DNA of 64,000 nt from Prillingera fragicola (taxonomy: Eukaryota > Basidiomycota > Tremellomycetes > Trichosporonales > Trichosporonaceae): the NCBI GenBank assembly GCA_002335605.1, contig BEDY01000002.1, positions 2,567,021-2,631,020 on the forward strand. The letters run 5' to 3'. Position numbers and translations under genes: made by a program. The notes under the pieces are model-generated. The model saw only the letters and a program-made list of their open reading frames with translations. It was not told the DNA's origin and did no database searches. This document shows, in pieces, positions 1 through 64,000 of the stretch (positions within the stretch are counted from its first letter, which is position 1; every line of letters begins with the position of its first letter).

Positions 1-1142
1 AGGTCCAGAACGACCCGTCCCGAGATCTTGCCTGCCTCCAAATCCTTGTACGTCTGCGCGACCTGATCGAACGGCAGAACCTCATACTCCATCTTGACCT
101 TTCCCAGGGCCATAAACTCGAGCGCCTCCTTGGTCTCGTGCCTGTTACCGACGGCCGAGCCGATGACACGCTTGACATTCACGACCATGTCGGCGGGCGT
201 GACCTCCATGTGGCCCGTGTGCGGGAGGCCGATACAGATGAGCGTCCCGCGGGCGCCGAGATACTCGAGGGCCTGCTGGTAGGGCCCGATGACACCGGCG
301 GTGATGATGGCGGCCTTCGCCCCCCCGCCAGTCACCTCTTTGACCTTTGCGACGAGGTCGGGCGTCTCCTTGTAGTCTATCCAGGCGTGCACGCCGTATT
401 TCTCCAGCAGGGCCTTTTTGTCCGCCCCAGTGTCAATGGCGACGACGCGGAGGTTCATCGCGATGGCGTACTGGACCGCCAGGTGGCCGAGCCCACCGCC
501 TGCGCCGGGGATGGCGAGCCAGTCCCCTGGCCGGAGCTCGGTCTTGCGCACGGCATTGTAGGCTGGGGCGTTAGTGCTGCTGCGGCATAGGACTCACTGG
601 TAGCGCCAGCACAGAGAATCGGCGCGGCTTCAGCGAGGTCAAGGCCGTCGGGAATGGGGATGAGATGCGACGTCGCGACGGTGAGGAACTGCTGGACTGG
701 CCTGTCAGCGAGTGCAACTCGGCCAAGACTCACAGGTACCCTGGACGTTGACGCCCGAGACGAGGGTAGCGCCACAAGTCATCTCCTCTCCGATCAAACA
801 CCCCCCACACGACCCGCAGCCGTCCTGCAACAGCTTGATCCCAACCTTGTCGCCGACCTGGACGCCGTCGCCGGGGCGCGTGTGCGGGCCGACGGCAACG
901 ACGATGCCAGTCCCCTCATGCCCCGAGATGAGGGGCACGACGGTCGGCGCGTGCGTGCCCGTGCCGAGGGCGAGCGCGACGTCGCTGTGGCACACGCCAG
1001 AGTACAGGAGCTTGACCAGGGCTTGGCCGGGGCGGATCGACTTGGCGTCCGGCGTCGGCACGGTTTGGAGATCGGGGTACGCGCCGACGGCGGCGCTGAC
1101 CGCCGCGAGGTGCTGGGTGGGGATGGATTTGTCGGTCGTCAT
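1..1142 (-). CDS. Zinc-type alcohol dehydrogenase (3' end cut by window edge)
   Basis: Cytosolic-type medium-chain alcohol dehydrogenase, interconverting primary alcohols and aldehydes with NAD(H). Three exons are visible: 1142-734, 696-598 and 562 to the window edge. Joined, they give about 356 residues reaching GKISGRVVLD, so only a few C-terminal residues are missing. Visible motifs are the catalytic zinc site GVCHSDV and GHEGTG, the structural zinc cysteines in CGSCGGCLIGEEMTC (C-x2-C-x2-C-x7-C), and the nucleotide-binding glycines in GAGGGLGHLAVQYA. The first acceptor must be ggccag, not the cag 5 nt earlier; only then does the family sequence GTFQQFL read through. The start is the ATG at 1142, with a family-typical N-terminus. 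A 1.8 kb non-coding stretch lies upstream. Paralogue type and preferred substrate cannot be told from sequence alone. Confidence 0.93.
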
Positions 1143-2940
1143 TGTGTTCTGGGAGAGTGTGGGCAAGGTAAGAACAGGAGAGGCTATATATGTTGGCACA
1201 GTGGTGAGCCTGGGTGGCCAAGGTTCGTGTCCTTGGTCAGCGGGATAACGTAGCGGAGTAACTTCCCCTATATCCCTTTTTACACCCAGCGTCCACCGCC
1301 CCGACCAGACGCCAGTACGAGCGCAAGGCCGGCAGACGAGTAGCGGAAAAGACTCATGCCGATGTCTGGCGCGTGAGCCGCAGAGAGGCGGACCCGGGCG
1401 GGCCGTGGATAAGATACTGGGTGCGCCATCGGGCCGGTTTGTTCGGATAAATGCTATCGGATAAAGTGGTCGTGAACCTCTCTGCTTGTCGTTTGGTCTG
1501 GCAGTAGAGCGAGAGCCACGACTAGAGCAAGAATAGCATAGAACGAGCATACACTGGGCTGCAGAATCCACTGGTGAGGCTGGAGAAGCAATCCATCGAA
1601 TGTCGCTGGGTCTATCGCACTTGCCCGACAGTGTTCCCGCCGCATATTGAATATCCCTTCGTCTGTCTCGGCCTCCTACTGCGTATAGCTTATCACCTCC
1701 CGTTCCTCTCTCCCACCGACACGGTATGGCACTAAGACTCCAGCGTAACTCCGCAGAGTTATATGTCTTAGGAGCGCTGAGTCAAGTGCAAAGGCGCAGA
1801 ACGGCCTGCGGCTGAGAGGAGACCGATAAGTTGCCGGCTGAGAGAGGTCCGTGGTGCCTGACTCTTCCTTGTAGGCCGCAGTCAGTTGGAAACTCACGCG
1901 GTGTGGATGGGGAGAAGATCGGTGACTGACTAGGTGGTCGCCTCTGAGGCCCTGTAGCGTCTTGTTTGGCAGGAGGCTGAGACGCATCGGCCCAGACGTC
2001 GCTCACGGCGACCAGCGCCTGTGAGGCTGTGGCCACACCGCCGAGTCTGGCTTTCGATCAACACACCCTCTCCCAAGCTGGGCCCTTGTCTAGTAGATTT
2101 CTGCTTCCCATCTACAAGAATGGGGACGGGAAGAGGCGTCAATATTGCATCTCTGGTCGACGATGGCTCGGTGACCAAAGTTCGTCCCGTGAACGCGGAA
2201 CCAAACAAGTCTGCCCCAAGCACCCACATGTCGGCACAACCAATGTTACGAGCTGCAAGAATCCACGGAATTGCTCATGACGAGTCGGGATACTTTGCAG
2301 AGATACTAGTTAGTATGCTACTTACGAGCAAGCGCTTCATCAAACCTAGCATGCAGCCCAGGGTTGATTCCGTCTCCCCCGCACCGCCAGCAGCGACAAA
2401 CTCACCCGTGTTCGTCCCCCGCCCATCCTCTCTCGCTACTAATGTCGCCATGGGCATGCAAACCAGCTACCTCGTCGTCCAATCCACACGATGGGTGGCT
2501 TGGAAAGTTTTCATCAGCACGGTGCAGCGCGTGTCAACTGTGTGGTTGGCTGGTGCTGCTGTGTACGGGGGAGATGATAACATTGTGCCCCATGGGGAGG
2601 GGAGTGGACAGAGTGGGGAGGAGGCACACTCTGTATGTACTCTCTTCATGTCATACCACTGTCCATATGCACATGCATCATGCAACTGCTTTCTCTTTGC
2701 TGCTTGTTCACAGCAGTGCTGCCCACCTGCAGCATAGATGCATACGTATGACCCATGTGCTCGTACGCGCGCGTCTTTGTGGCACGTGATCATCGCCGAG
2801 AGTGCCGAGTGGGGGCATGCGGGGGTGAACACGGCCGAGCACGAGGGGGTCTCTCTTCGTGCAACGCGTGCCCATCCTCCAGCCCACCCTCTTCATCTCT
2901 CACTCCCTCTCAGTCGTACTACTCGCGCATGTAGACAGCC
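1143..2940. other. Intergenic region with a possible gene relic
   Basis: This 1.8 kb separates two divergent genes and must hold both promoters. I see no intact gene. On the minus strand around 2457-1930 there is intron-like structure: gtaagt near 2323, a tactaac box and an ag acceptor. Downstream of it lies an open stretch including RQGPSLGEG. Codon use is less GC-rich at third positions than in neighbouring genes, and no domain is recognisable. It may be a decayed gene or chance. Confidence 0.4.
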
Positions 2941-5900
2941 ATGCGTGCAATCTACACTTGCTCACTCAGAGCAAACACACACAATGGTATGTCCCCCTCC
3001 CGTGTTCAACTCGCTGACATTACCAGGTACCTTGGGCACACTAGGTACGCCTCCACCCAAACCCAACCCCCTCTGAACACAATCCAACTGACTCTCAGCA
3101 CGCGTCTATCGCAGCCTGCACAGCAGCACACACCGCTACAATGCAGCCAAGCCCCCCTCTCCCGCCAAAGACGCAGCTCCCGAAGCACTAGGCATCCCCT
3201 ACGGCAAGCTCACCGTCGGCGTACCCCGCGAGACCTACCCGAACGAAGCTCGCGTGTCCGTCACTCCAGCTGGTGTCGCAACGCTGCTGAAAAAGGGTTT
3301 TTCGCAGGTCCTCGTCGAGCCCAATGCCGGTGCGGCCAGCAACTTTCCCGACTCGGCGTACACTGCCGCAGGCGCCAAGCTCACGCCCGGCGCAGCAGCG
3401 ACCGAGGCCGACATTGTGCTCAAAGTCCGCCCGCCGAGCGTCGACGACGCGGCCAAGCTCAAGGCGGACCAGACGCTGATCTCCTTCCTGTATCCCGCAG
3501 TCAACAAGGACGTCGTCACTGCGCTGCAAAAGACGGGCGCGACGAGTTTTGCAATGGACGCCATCCCGCGCATCTCGCGCGCGCAGGTGTTTGATGCACT
3601 CAGTTCCATGGCCAATACCGCCGGCTATCGCGCCGTTCTCGAGGCTGGAAACGAGTTTGGCAGGTTCTTTACCGGTCAGGTCACTGCTGCAGGCAAGATT
3701 CCGCCCGCCAAGGTTCTGGTGAGTGACGCGACCTGTGGGGGGCGTTGGCTGATGTAATCCAGGTCATTGGCGGTGGTGTTGCTGGTCTGTCGGCGATCGC
3801 GACTGCGCGGCGCATGGGTGCCGTCGTGCGTGGGTTTGACACGCGTCCGGCCGTCAAGGAGCAGGTCGAGTCTCTCGGGGCGGAGTTTTTGACTGTTGAT
3901 ATTGAAGAGGACGGAAGTGGCACGGGCGGGTATGCCAAGGAAATGTCCAAGGTGAGTCTGGCGAGGGTGTAGATGGAGCAGAGCTCGTAGAGGGTCAGCG
4001 CTGACGGCCAGGCATTCATCGACGCCGAAATGGCGCTCTTCCTGGAACAGGCCAAGGACGTCGATATCATCATCACCACGGCTCTGATCCCCGGCAAACC
4101 GGCGCCAAAGCTCATCCTGAAAGAGCACGTCGAGGCTATGAAGCGTACGCTACTTTCGTGGACTGGGCTGACACAACAGCGGGAAGTGTCATTGTCGATC
4201 TTGCCGGCGAGGCAGGCGGAAACTGCGTCCTGACCGACCCGGGCAAGAAGACTGTGCACAACGGCGTGACGATTTTGGGATACACCGACTTGCCGTCTAG
4301 GCTGCCAACGCAGTCGTCGACGCTGTACTCGAACAATATCACCAAGGTGAGCGTCGCGCATGTGAACCCCAACTTCTGTGCTGACACAACGACCAGTTCC
4401 TCCTCTCCATCGGCGACCAGGGCAAGTTTAACGTCAACCTCGAGGACGAGGTGACACGCGGGGCCATTGTCACCTATGAAGGGGAAAAACTTTGGCCTGC
4501 CCCAGTCAAAGCCGCTGCGCCTGCGCCCCTTGCTCCGTCCAAGCCAGTAAGTGCACGCATCCTCCAACCGCACACACAAGGCACACACCTGTGTGGTGTG
4601 TATAGCCGCGCCGATGCTGACAAAACAGCCTGCAAAGATCGAAGAGCCCAAAACCCTACTCTCCCCCTGGCAATCCCAGGTCCGCGCCGTCACGGCCACG
4701 TCGGTGGGTATGGGCACCGCTCTGGGTCTCGGCAAGATCACCGCCCCGGCTTTTATGAACTTGTTCGGCACTATGGGTCTGGCCGGCATCATTGGGTACA
4801 AGGCTGTTTGGGACGTTACCCCGGCGTTGCATTCACCGCTCATGTGTGAGTTGCGAAGCGAGCTGAGCCCAGCTAGAGGATGGAGGAGCTGACCCTTGCA
4901 GCCGTCACAAATGCGCTCTCTGGTCTGGTCGGCGTCGGTGGTCTCTTTGTCGTTGGCGGTGGCATCATGCCCCAGACTTTCCCCCAGTACCTCGCTGCGG
5001 CTAGTGTCCTTTTGGCTAATCTCAGTGAGTGACTCGTGCAGCCGTACACACACATTACATGTGTGGCCAACAGGCGATGCCTGCGTCATGCAGCACACTC
5101 ACACCTTCAGACATCTTTGGCGGCTTCCTCATCACCAAACGCATGCTCGACCTGTTCCGCCGCCCAGGCGACCCTCCAGAGTATCAGTGGCTGCACGGCG
5201 TCCCCGGCCTCCTCTTTGGCGGCGGCATGATGTGGGCTTTTACTTCTGGAGCAGCAGGTCTCGTCCAGGCGGGATACATGGTCTCTACGCTTCTGTGCAT
5301 TGGTGCTCTCTCTGGCCTGTCCTCGCAAAAGACTGCGCGCACGGGTAACTCGCTCGGCATTCTTGGCGCCTTTGTTGGTCTTCTCACCACCCTCCTCGCG
5401 CTCGACCTTACCAAGGAGCAGCTCATGCAGGTCGGTCTGCTGACTGTTATCGGCGGCGGAGCCGGTCTCGCCATCGGCCGCCGCGTCTCCCCCATGGCTC
5501 TCCCCCAGACTGTCGCTGCGCTCCACAGTGTTGTCGGTCTTGCCGCAGTCATGACCTCGGCCGCGGCTGTCCTCGGTCCCGGCCACGGCGACGCCAAGGA
5601 AGGCGCGAGTGCGCACACCAAGACGACGCTTGTCCTCACGACCGCCTATTTGGGTGTGCTCATCGGTGGCGTCACGTTTACAGGTTCGATCATTGCGTTC
5701 TTAAAGCTCGCAGGCAAGATGGGTTCCCGCCCCTTGATCCTCCCAGGCCGGCATCTCATCAACGGCAGTCTCCTCGGCGCCAACGCTCTCACCATGGGCG
5801 CATTCCTGACTATGGGCGCGGCCAGTCCGGCCATTGCCGCTGGATGCCTGGCAGGCAACACGATCCTGTCGTGCGTCAAGGGATTCACGACGTCTGCGGC

Positions 5901-6754
5901 CATTGGCGGCGCCGACATGCCCGTGCTTGTCACCGTGCTCAATGCCTACTCTGGCTTTGCTCTCGTGGCCGAGGGATTCATGCTCGACAACATGCTGCTC
6001 ACTAGTGTAGGCAGTTTGATCGGTGCCAGTGGTAGTATCCTGTCGTACATCATGGTGAGCCCTCTTTTCTTCTGGGACGCTGCTAACGCCAGTGCCACGC
6101 AATGAACCGGTCTCTCGCCAACGTCATCTTTGGCGGTATCGCCACGACGCAGGCGGCCGACGACAAGACCAAGGGTCTGACCGTTGCTAAGACGACCGTC
6201 GAGGAGGTCGTGGAGATGCTGGATGGTGCAGAGAGTGTCGTGATTGTTCCCGGATACGGTGCGTTCATCCGCTGTGGGCGCAAGCTGACAAGACAGGTAT
6301 GGCTGTGGCGAAAGCGCAGTACGCCATTAGCGAAATGGTCGCCGCTCTGCGCGCGCGCGGCATCGAGTGCCGCTTTGGCATCCACCCCGTCGCGGGCCGC
6401 ATGCCGGGGCAATGCAACGTGCTCCTCGCCGAGGCCGGGGTGCCGTACGACGTCGTGCTGGAGATGGACGAGATCAACGACGACTTCAAGTCTACCGACG
6501 TCACGCTCGTGATTGGCGCCAACGACACGGTCAACCCCATTGCGCTCGAGCCCGGGAGCTCTATCGCGGGCATGCCCGTGCTGAATGTCTGGAACTCGAA
6601 GCAGGTCATTGTCATGAAACGCGGCATGGCTGCGGGATATGCCGAGGTGCCCAACCCGCTCTTCTTCTATCCCAACACCAAGATGTTGTTTGGTGACGCC
6701 AAGAAGACTTGTGAGGCGCTGAGTGCTGGGTTGAAGGAGGGGAAGAAGGACTAG
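2941..6754 (+). CDS. NNT: Mitochondrial NAD(P) transhydrogenase
   Basis: Proton-translocating transhydrogenase of the mitochondrial inner membrane; it moves hydride from NADH to NADP+ using the proton gradient. Twelve exons join without a frame break to 1,076 residues: 2941-2986, 3027-3044, 3099-3718, 3763-3951, 4012-4144, 4180-4346, 4397-4546, 4629-4845, 4902-5024, 5111-6054, 6093-6258 and 6297-6754. Order is the single-chain eukaryotic one. An NAD-binding domain I comes first (VGVPRE near residue 45, [11 protein letters not shown] near 230, [11 protein letters not shown] near 336). A long glycine-rich membrane domain follows (about 450-865). The NADP-binding domain III is last ([12 protein letters not shown] near 920, then GANDTVNP). 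I chose the ATG at 2941 because only it stays in frame across the first two introns; a stop lies three codons upstream. It yields a basic, acid-free presequence ([17 protein letters not shown]...). The 18 nt second exon can be skipped in frame. Confidence 0.95.
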
Positions 6755-6945
6755 CTCCGGCGAGCCTCGGAGAGTCGACGGGGATGCAGGGACGAGGGTG
6801 TAGGGTATAGAGGGGCAAGTATACAGAAGTATGAAAGGCGTTACGTGTGCCAGCGGTGGAAGGCAGGATTAGCATAAAGTTGGCTACACGATCGCTACAG
6901 TTGTCTCCATCCGTACTCGCCCCCACGTTCTCTTGACTCCCTCGC

Positions 6946-7838
6946 CTAACACACGCCAGAGGCAGCAATGACGGCCTTTTTGCACGGCCTACTGGACGCA
7001 TCGGTCGGAATCTCCTCAATAGCCCTGACAGCCTGCATGCCACTCGTGACACGCCCAAAGACAACGTGCTTGCCGTCGAGGTATGGTGCCGAGTCGACCG
7101 TGATGAAGAACTGGCACCCGTTGGTCCCCGGCCCAGAGTTTGCCTGCGGCGTCAGTGCCCGCGGTACACGCAGCGACGTACCATGCTGAGGAGCCCGGCT
7201 TGGGTGTGCTTGACGGCAAAGTTCTCGTCGGGGAACGCCCCGCCGTAGATGCTGAACATGCCTGTGCCGTTGCCGCGGATAATGTCGCCGCCTTGGATCA
7301 TAAACTCGGGAACGCTGGGTGTTAGTGCTGCATGGGTAGTGTCGGACGACGCAGGTGCGTGGCCACGCGGCCACGAGTGGGGTGTTTGGTTCCCTGGTAC
7401 TCACACACTGTTCGTCAGCCATGACCCAGAGGTTAGACTTACCGGTGGAAGATGCTGCCCTGGTATCCAATCGGATGGCCTTGATACCTGGGCGTCAGCG
7501 TGCGTTTGGCTTGGGTAGAGACATACTCGGCTGCATTCTTGGCGAGCTGGACAAAGTTCTCGGCCGTTCTGTTCGTTAGCCATGGGCGTGGTGGAGGGCA
7601 TACTTTGGAGTAATGTCAGAGAACAGTTCTGCAGAGTCAGCTGTCGCTCGCTCGGCGCGGCTGCTGCACGACCAACACGGCCTGTTGCACAACACTCACC
7701 CATCTCTATCCGTCCGGCATGCTGGCCTCCAATCTCAATCTCGAAAAACACCTTTGGCCTGGTCACGCCTTCCGGTGCGTCCAGCGACGGCGGCTTGGGG
7801 ATCGCAAAGCTTTGTTTGAGTTTACCGAGGAAGCCCAT
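6946..7838 (-). CDS. Cyclophilin, PPIH-like peptidyl-prolyl isomerase
   Basis: Cyclophilin-fold prolyl isomerase of about 194 residues. The best family resemblance is to PPIH/Cyp20, the cyclophilin of the U4/U6.U5 snRNP: it shares [19 protein letters not shown] and [20 protein letters not shown]. It carries an extra N-terminus of about 30 residues ([17 protein letters not shown]...). The catalytic arginine (FHR) and the F-M-x-Q loop are present. The tryptophan that contacts cyclosporin in human CypA is a tyrosine here ([12 protein letters not shown]). The ATG at 7838 is the first in frame. Seven exons are inferred. One is only 3 nt (7405-7407), and without it the family motif HRVVPEFM loses a residue. 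It diverges from the aldo/keto reductase gene across a 620 bp shared promoter region. Family assignment is firm; the spliceosomal role is by resemblance only. Confidence 0.9.
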
Positions 7839-8459
7839 CTTTGTGAGCTAGAGAGTGTGCAGCGAGGAAGGAAGACTAGTTGATGTGTGGGAGTGTATGT
7901 AACGAGCAGATGTGTTCGAGTAGGACGACGAGAGATGAGTTTCCACATGACGCCGATCATTCAAAAAGAGGGAGTGATCGCCGTTTGTGCGGTGGAGGTT
8001 CCTAAACCTTAATTAGGCCGGGGCGCAAATAAAATAAACATAATAGTCCATTACAAAAATCCAAAAATAGTACTAATGATATTCAAAGTGTCACGTGAAA
8101 TATTGTAATAAAGACTACAATCACAATCCTAATACAAAGTCAGCTCTCATCCACGGCCCGTCCTACCCGGCTGTTACTCCACTCGACTCCATCTGCGCAA
8201 TCCAGTGCTTCTATAAGCACCCGGCCCGGGCAGCTCGGCTTCGTCGAGACTACTCAACACGACTCGACTATGAACCTGCGGAACACATCACTCCGAGTTC
8301 TGTCATCGGATAAATTATCGGCTTGCTAAGATGACATATTACATAATATTGATTCACCTTGTCGTCATGACCTCCACCTCAACATAAAGTCACGACATCT
8401 TGACCGCGTCGTCTCACCCTCATCCCCCTCAAACTGTACACTCACCCCGACTACACACA
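7839..8459. promoter_or_regulatory. Divergent promoter region with an E-box
   Basis: This 620 bp lies between the divergent cyclophilin and aldo/keto reductase starts. Its centre (about 8005-8130) is strikingly AT-rich for this genome. It holds the palindrome TCACGTGA near 8091, a bHLH-type E-box. I see no gene in it. Its promoter role is inferred from position. Confidence 0.5.
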
Positions 8460-9629
8460 ATGGTCAAGCGCTTTATCTCTCTCAGCGACGGCAAGAAGAT
8501 TCCCGCAGTAGGATGGGGAAACGGCACTGGCGGCCTCACCAACTCGGCCAAGGCCGTCGCGTCCGGCAAGATTGCCCTCGACGCGGGGATCTGGCACATT
8601 GACACTGCCCAGTACTATGAGACTGAAAAGGAGACTACCGATGCTATCAAGGAGGCTGGTGTCGGACGCGATCAGGTCTGGATTACCACCAAGGGTGAGT
8701 CTCGCTTCGCTGGAGGCAAGGGGGCACGTGCGTTGTGAGCCGATGCCGCTCGCACCATTGTGGTCCGAACAGTCGTGCAGTGGTCGTCGACGTGCCAAAG
8801 AATTGCTGGAGCCCCTCGGCTTGCCTCTGCACTCCTACTGCTCGCCATATCCACCCTTAGCCCCTCACTAACAATGCAGTCTCCTCCAACACCATCGCGG
8901 CCAAGGCGACTACCAAGGAGAACATTACGCAGAGCGTCAAAGAATCTCTCGAAAAGCTCGGCACACTCCCCGACCTCCTTCTGATCCACAATCCATATGT
9001 CCCCGAGGAGGGCAAGATTGCCGCCTTTTGGACCATTCTCGAGGACCTCGTCCTCGACGGCACGCTCAAGGGTGTCTCGCTCGGTGTCTCCAACTTCCGC
9101 CCCCAGGACCTGCAGGCTGTCTTTGACGTCGCCCGCATCAAGCCTGTAGCCAATCGTGAGTCGCTCTCTATGGAACGCACTGACAAAACAGAGCTCGAGT
9201 TCCACCCTTACGTCCTGGCCCAGCTAGAGCCCCTCCTCGCCCTCCAGAAGGAGCACGGTATCGTCACCGAGTCTTTCGGCCCCCTCACGCCTATCCTCCG
9301 TCACCCCACCGGCGGACCCCTCAAGCCTGTTCTCGAGTCTATCGCCAAGCGCCTCAGCATCGACATTACCCAGGTTCTCCTTCTCTGGACTGTCCAGAAA
9401 GGTGTCGTCGCGATCACAACCTCGGGCAACCCGGAGAACATCAAGAAGATTGCTGCGGTTGATGACCTGCCCGACTTGTCCGCCGAGGATATTGCCGCAA
9501 TCGACGAGGCCGGCAAGAAGATTCACTTCCGTTACTATGTGAGTACCGCAAGGCTGGGCAAGGCTGACGGCTTAGGACGAGCACATGGCCAAGGACTTCC
9601 CCGTTCCGGACCTCCCTAAAGACATTTAG
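8460..9629 (+). CDS. Aldo/keto reductase
   Basis: NAD(P)H-dependent reductase of the AKR superfamily, 303 residues from four exons: 8460-8694, 8880-9155, 9192-9538 and 9576-9629. The catalytic tetrad is visible: Asp and Tyr in WHIDTAQYYETE, Lys at VWITTK, His in LLLIHNPY. LGVSNF marks the substrate-loop region, and ITTSGNPENIKK lies where AKRs bind the 2'-phosphate of NADPH. The N-terminus MVKRFISLSDGKKIPAVGWG is family-typical and follows ACACACA. It sits head-to-head with the cyclophilin gene. Fungal relatives include glycerol/arabinose-type and 2-keto reductases; the substrate cannot be told from sequence. Confidence 0.93.
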
Positions 9630-9773
9630 AATGGTGTAGATAGATGGGTGAGAGACAGCGTATTCTGTAAGGTACTGTGGACCTGTAAGGTATGCAAACA
9701 TGATCTGGCGCGAAGACACTGCCACCTGATGTGCTTCGGCCACTGGGGCTTGTGTGCATGGTCGAACGCTGAT

Positions 9774-11594
9774 CTACTGGCTGGCAGTAGGAAACTCGTT
9801 CTCCACGATCAACTTTTTCTGGACCTTGCCCATTCCCTGTTGGTCAGATCTTTACCAGCTGCGCACTCACATTCCTGGGGATGGCGTCAAAGATCTTGAG
9901 TTTCCTTGGCAGCATGTACGCTGCCAACTCGCCCCGCAACTCATCCCTCAGCTGCTTGAGCGTAAGCTCTGCCCTGGACGTGACAATACACGCGGCAACC
10001 TGATCGTCAGCTTGTCCACCACAGCCAAAACGTAAACTCACAACCTGCCCCCACTCGTCATCAGCAACTCCAACAACAGCGCAGTCGCTGACCCCCTCCA
10101 GCTCCAAGATAGCGCGCTCGACCTCGACGGCCGAAATCTTCTCCCCGCCACTCTTGATGATATCCACACTGCTCCTCCCGAGGATACGCAGCATCCCCCT
10201 GGCCTCCCCCGCACCGGCATACACGCCAACGTCGCCAGTCTTAAACCACCCGTCCGGTGTAAATTCCTGTGCGGTGGCCTCAGGCAGACGCCAGTATTCC
10301 TTGGTAATCCCGGGTCCAGAGACTTGGATCCCGCCCTGCGTCTCCGCGGCCGTGACGATTTCGTCCTCCGCAGCGAGCCGGATCGCCACGCTGGGCATGG
10401 CAAAGCCGACGTAGCCCTTGACGCGCTTGTCGTTCTCCCAGCCCGTAGTCGCGATGAGGCCCGTTTCCGTCATGCCGTAGCGCTCCAGCAGAACCTGGCC
10501 GCCGCCTACGCCGTTGGGGGATTCCCAGGCGGCTTTGAGGGAGACGGGGAGCGGGGCCGAGCCAGAGACTTGCAGGCGGAGCGTGGCTGAGGCGGCTGTT
10601 GCGGCTGATTGCAGTGCGGGAGGGAGGGCGGCGTGGGCTTGAATCAGGCGGGCTGTTGTCAGCTGTGTGCAGAAAGTGAACTTACTGTAGACGGTCGGGA
10701 CGCCGAAGAACATGGTGATTGGCACGGCCTTGTTCGTGTTGATCCACCGATGCCAGACCTGTTGTCAGCTCAGCCCAGCGGTGAACATACCTTTGCAGGG
10801 TCCATCTTGTCCCACATCTCAACGCTAGCCCCAGCCCAAAGACTAGGTAGCAGCGCAACTGCAATGCCATGCAGGTGGTTGAGAGGCAGGACGTGCAGGA
10901 GATTATCCGCCTCGGTCCACCGCCAAGCCTCGACGACGTCGGCGACCTGTGCAGCCAGTGCCGAGTGTCGCGTGACAGCACCCTTTGGCCGGCCGGTCGT
11001 GCCAGAAGTGTAGAGCATCATTGCACGACGCTCACCATCAATAGATGTCAGAGTGGCAAGCACCTGCGCTGCGGGTGTCGACGCTTTGCTCTGCGTTGCA
11101 CGGACCGACTCGAGGTCGATCTGCAGCACGGTGCAGGCTACCCCGTCGCTCTTGGCGGCAGCGAGATGATCGGCGCGCTCACGGTTAGCAGCATCGCACA
11201 CAATAAGCGCGCAGTCGGCGTTGTCGAGCCGATAGACGTGTTCCGGAACAGGAAGTGATGGTAGCAGCGGTACGGCGAGCCCACCCGCGGTCCAGGTCGC
11301 GAGGAGGGCGAGAGTGAAGAGATATCCCTTATCCAGGAGGAGGACGATGCGCGCTTCACCGAGACCGGGATATGTGGGTGCTGGGGCTTTGGGGAAGAGC
11401 TGGGGAGGATCCGCGGGGAGAGAGGTGGGCAGGGCCGTGGAGAGCTGGACGGCGAGCGCCAAGAGGTCCTCCGCAAGAGTCGCGTAGTCTATGCTGAGAT
11501 TGTGGACCGAGTCGACTATCGCTGGGGCTCTCGGCGCTGCTATGGCGCGAGCCGCAATGCGCTCCAACAGAGGATAAGAGGATAAAGCGGCCAT
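9774..11594 (-). CDS. ACSF3-like acyl-CoA (malonyl-CoA) synthetase
   Basis: AMP-forming acyl-CoA synthetase of 559 residues from five exons: 11594-10791, 10758-10686, 10652-10042, 9999-9871 and 9836-9774. It activates a carboxylic acid through an acyl-adenylate to its CoA thioester. The P-loop is MLYTSGTTGRPKGAV. ERYGMTETG, GWFKTGDVG and the hinge/C-domain motif GRSSVDIIKSGGEKIS follow, and the catalytic lysine lies in PRNGMGKVQKK at the extreme end. The pairs HVLPLNHLHG and SVDIIKSGG resemble ACSF3, which makes malonyl-CoA in mitochondria, more than long-chain enzymes. The N-terminus (MAALSSYPLLERIAARAIAAPR) is basic and could act as a targeting peptide. An open frame continues upstream to 12017, but the ATG at 11594 fits the family length. 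Substrate is inferred. Confidence 0.88.
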
Positions 11595-12253
11595 GTTGGG
11601 ACTGCTGTGATTGCCGAGCAATGGGAAGAGGGAAGAGATGGGTCGTAGATGTCGGTCGGCGACCTCCACTCTTGCAACTTTCGGACTTGGCCGGAGGAAT
11701 CTCGGACCAACTGGTTGCCGAGCTTTGGTGGTCCGAGAGGTTGATGCGATATTGGCCCAATGTATGTACGCTCTTCTTGGCACACAGTTGCTAGAGAAAG
11801 TGAACACGCGAGAGAGTGAACACGCGCAATGTGCATAGGTACGAAAGGAAAGGTGAGGGAGAACGGTAACTGGGCCGAGAATGAACGACTGAGCTGCCAC
11901 ACTGCTAATTGGGTTCCCTCTACGATTGTTGTCTGTCGGTGACACTACTGATGGTGGTATGCGTTGACTTGGCTCCCAAGTGAAGATATATGTGGAGAGT
12001 TGCATCCCCTGCACCACTTGTCACTTAGTTCCCCGACTATTGCTTGCCTAATAACAAGACGCATTTTAGTGAGTGGGACAGAGAAATAAATTGGGCGATT
12101 TATTGCCAAATATATTTCTTCATCTCTCTGTTAGTCTGCTTGTTCCTTGTGCCACAGAAACCCCGATACATATCCTACTTGGGCAATGGCCAGCTGGCCT
12201 TACACACAACCGACAACAGGCCAATATTTGGCGCATCATAACCACGAGAAGCA
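11595..12253. other. Intergenic region with a short direct repeat
   Basis: No gene is visible between two co-oriented minus-strand genes. An 11 nt direct repeat (gtgaacacgcg) occurs at 11800-11810 and 11816-11826, in the presumed promoter of the acyl-CoA synthetase. Confidence 0.5.
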
Positions 12254-13934
12254 TCACTCCTCGTGCAGCTCCTCCACGTCCATCTTTTTGAGAGTGGGAT
12301 CTTGGTCTGCCGTGGGAACCGATGAGTCGGCGAGAGTTGGGACAGCGGGGCTAGCGACAGGAGTGTCCACCTCTGGCGGGGGCTCCCTCTCCTCCTCTGG
12401 CAAGTGTGTCCAAAGCTTCTTCGGTCGAATAACCCCGTTGTATCGCCAATAACTCTGGCACGCTGCTTTGTCAGCCTCTATCAACCACTACACTCAACAC
12501 ACCGCAACAAGCCTCCCTCCGCTCGCCCTCGAGGACGATAAAGTAAAGGCGAATCTTGCTCTTCTTCCCACTAATCTTCGATTTTGGGGGCAGTTTTTGA
12601 GTCTCCTTGGCGCAGACATAGCATGTCCCCTCGGGACCGCGCGAGAGGATCGAGTAGTCGAGCTCTGCCGGGTCCCTGGGGGGCGAGGGCGGGTGCTCGA
12701 GAACAGGGGAGAGGTCCGAGGTCGGCGTGTGGGCTTGGAGCATGAGTGTTCCGTTCGTTGGGGTCACTGACTCGGAGGTGGAGGGCCGGAAGGCGCTTGT
12801 GGCCGTCTCGGTGGGGGAGGGCGTGGGGAGGAGAGCACGTTGGCGCGTGTCGCTCGAGTGCCGTGAGAGGGGCGGCTTTTCAGGTAGGTGTGGGAGGTCG
12901 GTCAGCACGTGCATCACTGCCAGGGGTGGTGGTGGAGAGTAGGCTGGCGCGGGAGGTGTGCTAGAGCGTGCTGTAGAGAGCCGGTTGGAGCGTAGTGGTC
13001 GCGCGGGACGGGGGTCATCCGGCGACACCTGGGAGAATGGCCGCTTGCTTGGTCGACCGCTGCCACGTCCTCTCTCGTCCGGGCGTGGGCGACCGGCTAC
13101 CTCAGGGGGGAGGGGAGGGGCGCGAGCTGGCGCGAAGCGCAAGTGTGCGAGTCGCCACGCTCCTTGGAGTGCACGGGGGGAGAGATTGGGATACTGCTGT
13201 ACGACCGCGGCATAGTCTCCCTCGTTGGAGGCGGGGAGTGAGGGTTGCCAGAGCGGGGTGGGCTTGGTGCATTTCTTGTGAACAGTCTTGGGCGGGGGGG
13301 TCACGGGCGAGGCAGTAGGTGGACACTTGAAGACCTCCAGAGGGTGTGTCGCCTTTTGCAGCGGTGGTGTTCTCGGACGCGCACTGGTCGACCTGGCATC
13401 CATGGCTGCCGCGCTGCCTCCGGACGGCCAGGAAAAGTCCTCGACAATGGCTGCCCCACGTTTGGGGACGGTAGGTGGTGAGGGGGGCGCGCGCCTGGTT
13501 GGGGCCGCGGGCTGTTCACCAGGCAGACCAAACTCGTACTTGCAGCGCACACTTGCCGCACTGCACTGGCGACAAGCTGGCCGGTCCCTTGAGCAGGCCT
13601 GATCGTTAGAAGGGGAGAGTGGGGAGGGACGGTGTGGGTCAGAGCTCACAGTTGCGGTCTTGAGGCATGGCACGCAATCGTGGCCCCATGCTCGGGTGCG
13701 CTGGCGCTTGGAAGGGGACGCAGGGGAGACGAGGGTGGGCTGCGGCGGGAGCATGCTGCGTGCTGGAGTGTGGGTGGCAAGCGGGGGTGGTTGTGGAGTA
13801 CGGAGCTGTGGGCAATGACACGCCGACGGTGGTCCAGCGCAGCGCTGTGGATGAGTTGGTCTATGAGAGCTGGTAAGGAGAGAGGGGGAGCGTACTGGGC
13901 AGGTCTGGGTGTTCTGGAGGTGCCCTGGTGGCAT
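12254..13934 (-). CDS. Zn2Cys6 protein with C-terminal GATA-like finger
   Basis: Predicted nuclear regulator of 529 residues from three exons: 13934-13650, 13598-12503 and 12462-12254. Removing the first intron (51 nt, no internal stop) restores a zinc cluster near residue 90: CVPCLKTATACSRDRPACRQC, then SAASVRC, spacing C-x2-C-x6-C-x6-C-x2-C-x6-C. It lacks the usual basic residues after the second cysteine. A Pro/Ser-rich middle follows. Near the C-terminus lie CYVC and, across the last intron, CCACQSYWRYNGVIRPKKLW. The latter matches the second half of a GATA finger (CxxC, then Y-x-x-N-G-V-x-R-P-x-x-LW). The ATG at 13934 has the best context (gccaccATGc); in-frame starts also exist at 13754 and further upstream. 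The combination of two zinc modules is unusual. Whether both fold is unproven. Confidence 0.72.
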
Positions 13935-14371
13935 GGTGGCCACGCTGCCGGGTACGTGGATCGGACACGTTGCGAGGCCGCACGGGAGGGATGAAGTGGG
14001 GGTGGTCGTTGGGAGGTGGTTGCTGCGTGTTACTGTAGCGGGGAAGTGACAGTGAGGGGATGAGTAGGGGCAGCAGTCGTGGTGTTGTTGTGAAGCCAAA
14101 GTAGTAAAGTAGAGAGTAGGAGAGAGGAGAGAGTGACATGGCAAGAGAGGGATAGAGGTCGCACTTCTCACTCTCTCTTCTCGACGTCTGTGCCCACTCA
14201 CACTCTCTCACACAACTCATGCTCACACATCCACAACATGTCCTACACTCATTGTCAGTGACAGTGTCAGTGGCAGGACAGAGACAGTAACACGGTCCTT
14301 GACACTTGCCTTTGCATACTCGAATTGTCCTACACACCCTCCTTGTCATCAAGCAGGCTGCCAGTCCTCCC

Positions 14372-15875
14372 TTAGGCGCCAGTAGCACTCTTGTCACCAC
14401 CCTGCTTAGCCCTCCTCTTCCTCGTCGCCTCTTCAGCAGCATTCCGCACAGCCCAAGTAAACTCGTAGCTCTTCGCAGCGTCCTCGTAGGTCGACAGAAT
14501 CCTGGGGTCGGGTCCACCCTCGATAGCGTCGATAAAGTTGCACATCTCGGAAGTGTAAGGGTCGTCACCGTCCATGCGCTGGACGACGACCTCGTCGCTG
14601 CCAGGCCGGCGGATAGCGAGCGACGGCGTGCCGTACGGATCCTGAAGGATCATCTGGTAGCCATCGGCGTACACTTCGAGCTCGATCGCATAGTCGACGC
14701 CGTGCAGCGCGGTGCCGTGCAGGATCGAGCCCAAGGCGCCGTTGGTAAACTTCCAGCTCGCGCTCGTCATGCGGGGAATCTTGTCGTGCATCGGGATAGA
14801 TGCGTCGTCAAAGTTGAGCTTTGTGAGCTGGCCAACGGGCTCATCGGCTTCAATAGCCAGCGCGGAGAGGGTCGAGAGGTCGACGTCGCCGCCAAAGTAG
14901 CGCGCCAGGTCCACTGTGTGTGTCAGCTCGTGTGGCGAGAGTGGGACTCACAAAGATGGGTGCCGTTCTCAATGATCGGCCCCTGGCAGATACTGTTGGT
15001 CCACCACTCTTTCTTGACGGCCAGCTCATAGGCCATGATGTAGCGCCCAAACGTCGCCATGACCTTTAGGTTGTTGTCGTCGATAATCTTCTTCATCGCC
15101 TGCACGCCGCGCAGGTAGCGCAGGCAGTAGGCCACGCTCACGACTCCTTTGTGCTTGGTCTCGAGGATACGTCCCACTTCGAGCGCTTGGCCGACAGACT
15201 TCTCCCAAGGCGCGCCCGTCGCGACGGGCTTCTCGACCATGAAGGGCACGTCGGGAAAGTACTTGTTGATCTGGAGCTCGAGGTCCGTGTTCTTCTCGAG
15301 GCCGCCGCGGAACTGGGGCGGAGATGCGATAAAGACTGCCCTGGCACCGTCAGCTCTTGCCCCCACAGCACGGGGACGTACTTGGGCTCTGGCGCGTCGC
15401 CATTCTTGACCTTTTCAGCGTACGCCGCGATGCTAGGAAGCACCACCGTGTTGGCGTAGCTGTCGGCCACAAAGGTCTGCGACTTCTTGACCAGCGCCTC
15501 CTCGGCGCGCGCAGGGAAGGGATCAATGATGGCCGCGACCTTGAGGCGGGGGCCAAGGCGGTACTCTGCCCTGCGAGCCATGTTCCATGGGCCTGGATGT
15601 CAGCTAACGCAGCACCGGTGGGCATACCTTCGGGACTGCCAAACATTGCCTGGCCGTCAGCACAACCCAACATGCGGACAACTCACGTAGCCTGCGCCGA
15701 CCATTATGGCGTCAAACTGCGGTCCGTCGTGGCCGGGGAGTCTGGACGTTAGCGATGACTTCGCAAGGGGGGCTTACTTCTCATACTTGTCGTAACTCGG
15801 AGCGAGCAGCAGGCCACGCTTGAGCACAGGCAGCTGGGCGCGCACGGCACTGCGAAGGCCACGAGTGAGGAGCAT
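14372..15875 (-). CDS. Gfo/Idh/MocA-family oxidoreductase
   Basis: NAD(P)-dependent sugar-type dehydrogenase of 438 residues from six exons: 15875-15778, 15741-15687, 15649-15628, 15592-15382, 15340-14952 and 14913-14372. The Rossmann start is AIMVGAGYAMFG. VFIASPPQFRGG and the diagnostic MVEKPVATG (active-site EKP) follow; the C-terminal half carries the GFO/IDH-type alpha/beta domain. The N-terminus (MLLTRGLRSAVRAQLPVLKR) is basic and free of acidic residues, so mitochondrial import is possible. The third exon is only 22 nt and finishes the Rossmann glycine motif. The donor after CCCAA at 15382 is the one that restores KAVFIASPP. Substrate unknown. Confidence 0.88.
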
Positions 15876-17230
15876 ATCGAACCTGGATGAATGAGGTATT
15901 GCTGTCGAGGTGATGAGGATGGGTTGAGAGCATCGACGGAGCAGCTAAGTATGAATTCAGCACGTCCACCATCCGGTTCATGCCGTGCTGAACCGTGTGG
16001 ACATTGTGGACGGCATCTGCTGATCACTCGGGGTACCTCGTGCCGCACTGTCAGCTAGATGCCGGCGGCTATGCACTCCCAGCATACAAGAGCTCGCATG
16101 CGGCCCAGTTGTGCGGGGCTCATCCGCGGATCCGGTCTGCAGGTACTCGCTGGTCGCTGGATGTACGGCTACGTTTGTGGGATCAGTGGAGGTGGCGAGT
16201 CCGGCATAGCTTGATCCGATGCAAGTGGGCTGTGAGGAATCGGCAGAACATCATCCGTGGCCAGCCTTGGTGCCTGTGTGGTGGAGGCGTTTGTTGGTGC
16301 TGCCGGGTGGCATGAGCATGTTCAGATGGATGGCGACGGTGTCGGAGGGCGTCGGTGTGGACCCGAGTAGTACGCGACTGAGCGGACCGTGATCATTGAT
16401 AAGATTGAGAGGTCAGGTATAGACGACGAGCGACGATACTTTATTGACACAAAGGAGAATCACTGCTGTCAGCGTTTGACAGGGCAAGCAAGGGGCCACT
16501 CTGCTCCTGAACCCATTGAACTGCTGCTCGCTCTGCTCCATTTGACCTTGTGCTCCTGCCCGTTCGACCGAGAGCAGCGAGCCTGAATCCAGATTCCTGG
16601 GTCTCGCGTGCTCCATCATCCAGAGAATGGGCGAGACTGTAGCTGTTGCATACATCTCGGTAGATCTCGTCAGCCACAAAGTGCCCAGTGACGACGATCA
16701 AACCTTTGCTCGGGTCTGATGTTTACCAGTCATATGCTCTCCTGTCTTGGCCACCCAATCGTTACTCAACTCATTCATACACGTCCCCCCTACAAATGCA
16801 TAGCCCATGTATGGTCGCCCTCGTGCTCGAACCCATATAAAACTACAGTCAAACATGGACGACAAAGGGAATGACCTGTGCCTGGACGAGGAACAGCGAT
16901 GATGACGCGCAAACACCGTTTGGTCGTGTGTGGGTGCTTTTCCATTTTGAACAGTTGAGCCCAGCTGCCTCTTGTTTTGTGGCCTTTTGGATGCATGCAT
17001 AGTAGGATAGGTGTAATAGAGGATATGCAATGCAGGATCTTGCGCGGTACCGGAACTGCGGAACTCGCCAAGAGCCTGTGGTGGTGAGGGTCCAAAGACT
17101 GCCGGAACTTGCATGCAGAGCCACCTGGGGTTGCATTCCGCATATCCCCATACTCATTCACCCACAGTCTCATTCCTTGTCATCCTCTCACACCTTGTCA
17201 TCCGTGCAACATAATAGTCTCCCGCACACC
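15876..17230. other. Intergenic region
   Basis: This 1.35 kb separates divergent genes. I found no reading frame with domain or splice support on either strand. It presumably holds the two promoters. Confidence 0.5.
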
Positions 17231-19758
17231 ATGCAAGACAATCACCATGATAAGATTCGTATCCCCAGGCCCCGTAAAGCGTAAGTTGCTCAACCTCTCG
17301 CAAGGGGACCCACAGAAGTACAGCCGGTCGGCTAATGTTATGTCCAGCTGCACCCACTGCCGTTCAATGAAGGTAAGCCATCGACCTCTTGGCCATGTAA
17401 AGCAAGCATCACCTAACGTGCCGCATAGACACGATGCCTTCCAGAGACAGAGAACGCAGACCCCGAGTCACGGTGCTCACGATGCTCAAGGCTAAACCTC
17501 CAGTGCGAGTACCGGAGATCCAAACGGGGGTGAGCTCGTCGTGTTGTTCTCGCAACGACTTTTGGCTGACGAGAGAGGCCTCCAAAGGGCAGAAAACGTG
17601 GAGAGACTGGCAGGCCATCGGTTGATGCCAGCGCGATGCAGCCGCGCAACGAACCCGTCCGCCGTGACTACCCCAACATCATCCAGCAACCACAACCCGT
17701 CGCCGTGCCCAATGTCCTGCCGCCAGCGCAATGGGAGCAGCCAGTCGGTGAGTACTCTGCAGCACATTCAATGCTGATTGTCCTAGCTGGACCATCCGTG
17801 ATGCCCGCCCCGATCCCGCAGGCAGCATCCGCACCCCCGCTCGATCAATTCCCACCCAAGGGTCCCCAGTGGACAGGTAGCTCGCTGCTCAACACGGCAA
17901 TGCCAAACGGTTTCAACACAGTCTCGCACGAGAGAACTATGCACAACGATTCTATGCCTGCGCCGATCAACAACTTTAGCGGCGTCCCCAACGACCGCAT
18001 GTCAGCAGGGACGGCGTCCCTGCCGCCCACCCAGCATCCGACGTCTGCGACTGACGCTTCGACTTCGCCTACGCCTGGCAATCGGCGACGGAACAAGGCT
18101 ACTGGGGACTTTTTCCCACCCGAGCTGGCGGATGCGCGCCATGAGCTGTCGCTCACGCTTGAGGATCATCTTGAGCCCCATATTGGACACGGGGATAGTC
18201 GGCCCAATTCACCGCAATCGAGCGTGCCGCCTGTCGTGAAGGTACTGGCACACCCGGACCCAGTGACAATGGGCCTCTTGACAGAGCTCGAGGCACAATA
18301 CCTCTTCAGACAGTAAGCTGGAACTCCAAGGACGAGCGCTGACAATAGATTTGAAACCTGCGTCTGCGAGACCGCAAGCCTGTTTGATCCCCAGTTTGAC
18401 ACCTACGCACGCATCCGCACCTCTCCCGTTCTCTTCAACGCAGTCTTGTTTGCCGCAGCGAGCTTCTTCAAGCCTGAAATCTCAGCCACACTCGCAGACA
18501 TGACCGAGACGTCGGTGCATCGCAAACTCAAAGCCGGCGACGTCGACCTGGACCTCATCCAGTCCCTTCTCACGCAGGTGTACTGGACGCGTCACGACCA
18601 GACGGCGTACGTCAAGCTCGGCTTGGCCGTCCGGTTGTCGCAGCAGCTTCGCCTTGATTTTCCTGGCCAGGCCACACCAGCCGACGACATCTTGCCGTTG
18701 GAGCAGCAGCGGCAAAAGGCGTACAGCCAGCGAATGGTGCTTGGTACGTCGTGGATTTGGCTCGTGGCTGACAAGCAGCGGCGATGCAAATGGAGTCTTC
18801 GTATGCCGTCATGGTCCGCTTGCCTGCCATGAGCACTGAGATTCATCCTACGGGCGAGGAGACGATACGCTGGGCGGAGAGATACGCCCATCTCAATGTC
18901 CCAGGTGATTTCTACCGGGCATTCCTGAGCGAGTAAGTGCTTCTGTGCCCGTAAGAGGCCGATGCTCACACGCGCAGCATGTGGGATTATTACCTGGCCT
19001 ATCGCGCGACAGCCACGGAGGGTTCCAATCTGCACGGCCCGGCCTTTGCCGAGCATTCTGGTCTCTCGGCGCTGATGAACAAGATGGACCGCTGGGCAGA
19101 GCATCCAGGGTTGCGTGGCTCCACGCGCGCACCTGCCCTCATTCTCGGCAAGACTGGCATCCTCAAGCTGCTGGTGCTAGGGTTGCACTATGAGGCGGTC
19201 TCGACCCTCCGTGTGTTGGAGATGGCTCGCGATATCGTCAATATCATCAAGGCAATTCCTATCGAGCAGATGCTGTTCTGGAACGACGTGACTTGTTCCG
19301 TGCTGTCAAACGTGGGCGTGCTTCTCTACAAGGTGGGTCTTGAATTCTTTCCCAGCGCTAACGTGCAGGCCCGCCAACACTTTTCGCCAGAAGAATTGCG
19401 CATTGCTTCGGGCCTTTGCGCAGAACTCACGGCAGTCTTTGACATTATCCCTGCCGTCAACCTCAACGCGAGCGCGCTGGGCCGGAACCGCAGGTCTTAC
19501 CAGCGCATCAACAATGCGTTTGCGCGATACATTAACGGCGAACAAGAGCTGCCTGTCGATGTCGTGAGTCCTGCTTGGCGACCCTTTCCGCTACTGACAC
19601 CATGACAGACAGCCTATCTTCCCGCACTGCTGCAGGGCGACTCGTGGTCCGCGCTCGCAGCCGCCACCCAGCAGCAGCAACAAGAGTATCAGGCCGATCC
19701 GGGACCGCATGCGCTTAACCCCCAGTGGGACTTTTACTTTCCTCTTCAGCTTTTGTAG
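17231..19758 (+). CDS. Zn2Cys6 transcription factor (fungal_trans type)
   Basis: Predicted nuclear transcription factor. The zinc cluster is rebuilt from three exons: KA|CTHCRSMK|TRC, then RCSRCSRLNLQC, spacing C-x2-C-x6-C-x12-C-x2-C-x6-C, followed by the basic linker YRRSKRGPPKGRKRG. A Pro/Ser/Gln-rich linker follows, then a middle-homology region (SPVLFNAVLFAAASFF, then WTRHDQTAYVKLGLAVRLSQQ) of the kind found in amino-acid and aromatic catabolism regulators. The start is the ATG at 17231 in the context cacaccATG. It shares the opening MQDN-HDK and the intron placed between the A and first C of the cluster with the regulator at 41778-44872, which suggests common descent. The C-terminus FYFPLQLL ends just before tRNA-Ala. 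Target genes unknown. Confidence 0.88.
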
Positions 19759-19866
19759 CATATATCGCATGTATAGGTCATTTGTAGATGTCGCGAGCAG
19801 CTCTGCGACAAGGGGCGTTAGCGCCCGTAAGCTTCTGGCCGACGCACTGAGAACATAAACATCGTG

Positions 19867-19953
19867 GGGCGTGTAGCTCAGTTGGTAGAGCGCGTCATTA
19901 GCATTTCATCAGTCTATTTGACGAGGTCTTTGGTTCGATTCCTAACTCGTCCA
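19867..19953 (+). tRNA. tRNA-Ala (AGC) with a 14 nt intron
   Basis: The cloverleaf folds with acceptor GGGCGTG/CTCGTCC including the G3:U70 pair that identifies tRNA-Ala, plus a U6:U67 mismatch of the kind also known from yeast tRNA-Ala. The D arm is GCTCAGTTGGTAGAGC. The anticodon stem is CGTCA/TGACG. The loop TTAGCA-T is interrupted after position 37 by TTTCATCAGTCTAT. The B box is GGTTCGATTCC and TTTTT follows. The T stem TTTGG/CCTAA has one T-T mismatch. Confidence 0.92.
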
Positions 19954-20346
19954 CATCTTTTTGGAGTTTGCCTGGCTGAACCCATTCCTTTTGCAGGAGG
20001 GCTTGAGGGCTTGAAGGTTATGCATGCACACACCACGGCGTGCAATGCCTACCCTGCTGAGTGTGGTGCCATGCACCTGTCCTTGACGACGCCGTTTTGG
20101 CTGACCAAGATTGACTGCTCGACTCGATCAGTTAGCCGACCTCCACATGCTCCGCCCGGCATTCTGACCACATGTACAGCGCAGCGAGTCGTCGGTTCTT
20201 GTCCTTTCATCGCTCCTCGATCTCGACTCGCGTACGACCTTCTTACAAAGCATCCGTCGCCTCCCCGAATAGCCAGCAGCTCAAAAGCGCCAGCCTCAAC
20301 ACCTCAGCGCCATCTCTGCCCACTCCCCCCCGCTCACCTAGCAACA

Positions 20347-21440
20347 ATGCCCCTTGCCCCGCTCCAGTTCCACGCCGTAAACGCGTTCGCACCCACACGC
20401 CACGCGGGCAACCAAGCCGCCGTCGTGCTGTTCGGGTTTGACGACCCGCGTGCCACCGACGAGGCCTACCTCAAGGCCGTCGCGAGGGACTTTAACCTTT
20501 CCGAGACGGCCTACCTCGTGCCGCACAAGGTGGATGGGGCTGAGCCGACGTATGGGTTGCGGTGGTTTACGCCCGAGGCGGTGCGTCTTGCCACGCTGGC
20601 AGCTGGTACATCGACTGGAGGGTCGCTGACGAGATACAGGAGGTCCCACTGTGCGGCCACGCAACCCTCGCGTCCGCCTACACGCTGTTCAACTACGTTC
20701 ACCCCTCGGCAACAAAGCTACGCTTCGAGACGCGCTGGTCCGGCGCACTCTTTGCCACCCTGGACGGCGAGAGGGGCCAAGGCTCGAGCGTCGGTCTGCA
20801 GCTGCCGATCAGCGCTGCGCCGACTGCGCAGGAGCACAAAGAAAAGTATGGTGCTCTCCTCGCCAAGGCCGCTGGTGTGAGCGAGGAGGACATTATCGGC
20901 ATCGGGTTATACGATTTCGGCGGCCCCTCCGCAGTCATCCATGTGCGTGATACTGTCGACATTGGGGCGATCAAGTTTGATGTCAAGGCTATCGTGAGTT
21001 TGTGCACCAGGGGCTATTGCTGACGAGCTGTAGATGCCGGACCTGGGCCACGCGGTGGTTACAAACATTTACAAGGAGCCGAACGGCGAGCCATACACCC
21101 TCCGCGCCAACTCGCGCGTGTTCGCCCCTGGTGTTGGGATTGATGAGGACCCCGTTGTGAGCACCGTGCGATTTGGGCTGCGCTTGCTGACAAACAGACT
21201 GGCTCAGCCTGGGCCATGCTCACGGGCTTCTACCTCGCCGTCCCTGGCACTGGCATGGATGCCGCCAAGGCGCTCCTCCCCAAGGGCGCGGATCTCGGCA
21301 AGGTCACGCTCGATGCGCACCAGTTGTCGCTGCGTGGTGGCGCTCTCAAGGCGAGGCTGGCTGAGCAGGAGGGGCAGGCCAAGCTCGTTGGCCCGGGGTG
21401 GAGGACTGGTAGCGGCGTGCTCGACGTGTTCGAGGACTGA
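20347..21440 (+). CDS. PhzF-like isomerase/epimerase family protein
   Basis: Phenazine-biosynthesis-like (PhzF fold) protein of 317 residues from four exons: 20347-20580, 20640-20993, 21034-21156 and 21198-21440. The fold has two diaminopimelate-epimerase-like halves. Visible marks are FHAVNAFAPTRHAGNQAAVV (first half, with GNQ), FNLSETAYL (the active-site Ser-Glu region of the family), LRWFTPEAEVPLCGHATLA and, in the second half, GSAWAMLTGFYL. In fungi such proteins are of unknown or isomerase function, so this does not imply phenazine synthesis. The ATG at 20347 gives the family-typical start; an open frame upstream runs through the tRNA and is not coding. It lies 390 bp after tRNA-Ala. Confidence 0.9.
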
Positions 21441-21609
21441 GCTGTGTGGGGTGTGTTTGGGCATGTCAATGCGTTTACCTGTTGTTTGGCGGTGCTCACC
21501 GTCCTTCACTCCTCACTCTGACGCTGACTCCAGCACACCGTCACGCCGCCTGGAGTTGATAGATACATGTATGTTTCGTTGCGAAATATTAAAAGTCCAT
21601 ACAGACCGC

Positions 21610-22284
21610 TTAGCGGCCCCAGAAAGCGTGGCCACCAGCAGCATCGCGCTTACCCAACGACCTCTTCTGCTCAGAAGCGCCCTTTGCGCCAAAGACCTGA
21701 TTCGGGTTTCCTGGCCCACAACTCCAGACCTGCAGCGCGTTGGCGTTGGCCAGCCGTCCGCCGGGGACGTCGAGACACAGTCCTGAGTCTTGCGTCAGCC
21801 ACGCCTCTCAATCTGCTCCTGCAAGTACCCACCGTATCCAGTGACAGCGAGCCGGTTGTCGTCGGTCCAGTACCACTGCTGCTGCGGGGTGCTCTCGTGG
21901 CATTCCCAGATCTTGACCGCGGCGCCGTCGGTCGGGTTCTCGCCCGCGTCGAGGCAAAAGTTTGTCCCAGCGACCTTGACTTTGCCGTTTCCCCTTGACA
22001 GCTGCCATTTCTGGGCCGGGGAGCCGTTGCAGGCGTAGCTTTATTGTCAGTAACTGGGCAAAAGGAAAGACGTACAGCTGGACAGAAGCGCCGTTTGACC
22101 GGTCGTCACCCCGCAAGTCGAGGCAGTAGTTTTCGTTGTAGCTTGGGTGCAGCTCGATGCCGTTTGTGTTTGTCGTTGGAGGACCAGTTGGAGGAGGTGC
22201 CGCGCAACTGTAGCCGTAGAGTGGGTCGGCTGCGAGTGCCGCAGGGGTGGCGGCGAGGATGGCTAGGAGGCCGGCTGCGAACAT
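21610..22284 (-). CDS. Secreted ricin-B-fold lectin-like protein
   Basis: Small secreted protein of 195 residues from three exons: 22284-22076, 22038-21833 and 21782-21610. The N-terminus MFAAGLLAILAATPAALA is a clear signal peptide. One beta-trefoil (CBM13/ricin-B type) follows with the repeated YCLDL/FCLDA/LCLDV motifs and QxW-type positions (QKWQ, QQQWYW, NQVF). The tail contains QKRSLGKR, with two dibasic Kex2-type sites, before an 11-residue end. There is no catalytic domain, so this is a carbohydrate-binding protein and not a toxin. Introns fall at the same places as in the gene at 32880-33598 (after VQL and before the third CLD), so the two are paralogues. Ligand unknown. Confidence 0.9.
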
Positions 22285-24036
22285 TGTGGGCTTGCGTTGG
22301 TGCTGGGTGAGTAGTGAATCGTCAAGTGTCAAACTGCAAGAAGAGATGATGGTTGTCTGTAGACAGCCGCTTGAGCTGCTGTTCATACCCCGCCTTTTCT
22401 CTGTGCAAGCACTAGCAAGAAGGACAAGTTACGATCAGCCCACTTGACCCTTAGGGTTTGCCACTTCATGTCTGGACATGGCGCCAAGGCCAGCATTTCT
22501 GCACAGAGACAGTGCCTCGCACAAAGGCAAAGGCATGGAAGGGCCCAGCGCTTAATGATGTTGGCAGGATGGATGAACAAGAGGTTGACCTATGGACGGG
22601 GAGGTCGACTGGGGGTTAAGGCACTCTCGGTCTGCGCGTTTCATCAAGACTACGCGACGCGACGCCGCAGTGGCAGAGAGCGTTTCGGGACGGGCAATGA
22701 CATTGTATTGGGACCTGACGCGCAGGGTGGGGTTGTGCATGCATGTATGCAAGCCTTCCCTTGCGGCGGGAGGGTTCAAGGTTGAGTTTGGGCCTGACTG
22801 CCAGTGGACTGGTAAGTCTACTAGTGGCAGTGTGGGGTTGCAGATCTATTTAAACTCTTTCTGGGCCAGGTGTTTGTTTGGTCCTGTACCGTGTGGCCGG
22901 GTGGTTGCAGGATGACGAGGGGGAACGGGTCGTGTGCAGGGGTGAAGGGACGGTCTTGCTGTGCTCGACAAGGATGATACGCGTATGCACAGTAGCAATG
23001 AAGGAGAACGAACAGGTCCGGCGCGGAGCTCTTCTTTGCCCAAGAGGTTGAGATTGGAGTCGACGTCAAGGGAGGCGGCTTACAGCACTGTCTGTCTCAA
23101 CGCAACCATCTCAGGAGGGTACTCCCCAGTGAACGATTCAGTAATAGACAGGCTCAACTGGTAGCAAACGTACGTACACTACTATGTAGGCTACCGCCAC
23201 CGACATTACTCGTCGTCATTACTGGCAAGCTCGGGTCCGTCCATTGAGGCGAGCAATGTCCCACCCCAATGTACCCCACAGCCAACAGGCCAACCGAGCA
23301 TTCCAATGCATGCCATGATTTGTGAACATTGCTGAATATGTAGAGCAGTAAACACGCATGATCCGTCTCGATATCGCAATCAGTTTACGGCCAACAGCCC
23401 TCACTGCGGGTTGAGGAGTCCGTGGTCCTAGATATCCGTGATAGACAACCGGCAACACAATGGTGATGTGTAGGCAGTTCATTCAGCCCCTCGCCAGCCC
23501 TCGAGACACCCAAGTCATGTTGCAGTTCTTGCCAAACGTCTTCGGTGGTCTATTTGACCACCACTGTTCATCCGGGCTGGGCCAACTGAGCGCGGGGCTC
23601 CTCCTCCTCCTGACTTGAATGACTTGAGGCCACGACACTTTTGACTGTTTGGGTCTTTACCGTCTCAAATGGAATTATGTGCATGTATGACAAGTGTACA
23701 GCACTGTAGTGAACAAGGACAAGAACAATGTATGCATGCATGCATGCATGCATGCAAGAGAGCTGTTCTAGACTGTAAGTGGATGGCCTTGGCAGTGTAC
23801 TGACCGATGCCCTGGAAACTGTGCCTGCCACTGACGCCACTCGACGACGACCACGACCTCGATGCTCACCACGTCGCTTGTTCTTGTCATTCTCCTTGTT
23901 CTCGTCATTCACCATCTTCCACACTCATTCAGTGCATATACACCGCATACATCTAGACACAGCTCAGCACGACACCACATTCCACCCGCCCCTGTTCTCT
24001 GGCACTGTCCACTCCTCATCCCACGCACCCTCCACC
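22285..24036. other. Intergenic region
   Basis: This 1.75 kb between divergent genes shows no supported coding sequence. It contains the ATGC tandem repeat listed separately. A CT-rich stretch immediately precedes the GT17 start and is probably its 5' leader. Confidence 0.5.
23732..23756. repeat. (ATGC)n microsatellite
   Basis: Six uninterrupted ATGC units (self-complementary) about 280 bp upstream of the GT17 start codon. Such a tract can form hairpins and is likely length-variable. Confidence 0.9.
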
Positions 24037-25295
24037 ATGGCCATCCTCCCAACCCACAAGGCCCCTTATTCACCCCCCCCGCCGCCCCGCCGCAACTCCT
24101 TTCTGTCATCTCGCTCTATTCGCCAGTTCTACCGCGAGCGCCGGACACCAGTGCTCATCGGCCTCGTCATCACATTCCTGCTCTTGCTGGTCAACGCCAG
24201 GCGCATCAACACTGCCCGCCGCGACCTCGGATACCTCTTGCGACCCATATGGGATCGGCCGCCCACACCTTTTGAAGTCATCACCCACTACCCCTCTCCA
24301 GCTCCCATCGGCACCAACGCGTCGTGGTGCGCTAGCCACGGCTGGAGCGCACGTTCCACGCGCCCCGTGGTCGTCGACGCGATCCCAATCTCCACCGAGC
24401 TCGACATGCTCGAGCTGCGTATTCGCGAGTACGCAGGCTACGTCGACTTTTTCCTCATTGTCGAGTCGGCCATGACGTTTGCCGGCACGCCGAAGCCGCT
24501 ACATTTCGCTGAAAACTGGTCACGCTTCGAGGCCCTTGCTGACAAGGCCGGGGCCAAGATTGTCTACACCAAGGTCGACGGTTTCGAAGCCAACCTGCCA
24601 AAGGGTAGCTTTGCCAACGAGGTCAAGCAGCGCCAGACAGTCACCGGCCTGATCACCGAGCAGCGGCGCGCCGGACGCATCCCGGCGGGCAGTCTGGTGA
24701 TTATGAGCGACGTCGACGAGATTATCTCGCGTGACACGCTTGCACTCCTCACTGCTTGCGAGGGATACCCCGAGGAGCTCCACCTGCAGGTGCGCAATTA
24801 CCGGTATTCGTTTGCGCAGCCGCTGCGCGACGGCGGCTACTGGCGTCCACACGTCACGACTGTTCCATCCGATGCGAACGCACAGGTCGTCTACCACCAC
24901 GGCCGGTCCGGGAACGTCATGCTGGCCGACGCCGGTTGGCACTGTACCTTCTGCTTCCCGACACTTGAGGATATGCGTGTCAAGATGCGCGGGTACTCGC
25001 ACAACGACCGCGCGACGGGCGTCGCCCTCGAGGAGGCCGCGCTGCGAAAGAAGGTGTGCAGCGGCCAAGACCCTTTTGGCATGTGGCCGGTAAGTAGACC
25101 CGTAGACTCTGGGTTCACTTTGCACGGGTAGCTAACGCATGCGCGCAGGAAGAGTATACATTCAAAGACATTATCGCCCAGTCGGGACCCATCACGCCGG
25201 CCCAGTCGTTCCGCGACGTCCCCCGCGCGTTGACTGAGAATCCGGCGCGGTTCCCATACCTGCTCGACAAGGGGTGTGAGCGGCCTGACAAGTAG
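24037..25295 (+). CDS. Glycosyltransferase family 17 protein (GnT-III-like)
   Basis: Type II Golgi membrane protein of 399 residues from two exons (24037-25089, 25149-25295). A short cytosolic tail rich in Pro and Arg is followed by one membrane anchor (PVLIGLVITFLLLLVN, near residue 45). The lumenal GT17 domain shows ELDMLELRIREYAGYVDFF, then VESAMTFAG, the metal/nucleotide DxD in SLVIMSDVDEI, and GWHCTFCFPT. Animal GT17 (MGAT3) adds the bisecting GlcNAc to N-glycans; fungal members are uncharacterised and the acceptor may differ. The ATG at 24037 has a perfect context (tccaccATGg). Confidence 0.92.
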
Positions 25296-25820
25296 TGCTG
25301 GTTCGTGTACTTTGTCAAGTTGTGAGGTGGGCAGAGACGTGCATGGCGGGAGAAGTGGTAGCGGCGTGAAGAGGTGGAGGTGGAGGCGGAAGCACTGCGC
25401 TGTTGCCGACTCACTGAGCATCGGGCGCCATGGTGGCCTCCAAGCTTACACGAGAGGACCCACTCATCGACGACCAGTACATGTACATCCACCGCCAAGT
25501 TGAGAACTAGGCCAAACCCCGCCGTGCTGCGATCGAACATGAGCGTTCGTGAGATCTGAAAGATGACATTCCACACCAGATCTACAATCTGGCTCAAACC
25601 ACCGAACTCGCGTCCGTTCCGGTGCTATTCACACTCTGTGGTCATGGTAACCCGCAGACGAGGGAGATTCACTGTAGCTGTAGTATAGGGTATGCATTGT
25701 AGCGTTGTGGATATTTGCAACTGGCAAGGGGCCTGGGAAGATACAAGAGCTGATCCTAACATAGACCTATCCATCACCTTTCCCAACTCACCTCCTACGC
25801 CACCACAACCACAAGCCCTT

Positions 25821-26372
25821 ATGCCCTCAACGACAGGTACTCACCACCATCAAACCCCACAGAACTGACACGACCCAGTAACGACGACGTTTTACACCTC
25901 TTCGTGGAAAATCACCCCTCTCGACCCCGGCGCAGGCGTCAACCCCGCATCACCGCTCCTGCTGGGCACCAAGATCTTTAGCCTTGACGACGACCAGTGG
26001 AAAGGCGACGCCGTAGGCCAGTATATCCTGTGAGTCTGCTCCAAGTAATTCCTAGACGCTGATACTCGCGCAGCTCGCCGGCGGCGTCGGGCACGCTCCA
26101 CCGGTTCACCGGCCACGCGGTCTTCAGCGGCGTGCTGTGTGGCCGCAAGGGGTCGTTTGTGCTGCACTCGACGGGGACGGAGCACAAGGGGTCCATTGGT
26201 GGGACGTGGGTCGTGCTCCCGGACACGGCTACGTGAGTAGAGTTGTGTTTTGTGTGGTCGCTGAAGATGCCGCAGCGGTGAGCTTGTGGGCGTAGCTGGA
26301 GAGGGCATGTATCATGTCGATCAGAGCGGCGAGGGGTCCAAGACGCATTGTAATTTGACTGTGCGGTTCTAG
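25821..26372 (+). CDS. DUF3224-like small protein, four exons
   Basis: No long open frame marks this gene; it appears only after splicing 25821-25836, 25879-26029, 26074-26232 and 26276-26372. This gives 140 residues with all four junctions in frame. All three introns start gt and end ag; the first has a ctgac box, the second gctgat and the third gctga. The protein resembles DUF3224, a small beta-barrel family mainly known from bacteria: TFYTSSWKITPLD at the start, LHRFTGHAVFSGVLCGRKGSFVLHSTGT-type core strands split here by an intron-free exon, then ATGELVGVAGEG. There is no signal peptide or membrane segment. Function unknown. Bacterial origin by transfer is possible but untested. Confidence 0.78.
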
Positions 26373-27145
26373 GTCGCGTGTGTGCTGGTAAGGGCTGTGG
26401 TGATGGTCGCGTATTGGCGGAATGCTATTGTCTTCTCTCTCGCTTGTTGCTTGTCTCAACAAAAGCCCAAGATGATGTCGAGCTTGCAGTGGGGTTGTCT
26501 CTAGATGTCTCCGTGGAGCGTGGACTGTTCGACTGGCGTCCCTTGATTTGCGTCAGCCAAGCAAGTGGCACCGGCTGGCCGATGCGCAGATTCGGCACCT
26601 CTCTTCAGAGTACGTTATGCCCTTCCGTTGCGTCGAGATGAATAGTAGTACGATGCGGGCCGGAACATTGGTTGACGAACAGTGAAGAGGACCGACAATC
26701 AGGTGGCCGATGAATGCCGAGATGCCGACGTGGTGGAGACCTTGCTCCGCTTCTCTGCTCCAAGCAGTATTGAGCATTTGAATGGTAAGACTCACTCATT
26801 CAAAACTATTCGCCTCCTGTGGCCACGTCTGTGGATGGCATACCAAGTCTGGGTCCTGCATTGTATCTGCGGCTTTTCGTAGTGTGAGCACCGCACAGTT
26901 GCGGCATTAGTTTCGCCACCGGACGTTGGTCAGACTGGCCGCTTCTTGAGGTGGCAGAGAAGAGTTTCAACGGTGTGACATTGCTGGCAGGTAGAATACA
27001 ACGTAGAACATGTGCTTGAGGCGATAACGAAGTGCGGCGATAACGGCAACGTTGAGGTGGAGCCTGGTGAGAAGTACGACGAATCTGGTAGGCTTCGGCG
27101 CCGCGTCGATGGCCACGACTGCAAAGCAGCTCGCTATAAAAACGC
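26373..27145. other. Intergenic region
   Basis: I see no supported coding sequence in this 770 bp. A minus-strand open frame (27180-26806) overlaps the 3' end of the next gene but has no domain and poor splice continuity. Confidence 0.45.
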
Positions 27146-27629
27146 TTAGACACCTCGCCCATGTGGGGTGATACTTGCACATGTTAGCATATTGCGTCGA
27201 CCATCGACCGTTCAGACACACACTCACGTGTGCAGCGTTACATTCTCGGCTTTCCAACTTCTGCTGCCCCCCTCCCCCACCCATCCCAAGCGGGCGAGAC
27301 CTTGCTGGGGTCCACCCACTGCGACCTTGGCGGAACCGGTGGTGGACGAGGTACTTCTGAAGTTGACGTTGCCTGGTGTGCTGCCGTCATGTGGATTCGG
27401 GCTGGCAGGAAGGCTGGATGAGTGTTTGCCGGGTTGTAGAGTCGTTGGACCTGGGGTTGAAAGGCTGGTGATTGAAGAGTCCGCTGTGTTGATGCTGGTG
27501 CTGGTGCTGGGGCCGTTGGGCGCTTGTTCTGGGACAACATGGTGTCTGTGGAGGGGTAGTGAGAGAGTGTAAGAGTGAGTACGAGTTGTGGTGGGAGAAG
27601 AGTACGGGTGAGTCGGACACCTCCGTCAT
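27146..27629 (-). CDS. Ser/Thr-rich protein of unknown function, three exons
   Basis: Splicing 27629-27583, 27545-27228 and 27173-27146 gives an in-frame product of 130 residues, MTEVSDSPVLFSHHNS... to ...TPHGRGV. The second intron is textbook (gtgagt, gctaac, then gcaag). The first (37 nt) has gtactc and ccacag but only a weak branch site. The product is Ser/Thr/Pro/Gly-rich (for example TSSTTGSAKVAVGGPQQG) with no recognisable domain, signal or membrane segment; it may be disordered. Another frame of the same exon is open for 100 codons, so the frame choice rests on the splice sites. It diverges from the LYC1-like gene across 200 bp carrying two E-boxes. Confidence 0.45.
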
Positions 27630-27631
27630 TG

Positions 27632-27651
27632 TCACGTGGATATCACGTGGA
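27632..27651. promoter_or_regulatory. Paired CACGTG E-boxes
   Basis: TCACGTGGATATCACGTGG holds two CACGTG cores one helical turn apart, between two divergent starts. Fungal Cbf1/Pho4/USF-type bHLH factors bind this core. Use by either gene is inferred from position. Confidence 0.55.
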
Positions 27652-27828
27652 ATGGGTCATGTTGGCAGTGATTGCCGACATGATGTTATTGACTCGCCTC
27701 TCTTTCGTTCATTCTCTCTCTCTCCCCCCACCTGCTGCTGACACGGCTCCCTGTCACATCCACAGCCCACCCAAAAGGCAGATCAACCCAGCCCATCTCT
27801 CTTCTCATCTACACATACTCTCATCACC

Positions 27829-29087
27829 ATGGTCGACTACTCCAAGCTAACAATCGTCCTTGCCTCGCCAGCCCAGGCAAGGGCAGCCGTCGACAACCAC
27901 TACCCATTCTGGGGCCAGCCCCGTGGTTTCGACACCGCGTCCTATCATGCTCGCGAAGGGGTGCTCCAGGACCCCAACCAGCCGTGGGCCGCCAACAATG
28001 GGTTTGTCACTTGGGCGCTTGTACCCAGGGATGACCCAACTACCACCGATCTGTTGGCAGCTTGTGAGACGTGAGTGCACGCAGGGGAGCCAAACCCGAG
28101 GAGCCTACATCAGCGCTCTCACGGCAAGCAGTGCAGTACTGACAGCCAGCTACCGCCGGGGTGCTCTCGTCCTCGCACCGGGCAGTGACACCCCGACCGA
28201 GACGTACAGCTACGGCATAGCTTCAGTCTTTTGCCCACCTGAACAACGCAACAACGGGTACCCGCGCCATCTTCTTTCGCTGCTTCACTACGTCCTCGCC
28301 CCAGAGGACGCTCTGCCTCCCTTCCCAGAGGCATGGGGGGCAGCACCAGTCGTCCCAGAGGGGTACCAGAATGCGGCTTTCAGCACTCTGTGGTCTGATG
28401 TCGGACCGACCTACTACTCCAAGGCCGCACAGGGTGCTGGTGAGAGCATGCGGCTTGGGTGGGTGGCGGACACGCGCGAGAAGCGTATCTGGACTCTGCC
28501 TGCTTCGAGTGATGCAGACAGGGTCTCGGAGGACGGCTGGGAGTGGCTCGATGAGGACGCAGCGTTTGCTCTCCAGGATGAGGCCGCCAAGCGCATGAAG
28601 CGTGATATCGTCACCAAAGGCGATGCCAGCAAGACTCGCCTAGCCATCTTGCCGTCGGCGTGAGTCTACTGGGACTTGAACAGAACTGACAAGCAGCGGT
28701 ATCTTCAAGATTCCAGCGGTGCGATACAAAATGTCGACGACTGGCCGCAAGACGGGTGACGTGACTTTCGGGCTCTCTCTCCCCGCTGCCGCGGGCGGTG
28801 AGCGGCCGTTCGTTGTCTACCACTGCGCCCCACCCAACAAGGGCGAGACGGCTGAACGCCTGGAGATTCGTCACATCAGTGGCGACGTCCCCTTTGCGGC
28901 TCTCGTCGCTGCGGCGCGCCACGAAGGCGCTGGCAGCATCGAAGCCTGGGATGTAGGCGACAAGTGGGATGGCGAGATGGGTGGGCCGCGCAAGTTTAAC
29001 GACGAGCATATCTCGGCCATTGCAGTTTACGGGGCTAAGCCCGAGGATGTCGAGTGGGTCTGGTGTGAGAAGTATCCTTGGGTCTAG
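27829..29087 (+). CDS. LYC1-like GNAT acetyltransferase
   Basis: Predicted acetyltransferase of 380 residues from three exons (27829-28070, 28150-28659, 28697-29087). The central part has the GNAT acetyl-CoA pattern: SYGIASVFCPPEQRNNGYPRHL (R/Q-x-x-G-x-G/A variant RNNGYP) followed by LLHYVLA and STLWSDVGPTYY. This arrangement, with a long C-terminal half, is that of fungal LYC1, a lysine N6-acetyltransferase known from Yarrowia. The variant loop RNNGYP departs from the usual Q/R-x-x-G-x-A. The start ATG is in good context (tcaccATGg). Substrate inferred from family only. It converges on the thioesterase gene with only 130 bp between stops. Confidence 0.8.
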
Positions 29088-29217
29088 ACGATGAGAGCAG
29101 GCCTCTGCCGCTAGAGCACAAGTCAGATCTGGGGAAGAGGCTGCGGTCATAGAATATTATACAGATTGGGAAAACAATGCACAAGTAAAGTCTACCGGGT
29201 CTCCACCGCGTCCAGGC

Positions 29218-29725
29218 TCACAACTTTGCCGAGCCGTCGACATCATTCGCGACGGCCTCCAACCCCTTTCGCATCTGCTCGACCATGGATGTCGGCCTGC
29301 GCGTCTCGGGATGCACGAACACGTGGGTAAACCCACCCACTGCCGCGGGCGTATCCTCGCCCTCGGGGAAGAATCCGACTTCGTACGTCACGCTGCTGTT
29401 GCCGAGCTTGGCCACGCGGAGGCCCAAGTCGACGACGCCGGGAAAGGTGAGCGAGCTGAAATAGTTGCACTGGCTGTGGACGACGAGGCCGATCGGGTTA
29501 TCGCTCGGTGACATGGGTGTGAGGCCGCATTTCTCAATCAGATACGTGTTGACAACGGCGTCGATCCTGGGTTGTCAGTGAACGCAACAGGGGGAGGACG
29601 CACAAAAAGTTGTACTGGCTGTTGTTGACGTGGCCGTACATGTCGTTGTCGGCCCAGCGGAGGCGGTAGGCTTGGAACCAGGGGTAGTGGGTACGCAGGC
29701 GGGAGCGGAGGGCTGCGGCAGACAT
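29218..29725 (-). CDS. Hot-dog thioesterase (4-hydroxybenzoyl-CoA type)
   Basis: Acyl-CoA thioesterase-like protein of 156 residues from two exons (29725-29604, 29566-29218). The YbgC/4HBT motif with the catalytic Asp is plain: RLRWADNDMYGHVNNSQY. The central strands include YFSSLTFPGVVDLGLRVAKLG and FTHVFVHPETRRP. An in-frame upstream ATG would add about 25 residues rich in Ser/His; I chose 29725 (acagccATGt) because it matches family length. Substrate unknown; cytosolic or mitochondrial. Confidence 0.9.
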
Positions 29726-30054
29726 GGCTGTTGCTAGCGGGGTGTGTGATGAGAATGCTGTCGAGGTAGAGGAGAAATGAGAATGAGGATGAGGATAAGA
29801 CATGGGATGAGGGGATGGCACGGATGAGATTAGCCGGGTGACACCGGCCGGAGGTAGCCGGGACCTCCACTCTGCATGTCCACCGACCGAGGCATTGTCA
29901 ACAAATGTTGTAGATCATGCAACGCAGAGCTCGACAGAGTCTACACTGACTTGCATGGTGCATGGGACATGTTCGTACAAAGCGTCTACCCTCGACAATC
30001 AAGTGCCGTTTTCCGGACCGGCCACCAGCAGACGCGGGACTTCGGTGATGGCCG

Positions 30055-32540
30055 TCAGCGCTCGCCCCTGCGTCGGCGCCGAGTATGCCCCTGCTGTTGA
30101 TCTTGAACCACGGATACGTCGCCCTGCAGTCCCTCTGATTCACAGTCAAAGTTGCAGCCCGGATATTCATCCGCGTTCTTCTCGCCTGCCAGACCGACAA
30201 AGTTGAGCCACCCGAACGTGACCCCGCCACCCTGGCACGACAAGGCAACCTGCACTGTCAGCGAGCAACATCGAGACGTGAGACACTCACAGTGGTACCG
30301 AGTACGACTACGCCATACCCAGCAAACACAATCACAAGGGCCCAGCCATCAAGCACCAGCACGGCCATGGGTGCAAGTGCCCGTTCGCTGGCAGTCGTAT
30401 AGTCCATGCCTAGGCTACCGAGCACAAGCAATCCCAGCAAACTGAGAGCGATGCCGACGCCGGTATACAGTGAGTGAACGATATAATGGGGCGCCCCGGT
30501 GAAGCGGTAGCGAATCCCCGAGCGGGCTGCTGTTAGGAGCAGAGAGATGCCCGAGGAGGGGAACAGCCACCATACGCCAGACAGAGCGGCGTTGAGCAGA
30601 GAGACAATGTAGGTCTGCAGCTCCAAGACGAGGTGGTCGCGCTGAGCTGGCAGTGTGTCCAGCTGTGCGTCTACCTCTTCTGACGTGAGATCCACCCACG
30701 AGTGCACATGCACCGCGCTTGGAGCGTCCATGATTGCCGTGTAGTGGTGGACGAGGGAACGGTCAAAGTGGGGGACGCTGAATTTCTGCCATGTTAGCCC
30801 TATCCACAATCGTTACCCACAGTGGCGAGCTTGTCAAGCGAGTTAAGACGGTCTTGAATTAACAGGACGTGTGGGTCAACCAGGTCGGTCGCATTCCCTA
30901 GGACCTCAAAGTCGCCTCTCTCGAGGCTGCCAACCACCTGGGTCCAATACGCGTTCGCCTCCCAGATCGCATCGTACTCGTCCCGGAAACTCGCATATGG
31001 ATCCGCACGATCCAGAAATGTCCCGTAGCCGCTCAAGGTCCCCTCGTTTAGCCTCACGCCGTGCGTGAACGTCGCGGCAGCGACCGAGTCCCAGATCGCT
31101 CCAGCATGAACCGTGGCAGCATACCATGAGCTGCACCTAATGACATTCTTTCCGTCAGTCTTAGTCAGCGAGGAGCCGACCCACCGACATGGCAGCCAGG
31201 AGCAGTACAAGACTGAGGTGCAGCGGAAAGTGCACCGCTTCCCATAATGCGCCACGCGTGCGTGTGATGATTTCGCTTTCGCAAAAGTCGGCAAAGAGAA
31301 TGCTCCAGAAAAAGTACAGAATTCCCAGCGCTGGGGTGTTAGCGTGCACAGAGACGACAAGGCTCACAGAGGAGGACCTGGAAGTAGGTCACTTTGGAGT
31401 TTTCGCCCATGCCTGTGACGGCAGCCGAGAGAGCGTTGATGATGATCCAGAACCCGTCGCTGCTGTGTTTGTCAGCTCGGGAGACTGCAGGGTGCACCCA
31501 CACCATGACGATCGTGAGGCTGCCGTACCGCTCGCCAAGCGTTTCCAGCTCCACGCGAGGCGTTGCGTTAAAGTAAGACTGCACTAGACGGGTGATGACC
31601 TCTAGCCCTACCGCGATGTAGAGCATGGACAATTTTGTGACTGCCATGAGTGTCGAGTTTGCCGGCAAGACGACGGCCGTCATTGAACACAATGCCGAAG
31701 CCACCAACGAAGCGGTCGTGATCATCTCGCGCCGAACCGGTCGTTTAATTGCCCTGCCATCAATGACGACTGTTGTCAGCGCCACCTACTGCGATCACTC
31801 ACCAAACACGTACTGCACGGCAAGCAGAGCGCGATAGATTGTATACGTGATGCCGACAGTTTAAAGCTCTCCCCCGCCAGCTCTGCCGTCAGCTCAGTCC
31901 ACTGCAAGACTCACCGTGAGTGACCCTCAGCTCTGGCTCGACATCCGGCTCTAGCTCCTCCGCATCAAGCAGGAAACGGGGATCCCATCCCTCCGAGATC
32001 GCACCCATGTACATGAACAGCACGAGCTGCAGCCCTTTGATCAAGCGGTGAAACCGGTCGTTGCCCTCATATCGGATGTCATAGTGCACTTGGGTCGTCC
32101 ACAGCCAATGCACGAGGATAAAGTATCTACCGCGTCAGAGGCGATGACATTTGGTACGCACGTCACGTAGCTGGGGATGGCACCAGGCTGGTCTAGAGAG
32201 TGCGTGTCGTTAAAAACAACCAAGATCCCACACAGTGCGACGTCTTGCGCATCAGCCTACAGCACTGCAAGACGGACGCACCAAAGAACAAGTCCAGCCA
32301 CTTGATAGCCCTAGCCTGTGGGGGGAGCCACCGCCCAGCCCCATCCGCTGCTGGCAGCGGTTTCCAGCGCCACGGCAGCGGGTGCAGGCTCTTGCGGTGG
32401 CGTTTGGAAGACAAGTCGAGCCCGAGGTGTTTTCGGTGATGCCGAGGGGTGGGGGGATGGTTGGTGTTCGTTGGGTGCTCTGGGGTTGGTCTGGACAGGT
32501 AGGAAGATTCACCGCGGAGGCGACGGGGTGGGTCGATCAT
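30055..32540 (-). CDS. LtrA-like multi-pass membrane protein, possible frameshift
   Basis: Member of the low-temperature-requirement A family: integral membrane proteins of uncertain role. After splicing, the signature reads WLDLFFDVALCGILVVF, followed by YFILVHWLWTTQVHYDIRY and GWDP. The second signature region is ERYGSLTIVM. About nine membrane helices alternate with short loops, and a large soluble loop lies in the C-terminal third. The start is the ATG at 32540. One exon is a problem. The helix GITYTIYRALLAVQYVF (31,855-31,805) aligns with the paralogue at 36722-39506, but an in-frame TAA at about 31,861-31,863 separates it from everything upstream. I see no ag acceptor that avoids it. 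Either a 1-2 nt indel has broken the gene, or a donor at gtatac skips this helix in frame. Other exons look intact. Confidence 0.68.
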
Positions 32541-32879
32541 GCTCCAAGTCGCAGATGCGCAGAGTGTAGGAAACTACGTGCAGCGGCGAGTGAGCTCAGT
32601 TGAGACATAGTAATATGCAAGTCATTGACCGACGTGGGGATGTGTCGTCGTCGTGAGAGCAGCCCAGGCCTGTGTGTGGGACGCGTACGTCGCAGTTGCA
32701 AAGACGTCGGTGGTCAAACAAGCAACGTCATGGGCATCAACTCGCCGAGATGGCGTCCGGAACAGCGACCTCAATGTCCATTGCATAAGGCACTATCAAC
32801 TAAAAAGTCCATCGCGAAATTGTCCACAACAATGTTCCTGAGCCTTGCCGGCCAGCGTGCGCACCGAGTGTGCCCACGC

Positions 32880-33598
32880 TCACTCGTCCTCGACGCGGAA
32901 CTTGGCACTGCGGCGGCGCTTGGCGGTGCCGGCCGTCCAGACCTGGTTGGTGTTGCCGCCGGCACACTGCCAGGTCTGGAGCTGCTGGCCGTTGGCCATG
33001 TTGCCGTTGGTGAGGTCGAGGCACTGGTCTGCGGGGGAGCGTCAGCGCGATCCTCTTTCGCATCACTGGAATGCGGCACACGGTGAGACTCACTGTTAGC
33101 AGTCGAGAGACGGTTGTCAGAGCTCCAGTTCCAAGTCTGCTGGGGAACACCCGGGTAGCAGGTCCAGATCTTCATGCCGGTGCCCGACGACGGGTTCGTG
33201 CCAGCGTCGAGGCAATAGTTGGTGCCGGCAAGCTGGACTTGGCCAGAGCCCTTCTTCAGAACCCAGTTCTGGGCAGGGGTGCCGTTGCATTGGTACCTGG
33301 ATTGTCAGCATAATCGAACACCGACAAGGTGGTGGTGGGAAATGAAGGTGGAGGTGGAGGTGACGGTGACGGATGGTGTCGCAAGCCTTGGCGCTGCTGG
33401 AAAGAACACTTACAGCTGAACGGGGGTGCCGTTAGCCTGGTTGTTGCCTTGCACATCGATGCAGTAGCCGCCGTTGAAGTTGGGGTGGAGCTGGACGCCG
33501 GTGGGGGGAGGAGGACCGGAGGACGACGACGAAGGGCCGCACTGGGCCGCGGCAAGGGTGGCGAGGAGGGCCAGCTGGGTGAAGAGGTAGGCGACCAT
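32880..33598 (-). CDS. Secreted ricin-B-fold lectin-like protein 2
   Basis: Secreted protein of 178 residues from three exons (33598-33414, 33296-33094, 33028-32880). The signal peptide is MVAYLFTQLALLATLAAAQ. A Ser/Pro linker precedes one beta-trefoil with YCIDVQ, YCLDAG and QCLDLT repeats and the QxW positions QNW, QTW and NQVW. The tail has a basic stretch (AKRRRSAK). Intron positions and order match the paralogue at 21610-22284. It has no enzymatic domain; probable role is carbohydrate binding at or outside the cell wall. Confidence 0.9.
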
Positions 33599-35370
33599 TG
33601 GTGCGTTGGGCTGTGTTGTGTTTGGGCGGGAGTTGAGTACGCCTGGATTAAGGTAGTAAAGGGTGGTGGGTGAGAGACGGTCGGTGACGGGGGGTTATAT
33701 GGTCATGGGAAGAGATCTGTGGACATGGCTCAACCCCGAGCCTACCTCATCACGTCGCTCACAATAGCAACTGCAGCACAAGCTCACAGACCGAGCGGGC
33801 TTGTTCTTGCGGTGGAGGCGTTGAGAGGCAAACCGTGTATAGCCAAGCTGGCCAAGACGAGAAGAAGACTCAGTGGTGGCGGAGGCAGTGCTCGACGAGT
33901 CTGCTGGACACTCGGCTTCCCTGTATGCGACACGAGACTGTGTAGGTCAAGGCGCTAGAGCTCGCATCCGGCGTCGGAGAGCGGGTCGCAGCACGCAGAG
34001 AGGCATTGGCAGATTCTGATTACTGGCAGAGTCAAGGGTTCCCAATGGTGTCGTCTCGGACATGGCTTCGGAGCTGCGTCGTTGAGCGAGCGGAGGAATG
34101 AGTAGCCGGAAATGGACAGCTGACGCATCCACCAGCGTCTCAGACGGAGTGCATTCCGCCCGGCGACGAAGATGCTCAGGATCTAGGCATGGCTTGGCTG
34201 CTGTCTGCACGCATATGCAACAAGGTTGCAATGTGTAGGTAGGGTTGGGCGGTGCAGCGGAACAGTGGATGCCGAGCGAGCGAGACGGGCAACGAGGCCG
34301 CTTCGAGTGGAGCCGGCCTAGGGTGGACAACGGCGCGCGCGACAATGAGGATCAAGCATAAGTTGATTCTATTCGGGTCTTGGGCCTGGAGGTGGATCTG
34401 GGGGCATGCGGAAGAGAGCAGTGAGAGGAGGAGGAAGGGGAGGGAAAGAGAAGCATGTGGTCTGCTGAGAGGCTGTGCTCTCGTACCAGCTGACCGTCGC
34501 TCATCTCTTCGGCCTCCACCACTCCATCCATCCTCTCCATCAGTTCCGACCGAGCACTCGCTGTTCACTTCTCCAGTCCTCAGCAACTCAATGGCATACG
34601 GATGCATCTCAGGAATAACCGCGTGCTCACTCACAGCCACAGCCAGAGGTACTCTAAGAATACCCAAACTTAGAATAGCCAAACGCGAGGCAGTGGATGG
34701 CACCGAACAGCCCCGGGTACTAATTGCTATTCAGTGGTGCGGCAAACGGTGCGGACAGGCAATAGCTTTTCCGCAGCTAGTGCTTCATAAGCACTAAGCT
34801 GCTCCCGACAAAGCGGTCCAGATGAACAACGTCTTCCCGTCGCCTGTTGTTGGCGGAAGGTGCTTACATGGTATCAGTGTCGCCACATGAGAGATCCAGG
34901 GTTTACTAACACCACTCATTCGTCCGTTGAATTAGACCACCGCATGCGCTCCTCATTGCAGATCTACCAGTCCCCATTCTAACATACGTAGGCGCCAAGT
35001 GAACTCACCACCTGTTGAATCTTTCGGCTAGCTCCTGGCCCCTGGAGCGAAAGACCGCCGTGAGAGCGATCAGGTGACGAGTGGAACCAAACAAGGTTAG
35101 GAATGGCGGTGCAAAGCCTTGTTCTGTTCTGTTCCGCCAGATCGAGGCGAGTCCTGGGCCACTGCGTCTGTATGAGAAGGAATGCAGCAGTCTATGCCTG
35201 CGAATTTACAAGCGCGAGTGCCGTAGTAGGACAGCATGTTCATGACTTGACGGATAAACCGCGGAGCGAGCACTGTCTACTGCGGTAGTCATCACGGCGG
35301 TTCTTTGGAGGGCGCTGTACGGCCAAAGAATGCGACCAATAATGTTTCTAGCTACACGGGTGCATGTAAT
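33599..35370. other. Intergenic region
   Basis: No supported gene in 1.77 kb. Two overlapping open frames on opposite strands (about 34,176-34,797) have no domain, no splice support and no start context, and I read them as chance. Confidence 0.5.
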
Positions 35371-36216
35371 CTAAGGCAAGATGGTAGCTACGACCTTTCG
35401 TCCGTCTCCCTTGCCTCCCCAGCCGTTGCCAGAGTACCTCTGCGAGCGTAAGCCCAGTGTCCCGCGAACGCACACTGTAAACGTTGCCGTTTAGACCACT
35501 TCCACAGCGCAGACTCACAAACTCTGCCAGGTAAATCCCCTGCCACGTGCCCAAAACGAGCTTGCCCTTGGAGATTGGGAGCGTGATCGAGTTGCCCACG
35601 AGCGAGGTCTTGAGGTGCGAGACCGAGTCGCTGCAGCGTCAGCTCTGCCCGCGCTTCCAATCGGACAAACAAGGCAAATGGCCTAGTGCTCTTGCCAAGG
35701 CGTAACTCACTCGGGTCCCTCGTCGGTGTGCTCCCAGGGGAACGACTCGGGAACGATCCGATCCATAGCCATGTCCATGTCTGAGACGTCAGAGCGGTTC
35801 AATGGGGGCAGTCGGTGCGGAATCACCACTTACCGGTGCGTACTGATCTACCGCCCAAGAGTTAGTAGCTCGCACTCAGAATGTACGCCACAGCTCACGG
35901 GTCGCAGTTCTCGTTCACCTAAACCGTCAGCCTCGCCGGTTCTACAGTTCCCAGCAGCTAACCCCACCCAGCGAGCTCTGAATCTGGGCGACAAGTCAAA
36001 CTCACAGTCAATCCCGCCGACGTATGCAGGCAGTTTAAAGTGAACACGCCAATGTCAACCCCCCTGAGCCCCTCTTCACACTCTTTAACGACCTCGCGGG
36101 TCACGAGGTGCATGCCCTTTACGTTGGCTGGGAGGCGGCTGTGCTGTTAGTTTCTACACGTTCCGAGCAAAATTGAGTTGGGGACAGGACACGCACAATG
36201 TCTTTTGCCAAGGCAT
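35371..36216 (-). CDS. YjbQ/UPF0047 family protein
   Basis: Small cytosolic protein of 145 residues in a family annotated as secondary thiamine-phosphate synthase (YjbQ). Seven exons are needed. Conserved motifs appear in order: [52 protein letters not shown]. The fourth exon is 14 nt (35834-35847) and supplies SVRT. It uses the acceptor gcggtag, because the next ag four bases on would shift the frame. The start ATG at 36216 opens a 20 nt first exon, MPWQKT. The C-terminal exon adds [10 protein letters not shown] before KVV. It diverges from the LtrA-like gene across 505 bp. The biochemical role is uncertain in eukaryotes. Confidence 0.88.
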
Positions 36217-36721
36217 ATTGTTCCAAGTTGGGGTTTGTGAATGAACAAGAATGTTGAAAGAACAGGATGAGCACTACGTCAGACCAGGTACCAGCTTACC
36301 CACGGTGGTCATTGACCTAGACTCTACCAACAACCATTGTGGACACGCTCTGCATCGTCGTTCACACACTACAGCATGACATTGCCAGTCCATCTATCCT
36401 CGGATCTTCCGCATGCACGCGTGGAGGGCCTAACCGACTCGCAATCAAGGCTGGATGTTGAGCTTGGATGTTTGGGCGGTCTTGAGGTAAACAGGGTCAT
36501 TGTCTCGTGCGTGCCTGCCAGTGCAACCCTACATGTACTTACAGTGCTTCAACGACGCCGAGTTCGTGCTGAGCACAGACCCTTGGCTCGGTGGCATTAA
36601 GACATCTTCTTTGCTCCACCTGCTTCTGTTGTTCATTCATTGCTGACACTGAGAGCCTTCTAACCTTTTCCATTTACGCTCTAACGGAGCTCTGCAAGAA
36701 GCCACGGAGGGGGAGGTCGCA

Positions 36722-39506
36722 ATGAGCACAGCAGCAGGTAAGTGTCATTAGTAGTTCTAGCTGTCCAGTCACAGCAGGCTGACCCTGTTGATCAAGGTCC
36801 TACTGTCAGCCCAGCACAGGTGCCACTGCCGCCGTCTCCGGGCAGCTCACACTCCGTCCTGTCCACCAACGCAACAGTTCACTCTGTTGCAGCAGCCAAC
36901 AGTTAGTCCAAGTGTTTAGAAACAGCCTGACCATGTGCCAGACGGCGAGGCGGGAAACGGACAGCCTTCAGCTGCTCAAGCCGCCCCTTCCAGTCCAGCA
37001 CAGATAACAGCGCCGGCCTCTCTACCCAGCACAAACCACAGCAATCAGGACAGTACGCAGTCCACAGGCCAGCTACTTGATCCGAATCATTATGATCCCC
37101 GCACACTGCCCAACTTTGATGTACCAGCGGAATCCCAGGGTATGACGCGGATTCTGGCACACGAGACAATGGGCGGCCCTTTGGGATTCCATCCAGCTGA
37201 TGTGGTCAGAAGTCGCTACCATCCGACCCGCGAGTGGCCCCTCCCTTACACAATCGAGTACGACCCACTGCCTTTCCACTGCAGGCCTGTTCAGCCGCCG
37301 GAGAGGAGGGCTCGTAAGGCACCTCGCGGCGTGATTCCACAGCTGGTCAACGACCAACGCTGGCTCAGAAAAGGAGATCAAGCCAACGTGTGGCTCGGCC
37401 TCCGCTTTGGTGCGTGACCCGGGGTTCATCATCTGCTAACACTGTCGAAGATCTAGTGATTGCCGCAATGCTCCAAGTCTTTGGACAGACACACGTGCTA
37501 CGCTCAGCGGCGGATTTGCCCGCTTTTACCATGTGAGTCCTGTTTTTCTTGGCGGGCCGTCCGCTCATCAGTAAAGGTACTTTATCATTGTGCATTCTCT
37601 CTGGGCCGCACAAGTGCATTACGACATTCGGTACGAGGCCAATGATCGATACCACTGGTTCATGAAGGGCGTTCAAATGCTCATATTCTGCTTCGCTGGG
37701 GCAGCGGGGAGTAGCTGGGATCCTTTAAACATCAAAATCGACAACTCGTTGGGAAGGAGAGAGAGTCAATCAACGAGCCGCCCAACGCAGTTTCTTCACG
37801 CTGACAGTCTCAATGACCGCTCTCAGTGGGTTGCTTGCTTTCCAGTACATGCTAGGTAAGCATGAAAGAAAAGGCATAGCTAAACTGGAGCGTTCTTCTT
37901 GGCTAAAGATGTCCAACGATCATGTCGTCGTGAGGCGATATCAATGTGCAGCAATTTTGCGTCGGCGCTGTGCGCAGTGGCAGCGGCCGTGATACCTGCA
38001 ACCTCACGTTCCAGAGTGGCCGTCAAACTGGCGTTTGTCTACATGGCAGTCGCCATAGAGTTTATTGTCCAACTCTGGATGTGGTACGGCACCTACAGCA
38101 CACCAAATACGGACCTGGTCGGGATTAGCGAGCGCTGCAGCAGCATGTCTCTGATTGTTCTGTGAGCTTCTTTTTACCGGAACACTTAGCTCACATCAGT
38201 GGGGAGAGTTTTATTCAAGCAATGAGTTCCTTTGCGGCCAGTGCAAGCGTGCTGTACCACGTCAAGGCATCGACTTATCTCCAGATTGCCTTGGGTGAGT
38301 GCAGGTTTCAGTTTGGTTGGTGACACCTCTTAGTCATCATCATTGCCTACCTTCTGTGGAGTCTTTTGTTCCAACTCTTCGATGTGCATCAAACAGTCTA
38401 TCGTGAACGCGCAGCGATTTGGGAGATTGTTCACATTCCCCTCCACTTTGCCATTTTTCTCTTTGTCGCTGCAATAACGAACGTCGTGGTCCATCTATCT
38501 TTCATGAACGCTACAAAAGAAATCAACGTCGTGTGGTCCGCAGTTATGAACATCACAGTCAATCACCACATTCGACTCGACAGTTCGACTTTGGACCGCT
38601 ACGCTGATGTCGTGGCGCACAGCAAACCTACCCTAAACTTCTCGTCCGTGTACGAGGCTGTATGGGCCCGCGTAAACCGGACAACTGAAGCAGATGGAGT
38701 TCTGGCTGAGATGGATCTCTACGACGAGCCGGCATGGCTCGGCGCCCAAGAAATCGTCAGCAAGTACCGCCTGTCAACAAATATGGCTGTCTATGGTCAG
38801 TTCGGCATGCCGTTTTCTCCAGAGATTGAAGCCAGACAAGAACAATATTTGAAGGTTTTAAACAACTTCAACGCGGCATCCAACACAAACGCGATGGTGC
38901 AAGCAGAATCAAGCGCAAGTCTTTTGAAGCTTGAAGCAGGTGGGGAATCCATAACATACCAACATCTCGAAGACGAAATCCTCGCAAAGCTCCAAAATGA
39001 AACAGTTGACGGGACTGTGTGGCTCTTCCCAACAGCTGTAAGTGTGTGCAAAGGGCAAACCTGACAACAGGGTACTATTCTCATCTTGTCAGTGATACGA
39101 TCCAAGTTGCGATACAGACTCTATTGGTGGGGAAGCTCTGCGCTTCGCGGAGCCCCCCTCATCGTTGGAGCTGGCCTGTGCAGCTTGGCTGCCCTCTACA
39201 CCACCGGTGGCAGTGGGCACTATGAATTTCAGGATGGAGAAAACGTTGCAAAGCCTTCAACGTTGATCAAGCTCATTGACTCTGAGATGGCGCTCATGGT
39301 CGTTGCATTGAGCTATAGCCTCGCCACAATAGTACCCAGCGTGAGTCTTGGGGTCAACCGCATGCTGACGAGCACAGTTTTTCGTGAAATGGCTCAGTGG
39401 TGCCAGGAAGCGTTACGACATTCGCATGGGGGGAACAGCCACTCCCCCTGCTGAACCAAAGTGGTTTCGTTTGGGGATTTGTTGGAACAAATTGCGCTGG
39501 AGCTGA
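36722..39506 (+). CDS. LtrA-like multi-pass membrane protein
   Basis: Paralogue of the gene at 30055-32540. A Ser/Ala/Pro-rich N-terminus of over 100 residues precedes the membrane domain. The domain opens VWLGLRFDLVIAAML, continues YFIIVHSLWAAQVHYDIRY and SSWDP, then TLTVSMTALSGLLAFQYML, and carries the second LtrA signature as ERCSSMSLIVLGESFI. Late exons encode IWEIVHIPLHFAIFLFVAAI, a large soluble loop of about 150 residues with Asn-glycosylation-type sites, and final helices ending FFVKWLSG before a basic tail. The chain stays open throughout. One donor (gttggg near 37748) is non-standard but is the only one that restores the helix shared with the paralogue. The start ATG follows GAGGTCGCA. 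Function unknown. Confidence 0.78.
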
Positions 39507-40655
39507 GCGGGTTTCTGGTACCGCTTAAGTATGGGCGTTATGCCGTGGAGAGACCTGACTCCTATGGTCCTGGGGCCGCGGACGGCGACTCAGAGCACGG
39601 ATGACTTGTCGTCACAAACACAGATGCAGGTGTACATAGATATGGGTCTGTTGCTGGCGTGTATTGACAAGCTGGTCAATGGTCGTTCATAAATTGCTAC
39701 CCAGACTGAATGATAGTGGGGTTGCTTGAGATCTTTACATTGCCCCTTGCTCGTAATAAGCCTTACCAGTTGGAGGGAGCCGAGGATGTGAAGTGCTGGT
39801 TGATCGACTGTGGCGGAGCCTATCCGGGCCGGATGATGATGGGGGTAAAGATGGCCATGTGCACAAGTGCTCAACTATAGCTTCCACATGGCTATGTATA
39901 CCCCAGGCTAGTCCATATGCCCGTATGCTTGCTACTCAGCAAAGTCTGCGAACTTGGCACTGGCCTGCACACTGCTTCCCGTTGCAGTGCGGGGTAGATG
40001 AAGCATCAATTCAGGCACGGTCCTGTCAGTAAGTGTCCGTCTGCCGGAGACATCTCCTCTCGCTACACTCTCTCATTCTTGTTCTCCAGGGGTCTTCCCC
40101 TTGGGCCCTGTGCACGAAGGCGGCGCGCACACAGCATGGCCCACTAGGCTGATAGCGGCTGTTTGCCAAACGCGAAACATTGCTCAACGGGCAAGACCTA
40201 GCACACGCCAGTCCACACTGCGCCTACGAGGGGGATTGAAGAACATGGCTCCCTGGACATCTTCGTACCTGTTGCCTAAGGTAATTCCTGTGCTGGTACA
40301 CAGATACTTGGAGCCCGAGACCAGGGGGCGGGTTCCAAAAGCGGCCACGAGAGCTGTATCACTGTGCGCGTCACAGTCGCGACCCAGCCCGCCGGAGACT
40401 GAACTGGCCTCGGCGCCTTTTAACAAGTGCCATACACTGCCCCGCTGTGCTAACAGTCCGCCTCCTCGGCACGTTGCAAGATTGGTGTCCGGCGACATTA
40501 GCTTTATAAGAGGACGTGCGCGTGCACCAGCATCTTCTCTCCACATTGCCAGTCCGTTCTCTCTCTGTTGTTCACACGTTCGGCACCCACTCTCCGGGGT
40601 TGTCTCTCTGAAATCTCGCATCAAGACCGTCTCTCGCGCAAAGTTATCGCCCACC
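39507..40655. other. Intergenic region / 5' leader
   Basis: No supported gene. An intron-like segment (gtaagt near 40,030, ttctccag near 40,089) could be a leader intron of the SUR7/PalI gene. The open frame running into that gene has no domain. Confidence 0.4.
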
Positions 40656-41540
40656 ATGTATCTCCAAATCAGCTCGCTCATGCTGAGTATCGGCGCATCG
40701 CTGCTTCTCGTCTCAACGTGTAAGTCGGCCTGCACACCCCCTCAGCTGACCTCTTTAGTGACTGTTCCCGTCACGAACATGTACCTGATCAAGGCTACCT
40801 TTGACCGTGGGGGCGGCGCGCTCAACGTTGCCCGTTGGGGAGTCTTCGGCGCATGCAGTGATGGCGCCTGCACAGCCCGCAAGCTAGGCTACGACATTGG
40901 TTTCCCGGCCAAGGGCCTCGTCAATGCCGAGGTGCCCGCGGTCCTCAAGTCGCTCTCCTTCCTGCTCATCTGCCACCCCATTGCCGCGGGTCTCGGTTAC
41001 TTTGCCGCCTTTATCGCTGGTCTCTCGCAGCGCTGTGGCCTCTTCTTTGCCTCGGTCATCACCTTTATCGCCGCTGCTGCTGCACAGATTGCTATGGGTA
41101 CCGACCTCGGCATCTACGCCGGCATTCACAAGGCCATGGTCGCCATCAAGGCCCAGTCGGCCATGGAGGGTCAGAGCGCCGGCACCGTCAAGCTCCAGTA
41201 CGGCGCAGGCGTCTACTGCACCATTGCGGGATGCGTCTGCCTGTGGATTGGCTGGATCGCGTGCCTCGTCGAGTGCTGCTGCGGAATGGCCGAGAAGCGC
41301 AACTCGCGCGGAAAGTACGAGCGCGTCGAGCTCCAGAACAACATCATGGTTATGCCCGGTAGCACTGTCGCGCCTGGCGTCGCAGCTACACGCGGCATGG
41401 ACGCACACGCGTACTCGGACCCCCACGTTTACAACGGCGGTGGCTCGCCGCCTGCTCCGCGCGCCATGGAGTTTAACGCGCCCCCTCCTCCGGGCGGCAC
41501 TCTGTACGAGACGCCGGCGTTTGAGACTGAGAAGAAGTAA
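40656..41540 (+). CDS. SUR7/PalI-family membrane protein
   Basis: Plasma-membrane protein of 281 residues from two exons (40656-40719, 40759-41540). The first helix is MYLQISSLMLSIGASLLLVS. The extracellular loop has the family W-G-x-x-G-x-C motif (RWGVFGACSDGACTARKLGY). Three further helices follow (SLSFLLICHPIAAGLGYFAA, then FFASVITFIAAAAAQIAM, then VYCTIAGCVCLWIGWIACLV). A cytosolic tail rich in Pro/Gly ends AFETEKK. In ascomycetes PalI/Rim9 helps sense ambient pH, and Sur7 marks eisosomes; which applies here is open. The ATG at 40656 is in a perfect context (cccaccATGt). Confidence 0.88.
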   Translation: MYLQISSLMLSIGASLLLVSTCKSACTPPQLTSLVTVPVTNMYLIKATFDRGGGALNVARWGVFGACSDGACTARKLGYDIGFPAKGLVNAEVPAVLKSLSFLLICHPIAAGLGYFAAFIAGLSQRCGLFFASVITFIAAAAAQIAMGTDLGIYAGIHKAMVAIKAQSAMEGQSAGTVKLQYGAGVYCTIAGCVCLWIGWIACLVECCCGMAEKRNSRGKYERVELQNNIMVMPGSTVAPGVAATRGMDAHAYSDPHVYNGGGSPPAPRAMEFNAPPPPGGTLYETPAFETEKK

Positions 41541-41777
41541 GGCCCATACTTTCACGCACGCTTCTACTGTAGGACGCTGTGCAAATGGCAGTGCCTGGCA
41601 CTGCTCCGTGCTTGCTCTCGCTCACCACGGACGCTGAGAACGTAACATTAGGTCGAAAGACAATATCATAGATCGGCGGCTCTGACGCATGTACACACTG
41701 GAAAAGCCCAGGCGTAAACTCGGACACTGACTTCGGACACTTTGTTGCTTCTTACGTATTCATCTTGCACTCTAGTA

Positions 41778-44700
41778 CTATACTGACCAGTAACTGTATC
41801 CCTCGAGATTGGCCGTCTCCTCGTCCCACGTATCGGCAAACCACTGGAAAATGTTCATCGCCTGTTGATCAGCAACACACTTCTTGCATGGCTCGGCCAC
41901 GAAAACACTCACATCGCTGTCACTCAGACTCGTAGTGTTGAACATTTCCTCGGCAAACTGGAAATCAGACAACAAGTCAAACGTGCCCGCGAGCGCATTC
42001 GGCTCGGCCGGCCAGCTAGGCGGAGGCGGGTACGCAGCGTCCATGCGGGGCGCGTTCCGATCCAGCCTGTGGTCCGGGTGGTGATGCCTCTCGAGCTGGC
42101 GTTCACGATCGCGAATGTGTCCCCATGGTGAAGGGGCACGTGAACGCGCGGGCAGTATGTGCTTTGTGCGTGCGCGCGAGATGACGTCCTGGATCTGGGC
42201 GGCCAGCTCATTGCAAGGTCCGCGTTTGAGCATGCCCGCCAATTCTTCGATTTCGCGGCCCATATTTCGCAGGTTGATGGCCTCGGGGACGAGTGTCGCA
42301 AAGCGGATCAGCATACGCGCCGCAAAGACCATGGAAACGTGGGTTGCGCTGTTGGCAGACATAAAGTGGTCCTTGTACTGGCATGTCAGTGGGTTGAGAG
42401 AGACTGGAACTCACGCCTGGGGAAGTGATGGCAATGTGGACGAGTTGGCTGGCTGCCTGGACAGCGCGACTTAATGCCTCGCGTTGGTCGGGGCTTATCT
42501 GCGCAATGTCGCGCTGGCCACGAACGCCGTACAGCAGACGCGCATTGGTGATGAGCACAGCGTGATTCTTGCCTGTGACAAGAATGTCGCGCAAAAAGTG
42601 ACCCTGAGGAATGTTGAGGTGGTCGTAGTAGAGATTCCAGTCGCCAAACCACTGCTCAAACAGCGAGTTGTCCTTGCGGACCTCGGCGACCGCTTCTGAG
42701 ACCGTGATACGCGGCGGGCCGGCAAACGACAAGTGACGGCGGTCTACTGTCAGCGACAAGAGTGCAACGAACGACTTACGCCTGTTGGTGAGAATCTCGC
42801 AGGCAGCAACGACCCGGCTGTCCATACGCATGGACAGGGGGTGCTTGAGAAATCTCCGCCCGAGAGATATGCTCGTGTCCTCGCTGATGAGCACGGGCCT
42901 GCCGTGGTTGAACGAGTTTTCGTATTCCATCTTACAGATGGCGAGCCACACACGTGCGCCGACAACGAGCGGCCGCTCAGCCTCGAGCTCGATTCGTGCC
43001 TTGCCCTCGCCCATTCCCGTGGCGACCAGGTGCGGGAGGCAGCGGTAGAGACTGAGCTCCATTGCGAGGCGGAACGCATGACCGGCCGGGCGCCAGCGCG
43101 TGTCCCCGCTGTCTCCCCAGGATGCGAGCACGATCATTGCCTGGATCGTCTCGAGTTCGGCGTCTCCCTTGCCGAATAGCGAGTTTTTGGCTGGAACGTC
43201 AGCAAAAGCCTGTATTGGCTGGCTTACCCATCCATTCCGCATGGTCTTGCAGCTTGCGTTGCATCTCGGCAGAGCCGCCACCTGCTCGTTAGTTGGGCGT
43301 GTTGCGAGGAGGGCGACTCACCATGCTTGTGCTCGAACCGCGCACCGACCATCATGACACAGCAAAGAGCCAGCGGTGAGCGCGCGCGCAGGCTCTCCCA
43401 AGTGTCCACGAGCGGGTCAAAGATGGGAATCGAGTTGTGACAGTTTGTGAAAAAGCTGCAGAGTTAGTCTGGCGTATTGTCATGGAAACTCACGAGTCGA
43501 GCAGCTGCCTTCCTCGGGCAGGCGTGACGAGCCCCGCCTCGACGGGATCGGTATATGCGTGCTCCTCCTCACGGTGCGCCACCGCACTCGGTGGGTAGTC
43601 CTCGCGAGCCCGCTTGAGCTGCCTTCCTTCCTCGGAAGCAGCCCCAGCGCGGCGCTCAGTCTTGAGCAGCCTTGGGGGTGGCGGCCCGTGCGCGCGCGCC
43701 TCGGCGACGGGATCATCAATGTCAATGCTATCGTCAGCGGCGCCTCCAGACGCGGCAGAGGTGCTCCCGTTCGCGCTGTGTCGGCCATTTGAGACTGCGA
43801 CGGTGCCGTTGTGGTGCGACGACGGGTCTACAGAGACTGGTGGCGGGAGCGCACGGTTCGTGATGCCGCGAAGGGACGAGTATTGCGCTGCCTCGCTTGT
43901 GAGTTGAAGAGATGGGAGTGGCGCCCGTGGAGAGTGGGCGCGGGAGCCGCGTGCTGCGGGAGGTGTTAGCGAGCATGGCCGGGTGGATGGGTGGCGGCGG
44001 CGGGTGGGTGGAGAGTCGGACCCGGGGAGGTACGCAGCCTGTGTCTAAGGCACGGACTCCGCTGCATTGTTGTGCGACGGATGAAGAGAGAAAGGACGTA
44101 CTGGAAGATGAAGCGAATGGACTGGTAGGCAGGTCATGGCCGGCGAGATAGGCAGAGTGAGCAGCGAGAATGGGACTGGGTTTTGCTTCGACGCTGAGTG
44201 GGCGCGGAGCACTGGACCCGGTCAGCATGGCGAGCTTTGCTTGAACGGCGTGCATCTCGGCACGCATGTCGGACAGCTGGGCTTCCAGCTCGCCCATGCG
44301 GCTGGAGACGTTAGCAGAAAGAGGCGGAGTAGTCGCGTTGCCGCTCGAGACTCACTTCTCCACGAGCGTCATCTTGCTTTTTCGTCGTCCATCAAAGGTG
44401 CAGTCGTGCCCGCCTGCGACGCATCGTTGACACGGCGGGTTCTCGCGTCCGACGCATTTGAGCTTGCTGCGGTAGCACAAGTCCTGCATGTTAGTTGGTG
44501 TCGTGATGGGAGATACATACGCATGCTTCTGGGTAAGGCGTCAGCGGTGAACAAAGTCAGGATGAATGCAAGACAGTGGCTGGCGAGGAAGGCAACGGAC
44601 GGGCTGGTGGAGCCGGGTATGCATGCAGTGACTGCTTTGGCCAGTCGAGACGACTGCTTGGACAGTCCCAAGGACGTTTCGAGTCGCGAGCAGCCAAGCC

Positions 44701-44872
44701 GGAACAGCGTTGGAGTGTTCCGGAGCAACGTGTGGGAGCGCTGCTGAATCTCGGATGCATGCATCGGGCCACGTCCTCCGACCTCGGAGAAACCAAACCC
44801 ATCCCACTTTGTCAAGTACTCACTTGTTGTAGTGGGAGCCGAGTCCTCCTTGTCATGCATGTTGTCTTGCAT
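41778..44872 (-). CDS. Zn2Cys6 transcription factor with 8 nt exon
   Basis: Predicted nuclear regulator of roughly 800 residues. The 49 nt first exon (MQDNMHDKEDSAPTTT) joins an 8 nt exon (44521-44528), then the main cluster exon. This reads K-AC|DLCYRSKLKC, then PPCQRCVAGGHDC, spacing C-x2-C-x6-C-x7-C-x2-C-x6-C. A coiled-coil-like stretch follows (MGELEAQLSDMRAEMHAVQAKL minus its last two residues), as in dimerising zinc-cluster proteins. An acidic/Ser-rich linker and a fungal_trans-type region (ARSPLALCCVMMVGARFEHK, then WLAICKMEYENSF) come next. The C-terminus ends GYSYWSV. The start ATG lies in gccATGc. It shares its N-terminal opening and an intron position with the factor at 17231-19758. 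Confidence 0.86.
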
Positions 44873-46296
44873 GGCCGTTCGAGGACGTGGGGGGTCTAGG
44901 TGGCCGCTGGCGATGCACAGTGGGGGGGCCAGAAGAGGACACAGCACAAGCTACAGGAATAGGAATGGAATGTAGAGAGGTGAAGTGGATAGAAGCGACA
45001 TTGATTGCATGGTCCCCGGTCAACAGGGCAGCGCAGCAGCAACAGCACCAGCAGCCATACCACCACCCACTCCGGCCACTCCCCTCCCCCTGGCTACCCA
45101 GCATCCATCGGGTCCCTTGCTCGGGTGCAGGCTACACCTCCTTGCAATCGGCATCTCGGAGCTCGGCTACCGACAACCCCACTCTTTACGACAACAATGG
45201 CATGACAGCAGTACAACTCCATCCTGCCTCTTGCTCCCTTGCGCCGCCGCGACGTGTGGCATTGGATTCTATCCTTGCTCTGTATTTCTTGCACTCTTCT
45301 CACACACCTCGGGTTCCTTTTTGTCGTGCTCTTGGCCATACAGCAGAGCATGCAGCCTCGCATCGGCTTCCATCCCCCGTTCCTTCTACATTTTCCCTCT
45401 ACCTACCTCTGCCCCCCGGGGCCCATTGACCGAACCTGCGGCTTCAGCCAGTACCGCCCTAGTGCCGCAGTGGCCAGCGGCATTGGCCATGCAGTTGTGC
45501 TTGGTTGTTCCGTAGGCGTCCAATTGGGAATTGATGAGGGATCAGAGAGTAGTGGCGTGCATGCATGAGCCTCCCTCGTCGCGTTGTCGCAGCTGTTATG
45601 GCTGATGGCACAGGCAGCACCGGGTCAGAGCGACCGAGCGGCGCAGAAAGAGGCGGCGCCGCCATGCCATGCTGGACACCCAGGCACGAGTGGGTTCTGT
45701 TCAGGAGTCGGCATCAGGTGGTGGGACAGTACCCGGATCCCGGACGAGGAGATGTGCTCCATGCAGCAAGCTAAACAGCAGCAGCAGCAGCAGCACGCGC
45801 GCAGTAAAGCTCGACTCTAGTTCCGAGATGTGAGCGGCACTTTGACGCCGAGAGAAAGTGTCACGGGTCCGACCAATGATCAGCTGCTTGGACGCTCGCC
45901 TTGTTCGCCGGCGGAAAAGAGACCGATACTACAACGTGCATTTCTCTCGTTACTTGCTGCTGCCACCGACCACCGCAAAGCGTTCCTTCTACAATACCCA
46001 GATAGAAAATGACCCTCCAAACATGAAATATACTTGCCAGTCCCCCCTCTCTCTATGCCGGACAGTTTTCCTCCAGCTCATGCCATCCTCCCCGGCTATG
46101 CGCGCGCATACACACCAGCTGCACTGGCCACCTACATGTCGTTCCGAGGCAGGACTTCGGAGAGCAGCATGTTTGCCCTGGAAATCCGTGTCAGCGCATA
46201 CCCCACTGCTCGCTGAACACGCCGCCCGGCAGCTAGGCGCCCATAATCGAATCCTGCATGCCTTGCAGCAGCGCAACCATCGACACCGTGCCAAAC
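44873..46296. other. Intergenic region with (CAG)n tract
   Basis: No supported gene in 1.4 kb. A (CAG)6 run lies at 45776-45793. The plus-strand open frame 44985-45515 has no domain or splice sites. Confidence 0.5.
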
Positions 46297-49054
46297 TCAC
46301 CAGTATCGTCCATCGTCTGCCTCGTTCTGCGCCACGTATTCTGGCACATGCATGAATTCCTCCTGAACAAGGTCGTCAGCGCTGATGTCATGTGCAAAAG
46401 TGGGGGACGGGGCGGACGCAGAGTGGGGTCGGCAAAGACTGTCGGCAGTCGGAGCCCGGCGGTTCAATCGCGGGGAAGTGGGGTGTGGGGTCGGCCGCTC
46501 AGCCGCCCTTGTACACGGCCTCTTGTGATTCCCACGTCCTCCTCACACGGGCCGCTGGAATCTTCCTGCCAGGAGAGACCCACAAAGCTGTCTCTCCGCT
46601 CAGACCAGCGGTACTCACCAAGCCAAGTTCGGCAAAGAAATCCACCTCGACGTCCTGTGCGAGGCCGCCGTTGACAATGCTCGCGTCGGGGCCGGGGCTG
46701 GGGGCGCGAGACTCTGCGCTCAGCGCGCTGAGCACGCGGCGAATGTAGCGTGCCACGTAGGCTGGGGCAGTCTTGCTGTCCTCGTTGGTGACGCTGGCGT
46801 GTGCCAGGTGGACGCGGTGTAATATTTGCAGAATGTACGACTTTTGAGCGCGTGTGGAGAAGCGGAATATCTGGACAGTGAGCGATGGTTGTGCTGTGTG
46901 GGTTGGCTCACCTTGCGTATGAATGCTACCAGCCCGCTTGTCATGCAACTCGCGCTGTCCTGCATGATGACGAGCTGTCCATTGCTGGCCACGATGTCGA
47001 TCTCGTCGGCCACCCTCGACATGAGCTGGATGCAGGCGTCGAGGCGCAGCGGATCCTGGGGCAACATCTCGAAATGGAAGCGCTTCATGACAAACATAAA
47101 GTCGAGAATCGACCACAGCAAGACATGCTCAATGTCCTGGTCAAAGCACGGCGGTGACGCTTCCTTGTTAAAGTATTTGCGGATCATGGCGTCGCCCTGC
47201 GCAAGGAGCGTCTCGATCGCGAGGTCCAGGTAGACCGGGTCGCGCGCCGGCTCGCACATTTGTCCCCAGTGGTCCTTGAGCTTGCACAGCTGCATACTGG
47301 CAGCAATGTGCATATCAACACTGGGGCCAAAGTGCATGTGCTCGCGGGCCCAGACTTCTGGCTGCCTGTCAGCGTGATTGCGGCACGTCTACCTACGTCT
47401 GAATGATCGTTCAAACGGATTACTGTTGGCAAGCCGTGGACGTACGATTGTCCTCGTTCGAACGCTGTGCCGTTAGCACGCATCCTCGATGACACCAAGA
47501 CTCACAGAACAAACAGAACCACGTCCTCTCAGCGTTGAGCTTTTCCCTCGCCTCACGCTCGTCATCCGGCAACGGGTCCGTCCTAGGGATGTGCCAGAAC
47601 AAGCTGTACCCCAGCCGGATAGCCATGCCGACTTTCATCCAGCCGCTCGTGTCTTCCGGGTCCTTCCAGTATGTCAGGATCATGAGACTTTGCACAACGC
47701 CAATGTCCGTGCTGCCTGCCTGCAGGGCGCGGTCCAGAACTGTGCGTGCATGACTGAGTAGGGACGAGTGCAGGTCGTGGCGGAAGAACCGCGAGGCGGC
47801 GGCAAGAACAGTTGAAAAGAGGACCGAGGATGTGTGACGAAGGTAGGGCATTGTGTGCACTGGGCGTCAGCGCCGCGCCGCACAATGGGACACTCACGAT
47901 TTGGGTCAAGCACGGCCACGAGAGGGTTCAAACGTGAGTGAAACCTGCGTTGTTAGGCACATTCCCCACCACAAACTCACAATAGGACGAGCGAGTTTGC
48001 CTCGACCTCACTCAAAGCTCTCAACGATACTGCATATTAGTGCCCGCCCTTTGCTTATCGCGGACCACTCACCCGGATCGTCGCCTTCCTTGACCCGGTC
48101 GGCCACATCCTCCTCGCCGCGGCGGACAGGCGCATTGCTAAAGAAGGGCGCCTTGGGTGGCAGTGTTGTCATGTCCGTGTCGGTTGGGTCGAGGAATTCT
48201 GCCATGTTGAGGTTGTGGTTCACGCGGTGGCTGCTGCCATATGTTTGGCTGCTGGGTGACACGGTCGTGTTGAGGGACTGCGCCGAATGAGCCTGCTGTC
48301 CGCCCCCCGAGCCTGGACCACTGCCGGCCTGTGACTGTGACATGTCAAACGAGGCGGGGCCAAGCCCGCCAGAGAGTCCGGAGAGTCCGTTGGGAGATGA
48401 CGACAGGGCGCCAGACGTGGGTATTCCGTTTCCGAGGTTGTTTGGCATGCCCGAGCCAAGGCCCAGAGGCATGGCGAACGGGAGGCCGCTAGTGTCACCC
48501 ATGGGTTTGGGTGGCGAGGGTTGAGGAAGATCAAAGCGGGTGACTTGATGGCCGTGTTGCTGGTCGGACTGGCTGTCAAGAGTCTGGCGCCGGCTACCCA
48601 CGTTAGCCATGGCCGCGCAAGCACGTCTCACCTTGAATTGGGTGGCCTGCCCTTGCGCTTGATGACGGGTGGGTCGTTGCACTGAAGTCCGTACCGGCCT
48701 GGAGGGTCAGTATAATACACAATAAAGACGCCACCACGGAGACCAAGGACTCACTGCAGCGTGCACAGGCCGCGTTGGATTCTGGAGGGCGGATACACCG
48801 AACCTGCCAGTCAGCATCAACTTCGATCCGTTTACCAGCTGGCATACCTTTATAGCACGACAAGTTTTACACCTGGAAAGCATGGTCAGCATGCGTCCAG
48901 AACACTATCTTCCAACTCTGCCGTCGATCTAGCCCGCTCGCAGACTTGTCCCAGCCGCTGTCACTCACGCAAGTTTAGACCTTGGAGGAGGCTTTGCGGC
49001 TCCGACTTCAGAGTTCTCGGTCTGGCCGTCGTGATGTACAGGGAGTGGAGACAT
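46297..49054 (-). CDS. Zn2Cys6 transcription factor
   Basis: Predicted nuclear regulator of about 700 residues. The first exon (MSPLPVHHDGQTENSEVG... to SKLA) splices to CKTCRAIK|VRC, then ACARCSRYGLQC, followed by the basic linker VIKRKGRPPNSR. Spacing is C-x2-C-x6-C-x10-C-x2-C-x6-C, over four exons. A Gly/Ser/Asn/Gln-rich linker precedes a fungal_trans-type domain (PYLRHTSSVLFSTVLAAASRFF, written here as two halves around VLFS; then WMKVGMAIRLGYSLFWH). I end the protein at 46297 by splicing from FFAELGL across about 240 nt to EEFMHVPEYVAQNEADDGRY, because that acceptor alone has a good gctgac branch site in frame. A retained intron would give a different short tail. Confidence 0.84.
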
Positions 49055-50177
49055 GGCGGGGGGATGGCTAGTCCGGGGGCGCTATGATAAGAGTGTGCGG
49101 GTCCCCAATGTGGGATATGACTGGTTTGGTATCACTTTGATGTGGGGGACATGGAGATGAATGAGAATGGTGAAGGGTGGACCACACCGCTGTGTCGTTG
49201 GGTGGCGCGGAAAGAGCCGCGAAATGGGCCGAGACGGGAAAATCGGGGGGGGTGCTGGCCACTGGGCGGGGCTGCTCCCGACTGACCCGCTGCCGCTATG
49301 CCATAACTTTGGGGTGTGCATGAAGATCATGTACCCAAAGGATGAACAACAGCTCGACAGGTGACGAGCTTGATGGCATGCTCGGCGGTTGAGATAAAGG
49401 CAGTACCCGCGACGTTGCCCTTGCCGCACTGGGTGGCCGCAAAGTGCAGCGCACTCGTCGCCTTGTTTTTCCGCCGAACCGCTCAATCAGCCGCACCGCC
49501 GGCAAGACCTCACTGCAAAGGGACATAGAGCGCTCTTGCCAAGGATCCAAGGAGTCTTGCATCTTATCAACGGGATCGACACTACAGGGGTTGCGTGGTT
49601 TAGGGGGATTACATGCTCCTGCCGGCGGCAACACATAGGTTTGCGTACTCGGGAGGACGGAGAATGGCCCGAATGTGCCCAAGATATCGCTGTTGCTGGT
49701 GCACTACATACCTGTCTTTCATCAAGGACTGAATGGCGATAAAGCGATTCTATCTAGGGCTTTGAGATCAATTCGATCAGCTGTTGACTGCTTTCCTGGG
49801 TTCCGAAGCGCCGGACATTGTCCAAGCTGGAGGGCACGGTTGCCATGGTGGGAGGATGCACGTCGTCACTAGTTTGGCTTCGACACCCCGACCTCGAGTA
49901 CCATTGGCCAGCCTTCGCTGTACAGTAAAGTTAGTGCGTCAAAGGAACATTGCTACTTCTTGAGTTTCGGCCCATTACTTGTCAACAGGCCGCCCAAGAA
50001 TGGCCACCCTACCGTTGCATATCCACTGCACTCTCGGCACCAGGAACTCGAGCTTGCCTGGTAAAAATCGAGCAGGCCTGTCACAGCCGGACATGTTGAG
50101 ATTCCAAGCGTGCATGAGATGGGCAGCGAGATAAATAAATAATCTATTTTATTTTTTGCTGGCTCCAGGAACGGGAC
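49055..50177. other. Intergenic region
   Basis: No supported gene. A minus-strand open frame (49682-49296) lacks domain, start context and splice support. Confidence 0.5.
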
Positions 50178-51439
50178 CTACTCCTGGTTCATAATGACAA
50201 CCTTGACCTCCTCCCCGCTGGCTGCGGCCTCAAACGCGTCGGTTGCACGGCTGAGCGGCACGGTCTTTGTAATGAGCGGCTTGACATCCACGAGTCCGCG
50301 TTCAAGCAGATCAATGCCGTCCTCGAAGCATCCATGGGTGTAGTGGAAGGCACCGTGAAGGTTGATCTGTTTCATGGTCAGGTCCACAATCGGCATCTGG
50401 ACGAGGGCAGGTCCCAGGCCGGCTTGCAGAACTGGCGGTCAGCATACCTCTCCGAGCATGGATAACTTACAGTTTCCTCCATGCTTGAGCAGAGCAATGC
50501 CTAGTTGGATGCAGCTCTCGGCACCGGTGGTCTCAATCACGACGTCCACTCCGCGCGGCAGACCTATACCGGCAAGCATGCCCTGTGCAAAACCGTTGAT
50601 AGTCTCCATGCCGACCTCGCCCTTGATTTCGCCGTTGACAAATCCATGTGTCGCAGCATAGGTCTTGGCAAAGTCGACGCGAGCTGCCGACAGGTCGACA
50701 GCAACAACGATACGTGCACCGTAGGCCTTTGCCACTGCCATGCACAAAAGGCCCAGGGGTCCCGAGCCGAGTACGACGACATTGTCGTGTGCCTTGAGCT
50801 TGACGCGGCGTGCTACCTGAATGGCAATAGCGAGCGGTTGGATGCAACCCGCCTCAGCCCAAGTGATATCTTCTGGAACGTGGACAGCGTTGCGAGCCGG
50901 CACTGATGCCCACTGGCACAGGGTTCCGTCCGCACCAGGCGCCGCGAGGTATCCACCTTCCTTGCAGTAGCTTCGAGATCAGTATTACACATTTCATGGT
51001 GCGTGGGGCTTACTTGGTCTCGCCAGTGCGACACACGTTGCAATCCCAGCACGGCAGAGCAGGCTCGATGGCGACCTTGTCGCCGACTCGGACTCGGTCG
51101 CTTCGCACGCCCGGACCGAGGGCGGCGACAATGCCAGCGCCCTCGTGCCCCAGGACGTGAGGGCAGGACACTATGGAGGCGCCAATTGCGCCTCGCTTGT
51201 AGTAGGAGACGTCGGTGCCGCAGCTCCTTGTCAGCGGTGCTAGGAGACAAAGAGACGTACATGCCCGTGGACATCATCTTGACGAGAATGTCACCAGCAC
51301 CGGGAGTGGGCAGGGGACGTTCCTCGATCGTGAGCTGGGCGAGGCCAGTGAGGACGGCGTGGCGGTTTGTCGCATTCTCAGTCGAGACGTCGGGGTGGTG
51401 GTGGTCGGCGCTGGCGCCGTTTCCGTTGGGAGCTGGCAT
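50178..51439 (-). CDS. Polyol dehydrogenase (xylitol/sorbitol type)
   Basis: Zinc-dependent medium-chain dehydrogenase, probably oxidising a sugar alcohol with NAD+. Visible are the catalytic zinc site GICGTDV and GHEGAG, the structural cysteines PCWDCNVCRTGET-NYC (C-x2-C-x2-C-x7-C, the last across an intron), VVLGSGPLGLLCMAVAKAYG for NAD binding, and VDVVIETTGAESC. The N-terminus is MPAPNGNGASADHHH with the ATG at 51439 in caccATGcc. The frame is also open upstream to a second ATG at 51565, which would add a basic, acid-free 42-residue leader. It is the only enzyme inside a run of four zinc-cluster regulators. L-arabinitol, xylitol and sorbitol dehydrogenases cannot be separated by eye. Confidence 0.9.
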
Positions 51440-52282
51440 GGTGAGCGTTGTTGGTATTGGCAGATGGATGATGCGGGGAAACGATGTGATCGGTCGTCGA
51501 TGCCGAGTCTTTTGAATGGCAGTAGCGAGAATGCGCCGCCTGAATTGAGCGGCGACGAGGTTCATGGCGGTGGAACGTGTGATAGGCCAGACGTCATTGC
51601 ATCAGTACGATAAGGCTGCGCAGCACTCAGCCACCATTCCCCATGTAAATGAGTTGTGCCTCTCGAGGAGGCGTCGTGTGGCGTGAGAATGTCTGTGTGC
51701 AGTCAGGTGGACGACGACGACAGCAGTTGTGTCAGGAGTGTGAAAGAGTTAGTGTCGGCTTGAAGCTAGACTAGAGTATGTCACGAGGGGCGTCTTCAGC
51801 TTTCCCCTGGAGGAAAGACGGCGTAGGAGGTAGACGTAGAAGAGTGCGTTGCAGAGTAGGTGGCTGTCATCGTGTCTCTATGGAACACGGAACAGTAGTG
51901 GCTGTAGAAGGCTCGGCTCAGCTGCGGAGTTTATCCGGTTTATTTCACCCCCGCATGGCATCCATGCTGTTGACAGCCTGTGGCCTGTGGGAGATGCAAC
52001 AACCATATGCAAAGACGACCATTGACACGCATAGTCGGCTTCAACAGCAGGTCGGTGTTTTGATAGGATGTACTATACCCAGCGCTTCATGCACAAGCAG
52101 GCAATGTCGCTTACACTTACAGGACCCAAGCACATTTGACCCGAAGATGTCCCGCTCTTGTTCCGCCCCCTCACCTAATCAACAACACTGGCACCCCCAC
52201 CCGACCCGGTCATTGCCAGCTTGAACCGTTGCCCATCCACCATTGTCCCATTCAACATCTCCATCTTTTGCTCGAACCAAAC
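51440..52282. other. Divergent promoter region
   Basis: This 840 bp lies between the polyol dehydrogenase and the next regulator. The first 126 bp may encode an alternative dehydrogenase leader (ATG at 51565). I see no other gene. Confidence 0.5.
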
Positions 52283-54645
52283 ATGCCTCGCGCTCAAGTG
52301 GATACTACTTCCCCAGATCCGGCGTCACCAGCAGCCCATACAGCAGGCAAGGCTGCCAAACATCGAAAGACTCCAATCACTCGTCAGAGTCGTAAGTACT
52401 CGTCGAAGCATCCACCGTGAAACCCGTCAGTGCTAACCACTGTACCAGAAAGCTGTGATGGTTAGTGCATCCAAGGGCTGTTGAGCCAAAAACTGACCAA
52501 CTCGTGTTCAGCATGTCGAGCTCGCAAGTATGTAGCAGGCCTGCTTCGTCGCTGACGCCGCAGAGTCAAGTGCGACCGACCTCCACCTACCCATGGGGAA
52601 AGCGCAATAGCGCGGTGCTCACACTGTGCCGCTATTGATGTGCCTTGTGAGTGGCAGCGGAGATGATCTTGGCAACTAATTCCTAGGTGTCTTTACACGA
52701 GTTCCAAAGAGGCGAGGACCGCCAAACAGGTACGCTGACCCACCCTCAACACAATTGACTCCAGGTACGCCATGCAGATCCACGGCCAGCACGAGTCGGC
52801 TACCGCCTCCCCCGCAGCCGCTAGCGCACCTCTTGGTCCTCCAACGTCCACCTCTTGGGTCTCTCCCGAATCCCCAGTCTATCGTAACAGTCACGTAGCA
52901 ACGACGATAGGCTCATTCCACAAATCCCCCGCTGATCCACCAACGTCGTCAACAAGCCACTCGGCTCCGTCACATTGGCCGGTAGACCGCGAGCGCAGGC
53001 TCTTCTCGCCGGGTGCAGCAAGGATTCGGGATGAATCGTTTCCGAATTATCCCCACAATCCCAACAATGTGCTCGACAACGTCCTCCCCCGCGGCTTGCT
53101 ATTCAAAATTGTCGACCTCCACTTTGAATACGTCTACCCGCTCACCCCGCTGGTCCACCGCCGTACATTCTGGCGCGACATCAACATGCGCCGTGAAGAG
53201 CTGCCGGGGCAAGAGGATTGGGTTGCTTTGGTGTTGGCTATCATTGCCACGACAATCTGTCAGCTTCCTGAACCTCTTGTGCCAGTGCCGAGGGAGGAGG
53301 CACGCGGTCTCGTCCTACAGTGCTTCTACCATGTGCGGGGGTGTCAGACCAAGAGCATGGAGAATGTGTCCTTGACTCACGGTGTGTACTTTATCACTCG
53401 ACTCTTGCTAACATGGAAGCCACGACCACTGTATTTCTGGGCATTACCGCACATCTCCTTGGCCAAAGCAACACTTCAGCCGCCGTCAACGGAATGCTCA
53501 ATTCCACCCTCAGCGATCATCGATGGCACTTGGATCACGTAAGTTGAGCTTGAGTTGAACCCTACTGACTGCAGAACCTCCCTCCTCTTCAGCGTGAAAT
53601 GTGGCGACGAATCTTTTGGCACAGGTTCTGCGGAGACCGCACTGTGGCAGTTCTATACAACCGCATGTCGCAGATCCACGAGGACGACGCCGCGTTTGTC
53701 GAGTTGCCGACCGAAATCGACGACGAGTATCTCACGGAGGAAGAGTACTTGGAACAACCCCCCGGACACGTCCCAGTCATCACTGGATACAACTACTGCA
53801 TCAAGGTGTTCAAGCGTGAGTACATATCCAATAGGTGACGCTGACGTGGCAGTGCTTGGAGAAGTGCTTGAGCTTCGTCGACGCGACCGGCGCAAGATCC
53901 CACAAGGGACGGATCTGCGCTTGCGTCTCATTGAGTTGGACAAACTACAGGAGCAGCTCCTGCATCTGATGGACGGGTGCCCAGCAGCCCTGCAGCTTGA
54001 CCCCCAGAAGCCTGAGCAGACCATTGTCAACTTGCTCACCGACCTGGGCAAGGCAGGCTTTGGAGGCTTCGATGTACCATTCCTGGTAGATTCGCTGCAG
54101 TCGGCTGGTGTCAAGGACGCGTTCTTGGTCCAACAGGCAAACATCTATGTTACGAGGGTGAGTCGCTTCCAAGGTTTCGTTTCTGACGCGTAGGAACTCG
54201 CCCGAATCGTGCTGGTGCAGCACCGCGAAGAGCTGCTGCGACTCGAGGCTCGCGACGAGGGTGGTACCCCACAGACTGTTGATTTGTCGTCGGTCGAGGC
54301 AGAGAAGGAACACGTGGTCTCGGACCTGCTTACCATGCTTGAGCGAATCCCATTGAATATCATCGGTACGTACTTGAAGGTGGCTGTAGCTTACTCGTAG
54401 CCGTCAATACGCGCTGGCTTGTCGGCAAGGTTCGCTTCATTGCATGCTGTCTGCTGGATCCGCTCGTGGATCCGTCACAAGTCACGGATCAGAGCCTACC
54501 TGATCGTGCTCAGCGCTACCTCTGTGAGCACATGTCTGTCGATGTCCACTGACCATCAGGGTCGTTGTTGCGTATGCTTGGCGATCTCGAGGGACTGTAC
54601 TCTCCGGCAGGTTTGGGGCGTCCTTCCACGCCCCCTGCTCCTTGA
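52283..54645 (+). CDS. Zn2Cys6 transcription factor built from micro-exons
   Basis: Predicted nuclear regulator of 641 residues from twelve exons with consistent phase: 52283-52391, 52449-52460, 52512-52527, 52564-52646, 52687-52729, 52765-53381, 53420-53538, 53575-53815, 53853-54157, 54194-54365, 54401-54523 and 54560-54645. The cluster QSCDACRARKVKCDR, then ARCSHCAAIDVPC, spans exons 1-5, two of them only 12 and 16 nt. Spacing is C-x2-C-x6-C-x13-C-x2-C-x6-C. The basic linker is VPKRRGPPNR. The middle-homology region includes NVLPRGLLFKIVDLHFEYVY and PLVHRRTFW. This layout (cluster, then LFFxHVHxxxPILH-like motif) is common in regulators of carbohydrate use. The start ATG at 52283 follows accaaac. 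Confidence 0.88.
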
Positions 54646-54855
54646 CCTGGCCGGTTCTCAGTAGAGACTATACCAGCAGCCCACGCATGCATACATAATG
54701 AACAACAGCAGTAACGATGGCCACCGGATGGCACGGTCCGGAGCTCCGACATAGTTCCGGCTGAGCCTGTTTAGCCGGAGTTAACTTGGAAGTAGCGGGT
54801 TTACCATCCCCTTCTTCACCTGCACAGCCGACATCTACGCCTTATCCTCCACACA

Positions 54856-56850
54856 ATGTCTCCTACCTACAGCGGCGGTACACTGTCCGTGAGCCCAGAG
54901 GCCGAAAAGGGCAGCCAGGACGCGCCCGTCCAGCGCCGCAGTAGCAAGGCCTGCGAGGCTTGTCGCGTCCGTCGCATCAAATGTGTGGGACCTCCACCGT
55001 GCGAGTCGTGTCGCGCAGCCGGACTGGGGAGCTCGTGTACGGTTAGGCTGAAGGCCAGGCCAAAAAGGTGAGGACACATACTTTCGTTGTTGATATTGAT
55101 AGACTAGGGCACCGTCAGCAAAACTGTTGCAGCGGCTGCAACGAACCCGTCCCGCAGAGCCAGCGCTCCCGCCACCCAACTTGACGCAGCGGCTCGGGCT
55201 TGGCAGCACCTTTCCCATCATTCCGGAGGACACGGATCCGGCTGCGGGGCCATCATCATCGGCCATGCCATGGGGGCCAGCGACAGGCAATTCGACATCG
55301 TCAACCTATGACAGGCGCAACCCGCTGGACGACGTCGAAGCAGCGTTGGCCGCATGGTGCGCTACCAAGAGTGAGTTGGTTTGCGTGACTGAAACTGATG
55401 GCAGATGTGCCGTTTTCAAAGCTTGTGTTCAAGGTTGAAGCACGGCTGGCAGGATTTCCTGTGACCCCACTACCTGCTGAGCCAGAGAAAAGCCAAGTCG
55501 AGGACCTGCTGTTCAACACCCTCATCTCGGCCAAACAGTTTGACGATCTTACGAATGACTGGACTTTTTTGCGGTCGCTGTATGGGCGATATCGGGCTGT
55601 GCCGAACTCGCTCAGTGATGATCAAAAGGCAAGCACAAAGTAGAGTGCGGAGCTGACAGCAGGCCTTGGTGTATGCCATGCTGTGCATTGCGCGGTTCTA
55701 TCAGATTAGGCAGAGCCGCGACGACGGGCTACCGATGGGCTCACTGGGGATCCCGCGAGACGACGTGACGTATTACAACATGTCGACCGAGGCTTTGGCC
55801 AGGTGGAACAGGCCGTCGCTTTACTCTGCATGTGAGATCTAGTCTTTGGCCGTGCTAACGTCCAGGGGCATACTTCTACCTCGTTCCGTTTACGATTGGC
55901 ATGGGTGGCCCAGGCGAGTCAAAGCACATGCTTCAACAGTTTGCCTGGCACGTCAAGGAACTCGGTCTGCACAAACGCGCTACCGCCGATCTGTACCAGC
56001 CGCACGAACGAGCGCACGAGATCTTTGCGGCATACTTTTACTCGGAAATGTTTCGTTCATCTCTGACAGACTTGACGCCGGCGCTTTCGCTCATCGAAGT
56101 CGACGTCGACCCTACACCCCCGCCGACAATGTTCCCACCATGTCTCAACCACGCCTGCATGTTCACTGCAAAGGTGCTCGCAGACTTTGGGGACTCGGCA
56201 GTCGATATGACAACCAACGCCTACGTTACCCAGACCGAGGCGCTGTGGATGCCCTACCTCCGTGACCTGCGGCAACCAGGCCAGCAAGAGGGCACCCGAG
56301 CCAAAAACGGCTGGGCGCAGTTTCGTTACAACTGGCTGCGCATGCTTTTGTACATCCCTCTCATGGTGTCCACCACTCAAGCCCCACAAGCATACGGAAT
56401 GATTGCACGATCCATTCAACAATCACTTGAGACATATGCGGATCTGGCGCTCAACCAGCTAAACCCGAGCTGGCCGCAGGTTCAGCGCTTGGCAGTGTGC
56501 GGCCAGCTGCTCATTCTCTGCCACGAGGCTGGAGAGTTTCACCCACGAGAGGCCAAGGCCCTGTTCCAGATGATTGTGGACATGCTCAGAAGGTACCAGG
56601 ATACGTGGCCTGCATGCGCGGACCTCATTGTTGGCCTCACCGTCGCTGCCAAGGCTTTCGGTACGTTTCCAGCTTTGAAAACTGGCTAACTGCGACAGAT
56701 ATTGACATAGTGGCCGACTCGGACTTCCTAGCCCTAAGCGACGGGGCTCTCCCCACGGAGGCTCTCATGTTTGAAGACTATCCTTACGGACCATACGGCA
56801 TGGTGCTCGACTTTGACTTTTCGGCATTCCCTCCATGTCTGGGAACTTAG
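54856..56850 (+). CDS. Zn2Cys6 transcription factor with a GC-AG intron
   Basis: Predicted nuclear regulator of 604 residues from six exons: 54856-55067, 55108-55370, 55405-55628, 55663-55831, 55866-56660 and 56699-56850. The cluster is intact in the first exon: SSKACEACRVRRIKC, then PPCESCRAAGLGSSC. The middle region (FYLVPFTIGMGGPGESKHM, then VKELGLHKR and FAAYFYSEMF) is of fungal_trans type. The acidic C-terminus (FEDYPYGPYGMVLDFDFSAF) looks like an activation domain. The third intron begins gc (gcaagc) and not gt, yet has a normal gctgac box and cag end. It is tandem with the regulator upstream, 210 bp away. The start ATG follows cacaca. Confidence 0.88.
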
Positions 56851-56995
56851 GGCTCGCCAGTGGGTGGGTGTTTCCATGCATTCATTTCCAGGCATCCAAC
56901 GTGCGCGCAGTTTGGGGAACTGAGAGTAGCCAAGATCCTCCCTGTGACGCCCTCTGCTATGGTTAAAGTAAGTATTGTTCCATCCCGGCATCAAA

Positions 56996-57100
56996 TACCC
57001 TATGGCTCAGTTGGTTAGCGCGTGGAGCTGTTATATTCCATCCCACATGGACGATTACGTAACAACTCCGAGGTCCACGGTTCGAGCCCGTGTGGGGTAG
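56996..57100 (+). tRNA. tRNA-Asn (GTT) with a 31 nt intron
   Basis: Acceptor TACCCTA/TGGGGTA with discriminator G, D arm GCTCAGTTGGTTAGCGC, anticodon stem TGGAG/CTCCG (one G-T pair) and loop CTGTTA-A interrupted after position 37 by 31 nt. The T arm CACGG-TTCGAGC-CCGTG is perfect. A T-run follows. Anticodon GTT and the G73 discriminator both fit Asn. Confidence 0.93.
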
Positions 57101-57334
57101 ATTTTTGCATTTTTTCTGCATGGAGCTGCGTTCTTTCATGTGAAGTGAATAGGCCAGGTTTGCTCCTCTTGTGTTGTGATTTTTGTGCAGGTGTAGCGCA
57201 ACAGGTTTGGAGTGCATGGCCATTTAAAGATGATTGACCGCCCTGTTTACGTAAAATCAGTTTCCGTGCCTGACGGCAAGGTGGTGATTCGTGTCTCCCT
57301 CCACAGCCTCCACCTCTGTCATTCTCATCTCACC

Positions 57335-59073
57335 ATGGCCTGGTCCTCATTCGGGATCCCCTTTGCGCTCTTCACAGTGCCAGCACTGCATGTGCTGATT
57401 GCGCCTTACACCAAGGTCGAAGAGAGCTTTACACTGCATGCCGCCCACGACTTTCTGAGGTACGGCCTGTCGCCAAGCACGCTTCAGCTTGTAAGTTGGG
57501 AGACGCGCGACATGACTGACATGACACAGTGGGACCACAGGACGTTCCCTGGCGCCGTTCCCCGTTCATTTGTTCCTCCTCTTCTACTCGGCGCGGCGTC
57601 TTGGCCCCTGGCTGTTCTCGGCTCACAGACTGGCGTGTGGGCGTCATCAGTTGACATCCAGGTTGTCGGTGAGTTTCCAAGACTGTCAACCGCAGCTAAC
57701 GTCAGTTCGCCTCACTCTAGTGATTGTCTTTGCATCCTGCTACACTCATCTTGCGCGTACTATCAAGCGTTTGTACAGCGGCGCGACTGCCGGGTGGTTT
57801 GTTGTACTCTCGCTCGCCCAGTTTCACATCCCTTACTATGCTGGCCGCACGCTGCCCAACTTTATGGCCCTGCCGTTCGTCGTCCTCTCCATCTCGCTTA
57901 TTTTGCGTGGCAAAGTTTGGACGGGTATCGCACTCTTGACTGCTATTGCGACCGTCGTTCGTCTTGAGCTCGCACTGTTCCTCCTCCCCACCACCCTTGT
58001 TCTTGTTCTCCAGCGCCGTCTCACCGTTGGCGCTGCTTTCACTGCCGGTCTCATCGGTGGGCTCGGTAGTCTTGGTAAGTTTTGTATATTGAGCTTGGCT
58101 AACAGCAGCCATTGCTGCACCCATCGACTACACCCTCTGGGCACCCACTCTCCCCCATCCTTCGCTCAAGGGTTTTACCCGCACCTCGGCGCTCTGGCCT
58201 GAGCTCTCGGCTGCCTTGTTCAACGTCGTCGACGGCCACAGCGATGACTGGGGGGTCATGCCCAAGCACTACTACGCCGGTGCTCTTGCCAAGATGCTCT
58301 TTGGCGCTTTCCCTCTGCTTGGCCTCGGCCTTGTCTGGGCTTTTGCTCAGTTCACCGGAGTGATCAGTAGTGGTCCCTTTGCAAACAAAACTCAGCAGCG
58401 CACCGTCGGCGACATTGCGCGTCTTTTTGGTCCCGGTGTCGCCGCACTCATCGGCATGCTGAGCTCTGTGGGTCACAAGGAGTGGCGCTTTATCGTGTAC
58501 GCTCTGCCCGTCCTCAATATTCTCGCCGCCTCCACTGCTGCCGCTCTGTGGTACATTCCTCAGAGGGCTTTCCGATACCTCTTCCGCGTTGGCCTACTTG
58601 GGCTCGTGGGCTTGACCCTCGCGTTCACTCTCTTCTCAACCTTTGTCAGCACATTCAACTATCCCGGTGGCGATGTCTGGATTGCCCTCGAGCAGATGCG
58701 CCTTCCGAGCGGCACGCGCATCCACTTTCCCTCGTACCCTCTTCAGACCGGCGCTTCGCTGTTCACTTTCAAGAATGCCGCCTGGCCACACTCTCTCGCT
58801 TTTCCCGACAAGGCTCCCAATGACCCCACCTGGGTCTATTCGAAGAATGAGTCGCAGGTCCTTCTTTCGCCTGCTGGCGCGTGGGACGCCGAGTTTGACG
58901 TCCTGGTGACCCAGGCTTGGAAAGAGTTTACAACCACTACGCGCACGGGACAGACCAAGCCTCTGTGGCGTATGGCTGGTGAGATTGAGGGTCTCGAGGG
59001 CGTGAGCATGCACGGCCCAGTACCGTCCATCAAGCGTGGCCGCAAGCTTGCCATCCTCACGCGCGTACCCTAA
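57335..59073 (+). CDS. ALG12: Alpha-1,6-mannosyltransferase ALG12
   Basis: Dolichyl-P-Man:Man7GlcNAc2-PP-dolichol alpha-1,6-mannosyltransferase (GT22) of the ER membrane; it adds the eighth mannose to the lipid-linked N-glycan precursor. There are four exons, 57335-57490, 57530-57668, 57706-58074 and 58109-59073, giving 542 residues. Family motifs are APYTKVEESFTLHAAHDFL near residue 25, WDHRTFPGAVPRSF near 55, AGRTLPNFMALP, VRLELALFLLP, and the GT22 loop SVGHKEWRFIVYALPVLN near 330, then HFNYPGG in the form TFNYPGG. Many hydrophobic helices are visible. The N-terminus MAWSSFGIPFALF starts at a caccATGg. The HKEWRFI motif separates it from ALG9 (usually HKEERF). Confidence 0.94.
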
Positions 59074-59155
59074 AGCTACAAGCATAGAAATGTCACATGT
59101 GCATAACGATTCCTCACAACTACTGACAACTAACACTCGCTACCAATTTACAACA

Positions 59156-61082
59156 CTACGCATTCTTGCCAATCGCAAGACGCTGCTCGAGCTGGTTGGG
59201 ACCCTGGAAGTTCTTGCGTCCGTCAATGAGCCAAGTGGCGGCGCACATGATGAGTACGATGAAAAACACCACAATGGCGTAGTTCATTGACGAACCGGTC
59301 GGGACGGGGATGGCTGGCGGGAACACAAAGATGACCGAGGTGCAGACCGCGAACAGAATGGCGACTGCGTTGACGTAGCGGCGCCACTTGCCGAGGGACC
59401 AGATGCGGCTGTGGCCAGCGTACGCCTCTTCGCCGCGGATGAAGATGATGATGACTGTCGTCAGCGAGGCCGCGAAGTGGAAGACTTACTAGGGGTAACG
59501 TAACTGATTTGCAGGAAGAGGATTGCGCCGGACAGAATGGCGTTGAGCGCGACAGACGATCCGAGGTTGATAAGACCAAAGATGATGGCCCACACAGTGA
59601 CGAACACGATGGACCAGATGGGCGATTTGAGCGACGGGTGGACGTCGACAAAGTAGCGTGAGATGGCACCCAGGCCGCGGTCACGCGCAAAGCTGAGGAA
59701 CATGCGAGAGCTGATCGTGTTGACGCACTGGAGACAGACAGTCATGGCGACAAGGTTGAACATGAGCAGGCACATTGCTCCTGCGCGGGACTCGGTTGCT
59801 TGGTAATAGATCTCCAAGAGGGCGCCAGAGGAAGCGTTGATGACGCCGTCCCAGTCGCGCAGGCAAAAGAGGAGGACGACCATGAAGATCCAGGCCGTGA
59901 CAGTGCCCATCACAATGGCCAGTACCATGACCCTGGGAGCATTGATGGAGGGCTTGGGCATCTCTTCGATCAGGTGGGACGCCGAGTCAAATGCGGTGAG
60001 GCCAAGCGTGCTCTGTAGGAGACCGAGGACAAAGGCCATGCCGTCGGGCCAGCCCGTCTCATTGGTGAGGGTGCCAAAGACCGACTTGGCCGGCTGATAC
60101 TTTCCCGACGAGCAGGCTAGCAGCGTAATGCACACGACGACAATGCCGACGATGGAGAACATGCCGTTGGCGCGGTCAATGGCCGGGAGGATGCGGACGC
60201 CAAAGACATTGACCAGGAAGACGACGACGAGGAAGGCCGCGTAGATCACAAAGACGAGCCAGTTGGCAATCTCAAAGTCTGGGTGCCAGAATGTGATGAT
60301 GCTGAGGGTAAGCTAGCGAACAAGCGCTGTACCCACCCAAGCATGTAACTGCAAGCCAGCGAGGCAGCAGCACCAAGCAGCGTAGTCCAGCCAGCGCATG
60401 CCATCCATCCAACAAAGAAGGCGATACCACGCTTATACTTTGGCGTTGCCAAGCAGTCTGAGTGGGCGTCAGCCACCACCTGGGGTATCGCTCTCGGATC
60501 GCACTCACAGGAAAAGTCGTACTGACCACCCGAGAGAGGGAAGACGTGACAAATCTCAGCTCTGGTCGTCAGCACCCGACTCCCGGGCATAAACTCACAA
60601 GGAGACACCCATCGCCAACGTCCCGAAAGCTGACACTAGCAAGCCCCACACCATTGCGACACTGCCGCCCGAAGTGAGGACGATTTGCAGCCTGCACCGT
60701 TAGCCATGTCGTGTTGCATGAGTACTCACGAAGCAGCCCTGTATGGTTGGGTGGTGGTCAGCTCGGAAAGCAGTGATGTCTCGCGCGGCGGCAGGGTCTG
60801 GCTCTGGGCTAACCCGAAGGAGGACGGCAGGGGCACTCACATTGCTGGGCTGGTCAGTCACTGCATGATCGTCAAAGAGGGAGGGAGCTCACCAGTCCAC
60901 GAGTTGAGGAGTGAGAAGGCTAGGCCGAGAGTAGCGAGAAAGGTAAAGTTGCGCTCGAGAGCGACTTCGCCATGGACGCCGTCTTCGACAAGGACGACGG
61001 TGGCCTCGCCGTGGTCCTTTTTCTCATCAAAGGAAGCTCGGTAGGGGGTGCTTGAGACTCGTTCTACGGACGAGGACGTCAT
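59156..61082 (-). CDS. APC-family amine permease (choline/GABA permease type)
   Basis: Plasma-membrane transporter with about twelve helices, of the fungal amino-acid/choline (HNM1) and GABA (UGA4) permease group. The first exon ends FSLLNSW-T. The conserved TM1 motif WTAMAASL then requires two micro-exons, 4 nt (60841-60844) and 9 nt (60730-60738), before LTSGGSVAMVWG. AEICHVFPLSGGQYDFS and KRGIAFFVGWMACAGWTTLLG come next, each after an intron. Later parts include FDSASHLIEEMPKPSINAPR (the E-E-M-P-x-P consensus of this family) and FARDRGLGAISRYF. The tail is cytosolic and short. The ATG at 61082 follows gac; an upstream ATG-like start is less likely. It converges on ALG12 with only 80 bp between stops. 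Substrate among choline, GABA and other amines is open. Confidence 0.88.
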
Positions 61083-62280
61083 GGTGGGTGTGAGTGCTGT
61101 TGGTGGGGATGGAGATGGGGGGCTGACATGAGAGCCAGACACAGTCTCTCTTTAACAGTGCTCGGCTGCTCGTATCAGTGAATCGGTGTTGCTTGCTTGG
61201 AGTAGTGTGCAATAATGGTGGATATCGTTCCGCATCTAGGCGTCTCGTGACCACTGACTGATCCTTCGCTTCCAATTACCTGGGACAAGAGGGAGGCGTA
61301 GTGGGCTTCCATTGACGAGGTATGCTGGCCAGATTATCCTTTCGTGCGCGCTGTGCTGCGAGTGAGTGACGAGAGAGAGGCCATTCCCCACGAGCCTCCA
61401 GATTGCATGACAGAAGCGCAAGGATGGGGAGGAGAAGAGTGGGCCTGGGAGAACTGGGATGAGCCGGTACAGGGTCATTCAGGAAACGCTGGATAATCTA
61501 CGGCATCGAGATGGCTCACGATAGCGAGCTGCACTGTAATCTCACACCGCCGCCCTGCCAGGCTCACGTCAGAGCTCGTCAGAGTTTAGCCTAAGGTTTG
61601 TCTACGCCGCCGCTCTTAATCCGGAGATATGGTCCATGCTTGTCACTCGTCACTTGACCTACTGCGTTGGATAGACAGATCTAGAGTTGGGCGTTATCTG
61701 CCGCAGATGGGCAGTGACAAGTAGACTCAGGTCTGGTCGCAGCTTTCAATATTCCTGGCGGCAACGCGGAGGTCCGCCAACAGGCGAGGGCTGCGTCCAT
61801 TTGCCGGCTATGGTCTCTCCTGGTTCGGGCTCTGGTTGTGTGCTGCATTGAACTGTACGGACATGCGGGGCACAATCTTTGCCATCGCCTAAGACAGAGT
61901 GAGCATGGGGGCAGGCTGACACGGCGGATGAACATGGTATGCTGGAAGTCGCCGATAGAGCGCACAAGCCGGATCAACTCTGTTGCGACTGGAGTGGACA
62001 AGCCAAGCCAAGGGTCTTGGCCGGTGCCCCCCACAACACCTGTTCCCCGGTGAGCATCCACCAATGCGCACCTGCGCACAACAGCTTGGCGCATGGTCCG
62101 GGTAGTCACTCGGCTCGGTTGCCTAATTCAGTCCGGTCTTGATCTCACTCACTCGCCACCCATGCTGGCCAGTGTCCGTTGTACGTAATCATTATCTGGT
62201 CCGGAAAGGTCTGTTCGAGTTGCCACGGTCAGGTGTATCATTCATTCATCCATTCTCCTCGTCTTATACCGTTAACCAAC
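61083..62280. other. Intergenic region
   Basis: No supported gene in 1.2 kb between divergent starts. Confidence 0.5.
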
Positions 62281-63375
62281 ATGCCGACCCCCTACCCGTA
62301 CACCGAGCACACCGTCCTTATTCTCCGCATCCCGGAGGCTGCCGATATGGACGCTGTATCAGCTGTCATCACAGCAGACTGCGGCCCGCACACGCTGAGT
62401 GTCAGCCCCTCGGAGGACAGCGACCCATCGGACCCCGACGCAATCTGGCACAAGACCGGTACGTCCGACCCCGAGGCAGTCTGGCACAAGACCAGTACGC
62501 TTCATCGGATGGCTTACCAGTGACTGACAGAAAACAGCTATGCTGACCTTCGAGACCCTTGCCACAGCCGAGTTGGCTGTCGCCATCCTCCACGAACATC
62601 CCGCTCTCACAAACCTGGCCATTGCCGTGTACCCGACCATACACGGGAAACCAGACCGTGAGCCCCACCACGTATGGCCAGTGTACTTCAATGGCGACCG
62701 TCACGCTGCCAACGCCGTGGTTGCCGCTGCGAGGCCGGAGTGGACAGACTGGTGCGACTGGCCGGAGGACATTCCCCTCCCGGGCGAGCTGTACGCTGCC
62801 GTGCGCGGGTGGGGGGCGCTGTATACCGTCGCCGTGGCTGTGAACATGTGGACCAATGCCCTGTCACCGAGGTGGCGCGGCGTTGCCCGCTTTGTCAGCC
62901 GCGACGATGCCGTGCAGTTCGCCAAGGACTGCCGGCAGCACCCTCGGTCCCTCGGCGGCGGATGGCACATGTGAGTGCGATCGCCTCTTGTCGTGCGGCA
63001 GCTAATTGTACAGCACGGCGGTGACGACGCTGACCTGGGACGACAACTCATCCACCTCTGGGTCGTCATCCAACTCATCACCGCCTCGCCCCATCACGCC
63101 GAACTCCCCGACCCAGCAAGGACATCCCTCCCCGCTGGCTAAGCAGCGAGCCTCGTGTGGTGACGTTCTGAGTGGTCACAAGCCAGCCTCCGTGAGTGGT
63201 ATTGCTCTGATACGCGTCTGGCTGTACCCTTCAGCGTCAACAACACTGACCTAGCCTACAGATCGATGACTGCGACTCGGTTACTTCACCGCCACCTCCG
63301 AGATCGCCGCCCAAGCCCGTCTTCACCACATGGAAGCTCGGCATGGTTGTGTCCCCAGACACGCCGCGCTGGTAA
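62281..63375 (+). CDS. Unrecognised protein with duplicated splice donor
   Basis: Four exons (62281-62494, 62538-62970, 63014-63191, 63262-63375) give 312 residues in consistent phase. I do not recognise the family. The first 150 residues alternate strands and helices (TVLILRIPEAADMDAVSAV, then TFETLATAELAVAILHEHP), which could be an RRM-like fold, but there is no clear RNP motif. The C-terminal third is Ser/Pro/Thr-rich and probably disordered, ending SPDTPRW. The first exon carries a 36 nt tandem duplication (repeat unit DPxAxWHKT), each copy ending in a usable donor (gtacgt at 62459, gtacgc at 62495). Use of the first donor deletes 12 residues in frame. The start ATG follows gttaaccaac. 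Confidence 0.65.
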
Positions 63376-63479
63376 TGCCAGTACTTTTCTCGTTCTGTCG
63401 CTGGTGACAGATTCCCCACCACCATCCTCTCCCCAGCCTGCACGCCGTGCAAGGCAGGAGGCTATCGTTAGTCCCCCGT

Positions 63480-63690
63480 TCACCACCCTGGCTCGGGCCC
63501 TCGCCGCCCCCCCGGGCGAGCCTCGCCCAGCCCCTCGCCCGCCCCTTCCGCCCCTCGCCCGCCCACCGTAGCGAATTCGCGGGCCCTTTTCCAAATCCTC
63601 CGCCAGGCACAATCCCCTCGCCCGGGGGGGTTAGCCCCTCGCCCGGCCTCCACCTCGCCCGGGGTCCCGCACCTCGCCTGACCCCCTCTG
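63480..63690. repeat. GC-rich degenerate CCTCGCCC repeat
   Basis: About eight copies of the octamer CCTCGCCC with variable spacers, C-rich on this strand, just 3' of the preceding gene. The complement carries many GGG runs and could form G-quadruplexes. The rest of 63,376-64,000 shows no supported gene. Confidence 0.7.
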
Positions 63691-64000
63691 TCACAATCGA
63701 AGTGAAGGACGTAGCTGAAACCTCAAATCAACCCGTCCAGCGTAGTTGACGGCAGATGTGGGGGCGCAAGAGCGACGAAGTGGCGAACACAGGTGAATCC
63801 CGGTGGTAACTCGATAACGACTTGCTGCGGCGTAGCGTGAATGACTAAGACATGGACGAGAGGGGAGGCGCGTCGAATAGACTGGACTAGACTCAAAGTA
63901 ACATGGCTTAGAGTACAACGCTACAAGCGATACAAGTTGTTTGCTGCACGGTGCATTGCACTGGCCAAGTGCCACCGCGGGGACTCCAAGTGGAGGTCGC

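Follow-up and report, generated by a model that had tools for sequence, protein, structure and literature searches.

Two very probable consecutive exons of 4 and 9 nucleotides in the gene model of a fungal permease, and their proposed splicing by intron definition

The permease gene described here, from Prillingera fragicola, raises the question of whether a coding frame can run through exons as short as 4 and 9 nt in succession and, if it does, how such exons would be recognised and how they came about. The original prediction, made within the 64,000-nt stretch of genomic DNA analysed here (the window), was that the signature W-T-A-M-x-A-S-L can be read only when CAAT (60844-60841) and GGCTGCTTC (60738-60730) are each spliced between introns. 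These coordinates are exact on the minus strand, each piece is indeed bordered by cag and gtgagt (gcccag and gtgagt around CAAT, atacag and gtgagt around GGCTGCTTC), and the proposed phases of 1, 2 and 2 are reproduced in our gene model, where the three introns measure 48, 102 and 38 nt. We consider it highly likely that two introns inserted into one exon of this permease gene have reduced parts of it to exons of 4 and 9 nt, which would be spliced via intron definition. The window gene (61082-59156, minus strand) has 8 exons and 7 introns, all GT-AG, and its product spans 526 codons closed by a TAG stop. Its features are given here against those of L042, a paralogue located on contig C7 of this genome.

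60893 to 61082, minus strand: exon 1, 190 nt, from the ATG to ...LNSWT plus base 1 of the following codon; aligned to exon 1 of the paralogue.
60845 to 60892, minus strand: intron 1, 48 nt, phase 1; position and phase are those of the paralogue's first intron.
60841 to 60844, minus strand: microexon 2, CAAT, 4 nt; finishes Ala64 and supplies bases 1-2 of Met65, where the paralogue has A-M.
60739 to 60840, minus strand: intron 2, 102 nt, phase 2, within the Met codon; the paralogue is without it.
60730 to 60738, minus strand: microexon 3, GGCTGCTTC, 9 nt; base 3 of Met65, Ala66, Ala67 and bases 1-2 of Ser68, where the paralogue reads M-S-A-S in a single exon.
60692 to 60729, minus strand: intron 3, 38 nt, phase 2, within the Ser codon; the paralogue is without it.
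60599 to 60691, minus strand: exon 4, 93 nt; base 3 of Ser68, then LQIVLTSGGSVAMVWG...
60562 to 60598, minus strand: intron 4, 37 nt, phase 2; common to the paralogue.
60509 to 60561, minus strand: exon 5, 53 nt.
60458 to 60508, minus strand: intron 5, 51 nt, phase 1; absent in the paralogue.
60337 to 60457, minus strand: exon 6, 121 nt.
60302 to 60336, minus strand: intron 6, 35 nt, phase 2; absent in the paralogue.
59490 to 60301, minus strand: exon 7, 812 nt.
59455 to 59489, minus strand: intron 7, 35 nt, phase 1; common to the paralogue.
59156 to 59454, minus strand: exon 8, 299 nt including the TAG stop.

None of the other six introns of the gene (35-51 nt) exceeds half the length of intron 2. 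A 12-nt inverted repeat (92%; 60658-60669 and 60787-60798) pairs intron 2 with exon 4; it may loop out microexon 3 together with intron 3, or it may reflect chance.

The window gene is an intron-rich, fungal-type permease gene, AA_permease_2/TIGR00907-like. Its product matches Pfam AA_permease_2 (PF13520) with 166.2 bits, against a gathering score of 27, over model positions 1-426 of 427, and NCBIfam TIGR00907 with 433.2 bits over positions 6-482 of 482. The latter score lies under the curated cut-off of 598.3, so the gene is related to the TIGR00907 subfamily, yet not filed there. The HNM1/UGA4-type label attached to it earlier would be in keeping with these matches. A PDB sequence search gave no match for the permease alone (E<=0.001) or for a two-row profile (E<=1), and helix 1 is therefore not placeable on a solved structure. 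A bacterial and archaeal scan with the two-sequence alignment of window gene and paralogue returned 44 pattern matches, of which 0 were confirmed.

Spliced through both microexons, the product reads N-S-W-T-A-M-A-A-S-L-Q-I. The paralogue L042, which is 54.5% identical to the window gene over 523 aligned positions, carries CC ATG TCC GCC TCC CTG in one exon directly after its first intron, encoding A-M-S-A-S-L, so that LNSWTAMSASL of the paralogue and LNSWTAMAASL of the window gene align without a gap. The two pieces have the makeup of microexons, as internal exons of no more than about 30 nt that lie between introns, and the introns on either side have GT-AG borders and contain a branch-like motif. 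Both pieces are needed, CAAT for the frame and both for the ungapped paralogue alignment: leaving out CAAT, or both microexons, leads to a stop about 20 codons downstream. Nowhere in the genome does the joined 13-mer of CAAT and GGCTGCTTC occur uninterrupted. The window has 19 minus-strand and 10 plus-strand occurrences of the pattern YAG-N1-12-GTGAGT. Three of those on the minus strand fall within 58,000-62,000: GGCTGCTTC, CAAT, and CCCAGCAAT, which is the CAAT donor read from the CCAG acceptor. Several features count against the model: the exonic bases ahead of the two microexon donors are AAT and TTC, unlike the usual donor context, in which AG precedes GT, and the length of intron 2, the sub-threshold TIGR00907 score and the small genome-wide surplus of 1-12 nt candidates given below weigh against it as well.

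If only CAAT were an exon and the 9-nt piece were skipped, the protein would read W-T-A-M-L-Q-I and be three residues shorter. The loss of GGCTGCTTC alone keeps the frame, and the TIGR03428 model scores this form marginally higher than the one with both microexons (87.5 against 85.2 bits, with 84.0 when all five residues are deleted, values by which the models are not separated). Against it, L042 carries the three residues, TIGR00907 falls by 10 bits (from 433.2 to 423.1, compared with 419.3 when the five residues are deleted), and the 9-mer has an acceptor and a donor of its own, with CTGAC in the preceding intron lying 19 nt from the AG. We regard this as improbable for the gene as a whole; a minor isoform that lacks the 9 nt, still in frame, may occur.

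It is also conceivable that a single 13-nt exon mends the frame through a different donor. Between the exon 1 donor and the exon 4 acceptor, 105 chains were enumerated with GT-AG introns no shorter than 30 nt and up to three internal exons, each of at most 60 nt; 19 of them are in frame without a stop, and three add five residues. Two of these three are single 13-nt exons, CCCAGCAATGTGA, which uses the CCAG acceptor, and GGCTGCTTCGTGA. Both are in frame, but their inserts, AQQCE and GLLRE, score only 4 and -1 (BLOSUM62) against the paralogue's AMSAS, compared with 18 for AMAAS from CAAT and GGCTGCTTC, the only chain that resembles the paralogue, and both bypass the GTGAGT donors in favour of GTGCCC or GTACTC.

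The choice of acceptor bears on the same reading. With branch sites predicted as matches to the CTNAC motif, the AG used is the first one at least 6 nt past the predicted branch adenine in 10/10 introns modelled across the window gene and L042, and it lies 6 to 19 nt after that adenine. Intron 1 has CTGAC as its predicted branch and AGs at +4 (CCAG, unused in our model) and at +9 (used), and intron 2 of L042 likewise skips an AG at +3. The CCAG needed by CCCAGCAATGTGA is thus nearer to its branch adenine than any AG used in the ten introns, and we judge a single 13-nt exon very improbable. Use of this acceptor, 5 nt upstream of the modelled one, had been named in the original prediction, for transcripts with no exon to restore the frame, among the findings that would refute it; it is disfavoured by its distance from the predicted branch adenine and by the frame shift that it would cause unless another exon were altered.

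One might also ask how readily a fit as good as AMAAS arises by chance. Chance tests allowed one or two microexons totalling 13 nt and did not require good donors (the real donors are both GTGAGT). Some five-residue chain was present in 1,307 of 3,000 dinucleotide shuffles, with 2 reaching a score of 14, a best of 16 and 0 reaching 18. From the window, 20,000 stretches of 201 nt were drawn at random, and the 69 that overlapped the microexon place were excluded; some chain was present in 11,582 of the remaining 19,931, with a score of 14 reached by 31, a best of 17 and 0 at 18. That the region belongs to a pseudogene with a frameshift, in which the microexons are fortuitous, would account for the broken frame seen without them, but is hardly credible given these tests, the open state of all remaining exons and the homology of the entire product to the permease model and L042. 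The reading of W-T-A-M-x-A-S-L through two microexons is backed by the ungapped paralogue, the frame, the chance tests and the branch-to-AG spacing, and the two tiny exons are very probably real as a gene model, confirmed at the level of sequence. We infer that CAAT and GGCTGCTTC are both spliced into the mRNA.

How might these exons have arisen? L042 has three introns, which match window-gene introns 1, 4 and 7 in position and phase, so within this pair only the window gene has introns 2, 3, 5 and 6. Four more paralogues (on C1, C3, C4 and C5) show a single open frame through the microexon point, where they are 23-32% identical; a further paralogue match, on C13, starts past this point, and the comparison therefore comprises L042 and these four, among which only L042 is close. 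Introns 2 and 3 are missing here in 5/5 paralogues aligned through the point, which makes gain in the window gene a simpler reading than loss in the paralogues, and as far as these alignments indicate the two introns are probably gains. Introner-like elements are recognised by near-identical intron copies elsewhere in the genome. A genome search with intron 2 at E<=10 returned no second copy (self-match only, with simple repeats and very common words skipped), and a recent introner-like copy was set aside on that ground. As to a possible origin by tandem duplication, intron 2 and exon 1 share two weak direct repeats (75% over 16 nt and 80% over 15 nt). In a stwintron, an inner intron breaks a splice element of an outer intron and leaves no exon between them; here, 4 and 9 coding nt stand between complete GT-AG introns, and the arrangement is not a stwintron.

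For the split itself, we propose that the exon for the end of presumed transmembrane helix 1, as we would place that helix, was divided by two intron insertions within the Met and Ser codons of W-T-A-M-A-A-S-L, and that exons of 4 and 9 nt would have been left behind. In fungi the established view is that splice sites pair across the intron, and this is the likely mode for introns as short as those of the window gene (35-102 nt). Each of the three short introns (48, 102 and 38 nt) would most likely be recognised as a separate unit, with GTGAGY as donor, CTNAC as branch site and, as acceptor, the first AG that lies no less than about 6 nt beyond the branch. Since recognition would proceed across the intron, exon length should hardly matter, and a 4-nt exon would need no exon recognition. 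An acceptor and a donor separated by only 4 nt could scarcely be bound at the same time, so stepwise removal seems likely, with the introns excised one by one. A more far-reaching proposal is that two introns, gained independently at points separated by 9 nt, made residues of helix 1 dependent on splicing, and that transport is switched on and off by regulated skipping of the 9-nt exon, which keeps the frame and removes Ala-Ala-Ser, in a genome whose housekeeping genes put up with exons of 3-11 nt; we offer it as speculation and think it unlikely.

Other ultra-short exons were sought across the 20.2-Mb genome with the pattern CTGAC-N3-14-CAG-Nx-GTGAGT and a reversed-pattern control. Matches against control numbered 53 vs 36 for x of 1-12, 62 vs 65 for x of 13-24 and 98 vs 58 for x of 25-36, with a few sites counted twice, such as two matches sharing one donor on C8. 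The excess at 1-12 nt is modest, about two thirds of the matches in that class being at control level, and at 13-24 nt the pattern gave no excess of candidates over the reversed control. Besides the pair reported here, 9 of the 53 contexts were read, eight of these chosen by eye, and 5/9 yielded a convincing conserved protein (L050, L059, L065 and L067 are not among these five). A cyclophilin gene in the window (7838-6946, minus strand) has a 3-nt exon, TGT, at 7407-7405 between two introns, and its product is ungapped there to the solved cyclophilin 1mzw. A malate dehydrogenase gene (L070, region of C3:390631-390657) has a 6-nt exon, GTATCG (GAGGGIGQPLSLL), in a piece that aligns ungapped to the solved enzyme 4wle, and a ubiquitin-conjugating enzyme gene (L073, region of C3:947983-948010) has an 8-nt exon, GTCTCGAT, which codes for Cys-Leu-Asp of GAICLDLLK, with the Cys codon split with the preceding exon, in a piece ungapped to 2ayv. 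The queries for these three structure matches were the microexon-containing forms only. Exons of 11 nt were seen at L061 (region of C2:1030435-1030464; RAACDACRKMKIKC), in what we take to be a Zn2Cys6-type protein, and at L053 (region of C1:2965836-2965865; MSYTIAGRAIKNEYIALGTIF), in a short and presumably ATP-synthase-subunit-like protein; both proteins were judged whole by eye.

Several fungal microexons have been published. Cryptococcus neoformans var. grubii is, like the window species, a basidiomycetous yeast whose genes are rich in short introns (the median is 55 nt for one class), and its RNA-Seq-based annotation has exons "as small as 1 bp" that are hard to detect automatically, although the accessible text reports no consecutive 4+9 nt pair in a permease (PMC3990503). 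In bglA of basidiomycetous yeasts, exons defined against cDNA are as short as 5 bp (Sirobasidium magnum) and 6 bp (Rhodotorula minuta); bglA differs from the window gene in family and in that its minimum is 5 rather than 4 nt (PMC9142197). Fusarium CYP621A carries a single-nucleotide exon supported by transcript reads, with the same candidate exon in 24 genes; as in the window gene, the microexon solves a phase mismatch and an intronless relative serves as a length marker, whereas the exon is 1 nt long and the gene is an ascomycete P450 (PMC12940212). Its authors term it the first single-nucleotide exon of a fungal gene (PMC12940212), yet 1-bp exons are mentioned in PMC3990503. The P450s of Phanerochaete chrysosporium contain microexons of 2-10 aa between short introns, the shortest exon being 6 bp; they share a basidiomycete host and microexons with the window gene, and differ in gene family (PMC1184071). 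Xlr2 of Trichoderma virens has a switch microexon that, like the pair described here, lies within a conserved domain and was overlooked by the gene model; it is longer, at 20 nt, and its inclusion depends on glucose (PMC11121469). Outside fungi, human RPS24 has several successive microexons within one gene, a likeness to the window gene, and these are alternatively spliced (PMC11162997, PMC12686416). In the accessible part of PMC8022950, microexons appear only as a mapping setting. Among titles and the opening lines of abstracts, a scope that leaves out most subscription journals, no published microexon in a fungal permease was found, nor this 4+9 nt pair.

With fungal exons of 1-6 nt published and further candidates in the same genome, the earlier description of a 4-nt exon as extreme is too strong, and the 4+9 nt pair illustrates well a kind already known, the fungal ultra-short exons, rather than a new one. 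Its consequences for annotation are direct: if a gene caller overlooks CAAT, the permease loses its frame, and if the 9-mer is overlooked, the protein comes out too short. The combination of a regular expression with homology reveals that other conserved genes of the same genome also have exons of 3-11 nt. Because a paralogue in that genome displays the uncut exon, the pair is also a clean natural test of minimum exon length under splicing across short introns.
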